Shown piece by piece: positions 1 to 64,000 of a stretch of DNA of 64,000 bases. Source of the DNA: Pseudomonas paralcaligenes (lineage in GTDB: Bacteria > Pseudomonadota > Gammaproteobacteria > Pseudomonadales > Pseudomonadaceae). The DNA is taken from the NCBI RefSeq assembly GCF_019655855.1, contig NZ_BPFX01000020.1, forward strand, positions 1 to 64,000, written 5' to 3'. The position numbers and the translations under genes were made by a program. The number at the start of each line of letters is the position of its first letter. Position 1 is the stretch's first letter. The notes beneath the pieces are model-generated. The model was not told where the DNA came from, did no database searches, and was given only the letters and a program-made list of their open reading frames with translations.

Positions 1-1
1 C

Positions 2-961
2 TTCGTCTCATTCATGGCCCTGCACCGGGCGATGCGCGAGGACGGCGACGTGGTGGTGCTCGGCGAGGACGTGGGCGTCAATGGCGGCGTGTTCCGCGCC
101 ACCCTCGGCCTGCGCGAGGCTTTCGGCTTCAAGCGGGTGATCGACACGCCGCTGGCCGAGACCATGATCGCCGGCCTGTCGGTGGGCATGGCTTCCCAGG
201 GGCTGAAGCCGGTGATGGAGATCCAGTTCCTCGGCTTCGTCTTCGCCGCCATGGAGCACCTGCTGGCCCACGCCGCGCGGATGCGCACCCGCACCCGCGG
301 ACGCCTGGGCTGCCCGATGGTGCTGCGCAGCCCGATGGGCGCCGGCATCCGCGCGCCCGAGCACCACAGCGAGAGCACCGAGGCGCTGTTCGCCCACGTT
401 CCCGGCCTGCGCGTGGTGATCCCCTCGTCGCCGGCGCGGGCCTATGGCCTGCTGCTGGCGGCCATCGACGATCCCGACCCGGTGGTGTTCCTCGAACCCA
501 CCCGGCTGTACCGGATGAACCCGCAGCCATTGACCGACGACGGCAGGCGCCTGCCCCTGGACTGCTGCTTCACCCTGCGCGAGGGCAGCGACATCACCCT
601 CATCAGCTGGGGCGCCAGCGTGCATGAGACGCTGCAGGCGGCCGAGCGCCTGGCGGAGCAGGGGGTGTCCGCCGAGGTGATCGACGTGGCCTGCGTCAAG
701 CCGCTGGACCTCGACACCCTGGAGGCCTCGGTGCGCAAGACCGGGCGCTGCGTGATCGTCCACGAGGCGCCGAAGTCCTGCGGCGTCGGCGCGGAGATCG
801 CCGCCAGTCTCTACGAGCGCGCGCTGCTCGACCTGCAGGCGCCGATCCAGCGGGTGACCGCGCCGGACATCCCGCCGCCGCTGTACCGCCTGGAGCAGCT
901 GTACATGCCCGGCGTCGAGGACATCCTCGCCGCCTGCGAGGCCACGCTGAACTACGCGTAG
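2..961 (+). CDS. 2-oxoacid dehydrogenase E1 component, beta subunit (5'-truncated by window edge)
   Basis: Beta chain of a thiamine-diphosphate E1 enzyme of the pyruvate/branched-chain 2-oxoacid dehydrogenase class, which decarboxylates the 2-oxoacid and passes the acyl group to the E2 lipoyl domain. The reading frame is open to the window edge; the ATG at 14 falls inside the conserved N-terminal helix just before VVVLGEDVGVNGG, so the true start lies upstream. Typical segments follow: DTPLAE, GLKPVMEIQF, RSPMGAGIRAPEHHS, the SPARAYGLL loop, and a C-terminal transketolase domain with VIHEAPK. The E2 gene follows 157 bp downstream on the same strand, so this is the tail of an E1alpha-E1beta-E2 operon. 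From memory it resembles the P. aeruginosa PA3415-3417 cluster. The exact substrate (pyruvate versus branched-chain) cannot be told from the sequence. Confidence 0.9.
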   Translation, partial: FVSFMALHRAMREDGDVVVLGEDVGVNGGVFRATLGLREAFGFKRVIDTPLAETMIAGLSVGMASQGLKPVMEIQFLGFVFAAMEHLLAHAARMRTRTRGRLGCPMVLRSPMGAGIRAPEHHSESTEALFAHVPGLRVVIPSSPARAYGLLLAAIDDPDPVVFLEPTRLYRMNPQPLTDDGRRLPLDCCFTLREGSDITLISWGASVHETLQAAERLAEQGVSAEVIDVACVKPLDLDTLEASVRKTGRCVIVHEAPKSCGVGAEIAASLYERALLDLQAPIQRVTAPDIPPPLYRLEQLYMPGVEDILAACEATLNYA

Positions 962-1001
962 GATGTCCCGCGCAGGTGACCGCGAGGGGCACACAGCGAC
1001 T

Positions 1002-1104
1002 CCCTCTCCCTCCGGGAGAGGTTTGGGGTGAGGGTGCAATAGGTGGCTCCGGGTAGCCTGGAAAACCCTCACCCCCGGCCCCTCTCCCAGGGGGAGAGGG
1101 GAGA
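1002..1104. repeat. paired CCCTCTCCC inverted-repeat element between E1beta and E2 genes
   Basis: Two oppositely oriented palindromes built on CCCTCTCCC...GGGAGAGG, each adjoining a GGGTGAGGG/CCCTCACCC arm, fill most of the E1beta-E2 gap. The same unit recurs at 56221-56321 downstream of sthA. This is the look of a dispersed Pseudomonas intergenic repeat (REP/BIME-like). Within an operon it could form mRNA hairpins that alter relative expression or stability; that role is inferred. Confidence 0.75.
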
Positions 1105-1118
1105 ATTGAGGAGGCACG

Positions 1119-2231
1119 ATGAAATACTTCAAGCTGCCCGACCTGGGCGAGGGGTTGCAGGAAGCCGAGATCGTCGAGTGGCACGTCAAGGCCGGCGACA
1201 CGGTGAAGACCGACCAGCTGCTGGTCTCGGTAGAGACGGCCAAGGCCATCGTCGACATTCCCGCGCCCTACGACGGCGTGGTGAGCAAGACCTTCGGCGG
1301 CGAGGGCGACATCCTCCACGTCGGCGAGCCGCTGCTGGCCTACGAGGGCGAGGACGACGCCGGCACGGTGGTCGGTCGCCTGGAGGGCGGCCACGGTGGA
1401 GCGCAGGAGGACAGCTTCTTCGTCGGCGCGGCACCGTCCACCCGCGAGCACCTGGCGCCGCGCGCCACGCCGGCGGTGCGCCAGCTGGCGCGCAGGCTGG
1501 GCGTGGACCTGGCCGGGCTCGCCGGTTCCGGCGCCGATGGCCTGATCACCGCCGCCGACGTGGAGACGGCGGCCCAGGGCGAGCGCGACCGCTTCGGCGG
1601 CGAGCGCCTGCGCGGGGTGCGCCGGAGCATGGCGATCAACATGGCCAGGTCGCACGCCGAGGTGGTGCCGGTGACCATTTACGGTGACGCCGATCTGCAC
1701 CGCTGGACGGAGGCCCGCGACCCGCTGATCCGTCTGGCCAAGGCCATCGCCCACGCCTGCACGGTGGAGCCGGTGCTGAACAGCTGGTTCGACGGCCGCG
1801 GCCCGTCCATCCGCCGCCACGACAGGCTCGACCTGGGTATCGCCGTGGACACGCCGGACGGCCTGTTCGTGCCGGTGCTGCGCAACGTCGGCGAGCGCGG
1901 CGCGGACGACCTCAAGGAAGGCATGGCGCGCCTGCGCGCGGACGTGAAGGCACGCTCCATCCCGCCGCAGGAGATGATGGGCGCGACCCTCACCCTGTCC
2001 AACTTCGGCACTCTGTTCGGCCGCTATGCCAACCCGGTGGTGGTGCCGCCGCAGGTGGCGATCATCGGCGCCGGCGGTATCCGCGACGAGGTGGTGGCCT
2101 GGGAGGGCAAACCGGCGGTGCATCCGGTGCTGCCGCTGTCGCTGACCTTCGACCACCGCGCCGCCACCGGCGGCGAGGCGGCGCGCTTCCTCAAGGCCCT
2201 GGTGCAGGCGCTGGAGGCACCGGAGCCGTAG
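1119..2231 (+). CDS. dihydrolipoamide acyltransferase, E2 component of 2-oxoacid dehydrogenase complex
   Basis: 370-aa E2 core that transfers acyl groups from lipoyl-lysine to CoA. Residues 1-75 form a lipoyl domain with the lipoylation motif VETAKA (lysine near residue 43). An alanine/proline linker leads to a peripheral-subunit-binding domain (ATPAVRQLARRLGVDLAGLAGSGADGLITAADV, quoted in part; about 108-140). The catalytic domain from about 155 ends near residue 350 with FDHRAATGGEAA. In most E2 enzymes this motif reads DHRxxDG; here Thr stands where the Asp is expected. The gene has one lipoyl domain and is short for an E2. Start ATG at 1119 follows a GAGGAGG ribosome-binding site. It is the last gene of the E1/E2 operon and lies convergent to the transporter at 2259. 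Confidence 0.9.
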   Translation: MKYFKLPDLGEGLQEAEIVEWHVKAGDTVKTDQLLVSVETAKAIVDIPAPYDGVVSKTFGGEGDILHVGEPLLAYEGEDDAGTVVGRLEGGHGGAQEDSFFVGAAPSTREHLAPRATPAVRQLARRLGVDLAGLAGSGADGLITAADVETAAQGERDRFGGERLRGVRRSMAINMARSHAEVVPVTIYGDADLHRWTEARDPLIRLAKAIAHACTVEPVLNSWFDGRGPSIRRHDRLDLGIAVDTPDGLFVPVLRNVGERGADDLKEGMARLRADVKARSIPPQEMMGATLTLSNFGTLFGRYANPVVVPPQVAIIGAGGIRDEVVAWEGKPAVHPVLPLSLTFDHRAATGGEAARFLKALVQALEAPEP

Positions 2232-2258
2232 CCCGGAGGCCATCCGGGCCCCGTGCGG

Positions 2259-3110
2259 CTAGCGCCGGAACACCAGCACCAGGCCGAGCAGGATGGCGCC
2301 CATGCCGGCCAGGTTCAGGCCGCTCATGGCGTTGCCGAGGAACAGGTAGTCCATCGCCGCCGTCACCCCCGGCACCAGGTAGAACAGGCTGGTGACGTTG
2401 ACCAGGTTGCCGGCGCGGATCAGCCGGTACAGCAGCAGCTGGGCCACCACCGAGATGACGATGCCCAGCCACAGCAGCGGGACCAGGAAGTCGAGCGACC
2501 AGTCCACCTCGAAGCGCTGGAAGGGCAGCAGCAGGGCGCAGGCCAGCAGGCTGACCCCGTACTGCAGCGGCAGCGTTTGCAGCGGCGACTGGCTCAGGCC
2601 CTTCTGGGCGATGGCGCCGAGGGTCATGCACAGCAGCGCGCCCAGAGCGTAGCCGGTGCCGGCGACGGAGAAGCGCGCCAGGCCGATGCTCTGCCACACC
2701 ACCAGCACCAGGCCGAGCAGGGCCAGCGCCAGGCCGGCCAGGCGCAGGGCGGCGAAGCGCCGTTCCAGCAGCATCAGGGTGAGGATCGGCTGCACGCCGA
2801 GCACGGTGGCCAGAACGCCGGGGGTGATGCCTTGGTCCAGCGCCAGCAGGTAGCAGATGGAATAGCCGCCGATCATCAGCAGGCCGGTGCCGGCCGTGCG
2901 CAGGCGCTGGCCGCGCGCCGGCAGCCAGGCGCGGGCGAGCGCGCCGACCAGCAGCAGGACGCCGAGGGCGAGGACGAAGCGCAGGGTCAGGAAGGCGAAG
3001 GCCGAGGCGTGGTCCAGGCCCAGGCGGGCGAAGATTGCACCGCTGCTCCAGAGCAGGACGAACAGCGTGGTGGAGGCGCAGGCGCCCCAGAAGGTCTTGT
3101 CGAAACGCAT
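2259..3110 (-). CDS. EamA/DMT-family inner-membrane transporter
   Basis: 283-aa protein with about ten hydrophobic segments in the two-fold EamA repeat pattern (LWSSGAIFARLGLDHASAF near the N-terminus and a second repeat from about residue 150, ending GLNLAGMGAILLGLVLVF). Members of the drug/metabolite transporter superfamily export amino acids or other small metabolites; the substrate is not evident. The gene diverges from the AraC-type regulator at 3454 across a 343-bp gap, so that regulator is the natural candidate to control it. The stop is 27 bp from the end of the convergent E2 gene. Confidence 0.85.
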   Translation of the reverse strand: MRFDKTFWGACASTTLFVLLWSSGAIFARLGLDHASAFAFLTLRFVLALGVLLLVGALARAWLPARGQRLRTAGTGLLMIGGYSICYLLALDQGITPGVLATVLGVQPILTLMLLERRFAALRLAGLALALLGLVLVVWQSIGLARFSVAGTGYALGALLCMTLGAIAQKGLSQSPLQTLPLQYGVSLLACALLLPFQRFEVDWSLDFLVPLLWLGIVISVVAQLLLYRLIRAGNLVNVTSLFYLVPGVTAAMDYLFLGNAMSGLNLAGMGAILLGLVLVFRR

Positions 3111-3453
3111 GAAGAATCACCTGTCGGAAAGGACAACAGGCTCCGTCGCCGGCGCGGGCGCAGAGAGGACGGAACCGTGGAAGTCTGGCGACCGGCCGCG
3201 CGGGCGGACGATCAGGCGCGGGGTGGCGGCGGAGGAGTGCCGGCCCGTGGGGTGACAGGTGGTGGCGCGCACGGATGCTCGCCGTGGAGAACGACGAGGC
3301 CGGAAGGAGTGTGCGCGACTGGTTTCATGGAGAACATCCATCTAGGGATGGGGCGACACTACTCCCGTCCTGGCCGACCGGTCAATCTTCCATCCCTGGC
3401 GCGGGCGCGGGGGATTCCGTAGGGTGTCCCGTGCAACCCCGACGAGGACCCGC
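3111..3453. other. divergent intergenic region, transporter / AraC regulator
   Basis: 343 bp between the divergent transporter and regulator genes. Short frames crossing it look like shadows. It must contain both promoters, but I see no clear -35/-10 pair or palindromic operator. GAGGA at about 3444-3448 lies a few bases upstream of the ATG at 3454 and supports that start for the regulator. Confidence 0.5.
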
Positions 3454-4131
3454 ATGCACGAAGAACACTGGCAGGGCGCGCTCTGGCTCGGCCGCGATCA
3501 TTGCCTGCTGGCCGGGGTCAGCGGCAGCGCCCGACCTCACGCTCACTATGCGCACCAGTTGCTGCTGGCGACCGGCGAGCCGCTGCAGCTGTCCGTCGAG
3601 GGGCGGGCGTGCAGCGGGCACGCGCTGCTGGTGCCTTCGCAACGCGCCCATGCCTTCGAACTGGCCGGCCAGCCGCTGCTGGCCCTGTACGCCGAGCCGC
3701 TGGCCTTTTCCGTCGAGCAGTTGCAGGTGCTGGCCGAGACCGCGCCCGCCGAGATGGCGGCCCTGGCCGGGCGCGTTCGCCAACTGCCGCGCGCGCCGCT
3801 GGATGCGCGCGTGCGCCAGGCACTGGATGCGGTGGACGAGCAGCTGGTCGAGCGGGTCAGCGCCCGTGACCTGGCGCAGCGCGTGTGCCTGTCGCTCAGC
3901 CAGCTGGAGCGGCTGTTCGCCGATCAGGTCGGCCTGTCCGTGCGGCGCCTGGTGCGCTGGCGCCGCCTGCGCCTGGCGCTGGTCCTGGCGCTGAACGGTG
4001 CCACGCTCACCGAGGCGGCCCACGCCGCCGGCTTCGCCGACTCGGCCCACCTGTCGCGCACCGTGCGCGAGCTGTTCGGCATCCGCGCCGACCGCAGCCT
4101 GCGCCACCTGCGGCTACGGCTGCTGGATTGA
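3454..4131 (+). CDS. AraC-family transcriptional regulator
   Basis: 225-aa regulator. The N-terminal part resembles a cupin-like sensor (HAHYAHQLLLATGEPLQL at about 29-46, with a spaced His pair), and the C-terminal about 100 residues form the double helix-turn-helix of AraC/XylS proteins (LAQRVCLSLSQLERLF and TLTEAAHAAGFADSAHLSR). An alternative GTG at 3424 exists, but the ATG at 3454 has a better ribosome-binding site and begins where the domain begins. It is divergent from the EamA transporter, its probable target. Its last 18 bp overlap the end of the convergent sterol-desaturase-like gene. Confidence 0.85.
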   Translation: MHEEHWQGALWLGRDHCLLAGVSGSARPHAHYAHQLLLATGEPLQLSVEGRACSGHALLVPSQRAHAFELAGQPLLALYAEPLAFSVEQLQVLAETAPAEMAALAGRVRQLPRAPLDARVRQALDAVDEQLVERVSARDLAQRVCLSLSQLERLFADQVGLSVRRLVRWRRLRLALVLALNGATLTEAAHAAGFADSAHLSRTVRELFGIRADRSLRHLRLRLLD

Positions 4132-5016
4132 GCGCAGCGCCTCCGGCGTCTCCGGGACCGGGGTGCTGGATACGGGGCGGCGGAAGGGTTCGACCAGCTG
4201 CGCCAGGTAGCCGCGCGGGTAGTCCGGGCGGTCGCCGATGCCCAGGTCGGCGTCGCTCAGCCGGTAGTCCGCGCGGTGGAAGGCGGTGCCCAGCAGGCGA
4301 TCCCAGACGCTGAAGAACAGCGCGAAGTTGACGTCGCCGGCGCGGCCGTAGCGGATGTGGTGGAAGCGGTGCAGCGGCGCCCAGGCGAACAGGTGGCGCA
4401 GCGGGCCGATACGCATGTCGACGTTGCTGTGCTGCAGCAACAGCTGCACGGCGATGGCGAAGGCCAGCAGGGCGGCGACGTCGAGCGGCAGGCCGAGCAG
4501 GATCAGCGGCAGCACGCCGGCGCCGGCCTCCAGCAACTGGTGCAGCGGATGCTTCATCAGGCCGTTGAAGCCGTACAGGCGCGGCGCGCTGTGGTGCACC
4601 GCGTGCAGGCGCCAGAGCAGGGCATTGCGGTGGCTGAGCCAGTGCATCAGGGTGATGCCGAGGTCGGCGCAGGCGATGGCCAGGGCCAGTTGCAGCCACA
4701 GCGGCCAGTGCGTCGGCCATAGCACTGGCGACGGCAGCCATCCGGCGAGCAGTGGAACGGCGGCGAGGCTGACCAGGTTCAGCGACTCGTTCACCAGCGC
4801 GTGCAGCAGGTCGCCCGGGCCGTCGCCGTGGGGTTCGTTCCAGCTGCGCTGATAGGGCAGCAGGCGTTCGGCGAGTTGGGAAACGAGGATGGCGGCGAGC
4901 AGCAGGGGCAGCAGCCACAGCGGCGACAGCTGGCGATAGCCGACCAGCCAGGTGGCCAGGCCGATCAGGCCGAAACAGAACAGCGGGGCATAGAGGATGC
5001 GAAGCAGGGGATGCAT
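4114..5016 (-). CDS. sterol desaturase / fatty acid hydroxylase family protein
   Basis: 300-aa integral membrane protein of the di-iron fatty acid hydroxylase superfamily. The histidine boxes are visible: HWLSHR, LHAVHHS, HPLHQ and HRFHHIRYG, with hydrophobic segments before and between them. Such enzymes hydroxylate or desaturate lipid chains using O2 in the inner membrane; the actual substrate in Pseudomonas is unknown. It overlaps the AraC gene by 18 bp in convergent orientation. No neighbouring lipid-biosynthesis gene helps define its role. Confidence 0.85.
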   Translation of the reverse strand: MHPLLRILYAPLFCFGLIGLATWLVGYRQLSPLWLLPLLLAAILVSQLAERLLPYQRSWNEPHGDGPGDLLHALVNESLNLVSLAAVPLLAGWLPSPVLWPTHWPLWLQLALAIACADLGITLMHWLSHRNALLWRLHAVHHSAPRLYGFNGLMKHPLHQLLEAGAGVLPLILLGLPLDVAALLAFAIAVQLLLQHSNVDMRIGPLRHLFAWAPLHRFHHIRYGRAGDVNFALFFSVWDRLLGTAFHRADYRLSDADLGIGDRPDYPRGYLAQLVEPFRRPVSSTPVPETPEALRSIQQP

Positions 5017-5088
5017 GGCGCTCTCCGGCAGGGGAAGGAGCGCCCAGCATCGGTCGCCGCCCGGCGGGCGGCTTGAACGAACGGCGCG

Positions 5089-5355
5089 TCAGGCGTCGTC
5101 GTCGGTGGCGGCGTCCAGCTCGGCGAGGGCGTCCGGCTGGTTCTTGAAGGCCTTGGCGAAGGTGTCGCGGTTCTTCGCCATGAAGATGCCCAGCTCCTCC
5201 ACCTGTTCCTCGCTGAGCGAGGGCACCGCCTTGTGCAGGGCTTCGGACAGGGCCTCGGCCAGTTCCAGCATCTTGTCGTAACGATCGGCTTCGGCCTTAT
5301 CCATGAACAGGCGCTCCGGATCGCGACTGCTGCGGTACACCACTTCGACGGCCAT
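5089..5355 (-). CDS. yebG: YebG-family SOS-inducible protein
   Basis: 88-aa protein beginning MAVEVVYRSSRDPERLFMDK, with the conserved DKAEADRYDKMLELAE segment typical of YebG, a small LexA-controlled protein of unclear biochemical function that is induced by DNA damage. A LexA-box-like sequence lies at 5388-5403, 33 bp upstream of the start, which agrees with SOS control. The C-terminus is acidic (DAATDDDA). Monocistronic by context. Confidence 0.85.
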   Translation of the reverse strand: MAVEVVYRSSRDPERLFMDKAEADRYDKMLELAEALSEALHKAVPSLSEEQVEELGIFMAKNRDTFAKAFKNQPDALAELDAATDDDA

Positions 5356-5387
5356 TCATCACCTCATTCCCGTATCATGTGATTGAT

Positions 5388-5403
5388 ATGTATGGATATA
5401 CAG
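5388..5403 (-). promoter_or_regulatory. LexA (SOS) box upstream of yebG
   Basis: On the minus strand the 16-mer reads CTGTATATCCATACAT, matching the gammaproteobacterial SOS consensus CTGT-N8-ACAG except for the last base, and it has the usual TA-alternating centre. It is placed directly upstream of the yebG-family gene. Confidence 0.75.
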
Positions 5404-5776
5404 TATTCCATCGGCCCATGTCGACGCAAGCGGCACCGCTTCCAAGGAAGGATTGCCGCCATGCCGGCTGGCCTTCATCCTGCATAGCCGTTGTCATGCG
5501 AGTGGTCCAGCATGGACCTGTTCTGTCGAAGGAGTGAGATGGTGGATTTCAAGCGAGTCGATGCCCTGCGGGGCGGTATGCATGCCCTGGCCCAGTCGTT
5601 CGGCAACCTGCTGGTGGAGGCCTTCCACTACATGGCGCTGTTCGGCATCGGCGGCATCACCGCCTGGGCGTCGGTGGTGACCTTCCTCGGCATGCTGGAC
5701 AAGGGGCATGTCACTGTCGACGACATCCTCCTGCTGTTCATCTACCTGGAGCTGGGGGCCATGGTCGGCATCTACT

Positions 5777-5786
5777 TCAAGACCAA
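5777..5786. repeat. 10-bp target-site duplication, left copy
   Basis: TCAAGACCAA, immediately outside the left inverted repeat of the element; identical to 9237-9246. Flanking bases differ on both sides, so the repeat is exactly 10 bp. In the uninterrupted gene it encodes part of the FKTN codons. Confidence 0.85.
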
Positions 5787-5803
5787 CCAACCGTATCTAA
5801 CAC
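5787..5803. repeat. left terminal inverted repeat of the element
   Basis: CCAACCGTATCTAACAC. Aligned without gaps to the inverted right end (CCAATGAGTCCTAACAC), the outer CCAA and the inner CTAACAC are identical and the six bases between differ: 11 of 17 matches. It abuts the 10-bp direct repeat with no spacer. Confidence 0.7.
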
Positions 5804-5873
5804 AAGTTTTTTCGCGGCCTGCAGGGTGGCAAGCCTAGCTATCACTGTGTCTGGATTGATGGAGTAAGTGAGC

Positions 5874-6347
5874 ATGAAGTTGGTAGATAGCAGCCGCAAA
5901 CGTATGCATGACGGGGCCAATTCGATTGGTAACCTGATGGTGGAAGGCTTCCATTATTTGGGCCTTTTTGCCATTGGAGCGGCCACGGCATGGGCCTCTG
6001 TGATGGCCTTTATGGGGATGGTTGAAAAAGGCCAAGCAAACATTGATGACATTCTCTTGCTCTTCATTTATCTAGAACTGGGAGCAATGGTAGGCATCTA
6101 CTTTAAAACAAATCACCTTCCTATCCGTTTTTTGCTCTACATAGCGATAACGGCTCTTACGCGATATCTGATTGGTGATGTATCGCATCATAAAGCCCCG
6201 GATGTTGGTCTGCTGTATCTGTGTGGCGGAATATTTTTGCTGTCGCTATCTGTTTTGGCTGTCAGGATTGCCTCAAATAAATTTCCTTCCAGTAAGGCGA
6301 TGGATGCGACGGGGGATGTGGTTGGTGATAGTGCTGGAGAAAAATAA
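5874..6347 (+). CDS. psiE: PsiE-family membrane protein carried by the element (rescue copy)
   Basis: 157-aa full-length PsiE homologue. It has the same architecture as the broken host gene (four predicted hydrophobic segments; shared HYLGLFAIGAATAWASV-like, DDILLLFIYLELGAMVGIYFKTNH and YIAITALTR blocks) but is clearly diverged in sequence and AT-richer. GTG at 5868 is an alternative start; ATG 5874 has GGAG 9 bp upstream. It lies 35 bp after the stop of the truncated host frame and in the same direction, so the host psiE promoter can transcribe it. PsiE is an inner-membrane protein linked to phosphate starvation in E. coli; its biochemical role is unknown. The conserved target gene riding inside the element that breaks it suggests functional replacement. 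Confidence 0.88.
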   Translation: MKLVDSSRKRMHDGANSIGNLMVEGFHYLGLFAIGAATAWASVMAFMGMVEKGQANIDDILLLFIYLELGAMVGIYFKTNHLPIRFLLYIAITALTRYLIGDVSHHKAPDVGLLYLCGGIFLLSLSVLAVRIASNKFPSSKAMDATGDVVGDSAGEK

Positions 6348-6418
6348 ATTGGTGCGGGATAAAGATAAGTTCGAAGATAATGGCTCGTGGTTTTGAGTCG
6401 CCTTGGTACTCAGGAGGG

Positions 6419-6445
6419 GCGAGCAGTGCTGAAAGCATTGCTCGC
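6419..6445. terminator. hairpin between convergent psiE copy and minus-strand operon
   Basis: A 12-bp stem (GCGAGCAGTGCT / AGCATTGCTCGC, one G-T position) closes on a GAA loop, centred between the two convergent stops at 6347 and 6469. There is no strong T-run, so bidirectional termination or mRNA end protection is a guess. Confidence 0.45.
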
Positions 6446-6468
6446 GAACATGCTGCGAATATAATTTT

Positions 6469-7452
6469 CTAAATTATGAGCTCACGCCATAGAACTTGCT
6501 TTGAACTAAGCTTTTCTCTTTCGCTAAAGCGTGTTTCGGAAATGTGCTTTAGAGAAAAGCTGGTCATGGGAGAGGGGTGGTTTTCAAAAATCTGCATCCC
6601 GAGCCCTATTTCGCAAACGTGTGAGTCGAAGCGAATGAAGCGTTCATGTGCATAGTCTCTGAAAAAGCTATCATGATTAGATATCAGTGTCAGGCTATTC
6701 AATACTTTTGCTAATGGGGGGCAATTTGCAATATTTACATTAAAGTAGTTTGTTATTTCATGGTAGGCGGTGCTGTTTTTTTCGTCACCCCCAGAAATTA
6801 TTGTGACGCTAAACTTTTTATCGCTATTAGCAAGCATCCTTAAGAAACCTAAGGCCCCTGAGGCTGTCTGGCCACGTCCAAGGCTTTCGCGAATACGAGT
6901 GTATGAGTAGCGATCAATTATAGTTATGTTTTTAGAGTATTTAGCCAGAGGGGCTATTTTTTCTGACCAGATGGCTTGAGCGTTGCTGCCAAAGGGGATG
7001 TCCGACCGTCCCGCGGTGCGACTAGCTTTAAAATTTACTGACTCGCTAGCAGCTCCGGCTCCTAATAACTCAAATCCGGTAGTGGTGCAATGCCTGACTG
7101 AGTCTTCGCTGTTGGAAAGAATTTTGCTTATTTCGTCATCCGCCAAAGCTGTTTTAAATATTTGGCATAGTGTTGTTAGTTTTGAAAAATCCTCATAGTC
7201 ACAAAAGTCATTCCATTCATTATCAACTATTGAGGTTCGGTAGTACTCAAGAGCTTCTTTCCAGCGTTGATGGTATTTTACTGGGAATTTTTTAATTAAA
7301 TCCAAAAGGCTGTCGAACTTGTCGGCGTTTGAAATTAAAACTCCATGATCCCGCCAAAGCTGAAGTATGGTGTCGTGGGCTGCACTTTGGCCTGCAGTGT
7401 TTAGGGTTTTGGAGTCAAAAAAATGAGTATCAAAGGCGAATTCGGTAATCAT
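6469..7452 (-). CDS. unknown protein of the element operon, C-terminal MIT_C/PLD-like region
   Basis: 327-aa protein, AT-rich codon use, no signal peptide or membrane segment. I do not recognise the whole protein. The segment from about residue 195 (KNITIIDRY) to 325 has the order seen in MIT_C-type phospholipase-D-like domains: a hydrophobic strand ending in D-R-Y, an alpha/beta stretch with FSVTIISGG, then AHERFIRFD followed by GLGMQIF, comparable to the family's HDR...GRGLD-type end. HERFIRFD fits an HxRxxxxD variant of the HKD motif. It starts 3 bp after the ATPase stop, with GGAGA upstream, so the genes are co-transcribed. As partner of a DUF3696-type ATPase on a mobile element it is a plausible anti-phage effector; that function is inferred. 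Confidence 0.7.
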   Translation of the reverse strand: MITEFAFDTHFFDSKTLNTAGQSAAHDTILQLWRDHGVLISNADKFDSLLDLIKKFPVKYHQRWKEALEYYRTSIVDNEWNDFCDYEDFSKLTTLCQIFKTALADDEISKILSNSEDSVRHCTTTGFELLGAGAASESVNFKASRTAGRSDIPFGSNAQAIWSEKIAPLAKYSKNITIIDRYSYTRIRESLGRGQTASGALGFLRMLANSDKKFSVTIISGGDEKNSTAYHEITNYFNVNIANCPPLAKVLNSLTLISNHDSFFRDYAHERFIRFDSHVCEIGLGMQIFENHPSPMTSFSLKHISETRFSEREKLSSKQVLWRELII

Positions 7453-7455
7453 TTT

Positions 7456-8145
7456 TTATCTCCGAGTCCTTTTTTCTCTTATGCGTTCCTCAAAGAATCC
7501 ATCAGGGAACTCTCTACAAAAATCTCCTTCGTCATCTAATGGGATGCTAATTATCACCCCGCCGTCACTTGTGGGTTCTACATAATTTATGCTGATTTGG
7601 TCTTTTTTTAAGCCTTGATAGACTCTGCTTTGAAGGCGAAGTAGCAACGACTCGCTATGAGTTTCTATGATCCATTGGTTGGTTTTAGATGTTTCAATTA
7701 TGAAGTCTGCTAAGTGTGCTTGCAAACGAGGGTGTAGGTGGATTTCGGGTTGCTCAACGCAGATTATACTATTTTTGCGGACAATTCCCTCGACGATTAT
7801 CGGTAGCATTTGGCCAATTCCGAAGCCGACGTCTGAGGGGCCGACGACAATATTGGAGCGAGTGTCTCTTAGTTGAAGGCAGATAACGGTTCCGGTTACG
7901 TTGTCACCAATACTTCTTGCGGAAAGTTCATAAGGTATTTCAAATTTCTCAAACCAAGAGTTAATTTTTTCTGTTATTTCAGGTGATTGCTCGTATATAA
8001 AGCGAGCAACGTTTTCACCTAATTTCCCGACGGAATCATTTTGATCTCCTTTGGGAGCATAGAAACGACTGGGATGGCTACGCAAAGGCCCGAGATACGT
8101 TACTGCTGAGAATTTCTCTTTTAAATCGCTTGCTGTCTCTCCCAT
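7456..8145 (-). CDS. AAA ATPase, C-terminal part with DUF3696 (second frame of split gene)
   Basis: 229-aa frame holding the second half of a chromosome-segregation/OLD-like ATPase: LGPLRSHPSRFY; a signature-like GPSDVGFGIGQMLPI; Walker B SIICVEQPEIHLHPRLQ; the ETHSE histidine switch; and a DUF3696-like tail (FCREFPDGFFEERI). The P-loop is in the upstream frame at 8121-8879. This frame is shifted -1 relative to it and overlaps it by 25 bp, with ATG 8145 inside the end of the upstream frame and no convincing ribosome-binding site. Options are a frameshift mutation or sequence error, translational coupling to make two polypeptides, or programmed frameshifting; no classical slippery heptamer is visible. 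ATP hydrolysis would need both parts. Confidence 0.82.
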   Translation of the reverse strand: MGETASDLKEKFSAVTYLGPLRSHPSRFYAPKGDQNDSVGKLGENVARFIYEQSPEITEKINSWFEKFEIPYELSARSIGDNVTGTVICLQLRDTRSNIVVGPSDVGFGIGQMLPIIVEGIVRKNSIICVEQPEIHLHPRLQAHLADFIIETSKTNQWIIETHSESLLLRLQSRVYQGLKKDQISINYVEPTSDGGVIISIPLDDEGDFCREFPDGFFEERIREKRTRR

Positions 8146-8879
8146 GGTGTGATTGAGATTATTCCGCTAGGCATGGAGAGCCCTAGGCTGGGCTTTATGT
8201 CGGCGACTGCCATGCAAGGAGTTGAAAAGTTTAGGTCTGTTTGAAACTCTGTTTTTTGAAGAGCCTTTTTTATTTCCTCAGTTTCTATTTTTCCCCAGGT
8301 TCTCACTCTTCGCTCTATGTAGTCCGCAACAGTATCCTCTGTAAGCAGGGAGAATTTTTGGGCGTTGGACAGCCTCTTAAGCAGCGAGTCTTTATTTTTT
8401 TCTCGCAAGTTGGACTTTAGTGCGGCATGAAATATCGGGGCTTTCTTTTCGTTGGTTATTGTTATTTCTATTCTTTTTAGATACGAGAATCCTTCGTATG
8501 TACTGTTGTTCCCCGTTCCAGAGTAGGCATACTCTAGTTCATAGCTTCGTAAGTGGCTGCTGCCGAAAGAGCTTGATCTGGCTTCTTGAGGGTTGTTCTT
8601 TTTGGAAGATGTGTATGAAATGCGAAAGCCTATTTCTTTTGATATGTCATGCTCGTTTACCATTGATGAGTAGTCGCCAAGGTCTACATATTCACCGTTT
8701 GAAACTAGTCCGCCTTGTGTGCTTGGTCTGGTTAATGATTGTTTTAAGAGCATGATGGAGTGAATTATGGAGCTCTTCCCTGAAGAGTTTGGGCCATAAA
8801 CAAGTGTTATAGGGGCGAGCGTTAAAGATTGCCAGTCAGAGAAAGCTTTGAAATTTTTTATATCGATTGTGGTAAACAT
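8121..8879 (-). CDS. AAA ATPase, N-terminal part with Walker A (first frame of split gene)
   Basis: 252-aa frame, first gene of the element's minus-strand operon. The N-terminus has IDIKNFKAFSDWQSL and Walker A GPNSSGKSS (about residues 28-36), then the Q-loop-like IMLLKQSL, as in single-domain ABC/OLD-like ATPases. The last eight or so residues (PWERQQAI) look out of frame: at GIISIT the alignment should continue into MGETASDL... and YLGPLRSHP of the next frame. The start is ATG 8879 with GGGAG upstream; TTG 8882 is also open. A TGATGTC direct repeat lies at 8904-8921 just upstream. DUF3696-type ATPases commonly pair with an effector in phage-defence modules; here the partner is 6469-7452. 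Confidence 0.82.
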   Translation of the reverse strand: MFTTIDIKNFKAFSDWQSLTLAPITLVYGPNSSGKSSIIHSIMLLKQSLTRPSTQGGLVSNGEYVDLGDYSSMVNEHDISKEIGFRISYTSSKKNNPQEARSSSFGSSHLRSYELEYAYSGTGNNSTYEGFSYLKRIEITITNEKKAPIFHAALKSNLREKNKDSLLKRLSNAQKFSLLTEDTVADYIERRVRTWGKIETEEIKKALQKTEFQTDLNFSTPCMAVADIKPSLGLSMPSGIISITPWERQQAI

Positions 8880-9236
8880 CAATTGAACTCCCGTCCATGA
8901 GCGTGATGTCTTAATGATGTCATAGTCACTTCTTCAGACGCCACTGCTGTAGGTGTACAACGGCTTCGAAAGCATTTGGCTGAGCTCTGCTGGAATGGGT
9001 TACCTCAATCCACAACGAATTGTGCCGACTAACACGAAAAGGGTTGTGGTCTGTTGGCTGGTAAGTCCGGTTTCTCTGAAAGACGGGAGGTCGCCACAGT
9101 CTTGTAGGGCTCGGCGTTGAGACCGGTGTGCAATGATGAACACTCCCAGTTTCCACGTTAGGCGAGAGCTTCTCTTGACATATGTGGCTAGGTTGGGAGC
9201 TGGGTTTCCAAGAGGCAGAGTGTTAGGACTCATTGG
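8880..9236. other. right-end non-coding region of the element, with putative operon control site
   Basis: 357 bp between the ATPase start and the right inverted repeat. Small frames here lack start signals and domain features, so I do not call genes. TGATGTC occurs twice as a direct repeat one helical turn apart (8904-8910, 8915-8921), a possible operator for the ATPase operon. A further CTAACAC, the inner block of the terminal repeat, occurs inverted relative to the right end at 9029-9035. No transposase remnant was recognised. Confidence 0.45.
9220..9236. repeat. right terminal inverted repeat of the element
   Basis: GTGTTAGGACTCATTGG, the imperfect inverse of 5787-5803 (GTGTTAG-N6-TTGG). 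It abuts the right copy of the 10-bp direct repeat. Confidence 0.7.
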
Positions 9237-9246
9237 TCAAGACCAA
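9237..9246. repeat. 10-bp target-site duplication, right copy
   Basis: TCAAGACCAA, identical to 5777-5786 and directly outside the right inverted repeat. After it the host psiE codons resume in register. Confidence 0.85.
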
Positions 9247-9469
9247 TCACATGCCGGTGCGCTTCCTGATCTACGTGGCGATCACCGCGCTGACCCGCCT
9301 GCTGATCTCCGACGTGTCGCACCACAACGGGCCGGGCCTGGGCGTGGTGTACGTTTCCGGCGCGATCCTGCTGCTGGCGATGGCGATCCTAGTGGTGCGC
9401 TTCGCCTCGTCGCGCTTCCCGTCGGTGCAGGTGCCCGCCCGCGCCGTCCGGGACCCGGAAGAAGGGTGA
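9247..9469 (+). pseudogene. psiE: psiE, 3' fragment
   Basis: Encodes the last 73 residues of the interrupted host PsiE protein (HMPVRFLIYVAITALTR, DVSHHNGPGLG, then the last hydrophobic segment) in GC-rich host codons. A GTG at 9233 could open a short frame across the junction, but without the first half of the protein it is unlikely to function. The ECF sigma gene starts 99 bp further on. Confidence 0.9.
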
Positions 9470-9568
9470 GGCGACGCAAGCGACCGACCGCTTTTGGAGT
9501 GACAGGTTTTTCCATCTGCAATATATTCGCATTTGAGATTTTCCGTCGTTCTCATCAGGTCGCTATCC

Positions 9569-10075
9569 GTGTCGAGCGATTCCCCCTCTCCCCATCTGGT
9601 CGCGACGCTCTACCACGGCCACCACAGCTGGCTGCTCGGTTGGCTGCGGCTGCGCCTGGATTGCCCGCAGAACGCCGCCGACCTGGCCCAGGACACCTTC
9701 GTCCGCCTGCTCGGGCAGCGTGAGCTGGTCGAGCCGCGCGAGCCCCGGGCGTTCCTCGCCACCATCGCCCGTGGCCTGGTGGTCGATCACTACCGGCGCG
9801 CCCGGCTGGAGCGCATCTACCTGGACTCCCTGGCCGGTCTGCCGGAGCCCGAGGTGCCCTCGGCCGAGGTGCGGGCCCTGGTGCTGGAGACCCTGGTGGA
9901 GGTCGACCGCCTGCTGGACGGACTCAAGCCGCGGGTCCGCGAGACCTTCCTGCTGTCGCAGCTCGACGGCCTGACCTACCCGCAGATCGCCGAGCGCCTG
10001 GGCCTGTCGGTCAGCTCGATCCAGCAGTACATGGGCAAGGCCTTCGCCCACTGCTACCAGGCGCTCTACCCATGA
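9569..10075 (+). CDS. FecI-type ECF sigma factor (unit 1)
   Basis: 168-aa extracytoplasmic-function sigma factor of the iron-starvation class. Region 2 includes DCPQNAADLAQDTFVRLL and PRAFLATIARGLVVDHYRR; region 4 has ETFLLSQLDGLTYPQIAERLGLSVSSIQQYM (quoted in part), the -35 recognition helix. It overlaps the FecR gene by 4 bp (ATGA), and a receptor gene follows, giving the standard cell-surface-signalling order. GTG 9569, preceded by AGG, is chosen over the TTG at 9533 because homology begins near LVATLYHGHHSWL. A weak Fur-box-like stretch lies at about 9515-9537. Confidence 0.9.
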   Translation: MSSDSPSPHLVATLYHGHHSWLLGWLRLRLDCPQNAADLAQDTFVRLLGQRELVEPREPRAFLATIARGLVVDHYRRARLERIYLDSLAGLPEPEVPSAEVRALVLETLVEVDRLLDGLKPRVRETFLLSQLDGLTYPQIAERLGLSVSSIQQYMGKAFAHCYQALYP

Positions 10076-11016
10076 GCCGGCTGGACGCCGCGGTGGTCGA
10101 GCAGGCCATCGCCTGGCGCGTGCGCCTGGCCTCCGGCACCTGCGCCGACGAGGAGATCAGCGCCTGCCTCGACTGGCGCAGCCGGCACGCCGACCATGAG
10201 CTGGCCTGGCAGCGCCTGGATGGCCTGGGCGAGCGCTTCGCCAGGCTGCCGACGGCCCTGGGCCATGCGGCGCTGGACGAGCCCGGCCACGATCCGCTAC
10301 GCCGGCGCGCGCTCAAGGCGCTGGGCCTGTTGATCGCGGTGGGCGGCGCCGGCGCGCTGGCAGTGCGCGGCGAGGTGGTGCAGCCGCTGCTCGCCAACCT
10401 GCGTACCGGCACCGGGGAGCGCCGCTCGCTGCTGCTGCCCGACGGCGGCCGCCTGCACCTCAACGCCGGCAGCGCGGTGGATATCGACTATGGCCCCGCG
10501 CACCGGCTGATCCGCCTGTACCAGGGCGAGATTCTGCTGGAGACCGCGGCGGACGAGCGCCAGCGGCCGTTCCTGGTGGACACCCGTCAAGGCACCCTGC
10601 GGGCGCTGGGCACGCGCTTCCAGGTCCATGACCAGGGCGCCAGCTGCCAGGTGGCGGTGTACGCCGGCGCGGTGGAGGTGACCCCGCGGCAGGGCGCTGC
10701 CCGGGTGCTGCAGGCGGGCACCCAGGCGCGCTTCGACCCCTCGGCGGTGCAGGCCGGCGAGCGGGCGGACGAGGATCGCAGCCGCTGGGTCGACGGCGTG
10801 CTGGTGGCGCGGGAAATGCGCCTGGACGCTGTGGTCGCCGAACTGGAGCGCCAGCGCCCTGGCGTGCTGCGCTGCGATCCGGCGGTGGCCGGGCTGCGCA
10901 TTTCCGGGGTGTTCCCGCTGGACGACACGGACCGGGCGCTGACGGCCATCGGGCAGACGTTGCCGGTGCGGGTGGTCTATCGCACCCGCTACTGGGTCAG
11001 CCTGATGGCGGCCTGA
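10072..11016 (+). CDS. FecR-type anti-sigma / signal transducer (unit 1)
   Basis: 314-aa inner-membrane regulator that holds the ECF sigma factor and relays the receptor signal. The N-terminal cytoplasmic domain has the AWRVRLASGTCADEE and DHELAWQRLDGL pattern, one membrane helix is near residues 80-98 (LKALGLLIAVGGAGALAV), the periplasmic FecR domain has TGTGERRSLLLPDGGRLHLN, and the C-terminal STN-like domain has DPAVAGLRISGVFPLDDTDRAL. Translationally coupled to the sigma gene and followed after 83 bp by its presumed receptor. Confidence 0.9.
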   Translation: MSRLDAAVVEQAIAWRVRLASGTCADEEISACLDWRSRHADHELAWQRLDGLGERFARLPTALGHAALDEPGHDPLRRRALKALGLLIAVGGAGALAVRGEVVQPLLANLRTGTGERRSLLLPDGGRLHLNAGSAVDIDYGPAHRLIRLYQGEILLETAADERQRPFLVDTRQGTLRALGTRFQVHDQGASCQVAVYAGAVEVTPRQGAARVLQAGTQARFDPSAVQAGERADEDRSRWVDGVLVAREMRLDAVVAELERQRPGVLRCDPAVAGLRISGVFPLDDTDRALTAIGQTLPVRVVYRTRYWVSLMAA

Positions 11017-11099
11017 AAATAATTCTCGAATTTCCTTGTAGGTTTTTCTCCATCGCTCGGCCTCCTTTGCAGTCGTTCATTGCCATCCGAGGAGCCGCC

Positions 11100-13541
11100 A
11101 TGTCCTGCCGTACCCCCCGTTCCCTGACCGCCGCCGTGCGGGCCGCCCTGTTCGGCCTGGGCCTGCCGCTGCTGGCGGTGCCGTTGAGCCTGCCGGCGCT
11201 GGCCGACGGGCACAGCTACAGCATCGCCGCCGGCGCGCTCGACGAGGCGCTCAACACCTTCGCCCGCCAGGCCGGCGTGCTGCTCAGCTTCGACCCGGCG
11301 CTGACCGCCGGCCGGCAGAGCCAGGGGTTGAGTGGTCACTACGAGGTCGACCAGGGGTTCGGCGTGCTGCTGTCCGGGACGGGCCTGCGGGCGGTCGATA
11401 GCGGCACGGGCGGCTATCGCCTGGAACCGGCGCCCCAGGCCCGGGACGGCAGCCTGGAACTGCAGAGCCAGACCATCAACGGGCGCTACGGCGAGTACGC
11501 CAGGGGGCCGGTCCGCGGCTATGTCGCCACCCGTTCCGGCAGCGCGACCAAGACCGATACGTCGATCCTGGAGACGCCACAGTCGATCTCGGTGGTGAGC
11601 CGGGCGGAAATGGACGCGCGCGCCGTGACCACCGTGGAAGAGGCGCTGCGCTACACGCCGAGCGTCGCGGTGCCCTATGGCTACGACACCCGCTATGACT
11701 GGGTCAGCATCCGCGGCTTCGACTCGAAGAACCAGATCTTCCGCGACGGCATGAAGCAGTCGAGCAGCCTCTACGGCCTGCCGCGCCCGGACGCCTGGGC
11801 CCTGGAGCGGGTCGAGGTGCTGCGCGGCCCCGCCTCGGTGATCTTCGGCCAGGCGGAGCCCGGCGGGCTGGTCAATCTGGTGAGCAAGCGCCCGGGCGAG
11901 ACCGCGCACAACGAAGTGCGCCTGCGGGCCGGCTCCGACCAGCTGGGCGAGCTGGCGGGCGATTTCTCCGGGGCGCTCGATGCGCAGAACGACCTGCGCT
12001 ACCGGGTGGCGCTGCTTGGCAACGACAGCAACGCGCAGGTCGACAAGACCGGCATGCAGCGGCAGATGATCGCGCCCAGCCTGACCTGGAACATCGGCGA
12101 CGCCACCGACCTGACCCTGCTCGGCCTGTACCAGAAGGACAAGGGCCGGTTCGGCTTCAGCTTCCACCTGTCGCCCTACCTGCGGGACAGCCTGAACCTG
12201 CCGCACGACACCGACCGGGACTTCTTCGAGGGCGAGCCGGGCTTCAACCGCTTCGAGCGGACCTACTACTCGCTGGGCTACGAACTGACCCACCGCCTGA
12301 ACGAGGTCTGGACCCTGCGCCAGAACCTGCGCTACGACGCCTCGGACCTGGCCTACAGCAACATCGGCACCTTCGCCATCAACCCGTTCGACGGGCGCAC
12401 CCTGTTCCGCAGCAGCTCGGCCTGGGACGAGGACATGAGCGGCTGGGCCATGGACAACCAGGCCCAGGCGGTATTCGCCACCGGCGCCATCGAGCACACG
12501 CTGCTGATGGGCCTGGACTGGCGCCGCACCGACTCCGACGAGCTGACCTTCAACGGTGGCGCGCCGACGCTGGACATCCTCGAGCCGGTCTATGGCAAGC
12601 CGGTCCCGGCGCTGACCCGCACCGGCGACCGCCAGGTGGTGACGCGGCAGACCGGCGTGTACCTGCAGGACCAGATCGCCCTGGACGACCACTGGCGCGT
12701 GCTGCTGGGCGGCCGCTACGACTGGTCGAAGAGCGATATCGACGACCGCATCAAGGCCGACTCCAGGGCCAGCGACGAAGCCTTCACCGGCCGCCTGGGC
12801 GTGGTCTACGTGTTCGACAACGGCCTGGCGCCCTACGCCAGCTACAGCGAGTCGTTCAACCCGGTCAGCGGGACCGACGGCCTGACCGGCAAGCCGTTCG
12901 ACCCGGAGCAGGGCCGGCAGTACGAGATCGGCGTGAAGTTCCAGCCGGAAGGCGCGCGCAGCTTCGTCAGCCTGGCGCTGTTCGACCTGACCAAGGAGGA
13001 CTACGTGCTCAGCGACAACCGCAACCAGTCCGCTCCCGCCGTGCGGCGCCAGGTGGGCGAGGTGAACGCCCGCGGCGTCGAGCTGGAGGCGCTGGCCAGC
13101 CTGGCCGAGGGCCTCGACCTGCGGATGTTCTACAGCTACACCGACGCCTTCATCACTTCCACCCCCAACGCCTGGGAGAAGGACATCCGCCTGCCGTACA
13201 CGCCGAAGGAATCGGCCGGCGCCTGGCTCGACTACACCCAGCCCAGCGGCGTGCTGAAGGGACTGGGCGGCGGCCTGGGCGTGCGCTACACCGGCGCCAG
13301 CCGCTACACCGGGGTCAACGCCGCGCGCGCCCTGAACCCGGCGCTCGAACCCATCGCCAGCGTCGAGTCGCAGGCCTACACCCTGCTCGACGCCAGCGTG
13401 CACTACAGCCTGAGCGGCGTGCGCCTGGCGCTCAACGCCAGCAACCTGCTGGACAAGGAATACGACGCCTCGTGCTCCGAGGTGGGCTGTTCCTACGGCT
13501 ACGGACGCACCGTGACCGCGAGCGCCAGCTACGGCTGGTGA
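11100..13541 (+). CDS. TonB-dependent siderophore receptor with signalling (STN) domain, FhuA/FiuA type (unit 1)
   Basis: 813-aa outer-membrane transducer. A signal peptide ends near PALA-DGHS (about residue 35), an STN domain follows (SIAAGALDEALNTFARQAGVLLSF), then the plug (ETPQSISVVSRAEMDAR, VEVLRGPASVIFGQAEPGGLVNLVSKRP) and a beta-barrel ending in YGYGRTVTASASYGW with a C-terminal aromatic. The plug/barrel style (RYDWVSIRGFDSKNQIFRDGMK) is that of ferric hydroxamate receptors of the ferrichrome/ferrioxamine group; the exact ligand is not established. ATG 11100 has GAGGAG 6 bp upstream; a TTG at 11067 is rejected. The STN domain ties it to the FecR/FecI pair upstream. A 26-bp perfect GC palindrome follows the stop. 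Confidence 0.9.
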   Translation: MSCRTPRSLTAAVRAALFGLGLPLLAVPLSLPALADGHSYSIAAGALDEALNTFARQAGVLLSFDPALTAGRQSQGLSGHYEVDQGFGVLLSGTGLRAVDSGTGGYRLEPAPQARDGSLELQSQTINGRYGEYARGPVRGYVATRSGSATKTDTSILETPQSISVVSRAEMDARAVTTVEEALRYTPSVAVPYGYDTRYDWVSIRGFDSKNQIFRDGMKQSSSLYGLPRPDAWALERVEVLRGPASVIFGQAEPGGLVNLVSKRPGETAHNEVRLRAGSDQLGELAGDFSGALDAQNDLRYRVALLGNDSNAQVDKTGMQRQMIAPSLTWNIGDATDLTLLGLYQKDKGRFGFSFHLSPYLRDSLNLPHDTDRDFFEGEPGFNRFERTYYSLGYELTHRLNEVWTLRQNLRYDASDLAYSNIGTFAINPFDGRTLFRSSSAWDEDMSGWAMDNQAQAVFATGAIEHTLLMGLDWRRTDSDELTFNGGAPTLDILEPVYGKPVPALTRTGDRQVVTRQTGVYLQDQIALDDHWRVLLGGRYDWSKSDIDDRIKADSRASDEAFTGRLGVVYVFDNGLAPYASYSESFNPVSGTDGLTGKPFDPEQGRQYEIGVKFQPEGARSFVSLALFDLTKEDYVLSDNRNQSAPAVRRQVGEVNARGVELEALASLAEGLDLRMFYSYTDAFITSTPNAWEKDIRLPYTPKESAGAWLDYTQPSGVLKGLGGGLGVRYTGASRYTGVNAARALNPALEPIASVESQAYTLLDASVHYSLSGVRLALNASNLLDKEYDASCSEVGCSYGYGRTVTASASYGW

Positions 13542-13547
13542 CGCGGC

Positions 13548-13573
13548 GGGCCGGGGCCGCGCGGCCCCGGCCC
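13548..13573. terminator. 26-bp perfect GC palindrome after receptor gene 1
   Basis: Two 13-bp arms (GGGCCGGGGCCGC and its complement) without a loop, 7 bp after the receptor stop. There is no T-run, so it is more likely an mRNA 3'-stabilising or read-through-limiting hairpin than a full intrinsic terminator; the downstream membrane operon may be partly co-transcribed. Confidence 0.5.
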
Positions 13574-13685
13574 CTGGTCTGGCGACGGGCGCGATTTGCC
13601 GTGCAAGCATTTCTCATTACTATACGCATCCTGTTCTGAGCGGCCGCATTCCGGGGCCGACAGGCGCTCAGCAGTCGAGTCCAAC

Positions 13686-13982
13686 GTGAGCAGATCACCC
13701 TCCCTTTCGCGCTGGAGCATCGCCTCGCGCATCCTCGCCGCCCTGATCGGCGGCTACGCGCTGGCCTATGGCTTCGCCGCCTTCTTCTCCGTCTACCTGC
13801 CGCTGGCGCGGCCGGACCGCGTGGCCTTCGCCGGCATGCTCAGCTTCGCCGTGTGGACGGCCGCCGCGATCTACGCGTTCGCCGTGCGCAGCGCGACCCG
13901 CGCCTGGCTGTGGCTGGCCGGGCTGGCCATCGTGCTGTGCCTGGCGGCGTTCCTGCCCGGCGAACTGAGGGTGCGCCCATGA
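13686..13982 (+). CDS. DUF3649 family small membrane protein
   Basis: 98-aa protein with three hydrophobic segments (IASRILAALIGGYALAYGF, VAFAGMLSFAVWTAAAIYAF, WLWLAGLAIVLCLAAFL), typical of the DUF3649 proteins found beside PepSY-domain iron-utilisation proteins. The start is probably GTG 13686; an ATG far upstream at 13596 would add unrelated residues. The stop overlaps the ATG of the PepSY gene (ATGA), so this is the first gene of a three-gene membrane operon following a siderophore receptor. Confidence 0.75.
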   Translation: MSRSPSLSRWSIASRILAALIGGYALAYGFAAFFSVYLPLARPDRVAFAGMLSFAVWTAAAIYAFAVRSATRAWLWLAGLAIVLCLAAFLPGELRVRP

Positions 13983-15508
13983 GTCTGCGTCAATCCATGG
14001 CCGGCCTGCACACCTGGGGCGGGCTGCTGCCCAGTTGGCTGCTCTACGTGATCATCCTGACCGGCACCATCGCCTGCTTCGACAAGGAGCTGGATCGCTG
14101 GATGCGTCCCGCCCTGCACCAGGAAGCGGCGGCGACCATGAGCCCCGACCAGATGCGTGGCTGGCTGCAACGCAACGTCAAGGACGAGCTGCATGCCTTC
14201 TGGATGCACGGCCCGAGCGAGCGCGAGCCTTACTGGCGCCTGGGTTGGGAAGTCGATGGCTCGGACCAGCGCGGCAACCTGACCTTTGCCCCCGGCGGTG
14301 GCGAGCCGCTGCCGGAAACCGTCGGCGGCGACTTCTTCTTCCGCCTGCACTACACCCTGCACGCGGGCATGCCCGGGGTGTACATCGTCGGCCTGGCCGG
14401 GATGTTCATGCTGGTCGCGCTGATCTCGGGGGTGATCATCCACCGCCGCATCTTCAAGGACTTCTTCACCCTGCGCCCGAAGGCCAACGGCCAGCGCGCC
14501 TGGCTGGACGCCCATAACCTGTTCGGCGTGGTGGGCTTTCCGTTCCATCTGGTGCTGGCCTACACCGGGGTGCTGATCTTCGTCTCCAACTTCATGCCGG
14601 CCGGCCTGCTGGTGGCCTACAAGGGCGACATCGAGCACTTCTTCACCGAGGTGACCGGCGCCTACCACCGGGAGGAGGCGCACCAGCCGGCGCCGCCGCC
14701 GATGTCCCTCGACACCCTGGTCGAGCGCTCGCGCCAGCACTGGGGCGACGGCGAGGCGGGCTGGATCAGCGTGCACCACCCGGGAGACGCCTCGGCCGTG
14801 GTGGAGGTCAGCGAGCTGAGCCGCGAGTCGCGGATCGGCCGCCCGCTGTCCGGGCTGACCTACGACGCCGCCAGCGGCGAGCTGCTGCACGAACAGCGGC
14901 CGCCCGCCGGCTACGCGACCTACACCTGGCTGGCCGGCCTGCACATGGTGCAGTTCGGCGGTAGCCTGGTGCGCGGCCTGTACCTGCTGCTGGGGCTGGC
15001 GGGCTGCGCCATGCTGATCGGCGGGGTGCGGGTCTGGGTGACCAAGCGCGAGGCTCGCGGTGGCGCCGGTATCGGCGTGGTGCGCGCGCTCAACGGCGCG
15101 GTGTTCGGCGGCCTGCCGCTGGCCAGCCTGGCACTGCTGTGGGGCAACCGCCTGATTCCCGCGGAGCTGGCCGAGCGCGCCTCGGCCGAGGCCTGGGTGT
15201 TCGTCGGTGCCTGGCTGCTGCTGGCCGTCTGGGCGCTGCTGCAGCACCGCCAGCCGCGTCGCCTGCTCAGCCTGCAGCTGGCGCTGGGCGCCGTGCTGGC
15301 CCTGGGGCTGCCGCTGCTCAACGGCCTGACCACCGAGCACGGCCACCTGCTGTCGACCCTCGCCCGTGGCGACTGGGGCCTGGCCGGCGTCGACCTGTTC
15401 CTGATCGTGGCGGGGCTGCTCAGCGCCCTGTACGCCTGGCGCTTTTCCCGGCCGCAGGCGGCCCCGGCGCCTCGCGCTCGCCGTGCCCTGGTCGAGGAGG
15501 CCGCCTGA
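13979..15508 (+). CDS. PepSY-associated membrane protein, probable siderophore-iron utilisation factor
   Basis: 509-aa inner-membrane protein of the PepSY_TM family (FhuF-independent, FegB/FsrB-like group). The N-terminal helix has HTWGGLLPSWLLYVIILTGT; conserved His residues sit in FFRLHYTLH and HNLFGVVGFPFHLVLAYTG; the large periplasmic PepSY part is at about 170-340; several C-terminal helices follow. Such proteins are believed to help reduce or handle ferric siderophores; experimental support is limited. Coupled by ATGA overlap to the DUF3649 gene and by TGATG to the DUF3325 gene, downstream of receptor 1. Confidence 0.8.
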   Translation: MSLRQSMAGLHTWGGLLPSWLLYVIILTGTIACFDKELDRWMRPALHQEAAATMSPDQMRGWLQRNVKDELHAFWMHGPSEREPYWRLGWEVDGSDQRGNLTFAPGGGEPLPETVGGDFFFRLHYTLHAGMPGVYIVGLAGMFMLVALISGVIIHRRIFKDFFTLRPKANGQRAWLDAHNLFGVVGFPFHLVLAYTGVLIFVSNFMPAGLLVAYKGDIEHFFTEVTGAYHREEAHQPAPPPMSLDTLVERSRQHWGDGEAGWISVHHPGDASAVVEVSELSRESRIGRPLSGLTYDAASGELLHEQRPPAGYATYTWLAGLHMVQFGGSLVRGLYLLLGLAGCAMLIGGVRVWVTKREARGGAGIGVVRALNGAVFGGLPLASLALLWGNRLIPAELAERASAEAWVFVGAWLLLAVWALLQHRQPRRLLSLQLALGAVLALGLPLLNGLTTEHGHLLSTLARGDWGLAGVDLFLIVAGLLSALYAWRFSRPQAAPAPRARRALVEEAA

Positions 15509-15831
15509 TGTTGCTGCTCGCCTTCGCCCTGAGTTACCTGGCCATGGCCGCCCTGTGCCTGGCCATGTCCCGTCACCACAAGGCGCTGCTGGGCGGCGCC
15601 CCCGGCCCGGCCCGCCAGCGCGGCCTGCGCGCGTTCGCCGCGCTCGGTCTGGGGCTCGCCCTGGCACTGTGCTGGAGCGCGCGTGGCGGCGACATCGGCG
15701 CCGTGCTCTGGCTGTGCCTGGTGATGCTCGCCGGCCTGCTGGTGGCGGCCCTGCTGGCCTGGCGCGAGCGCTGGCTGCTGCCGCTGGCGCTCGGCCTGCC
15801 GCTGGCCGGCGGTGTGGGCCTGATGTTCTGA
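15508..15831 (+). CDS. DUF3325 family small membrane protein
   Basis: 107-aa protein with about four hydrophobic segments and a short conserved MSRHHKALLG loop near residue 20, as in DUF3325 proteins that accompany PepSY iron-utilisation genes. The start at ATG 15508 shares a base with the preceding stop, which indicates coupling. The longer frame beginning at 15139 lies inside the PepSY gene and is rejected. Confidence 0.75.
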   Translation: MLLLAFALSYLAMAALCLAMSRHHKALLGGAPGPARQRGLRAFAALGLGLALALCWSARGGDIGAVLWLCLVMLAGLLVAALLAWRERWLLPLALGLPLAGGVGLMF

Positions 15832-15904
15832 TCGACGAGCTACGCCCTGTCTGTGCCTCACCCCTGTAGGAGCGAGCTTTGCTCGCGAATGGAATTGATG
15901 TTCA

Positions 15905-15969
15905 CGTAGGGTGCGCCACGCGCACCGGAAGGCCCGCACAGGACCCCGGTGCGCATGGCGCACCCTACG
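15905..15969. repeat. GTAGGGTGCGC-type paired inverted repeat
   Basis: Outer arms CGTAGGGTGCGCC and GGCGCACCCTACG with inner arms CGCACCGG / CCGGTGCG. A related half-unit is present at about 22245-22290. A common dispersed intergenic repeat in Pseudomonas. Confidence 0.7.
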
Positions 15970-16029
15970 CGATGGCGCTTCAGGAAGTCGCCCATAAAAA
16001 AGGCTATGTCCCCGTTAGTTGTTGCACAC

Positions 16030-16082
16030 CTTGTGGGAGCGGATTTATCCGCGAATTTCGCGGCCAAGGCCGCTCCCACAAG
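16030..16082. repeat. GTGGGAGCGG-type REP pair
   Basis: Arms CTTGTGGGAGCGG and CCGCTCCCACAAG enclose GCGAATTTCGCGGCCAAGG. The same REP type recurs at 47193-47225 and, as two inverted units, at 61215-61295. Confidence 0.75.
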
Positions 16083-16101
16083 AGCAGGACACATGGCCAT
16101 G

Positions 16102-16129
16102 AAAAAGCCAGCGCATGCGCCGGCTTTTT
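16102..16129 (-). terminator. intrinsic terminator of receptor gene 2
   Basis: AAAAA, then GCCaGCGC / GCGCcGGC, then TTTTT: a hairpin with A/T tails on both sides, 16 bp beyond the receptor stop at 16145. It could serve both strands. Confidence 0.65.
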
Positions 16130-16144
16130 CGTGCCTCCCCCCGA

Positions 16145-18643
16145 TCAGAAGTCGAGGGTATAGCTCAGGCTGTAGGTGCGGCCACGGCCCTTGTAGTCGA
16201 ACATCTCCACCGGCGCGAGGGCGCCGTAGAACACCTGGGCGCGCTGGCCCCAGACTGAGGTGTAGTCCTTGTCCAGCAGGTTCTGGATGCCGAAGTTCAG
16301 GGTGCCCACCGGCAGGGCGTGGCTGCCCAGCACGTCGAAGGTGGCGTAGCCATCGATCTTCTGGTCGTTCTCGTCGCTCAGGTTGAAGGTGCGCACGGCC
16401 TGCAGGCGCAGGCTGGTGACGCCGTCCTGCCAGCCGACGAAGGCGGTGGCCTTGGAGGGGCTGCCGGCGGTGACATCCTGCTTCACCCAGCGCTCGTCGC
16501 TCTTCTGCTGCGAACGGATGGCCAGGGCGCTGGCGCCGACCTGCCACTGCTCGCCCAGCCAGTAGCTGAACTGGCCTTCCAGGCCGTAGTTGCGCTTCTT
16601 GTCATCCAGTTGCTCGACCAGCAGGCTGGTGCGGTTGTAGGTGATGCTCTTGTCCGACCAGGCGTAGAAGGCGGCCAGCTGGGCGTCCAGGCCGTCCGCG
16701 TAGTGGCGCCAGCCGAACTCGACCTGCTTGGTCTTGATCCCGTCCAGCGCCGAGTCCTCGACGTTGACGCCCTGGTTCAGGCGCCAGTGGCTGCCGACCA
16801 GGGTGTAGCTGCCCTGGCCATAGTACTTGGCCGGGTCGGGCAGCTCGAAGCCCTCGGAGTAGTTGGCCCATACCTGCTGCGCCTTGTTCAGCTTGTAGAC
16901 CAGGCCGAGGTTGTAGAGGTCGACGTCGTATTCCTTCTCGCCGCCGGGAATCGCGTCGGCGCTGCTGCCGATGCCCTTGCTGATGGAGATCTGCTGGGTC
17001 GCGGCGACGAAGTCGCCGACGTCGGTGGTGATCTCCTGGCGGCGCCAGCCGCCGGACAGGGTCAGGTCGTCGGTGATCTTCCAGCTGAGCTGGGCAAAGG
17101 CGGACTGGCTGTCGGTGTCGATGCCCGGGTAGCGGCCGACGCGGGCGTAGCGGTCGGCGACCAGGCCGCCGCTGGAGGCGGCCTGGCCCAGGTCGAACAT
17201 GCTCTGGCTGGAGTCGAAGTTCTCCCACTCCAGGTCGACGCCGTAGTTCAGGCTGACACGTTCCCACTCCTTCACCAGCACGGCCTTGAGGCCGTAGTAG
17301 TCGGTGTCCTGCTGCGAAGCGGAGTAGTAGGACTGCAGCGGGTTGACCGCGCCGGTGCCGGTGAAGCGCACGGAGGGGAAGGGCTGGAAGGCCATCTTCT
17401 CGCTGCGGTAGTAGCCCTGCAGGTAGACGTCGTGACCGAGCACCTCGGGGATGTGGTAGGTGGCGTTGTACTGCTGGCGCTCGGTGCGCGGTTCGAGGTC
17501 GTAGCTGGCGCCGTCGCGGATGTCGAAGTCGCTGGCGCCGGTCAGGGCCTGGAAGTTGTCGCCGAGGAACAGGCCCTTGTCGCCGTCGTAGCCGGAGTCG
17601 TACCACTGCATGCCCAGGCTCAGGCTGTGCTGGTTGGGCAGCAGGATGTCCAGGCTGCCCATGATGTCGACGGAGCGGTTGTACTGTAGGTCGGTCTGGG
17701 TGATGTCCAGCAGCACCTGGTCGCCGTTGCCGTCGTAGGCCGCGCCGTTGCGCTGGTAGGCCACGGCCAGGCGGCCGTTGACGGTCTCGCTGCCGCCGCC
17801 GACCGACTGCGCCACGCGCCAGTCCACGTCGTCGCTCTGGCGCAGGCCGCTGCGCACGCCCACCTCGCTGGAGAAATGGGCCGGGCCGGATTCGCCCTTC
17901 CTGGTGACGATGTTGATGATGCCGCCGGTGGCGCCGCCGCCGTATACCGCGCTGGCGCCGGAGAGCACTTCGATGCGCTCGATGTTGAACGGGTCGATGG
18001 AGTCGAACTGGCGGCTGATGCCGCGGGAGCTGTTCAGCGACACGCCGTCGATCATCACCAGGGCGCTGCGCCCGCGCAGGTTCTGGCCGTAGTTGGTGCG
18101 CCCCTGCGGGCCGATGTCGAGGCCGGGGATCAGCTGGCCCAGGGCTTCCTTGAGCGGCACGCCGGCCTTGGTCTGCTCCTGCAGCTGGGCACTGCCGATG
18201 ACCCACACGGTGCCGGGCAGCTCGCTGATACTGGTCGGCGCGCGCGAGCCGATCACCACTTGGCGGTCGATCTCCAGGCCCACGCCGGCCAGTTGCAGGG
18301 TGTAGCCGCTGCCGCCGGAGACAGCGCGCAGGCCGCTGCCTTCCAGCAGCGCGGCGAGGCCGTCGGCGACGCCGTATTCGCCGTTCAGGCCTCGGGTGGT
18401 GCGGCCGGAGGTCAGGTCGGTGCTGAACGAAAGCAGCACGCCGGCCTGTTCGCCGAACTGGTTGAGCGCACTTTCCAGGTCGCCGGCGGGAATCTGGAAC
18501 GACTGGCGGCTTTCCTGCTGGCTGGCGGCGACGGCGGGCAGGGCCGGCGCCAGGCCGGCGGCGAGGCCCAGGCCGAGGATCAGGGGCTGCAGGGCGCGGC
18601 CGAGCGGCGCGCGGGCGAACGGGGCGAGACGGAGTGGACGCAT
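16145..18643 (-). CDS. TonB-dependent receptor with STN domain, IutA/ChtA-like (unit 2)
   Basis: 832-aa outer-membrane receptor. A signal peptide (ending ALPAVAA, about residue 40) precedes an STN domain (FQIPAGDLESALNQFGEQAGVLLSF). The plug closely follows the aerobactin receptor IutA: EALGQLIPGLDIGPQGRTNY, LRGRSALVMIDGVSLNSSRG, RQFDSIDPFNIERIEVLSGA and AVYGGGATGGIINIVTRKG. It ends YSLSYTLDF. The probable ligand is a citrate-hydroxamate siderophore (aerobactin, schizokinen, rhizobactin); this follows from family resemblance only. ATG 18643 is preferred over TTG 18658. It is the last gene of a sigma-FecR-receptor unit read leftwards, 96 bp after fecR. A 20-bp-period direct repeat lies in that gap. 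Confidence 0.88.
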   Translation of the reverse strand: MRPLRLAPFARAPLGRALQPLILGLGLAAGLAPALPAVAASQQESRQSFQIPAGDLESALNQFGEQAGVLLSFSTDLTSGRTTRGLNGEYGVADGLAALLEGSGLRAVSGGSGYTLQLAGVGLEIDRQVVIGSRAPTSISELPGTVWVIGSAQLQEQTKAGVPLKEALGQLIPGLDIGPQGRTNYGQNLRGRSALVMIDGVSLNSSRGISRQFDSIDPFNIERIEVLSGASAVYGGGATGGIINIVTRKGESGPAHFSSEVGVRSGLRQSDDVDWRVAQSVGGGSETVNGRLAVAYQRNGAAYDGNGDQVLLDITQTDLQYNRSVDIMGSLDILLPNQHSLSLGMQWYDSGYDGDKGLFLGDNFQALTGASDFDIRDGASYDLEPRTERQQYNATYHIPEVLGHDVYLQGYYRSEKMAFQPFPSVRFTGTGAVNPLQSYYSASQQDTDYYGLKAVLVKEWERVSLNYGVDLEWENFDSSQSMFDLGQAASSGGLVADRYARVGRYPGIDTDSQSAFAQLSWKITDDLTLSGGWRRQEITTDVGDFVAATQQISISKGIGSSADAIPGGEKEYDVDLYNLGLVYKLNKAQQVWANYSEGFELPDPAKYYGQGSYTLVGSHWRLNQGVNVEDSALDGIKTKQVEFGWRHYADGLDAQLAAFYAWSDKSITYNRTSLLVEQLDDKKRNYGLEGQFSYWLGEQWQVGASALAIRSQQKSDERWVKQDVTAGSPSKATAFVGWQDGVTSLRLQAVRTFNLSDENDQKIDGYATFDVLGSHALPVGTLNFGIQNLLDKDYTSVWGQRAQVFYGALAPVEMFDYKGRGRTYSLSYTLDF

Positions 18644-18695
18644 GGACTTCTCGTGCAAGGTGAAGTGGAGGAGGTTCTAGCCCTTGTCACGCGAG

Positions 18696-18730
18696 CGGCG
18701 GAAAAAGGTTCAGGTCGGCGGAAAAAAGTT
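18696..18730 (-). promoter_or_regulatory. direct repeat in receptor-2 promoter region
   Basis: CGGCGGAAAAAGGTT (18696-18710) and CGGCGGAAAAAAGTT (18716-18730) differ at one position and are spaced exactly 20 bp apart between fecR and the receptor start. This is a candidate binding element for the cognate ECF sigma or another regulator; function is inferred from position only. Confidence 0.4.
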
Positions 18731-18739
18731 TCGTGCGGC

Positions 18740-19678
18740 TCAGGCGCGCGGCTGCACGCTGACCCAGTAGCGGGTGAAGCGGTGCACGCGCACCGGCAGG
18801 GCGGCGGGCAGCAGGTCGAGGATTCGCTCGCTGTCGTCCAGCGGGTAGCTGCCCGACAGGCGCAGGTCGGCGATGGCCGGGTCGCAGCCCAGGCGGCCGT
18901 GGCGGTAACGGTTCAGCTCGGCGAGGAAGTCGGCCAGGCGCATGCCGCTGGCGACCAGCATGCCGCGGGTCCAGGCGCTGGCGTTGGGGTCGAGGCCGTC
19001 CGGCGCGGTGCTGGTGTGGCTGTCGAAGCGCAGGCGCTGGCCGCCACTGAGGCGCTGGCTGGTGCCGTCCAGTGGGCGCACCAGCGCATGGCCTTCGTAC
19101 AGGCTGAGCGCACAGCTGGGGCCGTACAGGCGCACGCCCAGGCTGCCGCGTTCGGCGAGCACCAGCCCCTGGGGCGTGGCGATGCGCAGGGGCGGCAGGT
19201 CGGCGCGATTGTGCACGAGGATCTCGCCGCGCCGCAGTTCGATCAGCCGTTGCCGGGCATCGAAGCGGATGTTCACCGCGCTGTCGGTGTTGATGAGCAG
19301 TTGCGAGCCGTCGTCCAGCGCCAGGTCCAGGCGCTCGCCCACGGCGGTCCTGCGGTCGGCCAGGTAGGGTTGCCAGGGCTGGCGCTGCAGGCCCCAGCCG
19401 GTGGCGCCGAGCGCGCTCAGCACCAGCAGGGCCTTCAGGGCAGTGCGCCGCTGCGGCGAGGGCTGCGCCTCCAGTGCCTGGCGGCCGAGCCATGGCGGCA
19501 GTGCGCTCAGCCGGTCGTTGAGCTGTTCGATGCGCTGCCAGGCCCGTTCGTGCTCGCCGGCGGCCGCGCGCCAGTCGCGCCACGCCTGGCGGCGCCGCTC
19601 GCTGGCGCCGGCCTGCAGCTCCACCAGCCATTGCACGGCCTGCTCGGCGACGGCCGGATCGATGGGAGACTGCTTCAT
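18740..19678 (-). CDS. FecR-type anti-sigma / signal transducer (unit 2)
   Basis: 312-aa FecR homologue. The cytoplasmic N-terminus has AVQWLVELQAGAS and EHERAWQRIEQLNDRL, a membrane segment is near residues 80-96 (LKALLVLSALGATGWGL), the FecR domain has TAVGERLDLALDDGSQLLIN, and the C-terminal STN-like domain has DPAIADLRLSGSYPLDDSERIL. It begins 4 bp after the sigma stop and precedes the IutA-like receptor, so the three form one signalling unit. Confidence 0.9.
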   Translation of the reverse strand: MKQSPIDPAVAEQAVQWLVELQAGASERRRQAWRDWRAAAGEHERAWQRIEQLNDRLSALPPWLGRQALEAQPSPQRRTALKALLVLSALGATGWGLQRQPWQPYLADRRTAVGERLDLALDDGSQLLINTDSAVNIRFDARQRLIELRRGEILVHNRADLPPLRIATPQGLVLAERGSLGVRLYGPSCALSLYEGHALVRPLDGTSQRLSGGQRLRFDSHTSTAPDGLDPNASAWTRGMLVASGMRLADFLAELNRYRHGRLGCDPAIADLRLSGSYPLDDSERILDLLPAALPVRVHRFTRYWVSVQPRA

Positions 19679-19682
19679 CCGC

Positions 19683-20192
19683 TCAGGCCTCCGGCGCGAA
19701 GTAGCACTGCAGTGCGGCCCTGGCCATGTAGCGCTTGACGCTGGAGAGGGAGATGCCGAGCTGCTCGGCCACCTCGGGGTAGGTCAGGCCGTCGAGCTGG
19801 ACCAGCAGGAAGGTCCGGCGCGCCAGGGGCGGCAGGCCGTCGAGCAGGCGATCCAGTTCGAGCAGGGTCTCCAGGATGATTGCCTGCGCCTCGGCGGAGG
19901 GAGCGGTTTCCTCGGGCAGGGCGGCGAGGCTTTCGAGGTAGGCGCGCTCGATGTCCTGGCGGCGGAAGTGGTTGGCCAGCACGCGCTTGGCGACGGTGGT
20001 GAGGAACGCCCGTGGCTCGCGCAGGCTGGGCAGCTCGCGCCCGGCGAGTACGCGCAGGAAGGTGTCCTGGGCCAGGTCGGCGGCGTTTTGCGGGCAATGC
20101 AGGCGACGGCGCAGCCAGCCATTGAGCCAGCCGTGATGATCGCTGTAGAGACTGTGCAGCGACTGCTGCGAGGCGGCTTCCCCGGTCGACAC
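19683..20192 (-). CDS. FecI-type ECF sigma factor (unit 2)
   Basis: 169-aa ECF sigma factor: CPQNAADLAQDTFLRVLAGRE and PRAFLTTVAKRVLANHFRR in region 2, and TFLLVQLDGLTYPEVAEQL followed by ISLSSVKRYM in region 4. GTG start at 20192. A good Fur-box-like sequence sits 40 bp upstream at 20232-20250, so expression is probably repressed by Fe-Fur, as usual for iron-starvation sigma factors. First gene of the sigma-fecR-receptor unit. Confidence 0.9.
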   Translation of the reverse strand: MSTGEAASQQSLHSLYSDHHGWLNGWLRRRLHCPQNAADLAQDTFLRVLAGRELPSLREPRAFLTTVAKRVLANHFRRQDIERAYLESLAALPEETAPSAEAQAIILETLLELDRLLDGLPPLARRTFLLVQLDGLTYPEVAEQLGISLSSVKRYMARAALQCYFAPEA

Positions 20193-20231
20193 CCGCGTTT
20201 CCCCCGACTGCCCGAATACGAGAGCATATTA

Positions 20232-20250
20232 AATAATAATTATTCTTATC
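20232..20250 (-). promoter_or_regulatory. Fur box upstream of ECF sigma 2
   Basis: On the minus strand the 19-mer is GATAAGAATAATTATTATT, matching the classical GATAATGATAATCATTATC box at 15 of 19 positions. It is an AT-rich island in GC-rich surroundings, 40 bp before the sigma start. Confidence 0.7.
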
Positions 20251-20335
20251 ATATCGGCGGCGAGCGGGCGCGGCAATCGCGTGGCCGAGGAATGGCCATC
20301 GGGCGGGGAGAGGGCGTTTCGCGGGTGAGCGGTCG

Positions 20336-21205
20336 TCAGCGCTGGCTGCGCAGCAGGCCGGGCGCGGCGCCGAAGGCCTGGCGGAAGCGGTTGCTGAAGT
20401 GGCTGGCGCTGGCGAAGCCGCAGGCCAGGGCGATCTCGCCCAGGGGCAGGTCACCGTGGCGCAGCAGCTCCCGCGCCCGCAGCAGGCGGCGCTGCAGCAC
20501 GTAGCGGTGGGGCGGCAGGCCGAAGCTGTGACGGAACATGCGGGCGAAGTGGTATTCCGAGAGGGACGCCATCCGGGCCAGTTCCTCCAGGCCCAGCGAC
20601 TCGCCCAGGTGCTGTTCGATGTAGTCCGCCAGGCGCCGGCGCAGATGCGGCGCCAGACCACCCTTCAGGCGCAGGCCCTGGCGCCGCCCGACCTGGGTCA
20701 GCAGCACGTGGCTGATCATCTCGTGGGCCAGCGTGCCGGCCAGCAGGCGCTCGCCCGGCTCGTTCCAGTCCAGGCCCACCAGCTGGTGAAACCGGCCGGC
20801 CAGGCGCGGGTCGTCGAGGAAGGTGATCTCGTTCAGCTGCAGCTCGCGCGGCTCGCGGTCCAGCAGGGCGACGGCGCTGGCGGCGAAGCGCTGCGGGCTG
20901 ACGTAGAGGTGGGCGAGCTGGATGTCGCCGTTGATCACCCAGGACGACTCGTGGCCGGCCGGCAGCACGCACAGCTTGTCCGGCGAGCCCTTGTCGCCGG
21001 GGCGCTCGCGGCGGAAGGTGCCGGTACCCCCGGCCAGGTAGCAGGACAGGGTGTGGTGGCTCGGCCCCTGGTAGTCGCGGGCGTCGTGGTGGTTGGTCCA
21101 CTGCGCCACCGCCAGATCGTCACCCAGCTCCGTGCCACGCAGCAGGCGCGCGTTGGGCGAACTGCTGAGCGACTGGAAGACCAGGTTCTGTTCGAGGACG
21201 GCCAT
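20336..21205 (-). CDS. AraC-family transcriptional regulator
   Basis: 289-aa regulator. The first about 180 residues form a cupin-like sensor (SCYLAGGTGTFRRERPG, LCVLPAGHESSWVINGDIQ), and the C-terminal AraC domain has LGLEELARMASLSEYHFARMF and LGEIALACGFASASHFSNRF. It diverges from the DMT transporter at 21349, a likely target. The layout mirrors the AraC/EamA pair at 2259-4131, though the regulators differ in length and sensor sequence. Confidence 0.88.
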   Translation of the reverse strand: MAVLEQNLVFQSLSSSPNARLLRGTELGDDLAVAQWTNHHDARDYQGPSHHTLSCYLAGGTGTFRRERPGDKGSPDKLCVLPAGHESSWVINGDIQLAHLYVSPQRFAASAVALLDREPRELQLNEITFLDDPRLAGRFHQLVGLDWNEPGERLLAGTLAHEMISHVLLTQVGRRQGLRLKGGLAPHLRRRLADYIEQHLGESLGLEELARMASLSEYHFARMFRHSFGLPPHRYVLQRRLLRARELLRHGDLPLGEIALACGFASASHFSNRFRQAFGAAPGLLRSQR

Positions 21206-21348
21206 GGTGTGGACATCGGGCGGTGGGGATGCCTGTCATCCTACTCCGCCGGGGCGCCGGCGCCAGCGGTGGGCGACGGATAAGCGCAATTTCGTGCAAG
21301 CGCGAGCCTGCGGTCGGGCGCGAGACTGTGCGGGTCAAGGAGCCTGCC

Positions 21349-22248
21349 ATGAACCTGTCGCTGTACCTGCTCACCGTCCTGATCTGGGGCACCACCTGGA
21401 TCGCCCTCAAGCTGCAACTGGGCGAGGTGGCCATCCCGCTGTCCATCGCCTACCGGTTCGCCCTGGCGGCCCTGGTGCTGTTCGCCATGCTCCTGCTCAG
21501 CCGCCGCCTGCAGCGGCTGGACCGGCGCGGCCAGCTGCTGTGCCTGGCCCAGGGCCTGTGCCTGTTCTGCCTAAACTTCATGTGCTTCTACACCGCCAGC
21601 CAGTGGATACCCAGCGGCCTGGTGGCGGTGATCTTCTCCACCGCCACCCTGTGGAACGCGCTCAACGCCCGCGTCTTCATGGGCCGGCGCATCGCCGCCA
21701 ACGTGCTGGTCGGCGGCGCGCTGGGGCTGCTCGGCCTGGGCCTGCTGTTCTGGCCGGAACTCGCCGGCCACGAGGCAAGCCGCGAGACCCTGATCGGGCT
21801 GGGCCTGGCCCTGCTCGGCACCCTGTGCTTCTCCGCGGGCAACATGCTGTCCAGCCTGCAGCAGCAGGCCGGGTTCCGGCCGCTGACCACCAACGCCTGG
21901 GGCATGCTGTATGGCGCGCTGCTGCTGCTCGGCTACTGCCTGGCGAGCGGCGTGCCCTTCGCCTTCGAGGTGAATACCCGCTACATCGGCTCGCTGCTGT
22001 ACCTGGCGATCCCCGGCTCGGTGATCGGCTTCACTGCCTATCTGACCCTGGTCGGGCGCATGGGCCCGGAGCGCGCGGCCTACTGCACTGTGTTGTTCCC
22101 GGTGGTGGCGCTGAACATCTCGGTGTTCGTCGAAGGCTACCAGTGGACCCTGCCCGCGCTGCTCGGGCTCGGCCTGGTGATGGTCGGCAACGTGCTGGTG
22201 TTCCGCCAGCCGAGGCCGGTGGCGCAGGCTGTACAACCGAGCACGTAG
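21349..22248 (+). CDS. EamA/DMT-family transporter
   Basis: 299-aa membrane protein with about ten helices and two EamA repeats (LTVLIWGTTWIALKLQLGEV at the start; SLQQQAGFRPLTTNAWGML opening the second). ATG 21349 has AAGGAG upstream; the longer frame from 21223 is rejected. Likely an exporter of small metabolites, substrate unknown. Divergent from the AraC-type regulator. Confidence 0.87.
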   Translation: MNLSLYLLTVLIWGTTWIALKLQLGEVAIPLSIAYRFALAALVLFAMLLLSRRLQRLDRRGQLLCLAQGLCLFCLNFMCFYTASQWIPSGLVAVIFSTATLWNALNARVFMGRRIAANVLVGGALGLLGLGLLFWPELAGHEASRETLIGLGLALLGTLCFSAGNMLSSLQQQAGFRPLTTNAWGMLYGALLLLGYCLASGVPFAFEVNTRYIGSLLYLAIPGSVIGFTAYLTLVGRMGPERAAYCTVLFPVVALNISVFVEGYQWTLPALLGLGLVMVGNVLVFRQPRPVAQAVQPST

Positions 22249-22299
22249 GGTGCGCCGCGCGCACCTGGCGGTCCCGAGGAAATCGGTGCGCGCAATGGA

Positions 22300-23481
22300 T
22301 CAGTCCGGCCAGTGCCACGGTGGTTCGTCGAGCATGCCCTGGCCCTGGATGACGGTCTGGCCCAGGTCCTTGTCGAGGACGATGGCATTGCACTCGGGGT
22401 GCTGTTCCAGCGCGGCGATCAGCCGGCTGGCGTGGGACACCACCCATACCTGGGTGTGCCGTGAGGCCTCGATGATCAGCCGGCCCAGCGCCGGCAGCAG
22501 GTCAGGGTGCAGGCTGGTCTCGGGCTCGTTGAGCACCATCAGCGACGGCGGCCTGGGGGTGAGCAGGGCGGCGATCAGCAACAGGTAGCGCAGGGTGCCG
22601 TCGGACAGCTCGGCGGCGGACAGCGGGCGCAGCAGTCCTTCCTGATGGAAGGCCAGAGTGAAGTGGCCGCCGGTCTGGAAGTCGACGCGCAGGTCCGATC
22701 CCGGGAAGGCGTCCTGCACCGCGTGGTCCAGGGCTTCCCGGTCGCCGATCTCGCGGATGGTCTGCAGGGCCGCCGCCAGGTCCCGGCCGTCGTGGTGCAG
22801 CACCAGCGTGCGGGTGCCCAGTTGCGGCTGGCGCGCCGGCGCCCCGGCGTCGGTGCGGAAGTGGTCGTAGAAGCGCCAGCGGCGGATGTGTTCGCGCAGC
22901 TGGAAGACCTCGGGGCAGCCCGGGTCGTTGCCGATCTGGTCGAACAGGCTGTCGTAGTTCGGCAGGTGCTGGGCCAGCACCTGCCAGGCGCGGCCCTCGC
23001 GCTGGCGCACCATGGCGCCCTCGCGGTCCACCAGCAGGGCGGCGGGGCGGTAGCAGGGGCCGGCCCAGATGCATTCGTGCTTGATCTCGGGGTCCAGCGA
23101 AAAGGCGCTGGGGGTGAGTCGGTCTTCGCCGGACCTGGATTCGGGCAGGCCGAAGCTGACTGCGTAGCCGAAGTCCTCGCCGGCGAAGCCCAGGCGCAGG
23201 CGCACCGATTCGCGCCGGGGGCCGCCCTGGATGGGAATCTCGCCGCTGCGCATGCGCCGGCTGATTTTCTCCGGGCCGGCCCACAGGGTCGAGTCCAGCC
23301 CTCCTTCCCGGGCCAGGGCGTTGACCACGCCGCCCCGCGCCGTCTCGGCCAGCAGGCGCAGGGCCTTGTACAGATTGGACTTGCCGCTGCCGTTGGCGCC
23401 GGTGATCAGATTGAGCCGGCCGAGCGGCATCACCAGGTTGTTGATGGAGCGGTAGTTGCCGACGGCGAGGGTGTGCAGCAT
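22300..23481 (-). CDS. AAA-family ATPase (RecF/OLD-like, single gene)
   Basis: 393-aa ATPase: MLHTLAVGNYRSINNLVMPL; Walker A TGANGSGKSNLYKALRLL (about 29-46); signature LSDGTLRYLLLIAALL; Walker B SLMVLNEPETSLHPDLLPAL; and a His switch WVVSHASRLI. This is a widely distributed chromosomal ATPase type without a fused TOPRIM or other nuclease domain. Function is unknown. Codon use is host-like, unlike the element ATPase at 7456-8879. The start is ATG 23481; an upstream extension to 23640 crosses the next gene and is rejected. Confidence 0.85.
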   Translation of the reverse strand: MLHTLAVGNYRSINNLVMPLGRLNLITGANGSGKSNLYKALRLLAETARGGVVNALAREGGLDSTLWAGPEKISRRMRSGEIPIQGGPRRESVRLRLGFAGEDFGYAVSFGLPESRSGEDRLTPSAFSLDPEIKHECIWAGPCYRPAALLVDREGAMVRQREGRAWQVLAQHLPNYDSLFDQIGNDPGCPEVFQLREHIRRWRFYDHFRTDAGAPARQPQLGTRTLVLHHDGRDLAAALQTIREIGDREALDHAVQDAFPGSDLRVDFQTGGHFTLAFHQEGLLRPLSAAELSDGTLRYLLLIAALLTPRPPSLMVLNEPETSLHPDLLPALGRLIIEASRHTQVWVVSHASRLIAALEQHPECNAIVLDKDLGQTVIQGQGMLDEPPWHWPD

Positions 23482-23507
23482 GGGGAGTCGTCCTGACGGG
23501 GGCCTGC

Positions 23508-24137
23508 CTATGCTAGCGCGACCCGCGCCTCGATGCGCAGCGGGCCCTGCGGTTCTGCGGCGGCGTAGCTGACCAGCTGCAGTTCGCGCACCGACAGGGC
23601 GAGTGGCGGGCAGCCGCCTAGGGCCGCCGCGCGGCGCCATTCGGCCGTGTTGGCGGCCACGCGGTACAGGCCGACGGTCAGGTGCGGCACGTAGGGCGCC
23701 TGGCGCACTTCGGCAGTGAACCGTCCCAGCGCCTGGCGCAGGCGATCCAGCGCGGCGTCTTCCCTGACGGTCAGGAAGGCCGCGCTGGCGAAGCTGTCCA
23801 GGCCGCCGATGCTCAGCTCGAAGGGTGCCATCCGCAGCGCTTCGAGGGCGCCACGCTGGTCGTCGAGCCGCGTCGTCGCGATGTCGTCGTCATGCCCTGG
23901 CTTGGCGCAGGGAAATCCGCACACGAACAGGGTGATATGGGCCTGGCGCAGGCCCGGCGGATGCAGCCAGTCGCCGAGCAGCGCCCGCGCGGCGCCGAGC
24001 CGGGTCAGGACCCGCGGGCACTCCACCGGGATCGACCAGAGCCAGTAGCGCTCGCGGCCCCGGCGCCATTCGGGATGGTCGCGCAGCTCGCAGGGCAGCG
24101 TGGCATCGGGCGCGTGGCATGGGTCGAGCAGGCGCAT
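23508..24137 (-). CDS. 2H phosphoesterase / 2'-5' RNA ligase family protein
   Basis: 209-aa protein with the two HxT motifs of the LigT/2H superfamily: AHITLFVCGFP (about residue 66) and VPHLTVGLYR (about 150), roughly 85 residues apart. Such proteins cleave or join 2',5' or cyclic phosphodiester bonds in RNA; the specific substrate is unknown. It sits 4 bp upstream of a small membrane-protein gene in the same direction, and the ATPase follows after 26 bp, so the three may be co-transcribed. Confidence 0.82.
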   Translation of the reverse strand: MRLLDPCHAPDATLPCELRDHPEWRRGRERYWLWSIPVECPRVLTRLGAARALLGDWLHPPGLRQAHITLFVCGFPCAKPGHDDDIATTRLDDQRGALEALRMAPFELSIGGLDSFASAAFLTVREDAALDRLRQALGRFTAEVRQAPYVPHLTVGLYRVAANTAEWRRAAALGGCPPLALSVRELQLVSYAAAEPQGPLRIEARVALA

Positions 24138-24141
24138 GGGC

Positions 24142-24525
24142 TCAGCCGGCCCGCCGCCCCAGGTGCAGGATCAGCGCCAGGGCCGCCGGATAGCAGAGGT
24201 AGTGGAAGAAGAACAGCAGCTGGCCCATGTTGCCCGGCTCGTCCTTCAGCCACATCAGGCCGAAGATGACCAAGTAGATCAGGCCGAGCACGGCCGCGTA
24301 CAGCGCGACCAGGGCCCAGCGCTCGCGGATGTCCGGCCGGTGCCTCTCCAGGCGGACGAAGCACCAACGCAGGGCGAAGGCCACCAGCACGGCGGCCAGC
24401 ACGGTCGCGGGTAGGCCGCCGATCTTCAGGCCTGCGCGCAGCAGCACGTTGAGCAGGAACGCCGCCGCCACGGCGCCCAGCACGTACTGGTAGAGCGGGA
24501 AGCGGCGTTGCTCAGAGCTGGACAT
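24142..24525 (-). CDS. small four-helix membrane protein, unknown function
   Basis: 127-aa protein with four hydrophobic stretches (YVLGAVAAAFLLNVLLRAG, LPATVLAAVLVAFALRW, WALVALYAAVLGLIYLVIF, LLFFFHYLCYPAALALIL). I do not recognise a family. It overlaps the SDR gene by 14 bp and is followed within 4 bp by the 2H phosphoesterase gene. Confidence 0.75.
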   Translation of the reverse strand: MSSSEQRRFPLYQYVLGAVAAAFLLNVLLRAGLKIGGLPATVLAAVLVAFALRWCFVRLERHRPDIRERWALVALYAAVLGLIYLVIFGLMWLKDEPGNMGQLLFFFHYLCYPAALALILHLGRRAG

Positions 24526-25342
24526 CGAGGCCGAAGCGCTTGCTCAGCACGCGGTCGAGCAGCCGGCGCGGCAGCAGGCGCACCATCAGCGGCAGGCTGC
24601 GGCTACCGTTGCCGATGCGCAGCAGGGCGGGGCGCTGCGGCTTGCGCACCGCGTCCAGCAGGATGGCGGCGAACTCGCTGGCCGGTGTCGGCTTGTCCTG
24701 GGAGGCATTGGCGCGGGCAAGGATGCCTTCGCGCACCGGCCACCAGGGCGACTGCTCGTTGACCAGCTGTTCGGCGCTGTGGCTGGCGTTGGCGCCGAAG
24801 CTGGACTGGATGGCCCCGGGCTGGACTTCCATCACCTGGATGCCGAACGGCGCCAGTTCCAGGCGCAGGGCGCCGGAAAGCGCGTGTACGGCGGCCTTGG
24901 ACGCGCAGTAGGCGCCGGCGAACGGCGTGATCAGCACGCTGGATATGCTGCCGATGTTGACCACCAGGCCGCGGCTGGCGCGCAGCAGCGGGAAGCAGGC
25001 GCGGGTCAGTTCCACCAGGCTGAACACGTTGGTCTCGAACTGCTGGCGCATGCCCTTGGCGCCGCCGTCGAGCAGCGGCCCCATGGCGCCGTAGCCGGCG
25101 TTGTTGACCAGGATGTCGAGGCGGCCCGCTTCCGCCTGCAGGCGGTCGGCGGCGCGCTGCACGGCCTCGGCGTCGTTGACGTCCAGTTCCACCGCCACGA
25201 AGCCGGCGGCTTCCAGTGCGGCCAGGTCCTGGGGTTTGCGGGCGCAGGCCCAGACCTCGTGGCCGGCGGCCTTGAAGGCATCCGCCAGGGCGCGGCCGAT
25301 GCCGCTGGAACAACCGGTGATCAGAACGACTGGACGACTCAT
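24512..25342 (-). CDS. short-chain dehydrogenase/reductase (SDR)
   Basis: 276-aa classical SDR. It has the Rossmann motif TGCSSGIG (about residues 9-16), VELDVND, the NNAG motif in LVNNAGYGAMG, and the catalytic Ser-Tyr-Lys set in GSISSVLITPFAGAYCASKAAV. NAD(P)-dependent oxidoreductase, substrate unknown. The C-terminal extension is basic and hydrophobic (MVRLLPRRLLDRVLSKRFG), as in membrane-associated SDRs. First gene of a possible SDR - membrane protein - 2H phosphoesterase - ATPase run. Confidence 0.88.
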   Translation of the reverse strand: MSRPVVLITGCSSGIGRALADAFKAAGHEVWACARKPQDLAALEAAGFVAVELDVNDAEAVQRAADRLQAEAGRLDILVNNAGYGAMGPLLDGGAKGMRQQFETNVFSLVELTRACFPLLRASRGLVVNIGSISSVLITPFAGAYCASKAAVHALSGALRLELAPFGIQVMEVQPGAIQSSFGANASHSAEQLVNEQSPWWPVREGILARANASQDKPTPASEFAAILLDAVRKPQRPALLRIGNGSRSLPLMVRLLPRRLLDRVLSKRFGLDVQL

Positions 25343-25441
25343 GGGTTCTCCTTGTGCGCCGCTCGATGGGCTGCCCGCATCCTACACGCGCCGGGCGCCT
25401 TGGCGATTGTCCCGGCAGGCCAAGTTGCGCGGCGGTCAGTC

Positions 25442-26215
25442 CTACGGATGATCGCGCAGGAACACCAGGCTGTCCGGCCCGGACTGCTCGGCGCTGTAGC
25501 GGTAGCCTTGGTAGTCGAAATCCTTGAGCCGCTCGGGATCGCGGATGCGCTCCTTGATCACGTAGCGGGCCATCAGGCCACGGGCCTTCTTGGCGTAGAA
25601 GCTGATGATCTTGTACTGGTCGTTCTTCAGGTCCTTGAACTCGGTGTCGATGACCCGCGCCTTCAGCGCCTTGCGCTTGACCGCGCCGAAGTACTCGTTG
25701 GAGGCCAGGTTGAGCAGCACGTCGTCGCCCTGTTCGGCCAGCGCCTCGTCGAGCCAGCCGCTGATGCGCTCGCCCCAGAAGTCGTAGAGGTTGTTGCCGC
25801 GGGCGTTGGCCAGCTTGGTGCCCATCTCCAGGCGGTACGGCTGCATCAGGTCCAGCGGGCGCAGCACGCCGTACAGGCCGGAGAGCATGCGCAGGTGGGC
25901 CTGGGCGAAGTCGAAGTCGGCCTCGCTGAAGTCCTCGGCGTTCAGGCCGGTGTAGACGTCGCCCTTGAAGGCCAGCAGCGCCTGCTTGGCGTTGTCCGGG
26001 GTGAAGTCCGGGTGCCAGCTGCCGTAGCGCGCCACGTTGAGCGCGGCCAGCTTGTCGGACAGGTGCATCAGTTCGCCGATTTGCCCGGGGCTCATCTCGC
26101 GCAGCTGGCCGATCAGCTCCTGGGCGTGGTCGAGGAACTGCGGCTGGGTGAAGCGCGCGGTAGCGGGCGGGGTGTCGTAGTCCAGGGTCTTGGCGGGGGA
26201 AATCACCAGCAGCAT
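25442..26215 (-). CDS. yaaA: peroxide stress protein YaaA
   Basis: 257-aa YaaA (DUF328/UPF0246) protein with the family start [14 protein letters not shown] and conserved blocks [30 protein letters not shown] and NLASNEYF. E. coli YaaA lowers free iron during H2O2 stress and binds DNA; that role is transferred by family. Full length; single gene by context. Confidence 0.95.
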
Positions 26216-26307
26216 CGAATCGTCTCCGGAAAGCGTGGCGCGATTCTAGGCGGATGGCTCCCCCGGCTCCAGCTATCGGTGCCGAGGGATTTGCCTATCG
26301 GCTCTTG

Positions 26308-26520
26308 GAACCTGTTTACGATCTTTTGAGCAGCACGTTTTTTACTGAAACCTTATTTGCCAATCCGTCACCCCGGCGTAGGCCGGGGTCCAGAAAACCG
26401 ACAGGTGACTCTGTGCGGGCAACTGGATACCGGCCTACGCCGGTATGACGGGTTTTGTAGCCCCACGCTTTGGGAAAAACCGAGCGGCAGGCCAGGTTCG
26501 GACGGATCGTGAACAGGTTC
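26308..26520. mobile_element. MITE-like 213-bp element with 16-bp terminal inverted repeats
   Basis: The ends GAACCTGTTTACGATC (26308-26323) and GATCGTGAACAGGTTC (26505-26520) are inverse complements at 15 of 16 positions. Between them lies the double palindrome described at 26364-26452. No coding frame inside is credible, and no target duplication is obvious. It resembles a non-autonomous derivative of an insertion sequence; the parent is not identified. Confidence 0.55.
26364..26452. repeat. double palindrome (CCCCGGCGTAGGCCGGGG / ATACCGGCCTACGCCGGTAT)
   Basis: Two GC-rich palindromes joined by a short spacer, bounded by CGTCA...TGACG. The same unit occurs in inverted orientation at 43610-43698, with matching arms but different loop bases. 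A dispersed repeat; its folding as DNA or RNA would give two adjacent hairpins. Confidence 0.65.
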
Positions 26521-27045
26521 TCAGTCGCGGGCCGGCAGCATGGCGCGCAGCACGCCGTCGCGACGCACATGGTGGTGCCACAGCGCCATGCCGGCGTGGC
26601 CGAGGATCAGCAGGAACAGCAGATACTGGGCGGTGACGTGGAAGGTCTTGGCCGCGCCGCGTACCGCGTCGGACAGCGGCAGCGGGCCGATCTCCACCAG
26701 CCAGAACAGGTTCACCGGGCGCTTGCCGAACAGCAGGCCGGTCAGCGGCATGAGCAGCAGCAGGAGGTAGAGCATGGCGTGGCCGGCCTTGGCGGCAAAG
26801 CGCTGCAGCGGCGGCTCGCTGGCCAGCAGCTCCGGCGCGCCGGAGCGGGCGCGCACCACCAGGCGCAGCACGGTGAGTACCAGCACCAGCAGGCCGAGGG
26901 ACTTGTGCAGGGTGAACACGCCGGCGCCGCCACCGAGCAGCGGCTCGAACAGGGGGCTGCCATAGGGCAGCGCGATGATCAGCAGCACCAGTACGGCGCT
27001 GAGCCAGTGCAGGGTGATCTGGGCTGGGGTATAGCGTGGGGTCAT
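26521..27045 (-). CDS. cytochrome b561
   Basis: 174-aa di-heme inner-membrane cytochrome of the CybB type. Four hydrophobic helices carry heme-ligand histidines (TLHWLSAVLVLL, TLHKSLGLLVL, FHVTAQYLL, GHAGMALWHHHV). It probably passes electrons between quinol and a periplasmic or membrane partner. The stop codon directly abuts the MITE-like repeat; the C-terminus (RAMLPARD) nevertheless looks normal. Confidence 0.88.
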   Translation of the reverse strand: MTPRYTPAQITLHWLSAVLVLLIIALPYGSPLFEPLLGGGAGVFTLHKSLGLLVLVLTVLRLVVRARSGAPELLASEPPLQRFAAKAGHAMLYLLLLLMPLTGLLFGKRPVNLFWLVEIGPLPLSDAVRGAAKTFHVTAQYLLFLLILGHAGMALWHHHVRRDGVLRAMLPARD

Positions 27046-27527
27046 GTCGATTTCCTCATCATCGGTTTGCGGCGCACGGTGCAGGCGGGATGTGTCGTTA
27101 TGGTTATCCGCGACACTTTACTGGCTCGCTGGCGCCGGCCGGCAAGGGCGTTTTTGCAAGATGTGTGAGGTACGTGGGGTGGGCGGAGCGGAGAACGGCG
27201 GCGGGCCAGGGCTGGCGGTGCGTTACAGGGAGGAAGCGAAGCGGTGACGGCTGAGGCAGGACTTCCGACTGTAACGGCGGGTCCGTCCTGCGCCAAGCGC
27301 TATTCGTCGAGCAGTTAAAAAAGCGTTTCGATGAAGAAAAAGTTCTTTTTTCTGTAATCCGGATTGGGGTATTAAAAAAGCAGACCGCCGAACCCTGCAG
27401 CACAGGTGGCGGGCCTCGGCCATCACCTTTGCTGAGTCATCCCGTTCCGTTCGGGAGGTGGGCGGTCCTCCGCGGCGCAGCGCTGTAGAGGCTTCGCCGT
27501 CCAGGCCCCTCGATAAGGTGACCGAGT
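27046..27527. other. intergenic region upstream of PIN-PhoH gene
   Basis: 482 bp with no supportable gene; short frames in it lack ribosome-binding sites and composition support. It contains an AT-rich stretch with a GAAAAAG/TTCTTTTTTC near-palindrome at about 27339-27355 and a GTGGGGTGGGCGGAGCGG repeat-like segment at about 27174. Promoters for the divergent cytochrome and PhoH genes must lie here but are not clear. Confidence 0.5.
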
Positions 27528-28919
27528 ATGGATGATCACGGACGCACCCGCTCCACCCAGCCCACCCTCTACGTCCTCGACACCAACGTCCTGATCCACG
27601 ATCCCAACGCGCTGCTGAATTTCCAGGAACACCACGTCGCCATCCCCATGACCGTGCTGGAGGAGCTGGACAAGCTCAAGACCGGCAAGCACACGGTCGC
27701 CGCCGAATGCCGACAGGCCATTCGCCTGATCGACCAGACCCTGGGCGAGGCCAGTCCCGAGGAGGTGGAGCAGGGCGTGCCGATCCGCCGAGGCAAGAAC
27801 GAGCCCAAGGGCACCCTGTCGATCCTCATGAGCAAGCGCGCGGAGCCGATCACCTGGCTGCCCGAGCACCTCAACGACAACAAGATCATCAATCAGCTGG
27901 TGGAGCTGCAGAGCCGGCGCAGCGGCTCGCCCGTGGTGCTGGTGACCAAGGACATCAACATGCGCCTGAAGGCGCGCGCCTGCGGCATCTCCGCCGAGGA
28001 CTACCACACCGATCAGTTGGTGGACGACGTCAACCTGCTGTCGCGCGGCTACCACAACCTCTCCGGCTCCTTCTGGGACCGCGTGAGCAAGGTCGAGACG
28101 CGCCAGGGGCATGGCCGCACCTGGCACGAGGTGCAGCTCACCGACAACCTGCCGGCGGTGCATATCAACGAGTTCATCGTCGACGAGCAGGGCTTCGTCG
28201 GCTGGGTCAAGGGCATCGACGGCCGCAGCCTGACCATCCTCGACCTGCACCAGGAGCCGCTGCTGCACCAGGAGGCCTGGGGGCTGCGCCCGCGTGACCT
28301 GTACCAGGCGCTGGCGCTGTACGCGCTGCTCGACCCGGACATCCACCTGGTCAACCTGTCCGGCGCGGCCGGTTCCGGCAAGACCATCCTGGCGCTGGCC
28401 GCGGCCATCGAGCAGACCATGGTCAGCAAGCGCTACCGGCGCATCATCGCCACCCGCAGCGTGCAGGGGCTGGACGAGGACATCGGCTTCCTGCCCGGCA
28501 CCGAGGCGGAGAAGATGGAGCCCTGGCTGGGCGCCATCACCGACAACCTGGAAGCACTGCACATGGACGACGAGAGCACCCATGGCAGCGTCGACTACAT
28601 CCTGCAGAAGGTGCCGCTGCAGTTCAAATCGCTCAACTACATCCGTGGGCGCAGCTTCCAGCAGAGCCTGATCCTGATCGACGAGTGCCAGAACCTCACC
28701 CCGCACCAGATGAAGACCATCATCACCCGTGCCGGTAGTGGCTCGAAGGTGATCTGCCTGGGCAACCTGGCGCAGATCGACACGCCTTACCTGTCGGCCA
28801 CCAGCTCTGGCCTGACCTACCTCACCGAGCGCTTCAAGAACTTCCCCCATGGCGTGCACGTGACGCTGCAGGGTGTGCCGCGCTCGGTGCTGGCCGAGTA
28901 CGCCGAAGCCAACATGTAG
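27528..28919 (+). CDS. PIN-PhoH fusion protein (PhoH2-type ATPase/RNase)
   Basis: 463-aa protein. An N-terminal PIN ribonuclease domain ([38 protein letters not shown]; acidic metal ligands at the usual places) is fused to a PhoH ATPase (Walker [18 protein letters not shown] at about residue 282; Walker [17 protein letters not shown]). PhoH2-type proteins from other bacteria act as ATP-driven RNA helicase/RNases. Ribosome-binding site AAGGTG lies upstream of ATG 27528. Single gene by context, ahead of moaCDE. Confidence 0.9.
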
Positions 28920-28993
28920 CCGCAGGTGAGCCGCGAGCGGCAAGGGACGACTTGCAGCTTGCGGCTCGCGGCCGGACACTGGAGTCCTTCGCC

Positions 28994-29503
28994 ATGACGC
29001 AGGACTCCTCCATGCTGACCCATCTCGATTCCCAAGGCCGCGCCAACATGGTGGACGTCACCGACAAGGCGGTGACCGCCCGCGAGGCGCTGGCCGAGGC
29101 CCGCGTGCGGATGCTGCCTGCCACCCTGGCGATGATCGCCGACGGCAGCCATCCCAAGGGCGACGTGTTCGCCGTCGCGCGCATCGCCGGCATCCAGGCG
29201 GCGAAGCGGACCCATGAGCTGATCCCCCTGTGCCACCCGCTGCTGCTGACCAGCATCAAGGTCGAGCTGGAGGCTGAGGGCCTCGACTGCGTGCGCATCC
29301 AGGCGCGCTGCAAACTGGCCGGGCAGACCGGGGTGGAGATGGAGGCGCTGACCGCCGCCAGCATCGCCGCGCTGACTCTCTACGACATGTGCAAGGCGGT
29401 GGACCGCGGCATCGTCATCGAGGCCGTGCGCCTGCTGGAGAAGTCCGGCGGCAAGAGCGGCGACTATCCGCGGGACTACCACGAGGTGGGAACCTTGGCA
29501 TGA
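28994..29503 (+). CDS. moaC: cyclic pyranopterin monophosphate synthase MoaC
   Basis: 169 aa from ATG 28994 (GGAG 9 bp upstream); ATG 29012, which gives [16 protein letters not shown], matches the usual family start and is equally possible. Conserved blocks [27 protein letters not shown] (quoted in part), [20 protein letters not shown] and [11 protein letters not shown] are complete. MoaC converts the GTP-derived intermediate to cPMP in molybdenum cofactor synthesis. The stop overlaps the moaD start, and moaE follows, giving a moaCDE operon; moaA is not in the window. Confidence 0.95.
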
Positions 29504-29745
29504 TCCGCGTGCAGTACTTCGCCCGCTACCGTGAGGTGCTGGGCATCGACGGCGAGCAGTTGCAGCGTGCCGCCCTGGACAGCCTGGCACAGCTGCGCGA
29601 GCACCTGCTCAGCCGCGGCGGCGTGTGGCAGGTGCTGGCCGAGCAGAACCTGATGTGCGCGCGCAATCAGGAGCTGTGCAGCCTGGATACCGAACTGGCC
29701 GACGGCGACGAGGTGGCCTTCTTCCCCACGGTCACGGGAGGCTAG
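29500..29745 (+). CDS. moaD: molybdopterin synthase small subunit MoaD
   Basis: 81-aa ubiquitin-like sulfur carrier ending in the required Gly-Gly (FFPTVTGG). It is thiocarboxylated at that terminus and donates sulfur to MoaE. The ATG at 29500 overlaps the moaC stop (ATGA), showing coupling; moaE begins 1 bp after its stop. Confidence 0.93.
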
Positions 29746-29746
29746 G

Positions 29747-30196
29747 GTGGGCGTCCGGGTACAGGTCGAGCCCTTCGATCCGGGCGTCGAACTCAATGCA
29801 TTGCACGCCGCCAATCTGGGAATCGGCGCGGTAGTCACCTTCGTCGGCCACGTGCGCGACTACAACGACGGCCAGGACGTGCGCGGTATGTTCCTCGAAC
29901 ACTACCCGGGCATGACCGAGAAGGCCTTGGACGGCATCGTCGCCGAGGCCGAGCGGCGTTGGCCGCTGCTACGGGTGGAGGTGCTGCACCGGGTCGGCCG
30001 GCTGGAGCCGGGCGAGCCCATCGTCTTCGTCGGCACCGCCAGCGCCCATCGCCAGGCGGCGTTCGACGCCTGCGCCTTCATCATGGATTACCTGAAGACC
30101 CGCGCGCCGTTCTGGAAGAAGGAAGACACGCCGGAGGGCGAGCGCTGGGTGGAAGGGCGCGTCAGCGACCAGGCGGCCGCCGAGCGCTGGAAATAG
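29747..30196 (+). CDS. moaE: molybdopterin synthase large subunit MoaE
   Basis: 149-aa catalytic subunit that converts cPMP to molybdopterin with MoaD-thiocarboxylate. Family motifs GAVVTFVGHVRDYN, LEHYPGMTEKAL, HRVGRL, ASAHRQAAFDAC and the lysine-rich PFWKKE are present. GTG start at 29747, one base after moaD. Last gene of moaCDE; convergent with receptor 3. Confidence 0.93.
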   Translation: MGVRVQVEPFDPGVELNALHAANLGIGAVVTFVGHVRDYNDGQDVRGMFLEHYPGMTEKALDGIVAEAERRWPLLRVEVLHRVGRLEPGEPIVFVGTASAHRQAAFDACAFIMDYLKTRAPFWKKEDTPEGERWVEGRVSDQAAAERWK

Positions 30197-30251
30197 CGCC
30201 CACTCACCAGCGCCTCCAGCAGCCGGCGCCACCGGGCGCCGGCGCGACGCC

Positions 30252-32675
30252 TCACCAGCGGTAGCTGAGCGTGGCCAGCAGGGTACGGCCCTGTCCGTAG
30301 TAGCACTGCAGGGCGTTCTGGCAGAAGCCCACGTAGCGCTTGTCCAGCAGGTTGTTGGCGCTCAGGCGCAGCTCGGCGCCGTCCAGTTCGCTGGCGGCCT
30401 GGCCGAGGTCGTAGTGCAGGGTGGCGTCGAACAGGGTGCGGCCAGGCATCTCCAGGGTGTTGGCGGCATCGCCGTAGACCTTGCTCATGTAGCGCACGCC
30501 GAAGCCGGCCCCGGCGCCCCGCAGCGGACCCTCGTCCAGACGGTAGTCGAGCCACAGGGACGCCTGGTGCGCCGGTACCTGGGGTATCTCGTTGCCTTCT
30601 AGGCTGCTGCCGCCCGCCGAGGCGTTGGCGCGGGTCACCTCGGAATCCATGTAGGCGTAGGAGGCCAGCAGGTCCAGGCGCCGCTGCAGGCTGGCCTTGG
30701 CCTCCAGCTCCAGGCCGCGCACGCGGCTCTCGCCGGTCTGCACACTGAAGCCGACGTGGGTCGGGTCCGGGTCGGGGGTGGTGACGTTCTCCTGGGTCAG
30801 CTGGAAGGCCGAGAGGGTGACGAAGCTCTCGCCGCCCGGCGGCTGGTACTTCAGGCCCACCTCGTACTGCTCGCCGGTCATCGGCTTGAACGGCTGGCCG
30901 GCGAAGTCGGTGCCGTCGAGCGGCTCGAACGAGGTGGAATAGCTGGCGTAGGGCGCCAGGCCATTGTCGAACAGGTAGGCGAGGCCGATGCGGCCGGTCG
31001 GCTTGTCCTCGCGCTGGCTGGCCTTGGTGCGTGCGGCCAGGCCGGTCTCGGTGCGGGTGGAGACCCAGTCCTGGCGGGCGCCGAGGGTGAGCACCCAGCG
31101 CTCCAGACGGATCTGGTCCTGCAGGTAGAGGCCGGTCTGTTCGCGGTGCTGGTCGTAGTCGATGCGCGGTATCAGGGTGGGCACCGCCTGGCCGTAGCGT
31201 GGCGCGTAGACATCCAGCGGCGTCGAGTAGGGCGCCGAGGCGAAGCGGTAGGCGTCGGTCAGGTCCAGGTAGTCGAGGCCGATCAGCACCGTGTGGCCGA
31301 CGCGGCCGATGGCGAAGTCGGCCTGGACGGTGGTGTCGACCGTCAGACTGCGCGCCTCGCCTTCGCCATGGGTGGCGACCCGGCTCAGCTGGTGGCCATC
31401 CGCGCTCAGCAGATAGCCCGGGCTGGCGAAGGTGTCGACCTCGACGTGGTTGGACTGCAGGGTCTGGCGCAGGGACCAGACGTCGTCGATGCGGTGTTCG
31501 AACAGGTAGCCGAGGGAGGACTGGGTGCGCTCGTAGCCGTCGAAGCGCGGCTCGCCCAGGTAGCGGTCGCGCGGCAGCCGGCCGTTCGGTCCGGAATGCA
31601 GGCTGGCGCCGGCCGGCAACGGTACGTAGTCGGAGAGGGTGTCGTCCTCCTGGTAATGGCTGAGGAAGGTCAGCCGGGTGTCCTCGTTCGGCTGCCAGGT
31701 CAGGGCGGGGGCGACGAAGGTGCGCTTGTCGTAGCCGTGGTCGACGTCGCCGCCGGTGTCCCGGATCAGGCCGGTGAGGCGGTAGGCGAGGGTGCCCCCC
31801 TCGTCCAGCGGGCCGCTCAGGTCCAGGCCGCCTTGGGCCCGGTCGTTGCTGCCGGTCTGCAGCTGCACCTCGCGCAGCGGTTCGAAGGTCGGCTGCTTGC
31901 TCACCAAGTTGGCGAGCCCGCCCGGCGTGCTCTGGCCATAGAGCACCGAGGCCGGGCCCTTGATCGTCTCGATCCGCTCCAGGCCGTAGGGCTCGATGCG
32001 CAGCATCGCCGCGCTGTAGGCACCGTAGGGCAGGCGCGAGCCGTTGAGGTTGTAGCGCAGGTAGTAACCGCGGCTCTGCAGGACGTCGTTGCGGCTGTCG
32101 CTGTCGCCGAACGAGGCGACCACGCCGGGGGTGTAGCGCACCGCTTCGACGATGTTCTGCGCGCCCTGAGCCTGGACCTGGTCGCGGGTCACCACGTTGA
32201 TGGTCTGCGGGATCTCGATCAGCGCGCTGTCGGTCTTGCTGCCGCTGGCGCTGCGGGTGGCCACGTAGCCGTCGACCGGGCCGGAGGCGGATTCCCGTGT
32301 GGTGCCGCTGATGTGCACCTCGCCCAGGGTCATGGCCTCGTCGGAGAGCGCCTCCAGGGTCAGGGTGCCGTCGCCGGTCACCCGCAGGGCCAGGCCGCTG
32401 CCCCGCAGGGCTTCGCGCAGGGCCTGCTCGGCGCTCATCCGGCCGCGGATCGCCGGGGCCTCTAGGCCGCTGGTCAGCGCCGGGGAGTAGACGATCGGGC
32501 GGCCGCTCTGGCGGGCGATGCTGTCGAGGGTCCGCGCCAGCGGCGCTGCCGGCAGGTCGAAGTCCTGGACGGCCTGGCTGAGGTCGGCGGGCGAGGCGGC
32601 CTGGGCGGCGGCCGGCAGGCCGAACAGCAGTGCCAGGCACAGCGGGGCAAGGAGGAACGCGGGGCGATGGGACAT
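30252..32675 (-). CDS. TonB-dependent siderophore receptor with STN domain (unit 3)
   Basis: 807-aa outer-membrane transducer. A signal peptide ends at AAAQA-ASPA; the STN domain has FDLPAAPLARTLDSIARQSG; the plug has EIPQTINVVTRDQVQAQ, GYYLRYNLNGSRLPYG, and LERIETIKGPASVLYGQSTPGG followed by LANLVSKQP; the barrel ends GQGRTLLATLSYRW. The style is that of hydroxamate receptors (FhuA/FoxA/FiuA group); the ligand is unknown. ATG 32675 has GGAG 6 bp upstream. The same frame stays open to 33683, but that part lies over fecR and is a shadow. A motif CTGAAAAAATTTCGCG near 32767-32782, next to the fecR stop, resembles one before receptor 1. Confidence 0.9.
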   Translation of the reverse strand: MSHRPAFLLAPLCLALLFGLPAAAQAASPADLSQAVQDFDLPAAPLARTLDSIARQSGRPIVYSPALTSGLEAPAIRGRMSAEQALREALRGSGLALRVTGDGTLTLEALSDEAMTLGEVHISGTTRESASGPVDGYVATRSASGSKTDSALIEIPQTINVVTRDQVQAQGAQNIVEAVRYTPGVVASFGDSDSRNDVLQSRGYYLRYNLNGSRLPYGAYSAAMLRIEPYGLERIETIKGPASVLYGQSTPGGLANLVSKQPTFEPLREVQLQTGSNDRAQGGLDLSGPLDEGGTLAYRLTGLIRDTGGDVDHGYDKRTFVAPALTWQPNEDTRLTFLSHYQEDDTLSDYVPLPAGASLHSGPNGRLPRDRYLGEPRFDGYERTQSSLGYLFEHRIDDVWSLRQTLQSNHVEVDTFASPGYLLSADGHQLSRVATHGEGEARSLTVDTTVQADFAIGRVGHTVLIGLDYLDLTDAYRFASAPYSTPLDVYAPRYGQAVPTLIPRIDYDQHREQTGLYLQDQIRLERWVLTLGARQDWVSTRTETGLAARTKASQREDKPTGRIGLAYLFDNGLAPYASYSTSFEPLDGTDFAGQPFKPMTGEQYEVGLKYQPPGGESFVTLSAFQLTQENVTTPDPDPTHVGFSVQTGESRVRGLELEAKASLQRRLDLLASYAYMDSEVTRANASAGGSSLEGNEIPQVPAHQASLWLDYRLDEGPLRGAGAGFGVRYMSKVYGDAANTLEMPGRTLFDATLHYDLGQAASELDGAELRLSANNLLDKRYVGFCQNALQCYYGQGRTLLATLSYRW

Positions 32676-32782
32676 GTGGGCTCCATGGGTCGTGTCGGTC
32701 CGCTTCGTCGAGCGGTTGTCAGGACCTATGTGCGACGAGTGCGCAAAAGCGATACAGGGGACGCGAAATTTTTTCAGCGGGT

Positions 32783-33712
32783 TCAGCCACGCAGCTCGAT
32801 GCGGGTCCACCAGCCCAGGTAGTGGTCGATGCGCAACGGCATGGCCTGCTCCAGCGCCGCCAGGGCGCGGTCGCTGTCGTCCAGCGGGAACAGGCCGGAG
32901 ACCCGCAGGCCGGCGGCTTCGGGCGTCACCCGCAGCACGCCGTGGCGATAGGAGCGCAGCGCGTCGATCACCTCGGCCAGGCTCCAGTCGTCGACGCTCA
33001 GCCAGCCGTCGGCCCAACTGCTCTCGCCGCTGCGGTTGGCGGGCAGCGGCTCGATCCGCGTGGCGTCGAAGCGCGCGCCCTGGCCGCCCTGGAGGGTCAG
33101 GTGCGCGCCGTTGCGGGTCTCGATTCGTGCGCTGGTGTCGAGTGCCCAGGCATGCACCCGGTCGTCGTGCAGGGCGACCATGAAGCGGCCGCTCGTGGCG
33201 CTGACGCAGCCGCACGGGGTATGCACGCGGAACGGACGGGCATCCGGGTGGACGCCGACGATCAGCTTGCCGCTGCGCAGGGTGAGGTTGCGCGCTGTGG
33301 CGTCGACAGCCAGGTCGACGGCGCTGCAGGCGTCCAGTTGCAGCTGGCTGCCATCGGCCAGGACGCTGTTCAGGCGCTCGCCGGTACCGCTGCGCAGGTC
33401 GGCGCCCAGTTCCAGCGGCATGCCGGGGCGGCCGAGCAGATGAGCGCCAAGGCCCACGCCGGCCAGGGCCAGGGCGCCACGCAGGATGGCACGGCGGCCG
33501 CTGGAAACCTGCAGGGCGCGGCGGACCGCCGGGTTGCGGTCGGCCAGCGGGCCGAGGGCGATGCCGAGGTGGTTCTGCACGGCGGCCCAGGCCTGGGCGT
33601 GGCTCGGGTCGGCCGCCAGCCAGGCGTCGAAGGCGCGCCGTTCGTGCGGCTCGACCTGGCCGGAGCGCAGGCAGGCGGTCCATTCGATGGCCTGTTCGAT
33701 GGCCCGGCTCAT
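32783..33712 (-). CDS. FecR-type anti-sigma / signal transducer (unit 3)
   Basis: 309-aa FecR homologue: N-terminal AIEWTACLRSGQVEPHERRAF (quoted in part) and HAQAWAAVQNHLG, a weak membrane segment near residues 75-92 (ILRGALALAGVGLGAHLLG), the FecR domain with SGTGERLNSVLADGSQLQLD, and the C-terminal STN-like domain with EAAGLRVSGLFPLDDSDRAL. Starts inside the sigma stop (ATGA overlap); the receptor follows after 107 bp. Confidence 0.9.
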   Translation of the reverse strand: MSRAIEQAIEWTACLRSGQVEPHERRAFDAWLAADPSHAQAWAAVQNHLGIALGPLADRNPAVRRALQVSSGRRAILRGALALAGVGLGAHLLGRPGMPLELGADLRSGTGERLNSVLADGSQLQLDACSAVDLAVDATARNLTLRSGKLIVGVHPDARPFRVHTPCGCVSATSGRFMVALHDDRVHAWALDTSARIETRNGAHLTLQGGQGARFDATRIEPLPANRSGESSWADGWLSVDDWSLAEVIDALRSYRHGVLRVTPEAAGLRVSGLFPLDDSDRALAALEQAMPLRIDHYLGWWTRIELRG

Positions 33713-34233
33713 GACGTCAGCAGCTCCTGGCAGCAGAGCTTCAGGCCCTTGGCCACGTACTGGCGCACGCGGATGGTGGAGACGCCGAGCAGGGCGGCGA
33801 TGTCGGCGTACTTCATGCCGTCCAGCTGGCTGTAGAAGAAGGCGGCGCGGGCCCTGGGCGACAGGCCGTCGAGCAGGGCGTCGACGGCCAGCAGGGTCTC
33901 CATCGCCAGTGCGCGCTCCTCCGGCGACGGCTCCAGCGCCTCCGGTTGCAGGGCCAGGGCCTCGAGGTAGGCGCGCTCCAGGTCGCGTCGGCGCCAGCTG
34001 GCGTAGATCAGCCGCTTGGCGATGGTGGTGAGCAGCGCGCGTGGTTCGCGGATGGCCTGCGGGTCGGGCAGGGCGACGATCTGGACGAAGGTTTCCGCCG
34101 CCATGTCCGCCGCGTCGTGGCGGCAGCCCAGGCGTGCCTGCAGGCGGCCGAGCAGCCAGCCATGGTGGTCGCCGAACAGGCGGTGCAGCACCTGCTGGCG
34201 GAGCGCGGGCGCGGCGCAGGGGGAGGAGGTCAT
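33709..34233 (-). CDS. FecI-type ECF sigma factor (unit 3)
   Basis: 174-aa ECF sigma factor with region 2 (CRHDAADMAAETFVQIVA, PRALLTTIAKRLIYASWRR) and region 4 (AAFFYSQLDGMKYADIAALL, then GVSTIRVRQYVAKG). A Fur-box-like sequence at about 34250-34266 precedes the start. First gene of the third sigma-fecR-receptor unit; more diverged from the other two sigma factors than they are from each other by eye. Confidence 0.9.
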   Translation of the reverse strand: MTSSPCAAPALRQQVLHRLFGDHHGWLLGRLQARLGCRHDAADMAAETFVQIVALPDPQAIREPRALLTTIAKRLIYASWRRRDLERAYLEALALQPEALEPSPEERALAMETLLAVDALLDGLSPRARAAFFYSQLDGMKYADIAALLGVSTIRVRQYVAKGLKLCCQELLTS

Positions 34234-34249
34234 GCGGATGCTCTCACTT

Positions 34250-34266
34250 TAAGTGAGAAACATTAT
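34250..34266. promoter_or_regulatory. Fur-box-like site upstream of ECF sigma 3
   Basis: AAGTGAGAAACATTATC: the 15 bases from GTGAGA to TATC match 12 of 15 positions of the Pseudomonas-style ATGAGAATGATTATC Fur motif. It is placed about 17 bp before the sigma start. An adjoining CTCACTTTAAGTGAG palindrome (34240-34254) overlaps it. Confidence 0.5.
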
Positions 34267-34312
34267 CTTTCAGCGCATGACTTCCGACAATCCCGACGCG
34301 CCGGAAGGCGAT

Positions 34313-34486
34313 TCAGCCCGGTACCTGCAGCGCCAGGTACAGGCGGAAGGCGATCGGGGCGAGGGTCACCACGATGCCGGCGCTCATCAGGCGCACACCC
34401 CATTCGTGTTCGCGGTAATTGAAGCCGAACCCCAGCAGCAGGAAGCCGACGATCAGCAGCGCCAGCATGATGTGGTATTGGTCCAT
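34313..34486 (-). CDS. 57-aa small membrane protein, unknown
   Basis: Small frame with a near-perfect ribosome-binding site (GGAGGA, 8 bp before ATG 34486). It encodes two hydrophobic helices (IMLALLIVGFLLLGFGF and MSAGIVVTLAPIAFRLYLAL) separated by the charged loop NYREHEWGVR. I do not recognise a family. It lies alone between the third iron unit and the porin gene, in the porin's direction. Confidence 0.7.
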   Translation of the reverse strand: MDQYHIMLALLIVGFLLLGFGFNYREHEWGVRLMSAGIVVTLAPIAFRLYLALQVPG

Positions 34487-34599
34487 GTGCGCGTCCTCCC
34501 CGTTATTTGCTTCAGGTTAGCCGCTGGGCGGGTGCCGGGAACTGATCCAGGGCAAGGCGAGGGAAGATCGCGGGGCGGCGGCGCCGCCCCGGAGCGTCA

Positions 34600-35391
34600 T
34601 CAGAAGTGGCCTTTGAGCAGCAGGCTGATCGCGCTCTGGTCGGTGCCGCCGAGGATCTCGTCGCCCAGGTAGCTGTCGTCGTCGATGCCGTACTTGTCGC
34701 TCCAGTAGTCGTACTCGACGCCGACATAGAAGCGCTTGCCCCAGCCCATGGCCTTGGCCAGGTCGTACTTGACCTGCGGGTTGAAGTGCAGGTTGGCGTG
34801 GTAGCTGTCGTCGTTGTCCACGACCCAGTCCATGAAGCCGTCGATCACCAGGTCGGAGTTGCCGACCGGGATGGTGTAGCTCCAGGCCGGGGTGATCTGC
34901 CACACGCCGCTGCCGTCGCGCTTGCCATCGGGCTCGCGGTAGTAGGTATTGAGCTGGAAGAAGTCGAAGCCGGGGATGTCTAGGTCGACGGCCGGGCCGA
35001 GCAGGTAGGCGTCGACATCGTCCTCGCCGAACTCGTAGGTGGCGGCCAGCAGCACGTCCTTGATCGGGCCGAAGGACAGGTCGGCGCCGCTGATCTTGCC
35101 GAACGACAGGCGCGGGCTGATCTCGCCATAGAAGGTATGGCCGTCGCCGGCGCCGTTGGTGGCCTCGGTGTTGTACTTGATGCCGTCCACGAAGATGAAC
35201 AGGTCGCCGAAGCTCCAGCCGCTGGCGTGCTCGAAGGTCACGGTCTGCTGCCGGGGCGGGTCGATCTTGAAGTCGATGCCGTTGAGGTAGGTCAGGCTGT
35301 TGTCCTGCCATTGCAGCAGGTCGGCGGCCAGTGCCTGACTGCCGGCCAGCAGGGTGGCGGCCAGCGTCAGGCCGCGTGCGAAACGATACAT
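34600..35391 (-). CDS. OmpK/Tsx-family nucleoside-specific outer-membrane porin
   Basis: 263-aa outer-membrane beta-barrel with signal peptide (MYRFARGLTLAATLLAGSQALA). Tsx/OmpK features include LLQWQDNSLTYLNG near the mature N-terminus, FVDGIKYN, FYGEISPRLSFGKISG, and the C-terminal aromatic end SLLLKGHF. Channels of this family take up nucleosides and related solutes. Single gene by context; nfuA diverges 207 bp away. Confidence 0.85.
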   Translation of the reverse strand: MYRFARGLTLAATLLAGSQALAADLLQWQDNSLTYLNGIDFKIDPPRQQTVTFEHASGWSFGDLFIFVDGIKYNTEATNGAGDGHTFYGEISPRLSFGKISGADLSFGPIKDVLLAATYEFGEDDVDAYLLGPAVDLDIPGFDFFQLNTYYREPDGKRDGSGVWQITPAWSYTIPVGNSDLVIDGFMDWVVDNDDSYHANLHFNPQVKYDLAKAMGWGKRFYVGVEYDYWSDKYGIDDDSYLGDEILGGTDQSAISLLLKGHF

Positions 35392-35523
35392 CCGGAACTC
35401 CGATTCGTCGGTGGGTGGGCAAAAAAGCGCGCTACTTTACCAGCCTTGCCGAGCGACTGTGGTGTGCCGGACGGATGGCGAAACCATCGGCCGGGGGAGG
35501 TTTTCCTGATGCTGGGAATTATT

Positions 35524-35540
35524 CCTACTAAAATACTAGG
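35524..35540 (+). promoter_or_regulatory. IscR type-1-like operator upstream of nfuA
   Basis: CCTACTAAAATACTAGG fits the YYGACTRWWWYAGTCRR core of IscR type-1 sites at 14 of 17 positions and is nearly palindromic. It lies 58 bp before the nfuA start, where a promoter-overlapping repressor site would be expected. The match is visual; binding is inferred. Confidence 0.5.
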
Positions 35541-35597
35541 ACTTTATCCCCGAGGGCCGATGGCGTACACTGGCCCGACGTTTTGCGAGGAGTTGCC

Positions 35598-36182
35598 ATG
35601 AGCGCCATCACCATTACCGACGCCGCCCACGATTACCTGGCCGAGCTGCTGACGAAGCAGAGCACCACCGGCATCGGCATCCGCGTCTTCATCACCCAGC
35701 CCGGCACGCCCTACGCGGAAACCTGCATCGCCTACTGCAAGCCGGGCGAGCAGAAACCGGAAGACACCGCCCTGGCGCTGAAGGAATTCACCGCCTGGAT
35801 CGACGCCGTCAGCGAGCCCTTCCTGGAAGACGCCGTGGTCGACTACGCCACCGACCGCATGGGCGGCCAGCTGACCATCAAGGCGCCGAATGCCAAGGTG
35901 CCGATGGTCAACGAAGACAGCCCGGTCACCGAGCGGATCAACTACTACCTGCAGACCGAGATCAACCCGGGCCTGGCCAGCCACGGCGGCCAGGTGAGCC
36001 TGGTCGACGTGGTCGAGGAAGGCATCGCCGTGCTGCGTTTCGGCGGCGGCTGCCAGGGCTGCGGCCAGGCCGATTACACGCTGAAGGAAGGCATCGAGAA
36101 GACACTGATGGAGCGCATCCCCGAACTCAAGGGCGTGCGCGACGTGACCGACCACAGCAATCGCGAGAATGCGTACTACTGA
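35598..36182 (+). CDS. nfuA: Fe-S biogenesis protein NfuA
   Basis: 194-aa Fe-S carrier. The N-terminal A-type-like domain (residues 1-95) lacks the full cysteine set but keeps [12 protein letters not shown]; the C-terminal Nfu domain has [10 protein letters not shown] and the cluster-binding CxxC in [11 protein letters not shown] (about 160). It delivers [4Fe-4S] clusters to client enzymes, especially under stress. ATG 35598 follows GAGG. An IscR-like operator precedes it and an intrinsic terminator at 36200-36226 follows it. Confidence 0.96.
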
Positions 36183-36199
36183 TTGCTCGGCTATTTATG

Positions 36200-36226
36200 A
36201 AAAGGCGCCTCTGGGCGCCTTTTTTG
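36200..36226 (+). terminator. intrinsic terminator of nfuA
   Basis: AAAAGGCGCC, short loop, GGCGCCTTTTTT: a strong GC stem with a T-run, 18 bp past the nfuA stop. Confidence 0.85.
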
Positions 36227-36323
36227 CTCTCAGGAATAACTTTTGTGATTGATTGCCGGGACATGACTCACCTCGTTCGTAAGATTGCCGCCAGCAGAAA
36301 GGGCAACGTCAAGGAGGAAGCTC

Positions 36324-36662
36324 ATGCCTGGTTGTACACCTATAAATGGACTGCGTCTGGATGCGGATAGCTTGGCTGCGCTGGAGCGCATACGGAATGA
36401 CCGCAATGTGGAGAAGTACCTGTCGGGGGCTCTTTCAGTCGGTGTATTCGCCAATATATTCGCCAGAAGCAACTTGCCTACGGCTGCATATAATATTTTC
36501 CAGACCGATTGGGATCTTTACAAGATAACGCTGCAAAGCGTTCCGAAAATCGTTTCTCGCGCGATAGAAGACGAAACGGACAGGATGCTGTTGCACTTTC
36601 AGAAGAAGAATGACTACAAGCAAACGTTGTTTTGGCAGGGCTTATACAATGGCTGTTATTGA
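36324..36662 (+). CDS. 112-aa unknown protein, AT-richer than surroundings
   Basis: ATG 36324 has AAGGAGG 8 bp upstream, so translation is well supported. The product (MPGCTPINGLRLDADSLAAL..., with SVGVFANIFARSNLPTAAYN and IFQTDWDLYKITLQ) is soluble, without signal peptide or recognised domain. Base composition is visibly lower in GC than neighbouring genes. Its 3' end overlaps the start of the following secreted-protein gene by 14 bp, suggesting a two-gene operon of foreign origin. Confidence 0.7.
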   Translation: MPGCTPINGLRLDADSLAALERIRNDRNVEKYLSGALSVGVFANIFARSNLPTAAYNIFQTDWDLYKITLQSVPKIVSRAIEDETDRMLLHFQKKNDYKQTLFWQGLYNGCY

Positions 36663-37191
36663 AAGATTGCTTGCCCTGACGTTGGCCGGAGTTGCGTTTT
36701 CAATTGGTGGAACTGCTTTAGCGGGTGAGCAGCCGATCCGGGATCAGGTCGTGGCGGTCATGCAGCGCGATGTAGCGATGCGAATGGCAGCCTTCGCCGA
36801 GAAGATCGAAACGTGTCGCTCAGAGCGACGTCGTAATCTGCCCCGCCTGGATGCGGGTGCGTTGGAGGCTTTCCAGCTTTCCCGGGATATGTGGGTCGAC
36901 GCCATCGGTCACCTGAGCTTCCGCAACCGCGATGCTTGCGACAGGGCGGAGCGTCTGGAGCTTGCCTACGCATTCGGTGCCCTGGCTGCCGTGCGCACCG
37001 AATATGGCCTGGGTCCCGATCCTCTGGCCCACGATGTCCTCACTAAAACCATCTATCCCGACGCGAATCGCCAGGAACTGGCAGTTCACTACAGGGCTAT
37101 GCCGGAGGCAGCGAGGGCGCATCTGGAGCGCACCTTGGGGACTGCGCCGTTCGATCTGGGCGGAGTGCTGTCGCAACTGGGACATCAGTGA
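36649..37191 (+). CDS. unknown exported protein
   Basis: 180-aa protein with a signal peptide (RLLALTLAGVAFSIGGTALAG, cut near residue 26) and a helical mature part containing two cysteines (ETCRSER, DACDRAE) that could form a disulfide in the periplasm. No family recognised. ATG 36649 lies inside the end of the preceding gene; ATG 36610 would add 13 residues ahead of the signal peptide and is less likely. GC content rises towards its 3' end. Confidence 0.68.
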   Translation: MAVIERLLALTLAGVAFSIGGTALAGEQPIRDQVVAVMQRDVAMRMAAFAEKIETCRSERRRNLPRLDAGALEAFQLSRDMWVDAIGHLSFRNRDACDRAERLELAYAFGALAAVRTEYGLGPDPLAHDVLTKTIYPDANRQELAVHYRAMPEAARAHLERTLGTAPFDLGGVLSQLGHQ

Positions 37192-37459
37192 CGAGTCTGG
37201 CGGCACGCTCCGGAGAAGAGATACCGTTTCGTCCAGAATATTCGAGGGAGTCTTTCTCCACCCTGTAACGCGCCAGATGCAGGATGCCGGGGAGCTTTTC
37301 CGACATGATCGAGGTCGCAAGCGTGCTCGTTGTCGCAAATGGCGATTCCCGAGCTGGATGGTGGCATATTGATATGGCTTTTGCCGATGAAAAGTGCTTC
37401 CTTATGGAGTTTGCCTGCCTGCCCGTCGTTCGGGCCCGCGTGCTTCGAGGCTAGTGCCG

Positions 37460-38467
37460 ATGACAACCCTTTCACTGCTGGTCTGCGACGACTCCGCCAT
37501 GGCGCGCAAGCAGCTGCTGCGAGCGCTGCCGCCCGAGTGGCCGGTGGATGTCTGTCAGGCCGCTCATGGCCAGGAGGCCATGGAGCGGATTCGCCAGGGA
37601 GGCATCGATCTGCTCCTGCTCGACCTGACCATGCCGGTGCTGGATGGCTACGGCGTGCTCACCGCCTTGCGGGACGAGGGACTGGAGTGCCGGGTCATCG
37701 TGGTGTCGGGCGATGTGCAGGAAGAGGCGATACGGCGGGTGACCGAGCTGGGCGCGCTGGCCTTCCTGAAGAAGCCGGCCGACCCCGCGCTGGTGCGCGA
37801 GACCCTGCAGCGCCTGGGGTTGTTCGACGAGGTTGCGACGGCTGAGCCGGCATCGGTGCCCGTGCCGGCGGCGAGCGAGCCCGAGGTCAATTTCCGCGAT
37901 GCCTTCCGCGAAGTGATCAACGTCGCCATGGGGCGTGCCGCCGCGCTGTTGGCGCGGGTGCTGGGGGTGTTCGTGCAGTTGCCGCTGCCCAACGTCAACA
38001 TCCTCGAGGTCGGCGAGCTGCACATGGCCCTGGCCGATGCACAGAGCGACGAGCGCCTGACCGCCGTCTGCCAGGGCTATATCGGCGGGGGCATCGCCGG
38101 CGAGGCACTGCTGATCTTCCACGACTCGGAAGTGGAGCACATGGCCCGCCTGCTGCACCGCGAAGCCGTCGAGGCGTCGTCCATGGAGATGCTGCTGGAC
38201 ATGGGCAGCGTGCTGATCGGTGCCTGCCTCAGTGGTATCGCCGAGCAGATCAACATCCGCTTCTCCCAGGGCCACCCGCAGATTCTCGGCCAGCACGCGC
38301 CGATCGACGAACTGATCCGCCTCAACCAGCAGCGCTGGCGCAAGACGCTGGCGGTGGAGTTCAGCTACAGCATCGAGGGCCACGATATCCACTTCGATCT
38401 GATGCTGCTGTTCACCGAGGACTCGGTGCCGCTGCTGACCAAGAAACTCGCCTACATGATGGGTTGA
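37460..38467 (+). CDS. response regulator: CheY receiver fused to CheX/CheC-like domain
   Basis: 335-aa cytoplasmic signalling protein. The receiver (residues 1-125) has the acidic pair DD in LLVCDDS, phospho-acceptor Asp in LLLLDLTMP, Thr/Ser switch in VVSGD and Lys in FLKKPADP. After a Pro/Ala linker, residues 145-335 resemble the CheC/CheX phosphatase family (FREVINVAMGRAAALL, MLLDMGSVLIGACLSGIAEQ). Such proteins dephosphorylate receiver domains. It lies 3 bp before the diguanylate cyclase gene, so the pair probably connects a phosphorelay with c-di-GMP synthesis. ATG 37460 has only a weak ribosome-binding site. Confidence 0.82.
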   Translation: MTTLSLLVCDDSAMARKQLLRALPPEWPVDVCQAAHGQEAMERIRQGGIDLLLLDLTMPVLDGYGVLTALRDEGLECRVIVVSGDVQEEAIRRVTELGALAFLKKPADPALVRETLQRLGLFDEVATAEPASVPVPAASEPEVNFRDAFREVINVAMGRAAALLARVLGVFVQLPLPNVNILEVGELHMALADAQSDERLTAVCQGYIGGGIAGEALLIFHDSEVEHMARLLHREAVEASSMEMLLDMGSVLIGACLSGIAEQINIRFSQGHPQILGQHAPIDELIRLNQQRWRKTLAVEFSYSIEGHDIHFDLMLLFTEDSVPLLTKKLAYMMG

Positions 38468-38470
38468 TCC

Positions 38471-39427
38471 ATGGCCGAGACCGTCGATCTCAACGAATTC
38501 CACTGGCTGCTGACCATCGTGCAGAGCATCGATGTCGGCGTGGTGGTGCTGGACCGCCAGTTCCGCATCGAGGTGTGGAACGGCTTCATGGAGAACCGCT
38601 CCGGCCGCCCGCCGGAGGAGGTGCTGCAGAAGTCCTTCTTCGACCTGTTCCCAGAAGTGGAGCAGGAGTGGTTCCGCCACAAGGTGGACAGTGTCGCCAC
38701 CCTGGGCACGCCGGCGTTCACCATCTGGGAGCAGCGGCCCTATCTGGTGCGGTTCAAGAACTACCAGCCGATCACCGGGCAGGAAGACTTCATGTACCAG
38801 AACACCACCATCCTGCCGCTGCAGGCCACCAACAGCCGCATCGAGCATGTCTGCCTGATCATCTACGACGTCACCGATGTGGCGGTGAACAAGCACCAGC
38901 TGCAGTCGGCCAACCAGCAGCTCAAGCACCTGGCGCGCACCGACCGGTTGACCGGCCTGAACAACCGCGGCCACTGGGAAGAGGAACTGCGCCGGGAGTA
39001 CTCGCGCCATCGTCGCTACGGCAGCATGGCGGCGCTGGTGATCTTCGACATCGACCACTTCAAGCGGATCAACGACACCTACGGCCACCCGGCCGGCGAC
39101 AAGGTCATCCAGTTCGTCGCCGAGGTGGTGCGCGAGGCGATTCGCGAGACGGATATCGCCGGGCGCTACGGCGGCGAGGAGTTCGTGGTGCTGCTGCCCG
39201 ACGTCGACAAGGTCGGCGCCAGGCTGTTCGCCGAGCGACTGCGGCAACTGGTGGAGGCGCTGGTGGTGGACGCCGACGGCCAGGAAATCCGCTTCACCAT
39301 CAGCCTGGGCGTGGCCGACCTGGGGCAGGCCAGCCAGGATCACCAGCAACTGATCGAGTGGGCCGACCGCGCGCTGTACCACTCCAAGCACGGCGGCCGT
39401 AACCGGGTTACCGTCCACGGCAGCTAG
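38471..39427 (+). CDS. PAS-GGDEF diguanylate cyclase
   Basis: 318-aa protein: a PAS-like sensor (about 5-140; GVVVLDRQFRIEVWNGFMENRSG) followed by a GGDEF domain (about 155-318) with DRLTGLNNRGHWEEEL, DIDHFKRINDTYGH and active-site GGEEF in GRYGGEEFVVLLPD. It makes c-di-GMP from two GTP. The inhibitory-site RxxD is not obvious before GGEEF (ETDIAG precedes). Translated with the upstream CheY-CheX protein, which likely regulates it. Confidence 0.9.
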   Translation: MAETVDLNEFHWLLTIVQSIDVGVVVLDRQFRIEVWNGFMENRSGRPPEEVLQKSFFDLFPEVEQEWFRHKVDSVATLGTPAFTIWEQRPYLVRFKNYQPITGQEDFMYQNTTILPLQATNSRIEHVCLIIYDVTDVAVNKHQLQSANQQLKHLARTDRLTGLNNRGHWEEELRREYSRHRRYGSMAALVIFDIDHFKRINDTYGHPAGDKVIQFVAEVVREAIRETDIAGRYGGEEFVVLLPDVDKVGARLFAERLRQLVEALVVDADGQEIRFTISLGVADLGQASQDHQQLIEWADRALYHSKHGGRNRVTVHGS

Positions 39428-39452
39428 CGGGTGCCAGCCGCGCGTGGCGTGG

Positions 39453-39977
39453 TCAGTTCGGGGTGACCTTGACCAGCACGCCCAGGCTGCCGTTGTCCAG
39501 GTAGGTCAGTTCGCCCAGCTTCAGGCGGCTCTTCTGGCGCACGCGCTCGCTGCCGGTGAGCAGGCCGTCGTTGTCGAAACGGTTGATCCAGAAGTCCGCC
39601 TCAAGGTCGACCAGACGCTGCTGTTCGCTCAGGGTGACGACGCCTTCCACCGGGAAGTGGCCGAACTGCTCGTTGCCGGTGCCGAGCCAGGACTTCTCCG
39701 GCACTGCCCCGAGGTGCTGTGCCCAGGCCTTGTGCAGCAGCACCTGATAGCCGTTGCCCGGGCTGAGCCGCGCCGCTTCCTCGTTCAGTGCAGTGCCGCG
39801 CTCGTTGCCGGCGATAGGCATGGCGCCCACGGCCCAGTCGTCCGGCGCCGGCTGGCTGGAGGACAGTGTCTCGCCCGACTGGCGGAAGACGATCAGCTCG
39901 ATCTGGTACAGGCCGTCGGCGAAGGCGGTCGGGGCCATCAGGCAGAGCAGCAGGAAAAGAGGGCGGAGCGCACGCAT
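39453..39977 (-). CDS. CsiV-family periplasmic protein
   Basis: 174-aa exported protein with signal peptide (LRPLFLLLCLMAPTAFA) and the CsiV-type opening DGLYQIELIVFRQSGE, with the C-terminal repeat of VDLEADFWINRFDN and SRLKLGELTYLDNGSLGVLVKV. CsiV of Vibrio cholerae modulates muropeptide-related growth inhibition. It lies just downstream of mfd on the same strand, the usual Pseudomonas arrangement. Confidence 0.8.
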   Translation of the reverse strand: MRALRPLFLLLCLMAPTAFADGLYQIELIVFRQSGETLSSSQPAPDDWAVGAMPIAGNERGTALNEEAARLSPGNGYQVLLHKAWAQHLGAVPEKSWLGTGNEQFGHFPVEGVVTLSEQQRLVDLEADFWINRFDNDGLLTGSERVRQKSRLKLGELTYLDNGSLGVLVKVTPN

Positions 39978-39990
39978 CGGGTCAGTCCTT

Positions 39991-42900
39991 TCAGGCGGAT
40001 TGCGGGGCGAGGCGCTCCAGCAGCGCCTCCAGGGTGTTGAAGCGTTCTTCCGGGCGTTCCATCGGCACCTGCAGCTTGAACTGGGTGGCGCCTTCGAACT
40101 TGTAGCGGGCCGGCGCGCTCTGGATCAGCTTGATCAGTACCAGCGGATCGACGCAGGTGTCGCCGGCGAACTCGATGCGCCCGCCCTGGGGACCGGCGTC
40201 GATCTTCTTGATGCCGAGCTTCTCCGCCTGCAGCTTGAGCAGGGTCAGGCGCATCAGGTTCTTGGTCGCCTCGGGTAGCAGGCCGAAGCGGTCGATCATC
40301 TCCACCTGCAGCTCCTTCAGGCCGTCCTCGTCGGCGGCCGAGGCGATGCGCTTGTAGAGGATCAGGCGGCTGTGCACGTCCGGCAGGTAGTCATCGGGGA
40401 TCAGCGCCGGCACCCGCAGGTTGACCTCCGGGCCGCCGCCCAGCGGCTGCTCCAGGTTCGGTTGCTCGCCCTTGCGGATGGCCTTCACCGCGCGTTCGAG
40501 CATTTCCATGTAAAGGGTGAAGCCGACCGCCTGGATCTGCCCGCTCTGGCCGTCGCCGAGCAGTTCGCCGGCGCCGCGGATTTCCAGGTCGTGGGTGGCG
40601 AGGACGAAGCCGGCGCCCAGGTCCTGGGCGTTGGCGATGGCCTCCAGGCGCTTCTGCGCGTCCTCGGTCATCTGCTTGCGTGGCGGGGTCAGCAGGTAGG
40701 CGTAGGCCTGGTGGTGGCTGCGCCCGACCCGGCCGCGCAGCTGGTGCAGCTGGGCCAGGCCGAACTTGTCGGCGCGCTCGATGAGGATGGTGTTGGCGCT
40801 GGGCACGTCGATGCCGGTCTCGATGATGGTCGAGGCGATCAGCACGTTGAAGCGCTTGTGGTAGAAGTCGCTCATCACCCGTTCCAGGTCGCGCTCGTGC
40901 ATCTGCCCGTGGCCGATGCCGATGCGTGCCTCGGGCACCAGTGCGGCCAGGTCGGCGGCGCACTTCTCGATGGTCTTCACGTCGTTGTGCAGGTAGTACA
41001 CCTGGCCGCCGCGCAGCAGTTCGCGCAGCAGGGCTTCCTTGATCGTCGGGTTGTTCTGCTCCATGACGAAGGTGCGCACCGACAGTCGGCGTGCCGGCGG
41101 CGTGGCGATGATCGACAGGTCGCGCATGCCCGACACCGCCATGTTCAGCGTGCGCGGAATCGGCGTGGCGGTGAGGGTGAGGATGTCGACTTCGCTGCGC
41201 AGGGCCTTGAGCTGTTCCTTCTGGCGCACGCCGAAGCGGTGTTCCTCGTCGATGATGCACAGGCCCAGGTCCTTGAAGCGCACATCGTCCTGCAGCAGCT
41301 TGTGGGTGCCGATGACGATGTCGATCTTGCCCTCGGCCAGCTTGACCACCGCCTCGCTGACTTCCTTGGCCGACTTGAAGCGGCTCATCACCTCGACCGT
41401 CACCGGCCAGTCGGCGAAGCGGTCGCGGAAGCTGTTGTAGTGCTGCTGGGCGAGCAGGGTGGTGGGCACCAGCACCGCCACCTGCCTGCCGCTATGGACG
41501 GCGATGAAGGCGGCGCGCATGGCCACCTCGGTCTTGCCGAAGCCGACGTCGCCGCACACCAGGCGGTCCATCGGCTTGGCCGCCAGCATGTCCTCGCGCA
41601 CCGCGTCGATGGCGTTCTGCTGGTCCGGAGTCTCCTCGAAGGGGAAGCCAGCGCTGAAGGTGGCGTAGTCGACGGCTGGGTCCTTGAACGCGTAGCCCTC
41701 GCGTGCGGCGCGGCGGGCGTAGATGTCGAGCAGTTCGGCGGCGACGTCGCGCACCTGCTCGGCGGCCTTGCGCTTGGCCTTCTGCCAGGTCTCCGAGCCG
41801 AGGCGGTGCAGCGGGGCGAGGGCGTCGTCGCTGCCGGTGTAGCGGGCGATCAGGTGCAGGCTGGCCACCGGCACGTAGAGCTTGGCGTCCTCGGCATACA
41901 TCAGGGCGAGGAATTCGGCGGCCTGGCCGTCGAACTCCATGGTCACCAGGCCCAGGTAGCGGCCGACGCCGTGGTCGATGTGCACCACCGGCGCACCTTC
42001 GCGCAGCTCGGTGAGGTTCTTGATCACGTTGTCGCCGCCATCGCGCGATTTCTCGCGGCGGCGGCGCTGCATCACGCGCTGGCCGAACAGAGGGCTCTCG
42101 GCGACCAGGGCGAGGTCGTCGAGCAGCAGCCCTTCGTCCAGCGGGGCGATGGTGATGGCCAGGCGTTCCCGGCTCTCGGTGAACTCCTTCCAGCCGGCCA
42201 CTTCCACCGGCCTGAGCTTGAGTCGCGCGAGCAGCTCCAGCAGCACCTCGCGGCGGCCGGCGGACTCGGCGCTGAACAGCACGCGGCCCGGATACTCCTC
42301 GATGAAGCGGCGCAGGGCGGCCAGTGGCTCGGTCGCCTTGGCCTGGATCGCCAGGTCGGGCAGGGCGCGGGCGTCGAAGCGCTCACGGCCGACGCCCACT
42401 TCCACGTCTTCCTGGCTGACCACCACGCGCGGCCAGCGCTTCAGACGGGCGAAGCAGTCTTCCACCGGCAGGAAGATGTCGGCCGGCGGCAGCAGCGGGC
42501 GCTCCGGGTCGACGCGGCGATCCTCGTAGCGGTTGCGCGCGTCGAGCCAGAACTGCTCGGCCGCCTGCTCGATGCCGGGCAGGGAGAACACCTGGGTGTC
42601 GCCCGGCAGGTAGTCGAACAGGGTGCCGGTTTCCTCGAAGAACAGCGGCAGGTAGTACTCGATGCCGGCCGGGGTGATGCCGGAGGCCAGGTCCTGGTAG
42701 ATCGGGCAGCGGCGGAAATCGACATCGAAGCGCTCGCGGAAGCGCCCGCGGAAGTCGGTCACGGCCTTCTTCTCCAAGGGGAACTCGCGGGCCGGCAGCA
42801 GGCGGATGGATTCCACCTTGTCTACCGAGCGCTGGGTCTCCGGGTCGAAAGTGCGCAGGGTCTCGATCTCGTCGTCGAACAGGTCGATGCGGAAGGGCGT

Positions 42901-43431
42901 GTCGCTGCCCATCGGGAACAGGTCGATCAGCGCGCCGCGCACGGCGAACTCGCCGTGTTCGTAGACGGTGTCCACGCAGCGGTAGCCGGCCGCTTCCAGG
43001 CGGCCGCGCATTTCTTCCACGTCGAGCTTCTGACCGACGTCCAGCACCAGGCCGGAGCCGAGCAGGAAGCGGGTCGGCGCCAGGCGGTGCAGGGCGGTGG
43101 CGATCGGTACCACCAGCACGCCGTGCTTGATCTCCGGCAGGCGGTAGAGGGTGGCGATGCGCTGGGAAATGATGTCCTGGTGCGGCGAGAACACATCGTA
43201 GGGCAGGGTTTCCCAGTCCGGGAAGTGCAGCACCGGCAGGTCCGGGGCGAAGAATGCCAGCTCTTCCTGCAGGCGCTCGGCGCTCTGGCTGTCGGCGGTC
43301 AGCAGCAGTGTGAAGCGGCGGGCCTCGCTGGCGGCCTCGGCGACGGCCAGGCTCAGCGCGGCCCCGGGCAGATTGCCCCAGTGCTGTTTGCCGGCGGCTC
43401 CCGGCAGTTTCGGCAAGTGCAGTACGGGCAC
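39991..43431 (-). CDS. mfd: transcription-repair coupling factor Mfd
   Basis: About 1146 aa, full length for Mfd. The N-terminal UvrB-like homology module has HFPDWETLPYDVFSPH, the RNA-polymerase-interacting domain has VHIDHGVGRYLGL, and the RecG-like translocase has Walker A GDVGFGKTEVAMRAAF, DEEH box IIDEEHRFGVRQ, TATPIPRTLNM and QLRGRVGRSHHQAYAYLL. It displaces stalled RNA polymerase and recruits UvrA. GTG 43431 is the preferred start; the frame is open to 43497, with another GTG at 43440. csiV follows 13 bp downstream. Confidence 0.95.
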   Translation of the reverse strand: MPVLHLPKLPGAAGKQHWGNLPGAALSLAVAEAASEARRFTLLLTADSQSAERLQEELAFFAPDLPVLHFPDWETLPYDVFSPHQDIISQRIATLYRLPEIKHGVLVVPIATALHRLAPTRFLLGSGLVLDVGQKLDVEEMRGRLEAAGYRCVDTVYEHGEFAVRGALIDLFPMGSDTPFRIDLFDDEIETLRTFDPETQRSVDKVESIRLLPAREFPLEKKAVTDFRGRFRERFDVDFRRCPIYQDLASGITPAGIEYYLPLFFEETGTLFDYLPGDTQVFSLPGIEQAAEQFWLDARNRYEDRRVDPERPLLPPADIFLPVEDCFARLKRWPRVVVSQEDVEVGVGRERFDARALPDLAIQAKATEPLAALRRFIEEYPGRVLFSAESAGRREVLLELLARLKLRPVEVAGWKEFTESRERLAITIAPLDEGLLLDDLALVAESPLFGQRVMQRRRREKSRDGGDNVIKNLTELREGAPVVHIDHGVGRYLGLVTMEFDGQAAEFLALMYAEDAKLYVPVASLHLIARYTGSDDALAPLHRLGSETWQKAKRKAAEQVRDVAAELLDIYARRAAREGYAFKDPAVDYATFSAGFPFEETPDQQNAIDAVREDMLAAKPMDRLVCGDVGFGKTEVAMRAAFIAVHSGRQVAVLVPTTLLAQQHYNSFRDRFADWPVTVEVMSRFKSAKEVSEAVVKLAEGKIDIVIGTHKLLQDDVRFKDLGLCIIDEEHRFGVRQKEQLKALRSEVDILTLTATPIPRTLNMAVSGMRDLSIIATPPARRLSVRTFVMEQNNPTIKEALLRELLRGGQVYYLHNDVKTIEKCAADLAALVPEARIGIGHGQMHERDLERVMSDFYHKRFNVLIASTIIETGIDVPSANTILIERADKFGLAQLHQLRGRVGRSHHQAYAYLLTPPRKQMTEDAQKRLEAIANAQDLGAGFVLATHDLEIRGAGELLGDGQSGQIQAVGFTLYMEMLERAVKAIRKGEQPNLEQPLGGGPEVNLRVPALIPDDYLPDVHSRLILYKRIASAADEDGLKELQVEMIDRFGLLPEATKNLMRLTLLKLQAEKLGIKKIDAGPQGGRIEFAGDTCVDPLVLIKLIQSAPARYKFEGATQFKLQVPMERPEERFNTLEALLERLAPQSA

Positions 43432-43754
43432 GGGTGTCACGGTCCCTGGCGAAAAGAAAGGGGCGATTGTAGCGCTTAAAGCAGCGGCAGGCTGCATGCC
43501 GCAAGGCCGAGAGCATGTCAGCCGGGCTTGCAGGGGGCTTGAGGGCTATCCAAGGCTTTTGTAGTGCTTGCCGGCAGCTCGGTTTTTCTTCAGCGCATCA
43601 TCCAAGAAGCCCGTCATACCGGCGAAGGCCGGTATCCAGTTGCCAGCACGGCGCTGCCTGCCTGTCTCCTGGACCCCGGCCTGCGCCGGGGTGACGGGGG
43701 AGAGTAGGGCGCTGGGAGAAAAAACGCGTTGCCTGGCGGGTTGAGACAGGCTTC
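43432..43754. other. intergenic region between chemoreceptor and mfd, with dispersed repeat
   Basis: 323 bp without a credible gene. It holds the double palindrome at 43610-43698 and must contain the mfd promoter on its left side; no clear boxes recognised. Confidence 0.55.
43610..43698. repeat. double palindrome, inverted copy of the 26364-26452 unit
   Basis: CCCGTCATACCGGCGAAGG... arm first and CCCCGGCCTGCGCCGGGG arm second, the reverse order of the copy at 26364-26452. It lacks the GAACCTGTT terminal repeats of that element. Confidence 0.65.
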
Positions 43755-45380
43755 TTAAGCGCGGAAGCGCTGAATCTGCTGCTGCAGGCCGTTCGCCAGT
43801 TGCGCCAGGTCGCGGCTTGCCAGCGAGCTTTGTTCCGCGCTGCTGACCACCTCGCCGATGCTGTCATTGAGGCTGCTGATGTTCTGGCTGATCTCGTTGG
43901 CTACCGCCGTCTGCTCCTCGGTGGCGGCGGAAATCTGCACGTTGCCGTCGGCGATGCCTTCGATGGCGTGGGCGATGTGGTTGAGCACCTCGCCGGCCTC
44001 GCGGGCATGGCTGACACTGTTCTGCGCCTGCTCGCGCGACAGTTGCATGGCGCTCACCGCGCTACGCGCGCCGCTTTGCAGGGCGTCGATCATGCCGCGA
44101 ATCGACTCGGTGGCCTTCTGCGTATTGCTCGCCAGGCTGCGCACCTCGTCGGCGACCACGGCGAAACCGCGCCCGGCCTCGCCCGCCCGTGCCGCCTCGA
44201 TGGCGGCGTTGAGCGCCAGCAGGTTGGTCTGCTCGGCGATGCTTTGAATCACGCCGAGCACCTTGCTGATCTCGTCGCTCTGGGCATGCAGGGTGTCGAT
44301 CACTTCGCCGGCCTTCTCCACCGACTCCGACAGGCCCTGGATCGCCCGCAGATTGGATTGCACCAGCTCGCTGCCCTGGCGTGCCTCCTTGTTCGCCTTG
44401 TCGGCATTGCCCGCCGTGGACTGTGCATTCTGCGCCACTTCCTGCACCGCCACGCTCATCTCGTGCACCGCTGTGGCGACCATGTTGGTCTGGTCGCCCT
44501 GCGTGGTGGCTGCCTGGCTGACCTGGGTGCTGATCGCGCTCATCTCCTCGGAGGCGGCGGCGAGCTGCACGGCCGTATCCGTCAGATGGCGAATCAGCGA
44601 CTGCTGGTGTTCCAGCAGCAGGTTGAAGGCGCGGGCGGTGTAGGACACCTCGTCGCGGCCGTCGGCATTGGCGCGCAGGGTCAGGTTGGAGGACTCCTGC
44701 ACCTCGCTGATCACGCTGCGCAGGCTGGACAGCGGCCGGATGATCGACAGGCTGATCGCCAGCGCCGCCCCCAGCACCAGCAGCAGCGCCACCCCGCCGA
44801 TGACGATGAAGGTGTTGCGCATCGACAGGTACTGGGCGGCGGTGGCGGCGCCGAGGCGTTCGCCTTCGTTCAGTTGCAGGGCGATCAGGCCATTCAGCTC
44901 GCCGTCCAGCGGGTCGAAGGTGTCGTACAGCGTGCGGTTGAACGTGGTGGCGTCGGTGGCCAGCAGCTGACCATTGGCGACCTGTCCCATGTACTGGTCG
45001 GCCAGTTGCTGCACCCGCTGCAGGTATGGCTTGGTGCGCTCGACCCGGCTGCTTTCCTCGGCGGTCAGGCGGGTGGCGATGTATTCGCTCCAGGCCTTGT
45101 CGCCTTCGCTGCGGGCCTCGCCGAAGATCCTGCGCAGCGCCGTTTCATCGATGGTACCGGCGCGGTACTTGTGCAGTGCATCGACCATCGAGATCGCGTA
45201 GGCGTCGGCCACCACCTTGAGCTGGCTGATGGGCCGCATGCGGTCCTTGAACAGCTCGTCGAAGCTGTCGTTGAGCTTGCTGGCATTGGCCAGCGCCATG
45301 CCGATGACCGCCACCAGCACCAGCAGTGGCACCACCGCCAGCAACAACAGCCTTGCACGTACCGTCAATTGAGCCAGCAT
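43755..45380 (-). CDS. methyl-accepting chemotaxis protein
   Basis: 541-aa chemoreceptor. An N-terminal membrane helix ([22 protein letters not shown]) precedes a periplasmic four-helix-bundle ligand domain (about 35-185), a second helix ([19 protein letters not shown]), a HAMP domain, and the signalling domain with the hairpin tip [20 protein letters not shown] followed by [14 protein letters not shown] (quoted in part). It signals to CheA/CheW. The C-terminus (QQIQRFRA) has no CheR-tethering pentapeptide. ATG 45380 is chosen because GGGGAG lies at the right distance; ATG 45386 and 45416 are alternatives. Ligand unknown. Confidence 0.9.
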
Positions 45381-45622
45381 AAGCATCTCCCCATGGAGTA
45401 TCGCGCGAACATCCATGCAGAGCGCAAGCGAAGGCCCCGGTACTCCAGGTTGGTGCCGAATTCGTCAGAGTATTGACCATATCGGCGAACCTGCCGCCTA
45501 CTTGAGGTCGCGAGCCGTGGGGGAGGCTGCATGCGTCGCGACAGGCGTACATTGCCCCGCCTGGCGGCGGTCGGCATAATGTAGCCCCTTTTTTCAGCCC
45601 CTACATGCGGAAGGTATAGCTC

Positions 45623-47071
45623 GTGACTCAGAAGCCCGACCAGTGTCTCGGTGAGTGGATTGACCGTGAAGCCCTCGCGGAAGCGATGATTCCGCTGATC
45701 GGCCAGCTCTACCGCAACAACAATGTCGTGACCTCGATCTACGGCCGTGGCCTGATCAACCGTTCGGTGATCGATATCCTCAAGGCCCACCGCTTCGCCC
45801 GCCACCGCCTGGACGGCGAGAGCGAGCTCTCCGTGCACGATACCTTCCCCATCCTCAAGACCATGAGCGACCTGAAACTGGGTGCCGCCTCCGTGGACCT
45901 GGGCAAGATGGTCGCCAAGTTCAAGACCGAGGCCAACGGCCGCAGCATCGAGCAGTTCACCAAGGACGAGCTGGCCGACGTGGCCGGCAAGCAGAACGGC
46001 GCCGCCCGTGAAGGCACCGACGTGGTTCTGTACGGCTTCGGTCGCATCGGTCGCCTGCTGGCCCGCATCCTGATCGAGAAGACTGGTGGCGGCGACGGCC
46101 TGCGCCTGCGCGCCATCGTCGTGCGCAAGGGCGCCAGCAACGACCTGGTCAAGCGTGCCAGCCTGCTGCGCCGCGACTCCGTGCATGGTCCGTTCAACGG
46201 CACCATCACCATCGATGAAGAAAACAACACCCTGACCGCCAACGGCAACCTGATCCAGGTGATCTACGCCAAGGACCCGAAGGAAGTCGACTACACCCAG
46301 TACGGCATCAAGAACGCCCTGCTGGTCGACAATACTGGCGTCTGGCGTGACGCCGAGGGCCTGGGTCAGCACCTGGCCTGCCCGGGTGTCGACCGCGTGG
46401 TGCTGACTGCGCCGGGCAAGGGCGCGCTGAAGAACATCGTGCATGGCATCAACCATGGCGACATCACCGCCGACGACAAGATCATCTCCGCCGCCTCCTG
46501 CACCACCAACGCCATCGTGCCGGTGCTGAAGGCCGTGAATGACCAGTACGGCATCGTCAACGGCCACGTCGAGACCGTTCACTCGTACACCAACGACCAG
46601 AACCTGATCGACAACTTCCACAAGGGCAGCCGTCGTGGCCGCAGCGCCGCGCTGAACATGGTGATCACCGAGACCGGTGCCGCCACCGCCGCCGCCAAGG
46701 CCCTGCCGGTGCTGAAGGGCAAGCTGACCGGCAACGCCATCCGCGTGCCGACGCCGAACGTCTCCATGGCCATCCTCAACCTGAACCTGGAGAAGGCCAC
46801 TACCCGCGAAGAGATCAACGAGTACCTGCGCCAGATGGCCATGCACTCGGACCTGCAGAAGCAGATCGACTTCGTCAACTCCCAGGAAGTGGTGTCCACC
46901 GACTTCGTCGGCTCGCGCCACGCCGGTGTGGTCGATGCCGAAGCCACCATCAGCAACGACAACCGCGTCGTGCTGTACGTGTGGTACGACAACGAGTTCG
47001 GCTACAGCTGCCAGGTGGTCCGCGTGATGGAAGACATGGCCGGGGTCAACCCGCCCGCCTTCCCGCGCTAA
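45623..47071 (+). CDS. glyceraldehyde-3-phosphate dehydrogenase-like protein with N-terminal extension
   Basis: 482-aa GAPDH homologue, about 150 residues longer than glycolytic GapA. The Rossmann motif GFGRIGRLLARIL starts near residue 133, the catalytic Cys is in SAASCTTNAIVP (about 293), and HSYTNDQNLIDN and WYDNEFGYS are present. The first about 130 residues form a helical extension of unknown role. Pseudomonas genomes carry this long form (PA3001-like, from memory) in addition to a normal GapA, and it probably has a gluconeogenic or non-glycolytic role. GTG start with GGAAGG upstream; intrinsic terminator at 47089-47115. Confidence 0.88.
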   Translation: MTQKPDQCLGEWIDREALAEAMIPLIGQLYRNNNVVTSIYGRGLINRSVIDILKAHRFARHRLDGESELSVHDTFPILKTMSDLKLGAASVDLGKMVAKFKTEANGRSIEQFTKDELADVAGKQNGAAREGTDVVLYGFGRIGRLLARILIEKTGGGDGLRLRAIVVRKGASNDLVKRASLLRRDSVHGPFNGTITIDEENNTLTANGNLIQVIYAKDPKEVDYTQYGIKNALLVDNTGVWRDAEGLGQHLACPGVDRVVLTAPGKGALKNIVHGINHGDITADDKIISAASCTTNAIVPVLKAVNDQYGIVNGHVETVHSYTNDQNLIDNFHKGSRRGRSAALNMVITETGAATAAAKALPVLKGKLTGNAIRVPTPNVSMAILNLNLEKATTREEINEYLRQMAMHSDLQKQIDFVNSQEVVSTDFVGSRHAGVVDAEATISNDNRVVLYVWYDNEFGYSCQVVRVMEDMAGVNPPAFPR

Positions 47072-47088
47072 GCACCAGGGCAATACGC

Positions 47089-47115
47089 AAAACGGGAGCT
47101 TCGGCTCCCGTTTTT
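47089..47115 (+). terminator. intrinsic terminator of gapdh-like gene
   Basis: AAAACGGGAGC, TTCG tetraloop, GCTCCCGTTTTT: a textbook hairpin with T-run, 18 bp after the stop. Confidence 0.9.
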
Positions 47116-47373
47116 CGTTGGTGGCTATGGCTCAATGGCGTTTGGTGACGCAATCCTGTTCTCGCGGGTATTTCGGATGGCAATCCGGCTCATCCGCGGA
47201 TTTCGCGGCCAAGGCCGCTCCCACAGGTTGGGTATGGCCTATTCGTTTCGGGGCCTGTGCGGCAGGGTGTCGCGGGGAGTGTCGGCACGGTTTTTTCATG
47301 GCCTGTTGCTTGGTGTTACGACTTACTGGTCGAAATAAGAGCTGGCCGGTGTGCTTCACCTGGCTTATGTCCT

Positions 47374-48818
<1,445 letters not shown>

Positions 48819-48821
48819 TCC

Positions 48822-50036
48822 ATGTCTCTGCGCAGATTCCTCGACAAGATCGAGCACCACTTCGAACACGGCGGGCGCTACGAGAAGTGGTACGCCCTCT
48901 ACGAGGCGGTGGACACCTTCTTCTACCGCCCCGGCAGCGTCACCCGCGGCACGGCCCACGTGCGCGACGGCATCGACCTCAAGCGCATGATGATCACCGT
49001 GTGGCTGTGCACCTTCCCGGCCATGTTCTTCGGCATGTGGAACGTCGGCTACCAGGCCAACCTGCTGTACGCGCAGAGCCCCGAGCTGCTGGCCGCCCAG
49101 GACGGCTGGCGCTTCGGCCTGATCGGCCTGCTCGCCGGGTTCGACCCCAACAGCCTGTGGGACTGCCTGGTCCAGGGCGCGGCCTACTTCCTGCCGGTCT
49201 ACCTCACCAGCTTCATCGTCGGCGGCTTCTGGGAGGTGCTGTTCGCCAGCATCCGCCGCCACGAGATCAACGAGGGCTTCTTCGTCACCTCGATCCTGTT
49301 CGCCCTGATCCTGCCGCCGAGCATCCCGCTGTGGCAGGTGGCGCTGGGCATCAGCTTCGGCGTGGTGATCGGCAAGGAGGTGTTCGGCGGCACCGGCAAG
49401 AACTTCCTCAACCCGGCGCTGGTCGGCCGTGCCTTCCTGTTCTTCGCCTACCCGGCGCAGATTTCCGGCGACGAGGTGTGGACCGCCGTGGACGGCTTCT
49501 CCGGCGCCACGGCGCTGTCGATCGCCTCGGCCAGCGGCGTCGAGCAACTGACCCAGAGCGGCCTGAGCTGGTGGGATGCCTTCATTGGCCTGGAGCAGGG
49601 TTCCATGGGCGAGACCAGCACCCTGGCGATCCTGCTCGGCGGCGCGGTCCTGCTGCTGACCAAGATCGCCTCCTGGCGCATCGTGGTGGGCCTGATGCTC
49701 GGCATGATCGCCACCAGCAGCCTGTTCAACTGGATCGGCTCGGACAGCAACCCGCTGTTCGCCATGCCCTGGCACTGGCACCTGGTGGTCGGCGGGTTCG
49801 CCTTCGGCATGATCTTCATGGCCACCGATCCGGTGTCGGCCTCCATGACCGACACCGGCAAGTGGGTGTTCGGCGCGCTGATCGGCGTGATGGTGGTGTT
49901 GATCCGGGTGGTTAACCCGGCGTTCCCTGAGGGCATGATGCTGGCGATCCTGTTCGCCAACCTCTGCGCCCCTCTGATCGATCACTTCGTCGTGCAGGCG
50001 AACATCAAGCGGAGGCTCGCCCGTGGTCAAGCATGA
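48822..50036 (+). CDS. nqrB: Na+-NQR subunit B
   Basis: 404-aa integral membrane subunit with about ten helices. The FMN-attachment motif SGATALS is at about residue 226, where Thr carries a covalently bound FMN added by ApbE. It also takes part in Na+ translocation and riboflavin binding. Three bp after nqrA; the end overlaps the nqrC start by 14 bp. Confidence 0.95.
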
Positions 50037-50808
50037 ATCGACCCTGCGTACCCTGATCGTCGCCCTGCTGGTGTGCCTGGTCTGCTCGGTGTTCGTCGCC
50101 GGCGCCGCGGTCACGCTCAAGCCGCTGCAGGACAAGAACCGCGAGCTGGACGAGCAGCGCAGCATCCTCGCCATCGCCGGCCTGGGGCATGCCGACATGA
50201 GCGCGGACGAAGTGCAGGAGTTATATGCCCGCAGCATCCATGTGCGTCTGGTGGACCTGCGCACCGGTCGCTTCAGCGCGGATGGCGAGGCGGTGGGCTT
50301 CGATCACCTGGCTGCCGCCCGCGACCCGGCGCAGTCCGACGCGCTGCCGGCGGAACGGGATATCGCCGCGATCGGGCGCCGCGAGCACCTGTCCACCGTC
50401 TATCTGGTCGAACACGACGGTAGCCTCGACACCCTGATCCTGCCGGTGCGGGGCTACGGCCTGTGGTCGACCCTCTACGGCTTCATCGCGGTGAAGAGCG
50501 ACCTGAATACCGTGGTCGGCTTCGGCTTCTACCAGCACGGCGAGACGCCCGGCCTGGGCGGTGAAGTGGATAACCCGAAATGGACCGGGCTGTGGTCGGG
50601 CAAGACCCTGTTCGACGACGACGGCCAGCTGGCGGTGGAAGTCATCAAGGGCGTCGTCGACCCGCAATCGGCCCGCGCGGCGCACCAGGTCGACGGCCTG
50701 GCCGGCGCGACCCTGACCAGCAAGGGCGTGAACAATCTGCTGCATTTCTGGCTCGGCGAGAGCGGCTTCGGCCCCTTCCTGGCCAACCTGAAGAAAGGGG
50801 AGGCCTGA
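50023..50808 (+). CDS. nqrC: Na+-NQR subunit C
   Basis: 261-aa subunit with one N-terminal membrane helix ([20 protein letters not shown]) and a periplasmic FMN-binding domain. The flavinylation motif is AGATLTS, close to the consensus SGATLT, with the acceptor Thr at about 229. GTG start overlapping nqrB. Confidence 0.94.
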
Positions 50809-50809
50809 C

Positions 50810-51478
50810 ATGTCTCAACCCAGCATCAAGAGCGTGCTGCTCGATCCCATCCTGCACAACAACCCCATCGGCCTGCAGATCCTCGGCATCTGCTCGGCCC
50901 TGGCGGTGACCTCCACCCTCAAGACCGCGCTGGTGATGTCGATCGCCCTGACCCTGGTGACCGGCTTCTCCAACCTGTTCATCTCGATGATCCGCCGCCA
51001 GATTCCCACCTCCATCCGCATGATCGTGCAGGTGGTGATCATCGCCTCGCTGGTGATCGTGGTGGACCAGGTGCTGAAGGCCTTCGCCTTCAGCCTGGCC
51101 AAGCAGCTGTCGGTGTTCGTCGGCCTGATCATCACCAACTGCATCGTGATGGGCCGAGCCGAGGCCTTCGCCATGTCCCACCCGCCGATGCTGTCGTTCT
51201 TCGACGGCATCGGCAACGGCCTGGGCTACAGCGCCATGCTGGTCGCCCTGGGCGTGATCCGCGAGCTGTTCGGCTCCGGCTCGCTGCTGGGCTACCAGAT
51301 CCTCCCGCTCGTCAGCGACGGCGGCTGGTACCAGCCCAACGGGCTGCTGCTGCTGCCGCCCTCGGCGTTCTTCCTGATCGGCCTGATCATCTGGGCGCTG
51401 CGCAGCTACAAGCCGGAGCAGAAGGAGGCGCCGTCCTACCGCCTGGCGCCGCAGGTCTCCGATAAGGAGGCCTACTGA
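50810..51478 (+). CDS. nqrD: Na+-NQR subunit D
   Basis: 222-aa membrane subunit with six helices. NqrD and NqrE are paralogues of the Rnf/Nqr family that pack as inverted repeats and each supply Cys ligands for an intramembrane iron centre; here ICSALAV and [12 protein letters not shown] carry the cysteines. One bp after nqrC. Confidence 0.95.
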
Positions 51479-52086
51479 TGGAGCACTACCTGGGCCTGTT
51501 CGTGAAGGCCATGTTCGTCGAGAACATGGCGCTGGCCTTCTTCCTCGGCATGTGCACCTTCATCGCCATCTCGAAGAAGGTGGAGACCGCGCTGATGCTC
51601 GGCATCACCGTGGTGGTGGTGCAGGTCATCACCGTGCCGCTGAACAACCTGATGTACACCTACCTGCTGAAGGACGGCGCCCTGGCCTGGGCCGGCCTGC
51701 CGGAGGTGGACCTGAGCTACCTGGGCCTGATCTGCTACATCGGCCTGATCGCGGCCGTGGTGCAGATCATGGAGATGGTGCTGGACAAGTACCTGCCCAA
51801 GCTGCACCACGCCCTGGGCATCTTCCTGCCGCTGATCACCGTGCACTGCGCCATCTTCGGCGGCACCCTGTTCATGGTCGAGCGCGAGTACGACTTCACC
51901 GAGAGCGTGGTCTACGGCCTGGGTTCCGGGTCGTCCTGGGCGCTGGCCATCGTGCTGCTGGCGGCGATCCGCGAGAAGCTCAAGTACAGCGACGTGCCGG
52001 AAGGGCTGCAGGGCCTCGGGATCACCTTCATCACCATCGGTCTGATGTCGCTCGGCTTCATGTCGTTCGGCGGCATCCAGCTGTGA
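51478..52086 (+). CDS. nqrE: Na+-NQR subunit E
   Basis: 202-aa membrane subunit, paralogue of NqrD in inverted topology. It begins [26 protein letters not shown] (quoted in part), with conserved Cys in GMCTFIA and HCAIFGG as metal ligands. The start shares a base with the nqrD stop. Confidence 0.95.
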
Positions 52087-52096
52087 GGAGCTACTG

Positions 52097-53320
52097 ATGG
52101 CTTTCGAGATTCTCCTGGCGATCGGCATGTTCGCCGGCATCGTCCTGGCGCTGGTGGCGATCATCCTCGTGGCGCGGGCGCGGCTGGTGTCCGGTGGCGA
52201 CGTCAACATCCTGATCAACGGCGAGCGCACGCTCACCGTGCCGGCCGGCGGCAAGCTGCTGCAGACCCTGGCGGCCAACGACCTGTTCCTGTCCTCGGCC
52301 TGCGGCGGCGGCGGCACCTGCGCCCAGTGCAAGTGCATCGTGGAAAGCGGGGGCGGCGAGATGCTGCCCACCGAGGAGTCCCACTTCACCCGGCGCGAGG
52401 CCCGGGCCGGCTGGCGCTTGTCCTGCCAGACGCCGGTCAAGCAGGACATGTGCATCGAGGTGCCGGCCGAAGTGTTCGGCGTGAAGAAGTGGGAATGCAC
52501 GGTGGAGTCCAACCCCAACGTCGCCACCTTCATCAAGGAGCTGACCCTGCGCCTGCCGGAGGGCGAGCATGTGGATTTCCGCGCTGGCGGCTACGTGCAG
52601 CTGGAGTGCCCGCCCCACGTGGTGCACTACAAGGACTTCGATATCCAGCCCGAGTACCGTGGCGACTGGGACCGCTTCAACCAGTGGCAGTACGTGTCCA
52701 AGGTCGACGAGACGGTGATCCGCGCCTACTCGATGGCCAACTACCCGGACGAGAAGGGCATCGTCAAGTTCAACATCCGCATCGCCTCGCCGCCGCCGGG
52801 CAGGGAACACATCCCGCCGGGCAAGATGTCGTCCTGGGTGTTCGGCCTCAAGCCGGGCGACAAGGTCACGGTGTACGGGCCGTTCGGCGAGTTCTTCGCC
52901 CGCGACACCGATGCCGAGATGGTCTTCATCGGCGGCGGCGCCGGCATGGCGCCGATGCGCTCGCACATCTTCGACCAGCTCAAGCGCCTCAAGAGCCAGC
53001 GCAAGATCAGCTTCTGGTACGGTGCACGCTCCCTGCGCGAGGCCTTCTACGTGGAGGAGTTCGACCGCCTGGCCGCGGAGAACCCCAACTTCGAGTGGCA
53101 TCTGGCGCTGTCTGACCCGCAGCCCGAGGATGACTGGCAGGGCTATACCGGCTTCATCCACCATGTGCTTTACGAGCATTACCTCAAGGACCATCCGGCG
53201 CCCGAGGACTGCGAGTTCTACATGTGTGGCCCGCCGATGATGAACGCGGCGGTGATCCAGATGCTGCTGGACCTGGGCGTGGAGCGCGAGAACATCCTGC
53301 TGGACGACTTCGGTGGCTAG
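52097..53320 (+). CDS. nqrF: Na+-NQR subunit F (NADH dehydrogenase)
   Basis: 407-aa electron-entry subunit. An N-terminal helix (residues 3-25) precedes a [2Fe-2S] ferredoxin domain ([14 protein letters not shown] with a later LSCQ), an FAD domain (RAYSMANYP) and an NADH-binding domain ([11 protein letters not shown] and FYMCGPPMM). It oxidises NADH and feeds electrons to the Nqr flavins. The end overlaps the apbE start by 8 bp. Confidence 0.96.
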
Positions 53321-54350
53321 CACCCCGTTGGCCGGCATCCGCCGGACCGGGCTGCTCGTGGCGCTGCTGGCCGGTGCCCTGCTCGCCGGTTGCGGCGACA
53401 GGGTGGAGGAGTTCGGCGGCCCGACCATGGGTAGCCACTACTCGGTCAAGTACGTGGCCAGTGCGAGCACGCCGGAGCCGGCCACGCTCAAGGCGGAGGT
53501 CGAGGCCCTGCTGGCCGAGGTGGACGAGCAGATGTCCACCTGGCGCGCCGACTCCGAGCTGTCCCGCTTCAACCGCCTGCCGGCCGGCAACTGCCGCGTC
53601 ATGCCGGAGCCCGTGCTGCGCCTGGTGCGGCTGGGCGAGGAACTGTCGACGCAGAGCGACGGCGCCTTCGACCTCACCGTGGAGCCGCTGCTCGACCTGT
53701 GGGGCTTCGGCCCGCAGTCGCGCGGCGAGCGGGTGCCCACCGCCGAGGAGATCGCCGAGGCACGGGCCAATGTCGGCCACCAGCTCCTGCGTATTGACGG
53801 CGAGCGCCTGTGCAAGGCGGCCGCGGTGCAGCTCGACCTGAACAGCATCGCTGCCGGCTACACCGTGGACCTGGTCGGTGCGCGGCTGGCCGAACTGGGC
53901 GTGAGCAGCTACCTGCTCGACATCACCGGCGAACTCAAGGGCATGGGCCGCAAGCCGGACGGCACGCCCTGGCGCATCGCCATCGAGGCACCCCGGGCCG
54001 ACCAGCGGGTGGCGCAGAAGATACTGACGCTGGACGGCCTCGGCGTTTCCACCTCGGGCGACTACCGCAACTACTTCGAGCGGGACGGCCGGCGCTACTC
54101 CCACACCCTCGACCCGCGCAGCGGCGCGCCCATCGACCACCGACTGGCCTCGGTCACCGTGCTCGATGCGCAGGCCCTGCGCGCCGACGGGTTGTCTACG
54201 CTATTGATGGTGCTGGGACCGGAGCGCGGCTACGCCTTCGCCGAGCGGGCGGGCATTCCCGCGCTCTTCGTCACCCGCACCGACGAGGGCTTCGCCAGTC
54301 GTGCCACGCCCGAGTTCACACGCCGCTTCGGCGAAGGAGACAAGCCATGA
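53313..54350 (+). CDS. apbE: FAD:protein FMN transferase ApbE
   Basis: 345-aa lipoprotein (lipobox LLAGC, Cys about residue 28) acting in the periplasm. ApbE motifs: [34 protein letters not shown] and the metal-binding [11 protein letters not shown]. It transfers FMN to the Thr of NqrB and NqrC. The start (GTG 53313) overlaps nqrF, so it is part of the same operon and makes the complex competent. Confidence 0.95.
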
Positions 54351-54580
54351 CCTGGTTGCTGGTGTTCGGCCTGATGCTGCTGGTGGTGCTGGGCATGGCC
54401 GTGGGCGTGATCTTCGGCCGCAAGCCTATCGCCGGCTCCTGCGGCGGCATCGCCGCCCTGGGTATCGAGAAGGAGTGCTCGATCTGCGGCGGCAACCGAC
54501 AGAAGTGCGAGGAGGCCAATCGCGACGAGAATGGCGATGTAGTGGACGCAAAGCTCGCCTACGACGCGACCAAGCGCTAA
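54347..54580 (+). CDS. nqrM: Na+-NQR maturation protein NqrM
   Basis: 77-aa DUF539 protein: one membrane helix (LLVFGLMLLVVLGMAVGVIFG) followed by a cysteine-rich end (GSCGGIAALGIEKECSICGG, then RQKC). NqrM is needed for assembly of Na+-NQR, likely by delivering iron to the NqrD/NqrE site. ATGA overlap with apbE. Confidence 0.92.
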   Translation: MTWLLVFGLMLLVVLGMAVGVIFGRKPIAGSCGGIAALGIEKECSICGGNRQKCEEANRDENGDVVDAKLAYDATKR

Positions 54581-54683
54581 TGTGCTGCGCGAATTCGCCG
54601 GGCTAAGCTGGGCGACGACGAATGTGCCGTGAGGCACCTGCAGGGCGCCGTGGGCGCCCTGAGCCGTTCTGAGAGGAGTGAGC

Positions 54684-56078
54684 ATGGCGGTCTACAACTA
54701 CGACGTGGTGGTGCTGGGTTCCGGCCCGGCGGGCGAGGGCGCGGCGATGAACGCGGCCAAGGCCGGGCGCAAGGTGGCGGTGGTCGACAACCGCCCGCTG
54801 GTGGGCGGCAACTGCACCCACCTCGGCACCATCCCGTCCAAGGCGCTGCGCCACTCGGTACGGCAGATCATGCAGTACAACACCAACCCGCTGTTCCGCC
54901 AGATCGGCGAGCCGCGCTGGTTCTCCTTCCCCGACGTGCTGAAGAGCGCCGAGCGGGTGATCGCCAAGCAGGTCGCCTCGCGTACCGGCTACTACGCACG
55001 CAACCGCATCGACGTGTTCTTCGGCACCGCCAGCTTCTCCGACGAACAGACCGTCGAAGTGGTCTGCAGCAGCGGCGTGGTGGAGACGCTGGTGGCCAAG
55101 CAGATCGTCATCGCCACCGGCTCGCGCCCCTACCGCCCGGTGGACGTGGACTTCAATCATTCGCGCATCTACGACAGCGACACCATCCTCAGCCTGACCC
55201 ACACGCCGCGCCGCATCATCATCTACGGCGCCGGGGTGATCGGTTCCGAGTACGCCTCGATCTTCAGTGGCCTGGGCGTGCTAGTGGACCTGATCGACAA
55301 CCGCGACCAGTTGCTCAGCTTCCTCGACGACGAGATTTCCGACGCCCTCAGCTACCACCTGCGCAACAACAACGTGCTGATCCGCCACAACGAGGAGTAC
55401 GAGCGTATCGAGGGGCTGGAGAACGGGGTGATCCTGCACCTCAAGTCCGGCAAGAAGATCAAGGCCGACTGCCTGCTGTGGTGCAACGGCCGTACCGGCA
55501 ACACCGACAAGCTGGGCCTGGAGAACATCGGCATCAAGGTCAACAGCCGCGGCCAGATCGAGGTGGACCAGGAGTACCGCACGCCGGTGAGCAACATCTT
55601 CGCCGCCGGCGACGTGATCGGTTGGCCGAGCCTGGCCAGCGCCGCCTACGACCAGGGCCGCTCGGCCGCCGGCAGCGCGGTGGAGAACGACAGCTGGCGC
55701 TTCGTCGACGACGTGCCGACCGGCATCTACACCATCCCGGAGATCAGCTCCATCGGCAAGACCGAGAAGGAACTGACCCAGGCCAGGATTCCCTACGAGG
55801 TCGGCAAGGCGTTCTTCAAGGGCATGGCCCGGGCGCAGATTTCTCACGAGCCGGTGGGCATGCTGAAGATCCTGTTCCACCGCGACACCCTGGAAATCCT
55901 CGGCGTGCACTGCTTCGGCTACCAGGCCTCGGAGATCGTCCACATCGGTCAGGCGATCATGAACCAGAAGGGCGAGGCGAACAGCATCAAGTACTTCGTC
56001 AACACCACCTTCAACTACCCGACCATGGCCGAGGCGTACCGGGTGGCGGCGTTCGACGGTCTCAACCGGCTTTTTTGA
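54684..56078 (+). CDS. sthA: soluble pyridine nucleotide transhydrogenase
   Basis: 464-aa flavoprotein that exchanges reducing equivalents between NADPH and NAD+. FAD-binding [17 protein letters not shown] lies at the N-terminus; [15 protein letters not shown] has one Cys and Thr in place of the redox disulfide of lipoamide dehydrogenases, which is diagnostic for SthA. NAD-binding [13 protein letters not shown] is present, and the end is [20 protein letters not shown] 54684 has GAGAGGAG upstream. It follows nqrM after 103 bp and is ended by a terminator at 56187-56213. Confidence 0.95.
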
Positions 56079-56186
56079 CCGGCTCCGACCGGTGGCCTGA
56101 ACCGGTCGGGGGCGATCCCCTCAGCGATTCCCGCGAGTGGCGCTGGCCGAACCGGGAGAGCTTCTGAACAGGCGCGACGCTGCAAG

Positions 56187-56213
56187 AAAAAACCGGCCCT
56201 TGGGCCGGTTTTT
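56187..56213 (+). terminator. intrinsic terminator of sthA
   Basis: AAAAACCGGCCC, short loop, GGGCCGGTTTTT. Strong stem with T-run about 110 bp after sthA; it can also act leftwards for the opposing glycerophosphodiesterase gene. Confidence 0.85.
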
Positions 56214-56220
56214 CGCTTTC

Positions 56221-56321
56221 TCCCCTCTCCCTTTGGGAGAGGGGCCGGGGGTGAGGGAGTGCCAAGTCGCTCGGAGTTGCCTGCATGTCCCTCACCCTAG
56301 CCCTCTCCCGGAGGGAGAGGG
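56221..56321. repeat. paired CCCTCTCCC inverted-repeat element
   Basis: Same type as 1002-1104: CCCCTCTCCC...GGGAGAGGGG with GGGTGAGGG, then the inverted CCCTCACCC and CCCTCTCCCGGAGGGAGAGGG. It lies between the convergent sthA and glycerophosphodiesterase genes. Confidence 0.75.
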
Positions 56322-56330
56322 AATCCAAGG

Positions 56331-57050
56331 TCAGCGCTTGAGCGTATCGACGGCCAGGCCCGGGAAGTCGGTGATGATGCTGTCCACGCCGAAGTCGGCC
56401 AGGCGGCGCATCAGCGCCGGGTCGTTGACCGTCCACACCGACACGTGCAGGCCGGCCTTCTGCGCCTTGAGCAGGCGCTCCGGGGTGCACAGGGTCCAGT
56501 TCAGGGCGAGCATGGAGCATTCGTGGTGGGCGGCCACTTTGAGCGGGTCGAGCCAGTTGTACTCGGCCACCAGGCCGCGCGACAGCTCCGGGGTCAACCG
56601 GCGCAGGGCGCGCAGCACCTCGCGCGAGCTACTGGTGACGGTGACCTTGTCCGTGATGCCGAAGCGCTCGGCCAGCGCCTGGATGGCCAGCACGGTACGC
56701 GCCGCGCGCACCCGCGAGGCGCTCTTCACTTCCAGTTGCCAGTGCTCGAACGGGCACTGCTCGAACAAGGTTTCCAGCTTCGGAATGGGGCAGGGCGTCT
56801 TCCAGCCCGGGCCGCCCAGGCGGGCGTCGAGCTCCACCAGTTCCGCGGCGTCGTGCTCCACCACCTTGCCGCGGCGGCCGGTGGTGCGCTTGAGGGTCGG
56901 GTCGTGGATCACCATCAGCTCGCCGTCGCGCGACAGGTGCAGGTCCAGCTCGCAGCGGTTCACACCGTGTTCGAGACAGCGCTGGAAACTGGCGAGCGTG
57001 TTTTCCGGTGCTTCGCCCTTGGCGCCGCGGTGGCCGTAGATGAGGGTCAC
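56331..57050 (-). CDS. glycerophosphodiester phosphodiesterase
   Basis: 239-aa cytoplasmic GDPD TIM-barrel enzyme without signal peptide (UgpQ-like). Catalytic HRG...ENT (YGHRGAKGEAPENTL), ELDLHLSRDGELMVIHDPTLKRTT (quoted in part) with the second His, and the C-terminal VSVWTVNDPALM. It hydrolyses glycerophosphodiesters to glycerol-3-phosphate and an alcohol. GTG start at 57050 with AAGGA upstream. Its start overlaps the end of the preceding small gene by 4 bp, indicating an operon with that gene and the PilZ gene. Confidence 0.9.
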   Translation of the reverse strand: MTLIYGHRGAKGEAPENTLASFQRCLEHGVNRCELDLHLSRDGELMVIHDPTLKRTTGRRGKVVEHDAAELVELDARLGGPGWKTPCPIPKLETLFEQCPFEHWQLEVKSASRVRAARTVLAIQALAERFGITDKVTVTSSSREVLRALRRLTPELSRGLVAEYNWLDPLKVAAHHECSMLALNWTLCTPERLLKAQKAGLHVSVWTVNDPALMRRLADFGVDSIITDFPGLAVDTLKR

Positions 57051-57343
57051 GGTTGTTCCTTGGTGGGATGGCGGGGCTGGTGGTGAAGCACGCTGTTCAC
57101 CACATGGTCGTACTCGAAGTAGACGCTGAAGGTGCGGTAGTCCCAGCGGGTGATGGGCGGCTGGCCCACCGGCGGGTGTTCCTCGTCCGCCAGGCCGAAG
57201 CGCTCCAGCACCGAGCGCTTGGACTCGCCGAGCTGGGGCAGGCCGGCGACGGCATCGCCCTGCTGGCCGACCGGAATTTCGATGGTCTCGGCCAGCGCCG
57301 GCAGCGGCAACCAGAGGGCCAGCAGCAGGGGAAGGGTTCTCAT
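57047..57343 (-). CDS. small exported protein, unknown
   Basis: 98-aa protein with signal peptide (LPLLLALWLPLPALA) and a mature part containing LPQLGESKRSVLERFGLADEEH and ITRWDYRTFSVYFEYDHVVNSVLH. This G-x-s-k-x-x-V-x-x-x-F-G plus W-x-Y-x-x-F-x-V-Y-F pattern recalls small SmpA/OmlA-like periplasmic folds; assignment is loose. It overlaps both neighbours by 4 bp (PilZ gene before, phosphodiesterase after). Confidence 0.8.
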   Translation of the reverse strand: MRTLPLLLALWLPLPALAETIEIPVGQQGDAVAGLPQLGESKRSVLERFGLADEEHPPVGQPPITRWDYRTFSVYFEYDHVVNSVLHHQPRHPTKEQP

Positions 57344-57915
57344 CGTTGCTGCTCCTTGGCCATGCGCCGCTCCAGGGCCTGTTTCTGCAGGATGTGGCGG
57401 GCCACCAGCTGGCGCTGGGCATCGGTGAGCGCCTCGAACTCGGTGCCGATCTCGAACTGGCCGTTGTCGCGCGGCTGGCAGTGCACGACCTTGGCGCGCA
57501 GCAGCAGGCCCAAGGCCTGGGGCATCAGCACCATCTTGATCGCCAGGTGGCTGCCCGGCAGCACGGCCTGGCCGTGGTTGAAGCTGATGCCGCCCTCGGA
57601 CATGGACACCCGGCGCGGCGCGCCGATGTCGCGCAGCAGGCTCTGCGCCACGGCCTGACCGAGCAGGTCGATGCGCTTGTTCATCACCTTGAGGTAGTTG
57701 GCCAGGGTGCGGTCGCGCTCGCCGATATGGCGCAACAGGTGCTGCGACTCGAAGTCCAGCAGGTGCATGTCGCTGAGCAGATTGAACAACGGCGAGTTAT
57801 CGTGCAGCGGTTCACTGGCCTGCGCTTCGGCGCCGGAGAGGAGGCTGAAATCCAGTGCTATCGTATCCTCGATACGATAGTATTCGCGGCGATCATCGGC
57901 GTCTTGATTCGACAT
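57340..57915 (-). CDS. PilZ-domain c-di-GMP-binding protein with helical insertion
   Basis: 191-aa PilZ protein. The c-di-GMP RxxxR motif is near the N-terminus (DRREYYRIED, residues 8-17), while the second motif appears only at about 103-109 (VSMSEGG, an SxSxxG version of D/NxSxxG). The intervening about 85 residues are helical (SQHLLRHIGERDRTLANYL and VMNKRIDLLGQAVAQSLL). From memory it matches the P. aeruginosa PA2989 type. ATG 57915 is chosen over the longer frame from 58011. Divergent from lolC; first gene of a three-gene run with the small exported protein and the phosphodiesterase. Confidence 0.85.
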   Translation of the reverse strand: MSNQDADDRREYYRIEDTIALDFSLLSGAEAQASEPLHDNSPLFNLLSDMHLLDFESQHLLRHIGERDRTLANYLKVMNKRIDLLGQAVAQSLLRDIGAPRRVSMSEGGISFNHGQAVLPGSHLAIKMVLMPQALGLLLRAKVVHCQPRDNGQFEIGTEFEALTDAQRQLVARHILQKQALERRMAKEQQR

Positions 57916-58013
57916 GGCGAACCCATGGCAGCAGTGGTGGTCTGAGTGTAAAGCCGCGCGCCAGGCCCCGCCACAAGGACGTTTCTCCCTTTCCGCCAGC
58001 GAACCCCTCACTC

Positions 58014-59270
58014 ATGTTCAGACCCCTGCCGTTCTTCATCGGCTTGCGTTACACGCGGGCCCGACGCCGCAGCCTGTTCGTCTCCTTCATTTCCCTTACC
58101 TCCATCATCGGTCTGGCCCTGGGCGTACTGGTGATGATAGTCGTGCTGTCGGTCATGAACGGTTTCGACCGCGAAATGCGTGACCGCGTTCTGGGCATGG
58201 TGCCCCACGCCACCCTGGACAGCACCACCCCTATCCAGGACTGGCGCACCATCGGCGAAGGGCTGTTGCGCCATCCGCAGGTGGCGGCGATCGCCCCCTT
58301 CACCCAGATGCAGGGGCTGCTGACCCATAACGGCCAGGTACAGAAAGTGCTGGTCAACGCCATCGACCCGGCCGAAGAGGGCAAGGTGTCGATCATTGGC
58401 GACTACTTCCTCAAGGACCAGGGCACGCTCGATTCGCTCGAGGCCGGCGGCTTCGGCATCCTCATCGGCGACCTGGCGGCGAACAAGCTCGGCCTCAAGC
58501 TCGGTGACAAGGTCACCTTCGTCGCGCCCGAGGTGGCGGTGACCCCGGCGGGAATGTTCCCTCGCATGAAGCGCTTCATCGTGGTCGGCATCTTCCATGT
58601 CGGCGCCGGTGAGATCGACGGCCACGTGGTGATGACCCACGTCGAGGACGCCGGCCGCCTGCTGCGCCTCAAGGCGGGCGAGGTGCAGGGCATCCGCCTC
58701 AAGCTGCACGACCTGTTCCAGGCGCCGCAGGTGGCCTGGGAACTGGCCGGCCTGCTGCGCGAGCAGGACTTCTACGCCCGCGACTGGACCCGCACCCACG
58801 GCAACCTGTACCAGGCCATCCGCATGGAGAAGACCATGATCGGCCTGCTCCTGCTGCTGATCGTCGCGGTCGCCGCCTTCAACATCATCTCCACCCTGGT
58901 GATGGTGGTGACCGACAAGAAGGCCGATATCGCCATCCTCCGCACCCTCGGCGCCACGCCGCGGCAGATCATGCTGACCTTCATGGTCCAGGGTTCGGTG
59001 ATCGGCGTGGTCGGCACCCTGGCCGGCGGTGTGCTCGGTGTGCTCGCGGCGCTCAACGTCAGCGACGCGATCAAGGGGCTGGAGCGCCTGCTGGGCATCC
59101 AGTTCCTCAATTCCGAGGTGTACTTCATCGATTACCTGCCGTCGCAGGTGCAGGTCCAGGACGTCGCGCTGGTCTGCGGCGCGGCGCTGGTCCTGAGTTT
59201 CCTCGCCACCCTTTACCCGGCCTGGCGCGCGGCGCGCACCCAGCCCGCGGAGGCTTTGCGTTATGAGTGA
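58014..59270 (+). CDS. lolC: lipoprotein-releasing ABC transporter permease LolC
   Basis: 418-aa MacB/FtsX-type permease: N-terminal helix ([24 protein letters not shown]), a large periplasmic domain (about 50-265), then three C-terminal helices ([21 protein letters not shown] and following) and the ending [18 protein letters not shown]. With LolD and LolE it extracts lipoproteins from the inner membrane and passes them to LolA. The ribosome-binding site before ATG 58014 is weak. The end overlaps lolD by 8 bp. Confidence 0.92.
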
Positions 59271-59946
59271 CAAGTCGGTCCTGAGTTGCCGCAACCTGGG
59301 CAAGAGCTACGAGGAAGGCCCGCAGACGGTCGAGGTCCTGAGCGGCGTGGAGCTGGAGCTGCTGCCCGGCGAGCGGGTGGCCATCGTCGGCTCCTCCGGC
59401 TCGGGCAAGAGCACCCTGCTGAACATGCTCGGCGGCCTGGACACGCCCAGCAAGGGCAGCGTCTGGCTGGCCGGCGAGGAACTCTCGGCGTTGAACGAGA
59501 AGGCCCGCGGCCTGCTGCGCAACCGCGCGCTGGGCTTCGTCTACCAGTTCCACCACCTGCTGCCCGAGTTCACCGCGCTGGAGAACGTGTGCATGCCGCT
59601 GCTGATCGGCAAGACGCCGATCCCCGAGGCGCGCCAGCGCGCCACCACGCTGCTGGAGCGGGTCGGCCTCGGCCATCGCCTGTCGCACAAGCCGTCCGAG
59701 CTGTCCGGCGGTGAGCGCCAGCGCGTGGCCATCGCCCGCGCCCTGGTCAACAGCCCGGCGCTGGTGTTGCTCGACGAGCCCACCGGCAACCTCGACCAGC
59801 ACACCGCCCAGGGCATTCAGGAGCTGATGCACGAACTCAGCCGCGACTCGCGCACCGCCTTCCTGGTGGTGACCCACGACCCGCAGCTGGCCGGCCAGAT
59901 GGACCGCGTGCTGCGCCTGGAAGACGGCAAGCTGGTGGCCGCCTGA
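59263..59946 (+). CDS. lolD: lipoprotein-releasing ABC transporter ATPase LolD
   Basis: 227-aa ATPase: Walker [19 protein letters not shown], signature [15 protein letters not shown], Walker [13 protein letters not shown], and switch His in VVTHDPQL. It powers the LolCDE complex. Overlaps lolC by 8 bp and lolE by 1 bp (TGATG). Confidence 0.95.
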
Positions 59947-61190
59947 TGTTCCGCCCGCTGAGCATCTTCGTCGGCGCCCGCTACACCCGGGCCAAGCGGC
60001 GCAACCACTACATCTCGTTCATCTCGCTGACCTCGATGATCGGCTTGGGCCTCGGCGTGCTGGCGATGATCGTGGTGCTGTCGGTGATGAACGGCTTCCA
60101 GAAGGAAATGAGCTCGCGCATCCTCGGCATGGTGCCCCATGCCACCCTGTCCGCCGCGCAGCCGCTGGACGACTGGCAGGCGGTGGCCGCCGCGGCGATG
60201 AAGCACCGCCAGGTGACTGGCGCGGCACCCTTCGCCGAGCTGGAGGGCATGTTCTCCTACAAGGGCACCATGCAGCCGGTGCAGATCAACGGCATCGACC
60301 CGGTCGAGGAACAGAAGGTCTCGATCATCGGCAAGCACATGGTTCAGGGCCGCCTGGAAGACCTCAAGCCGGGCGAGTTCGGCGTGGTCATCGGCGAGAT
60401 CAGCGCGCGGCGCTTCCGTCTCAACGTTGGCGACAAGCTGACCCTGATCGTGCCGGAACTGAGCAACGCCGCCGGCGGCATCACCCCGCGCATGCTGCGC
60501 CTGTCCGTGGTCGGCGTGTTCAAGGTCGGCGCGGAGCTGGACGGCAGCCTGGCGCTGATCAACATCGCCGATGCGTCCAGCGTGCAGCGCATGGCCGAGG
60601 GTCAGGTGCAGAGCGTGCGGATCGCCCTCAAGGACCTGTACCAGGCGCCTCAGGTATCGGCTGCCATCGCCGCCGAGCTGGGTGCCGGCTACAAGGCGGT
60701 CGACTGGACGCGCACCCAGGGTAGCCTGTTCAGCGCCATGCAGATGGAGAAGACCATGATCGGCCTGCTCCTGCTGCTGATCATCGCGGTGGCCGCGTTC
60801 AACATCATCGCCACGCTGATCATGGTGGTGGCCGACAAGCGCGCCGACATCGCCATCCTGCGCACCCTGGGCGCCACACCCGGGCAGATCATGGCCATGT
60901 TCATGGTCCAGGGCACGGTGATCGGCTGCATCGGCACCCTGATCGGTGGCGTGCTGGGCGTGATCGTCGCGCTCAACGTCAGCACCTGGGTGGCCTGGCT
61001 GGAGCGGATCAGCGGCGCCCATGTGTTCAGCTCGGACGTGTACTTCATCAGCAGCCTGCCGTCCGACCTGCGTGGCCTGGACGTGTTGCTGATCTGCAGC
61101 GCGGCGCTGCTGATGAGCTTCCTCGCCACCCTCTATCCGTCCTGGCGGGCGTCGCGCACTCAGCCGGCCGAGGCCCTGCGCTACGAGTAG
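59946..61190 (+). CDS. lolE: lipoprotein-releasing ABC transporter permease LolE
   Basis: 414-aa paralogue of LolC with the same layout; opening FRPLSIFVGARYTRAKRRNH, periplasmic domain, three C-terminal helices, and end [18 protein letters not shown]. LolC and LolE form the heteromeric membrane part of the lipoprotein exporter. Which copy is C and which is E is assigned by gene order only. Confidence 0.9.
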   Translation: MFRPLSIFVGARYTRAKRRNHYISFISLTSMIGLGLGVLAMIVVLSVMNGFQKEMSSRILGMVPHATLSAAQPLDDWQAVAAAAMKHRQVTGAAPFAELEGMFSYKGTMQPVQINGIDPVEEQKVSIIGKHMVQGRLEDLKPGEFGVVIGEISARRFRLNVGDKLTLIVPELSNAAGGITPRMLRLSVVGVFKVGAELDGSLALINIADASSVQRMAEGQVQSVRIALKDLYQAPQVSAAIAAELGAGYKAVDWTRTQGSLFSAMQMEKTMIGLLLLLIIAVAAFNIIATLIMVVADKRADIAILRTLGATPGQIMAMFMVQGTVIGCIGTLIGGVLGVIVALNVSTWVAWLERISGAHVFSSDVYFISSLPSDLRGLDVLLICSAALLMSFLATLYPSWRASRTQPAEALRYE

Positions 61191-61214
61191 CGAGCCCCGG
61201 GGCTCCTGTCGCCC

Positions 61215-61295
61215 GTAGGAGCGGCCTTGGCCGCGAGTTTTTATCTGATGGCGCCAGGATCCAAGCCAAGAGCTCGCGGCCAAGGCCGCTCCCAC
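61215..61295. repeat. inverted pair of REP units
   Basis: GTAGGAGCGGCCTTGGCCGC (61215-61234) and, inverted, GCGGCCAAGGCCGCTCC (from 61276), the latter ending CCCAC at 61295. Each unit is itself a palindrome (GCGGCCTTGGCCGC). It lies between lolE and comEC and could form two hairpins in the transcript. Confidence 0.8.
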
Positions 61296-61352
61296 AAGTC
61301 TTGCTAGACTTGCCCGCTCCGGGGCCCACGGCCTCTCGCCGGGATGCACCTC

Positions 61353-63578
61353 ATGCGCACAGGGATGGTGGCGCTGGCTGCGGGCTTGGTCTGCCTGCGC
61401 TTCCTGTCGGAGCTTCCGCCGCTCTGGCTGCTCCTGCTTTTGCTGCCGGTGGCGCTGATGCTGCTGCCCTGGCGCAGCTACCCGCTTTCCTTCCTGCTGT
61501 TCGGTTTCGTCTGGGCCTGCTTCAGCGCCCAGTTCGCGCTGGACGACCGCCTGCCGGCAGCGCTGGACGGCCGCACGTTGTGGCTGGAGGGGCGGGTGAC
61601 CGGGTTGCCGGAAGCGGCCGAGGGCGTGGTGCGCTTTCAGCTCGAAGACGCCATCGCCAGAAAGCACCCGTTGCCGCAGCGCCTGCGCCTGTCCTGGTAC
61701 GACGGGCCGCCGGTGCTGGCCGGCGAGCGCTGGCGCCTGGCGGTCAGGCTCAAGCGCCCGCGTGGCCTGGTCAACCCGCAGGGCTTCGACTACGAGGCCT
61801 GGTTGCTGGCACAGCGCATCGGCGCCACCGGCACCGTCAAGCAGGGCGAGCGGCTGGGCGAGGCGGCTGGCCCCGTCGCGTGGCGCGACGAGTTGCGCCG
61901 CCGGCTGCTGCAGGTCGAGGCCCATGGCCGCGCCGGCGGGCTGGCTGCGCTGGTGCTCGGCGACGATTCGGGTCTGAGCCGCAGCGACTGGCGGGTGCTG
62001 CAGGACACCGGCACCGTGCATCTGATGGTGATCTCCGGCCAGCACGTGGCGCTGCTGGCGGTCTTCATCTATGGGCTGGTCGCCGGCCTGGCGCGGATGG
62101 GGCTGTGGCCGCGCGCTGTGCCCTGGCTGCCCTGGGCCTGCGGACTGGCCTTCGCCGGAGCGCTGGGCTACGGCCTGCTGGCGGGCTTCGAGGTGCCGGT
62201 GCGGCGCGCCTGCGTGATGGTCGCGCTGGTGCTGCTCTGGCGCCTGCGCTTCCGTCACCTGGGGGCATGGTGGCCGCTGGGATTGGCATTCGTGCTGGTG
62301 CTGCTGGTCGAGCCGCTGGCCGTGCTGCAGGCCGGTTTCTGGCTGTCCTTCGGCGCCGTCGCGGTGCTCGCCTGGGTATTCGGCGGGCGGCTCGGCCACT
62401 GGCCCTGGTGGCGGGTCTGGTGGCGCGCGCAATGGACCCTGGCGCTGGGGCTGCTGCCGCTGTTCTTCGCCCTCGGCCTGCCGCTGAGCCTGAGTGGGCC
62501 GCTGGCCAATCTGGTGGCGGTGCCCTGGGTCAGCCTGCTGGTGGTGCCGCTGGCGCTGCTCGGCACCCTGCTGCTGCCCGTGCCCTGTCTGGGCGAGGCG
62601 CTGCTGTGGTTGGCCGGCGGCCTGCTGGAGGTGCTGTTCCGGCTGCTCGCCTGGATCGCCTCCGCCTTGCCCGCCTGGCTGCCCACGTCGCTCCCGCTCT
62701 GGTGCTGGCTGGTGGGCAGCCTCGGCGCGCTGCTCTGCCTGCTGCCGGCCGGAGTGCCGATGCGGGTGCCGGGGCTGATCCTGCTGCTGGCGTTCTTTCT
62801 GCCGCCCCGGGAGCGGATCGCCACGGGGCAGGCGGAGGTATGGCAGCTGGATGTCGGCCAGGGGCTCGCCGTGCTGGTGCGCACCCGCGAACACACCTTG
62901 CTGTACGACGCCGGCCCGCGCTTCGGCGACTTCGACCTGGGCGAGCGGGTGGTGCTGCCCACCCTGCGCCAGCTGGGTGTGTCCTGGCTCGACCTGATGC
63001 TGCTCAGCCACGCCGACAGCGACCACGCCGGCGGCGCCCTGGCGGTGATGCAGGGCATGGCCGTGGCCCGCGTGTCGAGCGGGGAGGCCGACGCCCTGCC
63101 GGTGGAGCTGCGGGCGCGTCCGTGCATCGATGGCGAAAGCTGGGACTGGGACGGCGTGCGCTTCACCACCTGGCGCTGGGCCGGGGCGAAGGAGGGTAAT
63201 CCGGCCTCCTGCCTGCTCAAGGTGGAGACGGCGAGCGAGCGATTGCTGCTGACCGGCGACGTGGATGCGGCCACCGAGCGCGTGCTGCTGGCGTCGGGGA
63301 TCGATCTGCGCGCCGAGTGGCTGCAGGTGCCGCACCACGGCAGCCGGAGTTCGTCGTCGGCGGCGTTCCTCGACGCAGTGGCGCCACGGGCAGCGCTGCT
63401 GTCGCGGGGCTGGCACAACCCCTTCGGCCATCCGCATCCGACCGTCCTGGCCCGCTACCGGCAGCGCGGCATCGAGCTGCACGACAGCGCGGAGAAGGGC
63501 GCTGTGCGCCTGCTGTTGGGCGGAGGCGAGGGCGTTTCCGGCTGGCGCGAGCGGCCGCGTTTCTGGCGGGAAAAATGA
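61353..63578 (+). CDS. comEC: DNA uptake channel protein ComEC/Rec2
   Basis: 741-aa inner-membrane protein. An N-terminal OB-like periplasmic segment (DDRLPAALDGRTLWLEGRVTG, quoted in part) is followed by the competence domain with many helices (HLMVISGQHVALLAVF, FEVPVRRACVMVALVLLWR) and a C-terminal metallo-beta-lactamase-like domain (VWQLDVGQGLAVLVRT, SHADSDHAGGA, LLTGDVDAATE, PHHGSRSSSS). It conducts transforming single-stranded DNA into the cytoplasm. ATG 61353 is chosen (CGGGA 8 bp upstream); ATG 61344 would add three residues. Confidence 0.92.
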   Translation: MRTGMVALAAGLVCLRFLSELPPLWLLLLLLPVALMLLPWRSYPLSFLLFGFVWACFSAQFALDDRLPAALDGRTLWLEGRVTGLPEAAEGVVRFQLEDAIARKHPLPQRLRLSWYDGPPVLAGERWRLAVRLKRPRGLVNPQGFDYEAWLLAQRIGATGTVKQGERLGEAAGPVAWRDELRRRLLQVEAHGRAGGLAALVLGDDSGLSRSDWRVLQDTGTVHLMVISGQHVALLAVFIYGLVAGLARMGLWPRAVPWLPWACGLAFAGALGYGLLAGFEVPVRRACVMVALVLLWRLRFRHLGAWWPLGLAFVLVLLVEPLAVLQAGFWLSFGAVAVLAWVFGGRLGHWPWWRVWWRAQWTLALGLLPLFFALGLPLSLSGPLANLVAVPWVSLLVVPLALLGTLLLPVPCLGEALLWLAGGLLEVLFRLLAWIASALPAWLPTSLPLWCWLVGSLGALLCLLPAGVPMRVPGLILLLAFFLPPRERIATGQAEVWQLDVGQGLAVLVRTREHTLLYDAGPRFGDFDLGERVVLPTLRQLGVSWLDLMLLSHADSDHAGGALAVMQGMAVARVSSGEADALPVELRARPCIDGESWDWDGVRFTTWRWAGAKEGNPASCLLKVETASERLLLTGDVDAATERVLLASGIDLRAEWLQVPHHGSRSSSSAAFLDAVAPRAALLSRGWHNPFGHPHPTVLARYRQRGIELHDSAEKGAVRLLLGGGEGVSGWRERPRFWREK

Positions 63579-63651
63579 GAACCCGGATGGTCTGTGCCTG
63601 CGCGTCCCTATGCTAGAGTGGCGCCACTTTTCCAAGTGGGGATGCGCAACC

Positions 63652-64000
63652 GTGTGGGAGTTGGTCAAATCTGGCGGCTGGATGATGCTGCCGATCATTC
63701 TGAGTTCTATCGTCGCGGCCGGCATCATCGCCGAGCGCCTCTGGACCCTCCGTGCCAGCCGTATCACGCCCCCCCACCTGCTGGGTCAGGTGTGGCTGTG
63801 GATCAAGGAAAAGAAGCTGACCAACGACAAGCTCAAGGAGCTGCGGGCCAATTCCCCGCTGGGGCAGATTCTCGCCGCCGGCCTGGCCAACTCCAAGCAT
63901 GGTCGCGAGATCATGAAGGAGTGCATCGAGGAGGCCGCCGCCCGCGTCATCCATGACCTGGAGCGCTATCTCAACACCCTCGGCACCATCGCCGGCGTCG
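63652..64000 (+). CDS. MotA/TolQ/ExbB proton channel family protein (3'-truncated by window edge)
   Basis: Runs off the window end. The 116 visible residues start VWELVKSGGWMMLPIILSSIVAAGIIAERLW (quoted in part; GTG start), a typical first helix, then ANSPLGQILAAGLAN and EAAARVIHDLERYLNTLGTIAGV, where the next helix begins. The family forms proton-driven motor complexes with ExbD/TolR partners. The position after comEC matches the ExbB-like gene ahead of an exbD-lpxK cluster in Pseudomonas, from memory. Confidence 0.88.
   Translation, partial: MWELVKSGGWMMLPIILSSIVAAGIIAERLWTLRASRITPPHLLGQVWLWIKEKKLTNDKLKELRANSPLGQILAAGLANSKHGREIMKECIEEAAARVIHDLERYLNTLGTIAGV

Follow-up and report, generated by a model that had tools for sequence, protein, structure and literature searches.

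An AT-rich insert in psiE of Pseudomonas paralcaligenes as a probable member of a serine recombinase island family

The interrupted psiE and its insert

We asked what kind of element interrupts psiE in Pseudomonas paralcaligenes, and why it carries a psiE of its own. In the 64-kb stretch of NZ_BPFX01000020.1 that was analysed (the window), psiE is interrupted by an insert at 5787-9246, which measures 3460 bp and not the 3450 bp given in the title of the initial annotation. The other descriptive claims of that annotation held: the insert is AT-rich between GC-rich flanks (GC 0.44 vs 0.68 in the remainder of the window), its deletion in silico joins 5539-5786 to 9247-9469 and restores a stop-free 471-bp frame with a single PsiE translation, and a 10-bp direct repeat, TCAAGACCAA, lies at 5777-5786 and 9237-9246. 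These are the sole two same-direction copies in the window, with one reverse-direction copy at 16728. The inner ends of the insert, CCAACCGTATCTAACAC and the inverted CCAATGAGTCCTAACAC, are identical at 11/17 positions, which on its own is moderately above chance, as 54 of 2000 pairs drawn at random within the element equal it. The features of the locus are as follows.

5089..5355, minus strand: yebG, flank left of psiE and outside the element (PF07130, E 4.9e-27)
5539..5786, plus strand: host psiE 5' part, codons 1-83, from its translation; 68% match with element copy residues 1-80
5777..5803, plus strand: left junction, best read as attL; shared core TCAAGAC(CAA) at 5777-5786, then an arm ending in CTAACAC at 5797-5803
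5874..6347, plus strand: complete element psiE (PF06146, E 2.7e-21); ATG preceded by GGAG
6469..7452, minus strand: p327, family-less cargo, unmatched by Pfam, PADLOC and NCBIfam at the cut-offs applied
7456..8145, minus strand: AAA (ABC-type) ATPase, C-terminal piece (AAA_15/AAA_21), in a different frame from the N-terminal piece
8121..8882, minus strand: ATPase, N-terminal piece (AAA_15 profile positions 1-172; PADLOC NsnB 1-125)
9220..9246, plus strand: right junction, best read as attR; arm GTGTTAG at 9220-9226, 10 nt, then shared core TCAAGAC(CAA) at 9237-9246, read directly
9237..9469, plus strand: host psiE 3' part, from ORF and translation; 58% match with element copy residues 75-140

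Apart from the element copy, the window's genome yielded no complete psiE. The ATPase gene is split by a frameshift, and its C-terminal piece matches the PADLOC profiles PDC-M55A (2.7e-38), NsnB (4.8e-37) and HEC-03B (1.9e-30); counting itself, p327 has 20 protein matches at E<=1e-5. Pfam, PADLOC and NCBIfam detected no transposase in the window's element, which contains neither a relaxase nor an integrase and on its own does not qualify as an IME. Furthermore, a search of the window's genome at E<=1e-3 gave no large serine recombinase (LSR), and the cassette is therefore unable to move itself at present.

Recurrence at one psiE codon and the element-borne copy

The 3' half of an interrupted psiE is present in 12 Pseudomonas genomes: a single pattern detected 11 among 398, and the recombinase search added G282. 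Both junctions are visible in 11 of the 12, the window's genome included; the twelfth ends at a contig edge. All 11 fully seen islands cut psiE at the identical codon, give an open psiE frame when the flanks are joined, and have yebG upstream. Because same-codon junctions recur in 11 genomes, the insert in psiE is established as real, in line with the proposal of a discrete mobile element inside psiE that brings its own psiE. The test set by the initial annotation, an uninterrupted psiE in relatives, also came out in its favour: an empty site was present in 15 of the 29 genomes examined, all 15 among the 19 same-genus genomes (window's own counted). A left-end pattern allowing 2 mismatches matched in 191/397 genomes, and the reversed pattern used as control looked similarly well filled when judged by eye; G104 and G287 were the exact left-end matches among the matches listed, and both were examined further.

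The islands range from 2.1 to 86.8 kb and their middle genes vary, and right-hand modules are common to species pairs at 85-89% DNA identity while the middles are different. The PADLOC scan took in 8 islands, with G013, G295 and G282 outside it, and gave matches in 6 of the 8 (window, G363, G287, G380, G304 and G104), with no match for the one protein scanned from each of G067 and G351. A 372-aa protein of G287 and a 552-aa protein of G067 had no match in the libraries run. From these profile matches, the cargo of the small islands is probably anti-phage genes, and we infer defence as its role.

In 11/11 islands with both junctions visible, the left end is followed by a whole, diverged psiE of the same orientation, so that each island both interrupts a gene and supplies that gene in full. 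Island and host PsiE proteins are different at 30-41% of positions. Three clades are formed by the copies, and the family seems, on its sequences, to have acquired its psiE at least twice. Finite dS was obtained for 8 of the 10 pairs compared, and dN/dS was 0.04-0.12 in these, rough values with several dS >1; by these ratios the copies are under purifying selection. The joined host genes gave dN/dS <0.4 in 10/10 pairs, a result uninformative on relaxed selection. We propose that the islands carry their own psiE because integration cuts the host gene in two, and that the copy may thus rescue psiE. The AAG Lys codon of the core is kept in 0/11 copies (10 AAA, 1 CGC). Such recoding might conceivably protect the copy itself, a weak suggestion because the remaining Lys codons of the copies also favour AAA (53 AAA vs 21 AAG) and because the copies form three clades.

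Ends, recombinases and rival explanations

The core TCAAGAC is shared by attL and attR at the same codon in 11/11 islands, within flanking repeats of 7, 7, 7, 8, 10, 10, 11, 12, 13, 15 and 15 bp. Four islands other than the window's, which share its site, have TCAAGACGAA as the left copy, and this accounts for the repeats of 7, 7, 7 and 8 bp. CTAACA stands 13-14 nt after the 7-bp core in 11/11 islands, and the left arms are of two kinds, with CCAA or CGAA after TCAAGA. The right arm is GTGTTAG in the window, G363 and G287, which retain both arms, and GTGTTAA in G380. The tips adjoining the repeat vary among islands. When the inverted pairing of the ends was compared with 2000 controls each, equal scores were reached by 5 controls for G363, 54 for the window, 57 for G282 and 67 for G287; the pairing was weak in the LSR carrier G295 (131), G380 (230) and G104 (269), and at chance level in G013 (637), G351 (1406), G304 (1443) and G067 (1891). 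Across the islands, the right arms are unconserved.

Of the 11 fully seen islands, just two, G295 and G282, have an LSR. The two proteins, ~50% identical to each other, have Resolvase, Recombinase and Zn-ribbon domains, and their genes start ~60 bp (G295) and ~40 bp (G282) from the right core. It is through these two islands, and not through the window's recombinase-less cassette, that the family encodes an LSR beside an att site. The alternative raised in the initial annotation, a short recombinase core, points the right way. The 11.8-kb island of G295 has a relaxase and MobC alongside the LSR, and the LSR island of G282 is 86.8 kb. For neither LSR were remnants found in the other islands beyond chance (best E 0.86). 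LSR proteins >=97% identical occur under six Pseudomonas species names, and LSR matches were obtained in 30/368 genomes; of the four whose surroundings were viewed besides G295, one lies in psiE and three in comM. The comM islands (L132-L134) have a related LSR (~40% over its length) with MobA and MobC, but their target is comM and a complete comM lies inside 0/3 in the stretches fetched. Bringing the target gene is therefore no rule of this LSR lineage.

Taken together, we consider it highly probable that the insert belongs, as a member without a recombinase, to a Pseudomonas island family that integrates by an LSR at one attB in psiE, and the island ends are best read, from their sequence, as attL and attR of a serine integrase. 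The attB would be the core TCAAGAC at the Phe-Lys-Thr codons of psiE. In a circular form, right arm, core and left arm would make up an imperfectly palindromic attP, and recombination with psiE would yield attL (psiE 5' part and left arm) and attR (right arm and psiE 3' part), with the complete diverged psiE beside the left end, in the same direction, leaving the host one whole psiE. The LSR presumably catalyses this integration. The LSR-bearing islands (11.8 kb with relaxase, and 86.8 kb) would be the likely movers, whereas the small islands (2.1-6.8 kb, the window's included) would keep ends and psiE with probable anti-phage genes between them, and may be mobilised in trans.

A more specific version, which we put forward tentatively, describes the small islands as satellite-like cassettes that consist of two att ends, a target-gene replacement and exchangeable anti-phage genes, lack a recombinase, and are moved in trans by the serine integrases of the larger psiE islands, the replacement having been supplied by hosts more than once. 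If so, the psiE replacement would make insertion almost cost-free, and the recoded core would keep the copy from being a second target. Present spread might instead proceed only by homologous recombination via the psiE/yebG flanks (transformation, transduction), an LSR having placed the ancestors long ago and being irrelevant to the small forms now. The absence of an LSR from 9/11 fully seen islands, the apparent decay of several right arms and the right-hand modules that species pairs share around different middles fit such spread. However, the three copy clades and two left-arm kinds indicate several separate insertions, and both arms are retained in the window, G363 and G287, so that we regard spread by this route alone as rather unlikely.

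A DDE transposon of the IS4-like kind, with short terminal inverted repeats and a target duplication of 10 bp, had been considered in the initial annotation; its transposase would have to be lost or act in trans. Short inverted ends and a perfect 10-bp repeat are indeed what the window shows, but repeats of 7-15 bp at one identical site do not agree with a fixed 10-bp duplication. The variable tips, the lack of a transposase match in the window's element and the serine recombinase in two family members also separate the psiE islands from such transposons, which makes this origin very improbable. An IS30-type ORF, as we take it to be, lies inside G380 and is read as a later insertion. A shared core of 7 bp is a usual size for tyrosine integrases, and the islands could be imagined as tyrosine-recombinase islands with a 7-bp overlap and serine recombinases as unrelated passengers. 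Yet inspection of the island ORFs by eye revealed no tyrosine recombinase (in G282, Pfam covered 10/35 long ORFs), and in both islands that have an LSR it adjoins the right core, leaving that idea with hardly any credit. Hitch-hiking is also an improbable account of the psiE copy, which would then be ordinary cargo and no replacement for the broken target. A psiE does travel as TLPQC cargo in P. aeruginosa clone C despite a core psiE (in the available part of PMC7685784) and in TLPQC-1 of Salmonella (in that of PMC5347186), and the island copy differs strongly from the host protein; against this, the copy occupies the same place and orientation in 11/11 islands, seems to have been taken up at least twice and is under purifying selection by its dN/dS, and no other whole psiE was found in the genome of the window.

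Searches outside chromosomes were negative within their scope. With tblastn, identity to the psiE copy stayed below 60% in plasmids (19 records) and phages (4 records), the Rep-like protein of G295 had no plasmid match, and the LSR reached only 24-30% among the matches listed (best 15 of 17 plasmid and best 10 of 17 phage records). In viral_contigs, an attP-like pattern gave 9 loci, which we read as chance because the DNA retrieved for them held no PsiE match; a right-end pattern and LSR relatives gave 0 matches each. Two psiE-site patterns gave 36 loci there, none with element ends at psiE, and 31 of these hold a one-piece PsiE match of 89-152 residues.

Relation to known systems and significance

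Among the matches listed in the open-access literature, no paper was found on psiE as an integration site. The closest known case is RME, the recA island of Vibrio cholerae S24, whose own recA copy offsets the disruption according to its authors (PMC4405046, partial text, as for all RME statements here). Like the psiE islands, RME lies inside a conserved gene with a complete diverged gene copy at one end and an integrase at the other, and it has inverted repeats (9 bp), lower GC and a restriction enzyme among its cargo (PMC4405046). It differs in its target, recA, and in having a phage integrase and an XerS-type recombinase but no LSR; it is a single 32.8-kb island, and that text mentions no recombinase-less relatives (PMC4405046). 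RME is thus a precedent, and what is new here is a family at psiE that has a serine integrase and includes defence cassettes lacking a recombinase.

Serine-recombinase IMEs are alike in the very short direct repeats of attL and attR, in insertion within a gene and, as in G295, in a relaxase; their integration disrupts genes dispensable to the host, and a replacement gene goes unmentioned in the available portion of the source (PMC5704250). The P. aeruginosa core defence hotspots cDHS1/2 likewise keep changing anti-phage genes at a fixed chromosomal place, but they are bounded by core genes beside a tRNA or tmRNA and have no single kind of mover, and psiE has 0 mentions in the accessible main text (PMC10250203). 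The TLPQC stress-tolerance locus is also mobile and carries a psiE-family gene; there, however, psiE sits among many genes for protein quality control and adds to a core psiE already present, and insertion in psiE is undescribed in the parts of the papers at hand (PMC7685784, PMC5347186).

In psiE trees, host and island lineages may be mixed, which calls for caution. The psiE site offers a bounded slot in which to search for new anti-phage genes, candidates being p327, encoded next to the ATPase, and the unmatched proteins of G287 (372 aa) and G067 (552 aa), and the family provides two serine integrases with a predicted attB common to many Pseudomonas. The islands seem to repair their own damage via a copy of the target, which would make the cost of landing in a gene testable in one system.

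A recurrent island in psiE

Removal of the insert at 5787-9246 (3460 bp; GC 44% vs 68% in the rest of the window) restored a single 471-bp psiE frame, confirming the proposal of the initial annotation that this element splits psiE, and a family match within the element likewise upheld the claim that it bears a complete psiE of its own. In the window's genome, psiE matches were confined to the host 5' piece, the host 3' piece and the element copy. The 64-kb window has only two copies of TCAAGACCAA in this direction, at 5777-5786 and 9237-9246, and the inner ends of the element are identical at 11 of 17 positions in inverse alignment.

Searching 398 genomes of the genus for the right-end pattern with up to three mismatches gave matches in 14, three of them at psiE (the window, G363 and G380); the left-end search added an island in G104, and a scan of a wider collection with the end pattern returned two records, Pseudomonas sp. 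CC6-YY-74 and Pseudomonas benzenivorans DSM 8628. A split-psiE pattern, defined as a psiE 3' half in which the base before the core (TCAAGAC, shared by the putative attL and attR at the cut) is other than the T of the intact gene, was present in 11 of the 398 genomes (the window's genome, G104, G287, G380, G363, G295, G067, G194, G013, G304 and G351). This pattern is blind to right ends with T before the core, such as that of G282, whose island was found via its recombinase. Occupied psiE was thereby seen in at least 12 genomes among those examined; the G194 island is truncated by the contig start, and the counts of junctions and anatomy rest on the other 11 islands. Of 29 relatives, 15 have the intact site, and each of these belongs to the 19 same-genus genomes (window included); the remaining four of the 19 are the window and G013, both occupied, G001 and G014.

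The 11 islands whose two junctions can both be seen share one cut position, and joining the flanks gave an open psiE frame in every case. Each island has CTAACA 13-14 nt after the 7-bp core on its left side, followed by a complete psiE oriented like the host gene. Core-to-core sizes were 2123, 2829, 3460, 4032, 4414, 5189, 5360, 5676, 6782, 11847 and 86793 bp, with a GC of 0.385-0.466 vs 0.58-0.68 in the flanks (ten islands; G282 and the partial G194 left out).

Among IMG/VR viral contigs retrieved with psiE-site patterns (L062-L097), the PsiE match was in one piece in 31 of 36 loci; the gene may be phage-carried or lie in included host DNA, and L073 has the appearance of a prophage adjoining a host psiE. 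The unverified record of Pseudomonas phage Y12 (OQ572413.1) also holds an uninterrupted psiE (L029, 8001-8453), which may be host DNA, since on visual inspection its surroundings resemble chromosomal sequence.

A putative serine integrase

In the 11.8-kb G295 island, a gene starting ~60 bp from the right core encodes a protein of 580 aa that combines Resolvase, Recombinase and Zn-ribbon domains; the island also encodes a MobA/VirD2-type relaxase and MobC. A 581-aa homologue (49% identity by BLAST, 51% in a second comparison) starts ~40 bp from the right core of the 86.8-kb G282 island, which further encodes ParA-, UmuC-, LigD- and ArdC-like proteins and a D12 methylase, and shows a weak match to a relaxase. 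Judged from sequence, a large serine integrase encoded next to its attP would be arranged in this way. Proteins sharing at least 97% identity with the G295 recombinase are recorded under the names P. lactis, tolaasii, rhodesiae, veronii, paracarnis and fluorescens. In the would-be attP of the window, the arms GTGTTAG and CTAACAC are spaced by 30 bp; they could be the outer parts of two attP half-sites, a half-site being described in PMC3783163 as 25 bp read by two domains.

The initial annotation had read the element as an IS4-like DDE transposon with terminal inverted repeats and a 10-bp target duplication. This duplication was not borne out: a DDE transposon needs one of near-constant length, whereas the flanking repeats vary from 7 to 15 bp across islands. 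Moreover, G380, G067, G304 and G282 have TCAAGACG on the left vs TCAAGACC on the right, showing that the bases after the core are element-derived. Two observations count against the serine-integrase reading as well: end-to-end pairing does not exceed chance in four islands and is weak in a further three, including G295, and the recombinase is absent from 9 of 11 islands. Family-library searches matched neither a recombinase nor a transposase in the window's element.

Related recombinase islands of G072, G200 and G254 are inserted in comM. The fetched stretches of these islands contained no complete comM, and carriage of the target gene is therefore tied to psiE, not to the enzyme. The comM loci (L132, L133 and L134) carry the related serine recombinase, MobA and MobC; L132 (G072) has comM broken into three pieces and contains two distinct serine recombinases.

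Cargo and apparent turnover of the islands

The middle genes differ between psiE islands, and PADLOC matches were obtained in six of the eight islands scanned.

Cargo of psiE islands
Window: 327-aa protein (p327) and an AAA ATPase in two frames
G363: ABC ATPase with AriAB/PtuA-like matches
G380: type II methyltransferase
G287 (P. benzenivorans, L019 2334-5448): reverse transcriptase-trypsin fusion (RT-Protease_XI, E 1e-175), then a 372-aa protein
G013: homologue of the G287 372-aa protein only, without the RT-protease fusion
G304: PDC-M01A/B (PtuA-like)
G104 and G351: PDC-M18A-like protein common to both

Pfam, PADLOC and NCBIfam searches assigned no family to p327, which counts among 20 related proteins at E<=1e-5 (itself included); the 372-aa protein had no Pfam or PADLOC match. 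The window's AAA ATPase, searched as two separate pieces only, matched the candidate anti-phage ATPases NsnB, HEC-03B and PDC-M55A. Its frame changes at 8121-8145, which may reflect a pseudogene or an assembly error.

Right-hand modules are common to the pairs G287-G013 (1547 bp, 85%), G104-G351 (1880 bp, 87%) and G194-G304 (2754 bp, 89%), and in the first two pairs the middles differ despite them. Near its right end, the G380 island contains a 75-bp psiE-copy fragment of another island type (L017, 16597-16670; 85% to the window's), probably a remnant of a stacked insertion. The fragment is located after an ORF that we take to be of IS30 type. The slot seems to turn over both by modules and by stacking.

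The psiE copy and what it suggests

Between a copy and the host protein, 30-41% of residues differ, and the copies have a GC3 of 0.35-0.49 vs 0.76-0.92 for host psiE. In a tree of 26 proteins they form three clades: the window, G013, G287 and G295; G104 and G351; and G363, G380, G067, G304 and G282. The tree requires three label changes, two of them forced by well-supported branches (the G363 branch is long), and one clade adjoins the intact host gene of G007, indicating that psiE was acquired at least twice. Between related copies, dN/dS was 0.04-0.12 in 8 of 10 pairs, with two pairs lacking a finite dS and several dS values above 1. The copy might be plain cargo, as psiE is on the TLPQC stress locus, where PMC7685784 describes it alongside a core psiE. 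We infer, instead, that it replaces the gene broken by the island.

Integrative mobilizable elements with a serine recombinase are described as disrupting dispensable genes (review PMC5704250). Among the matches listed in the open-access literature, we found no published account of psiE as an integration site. The features that appear new are the putative serine integrase at this site, the many Pseudomonas hosts, the apparently repeated uptake of a replacement gene and the recombinase-less defence cassettes, which would be mobilised in trans while the copy would rescue psiE.
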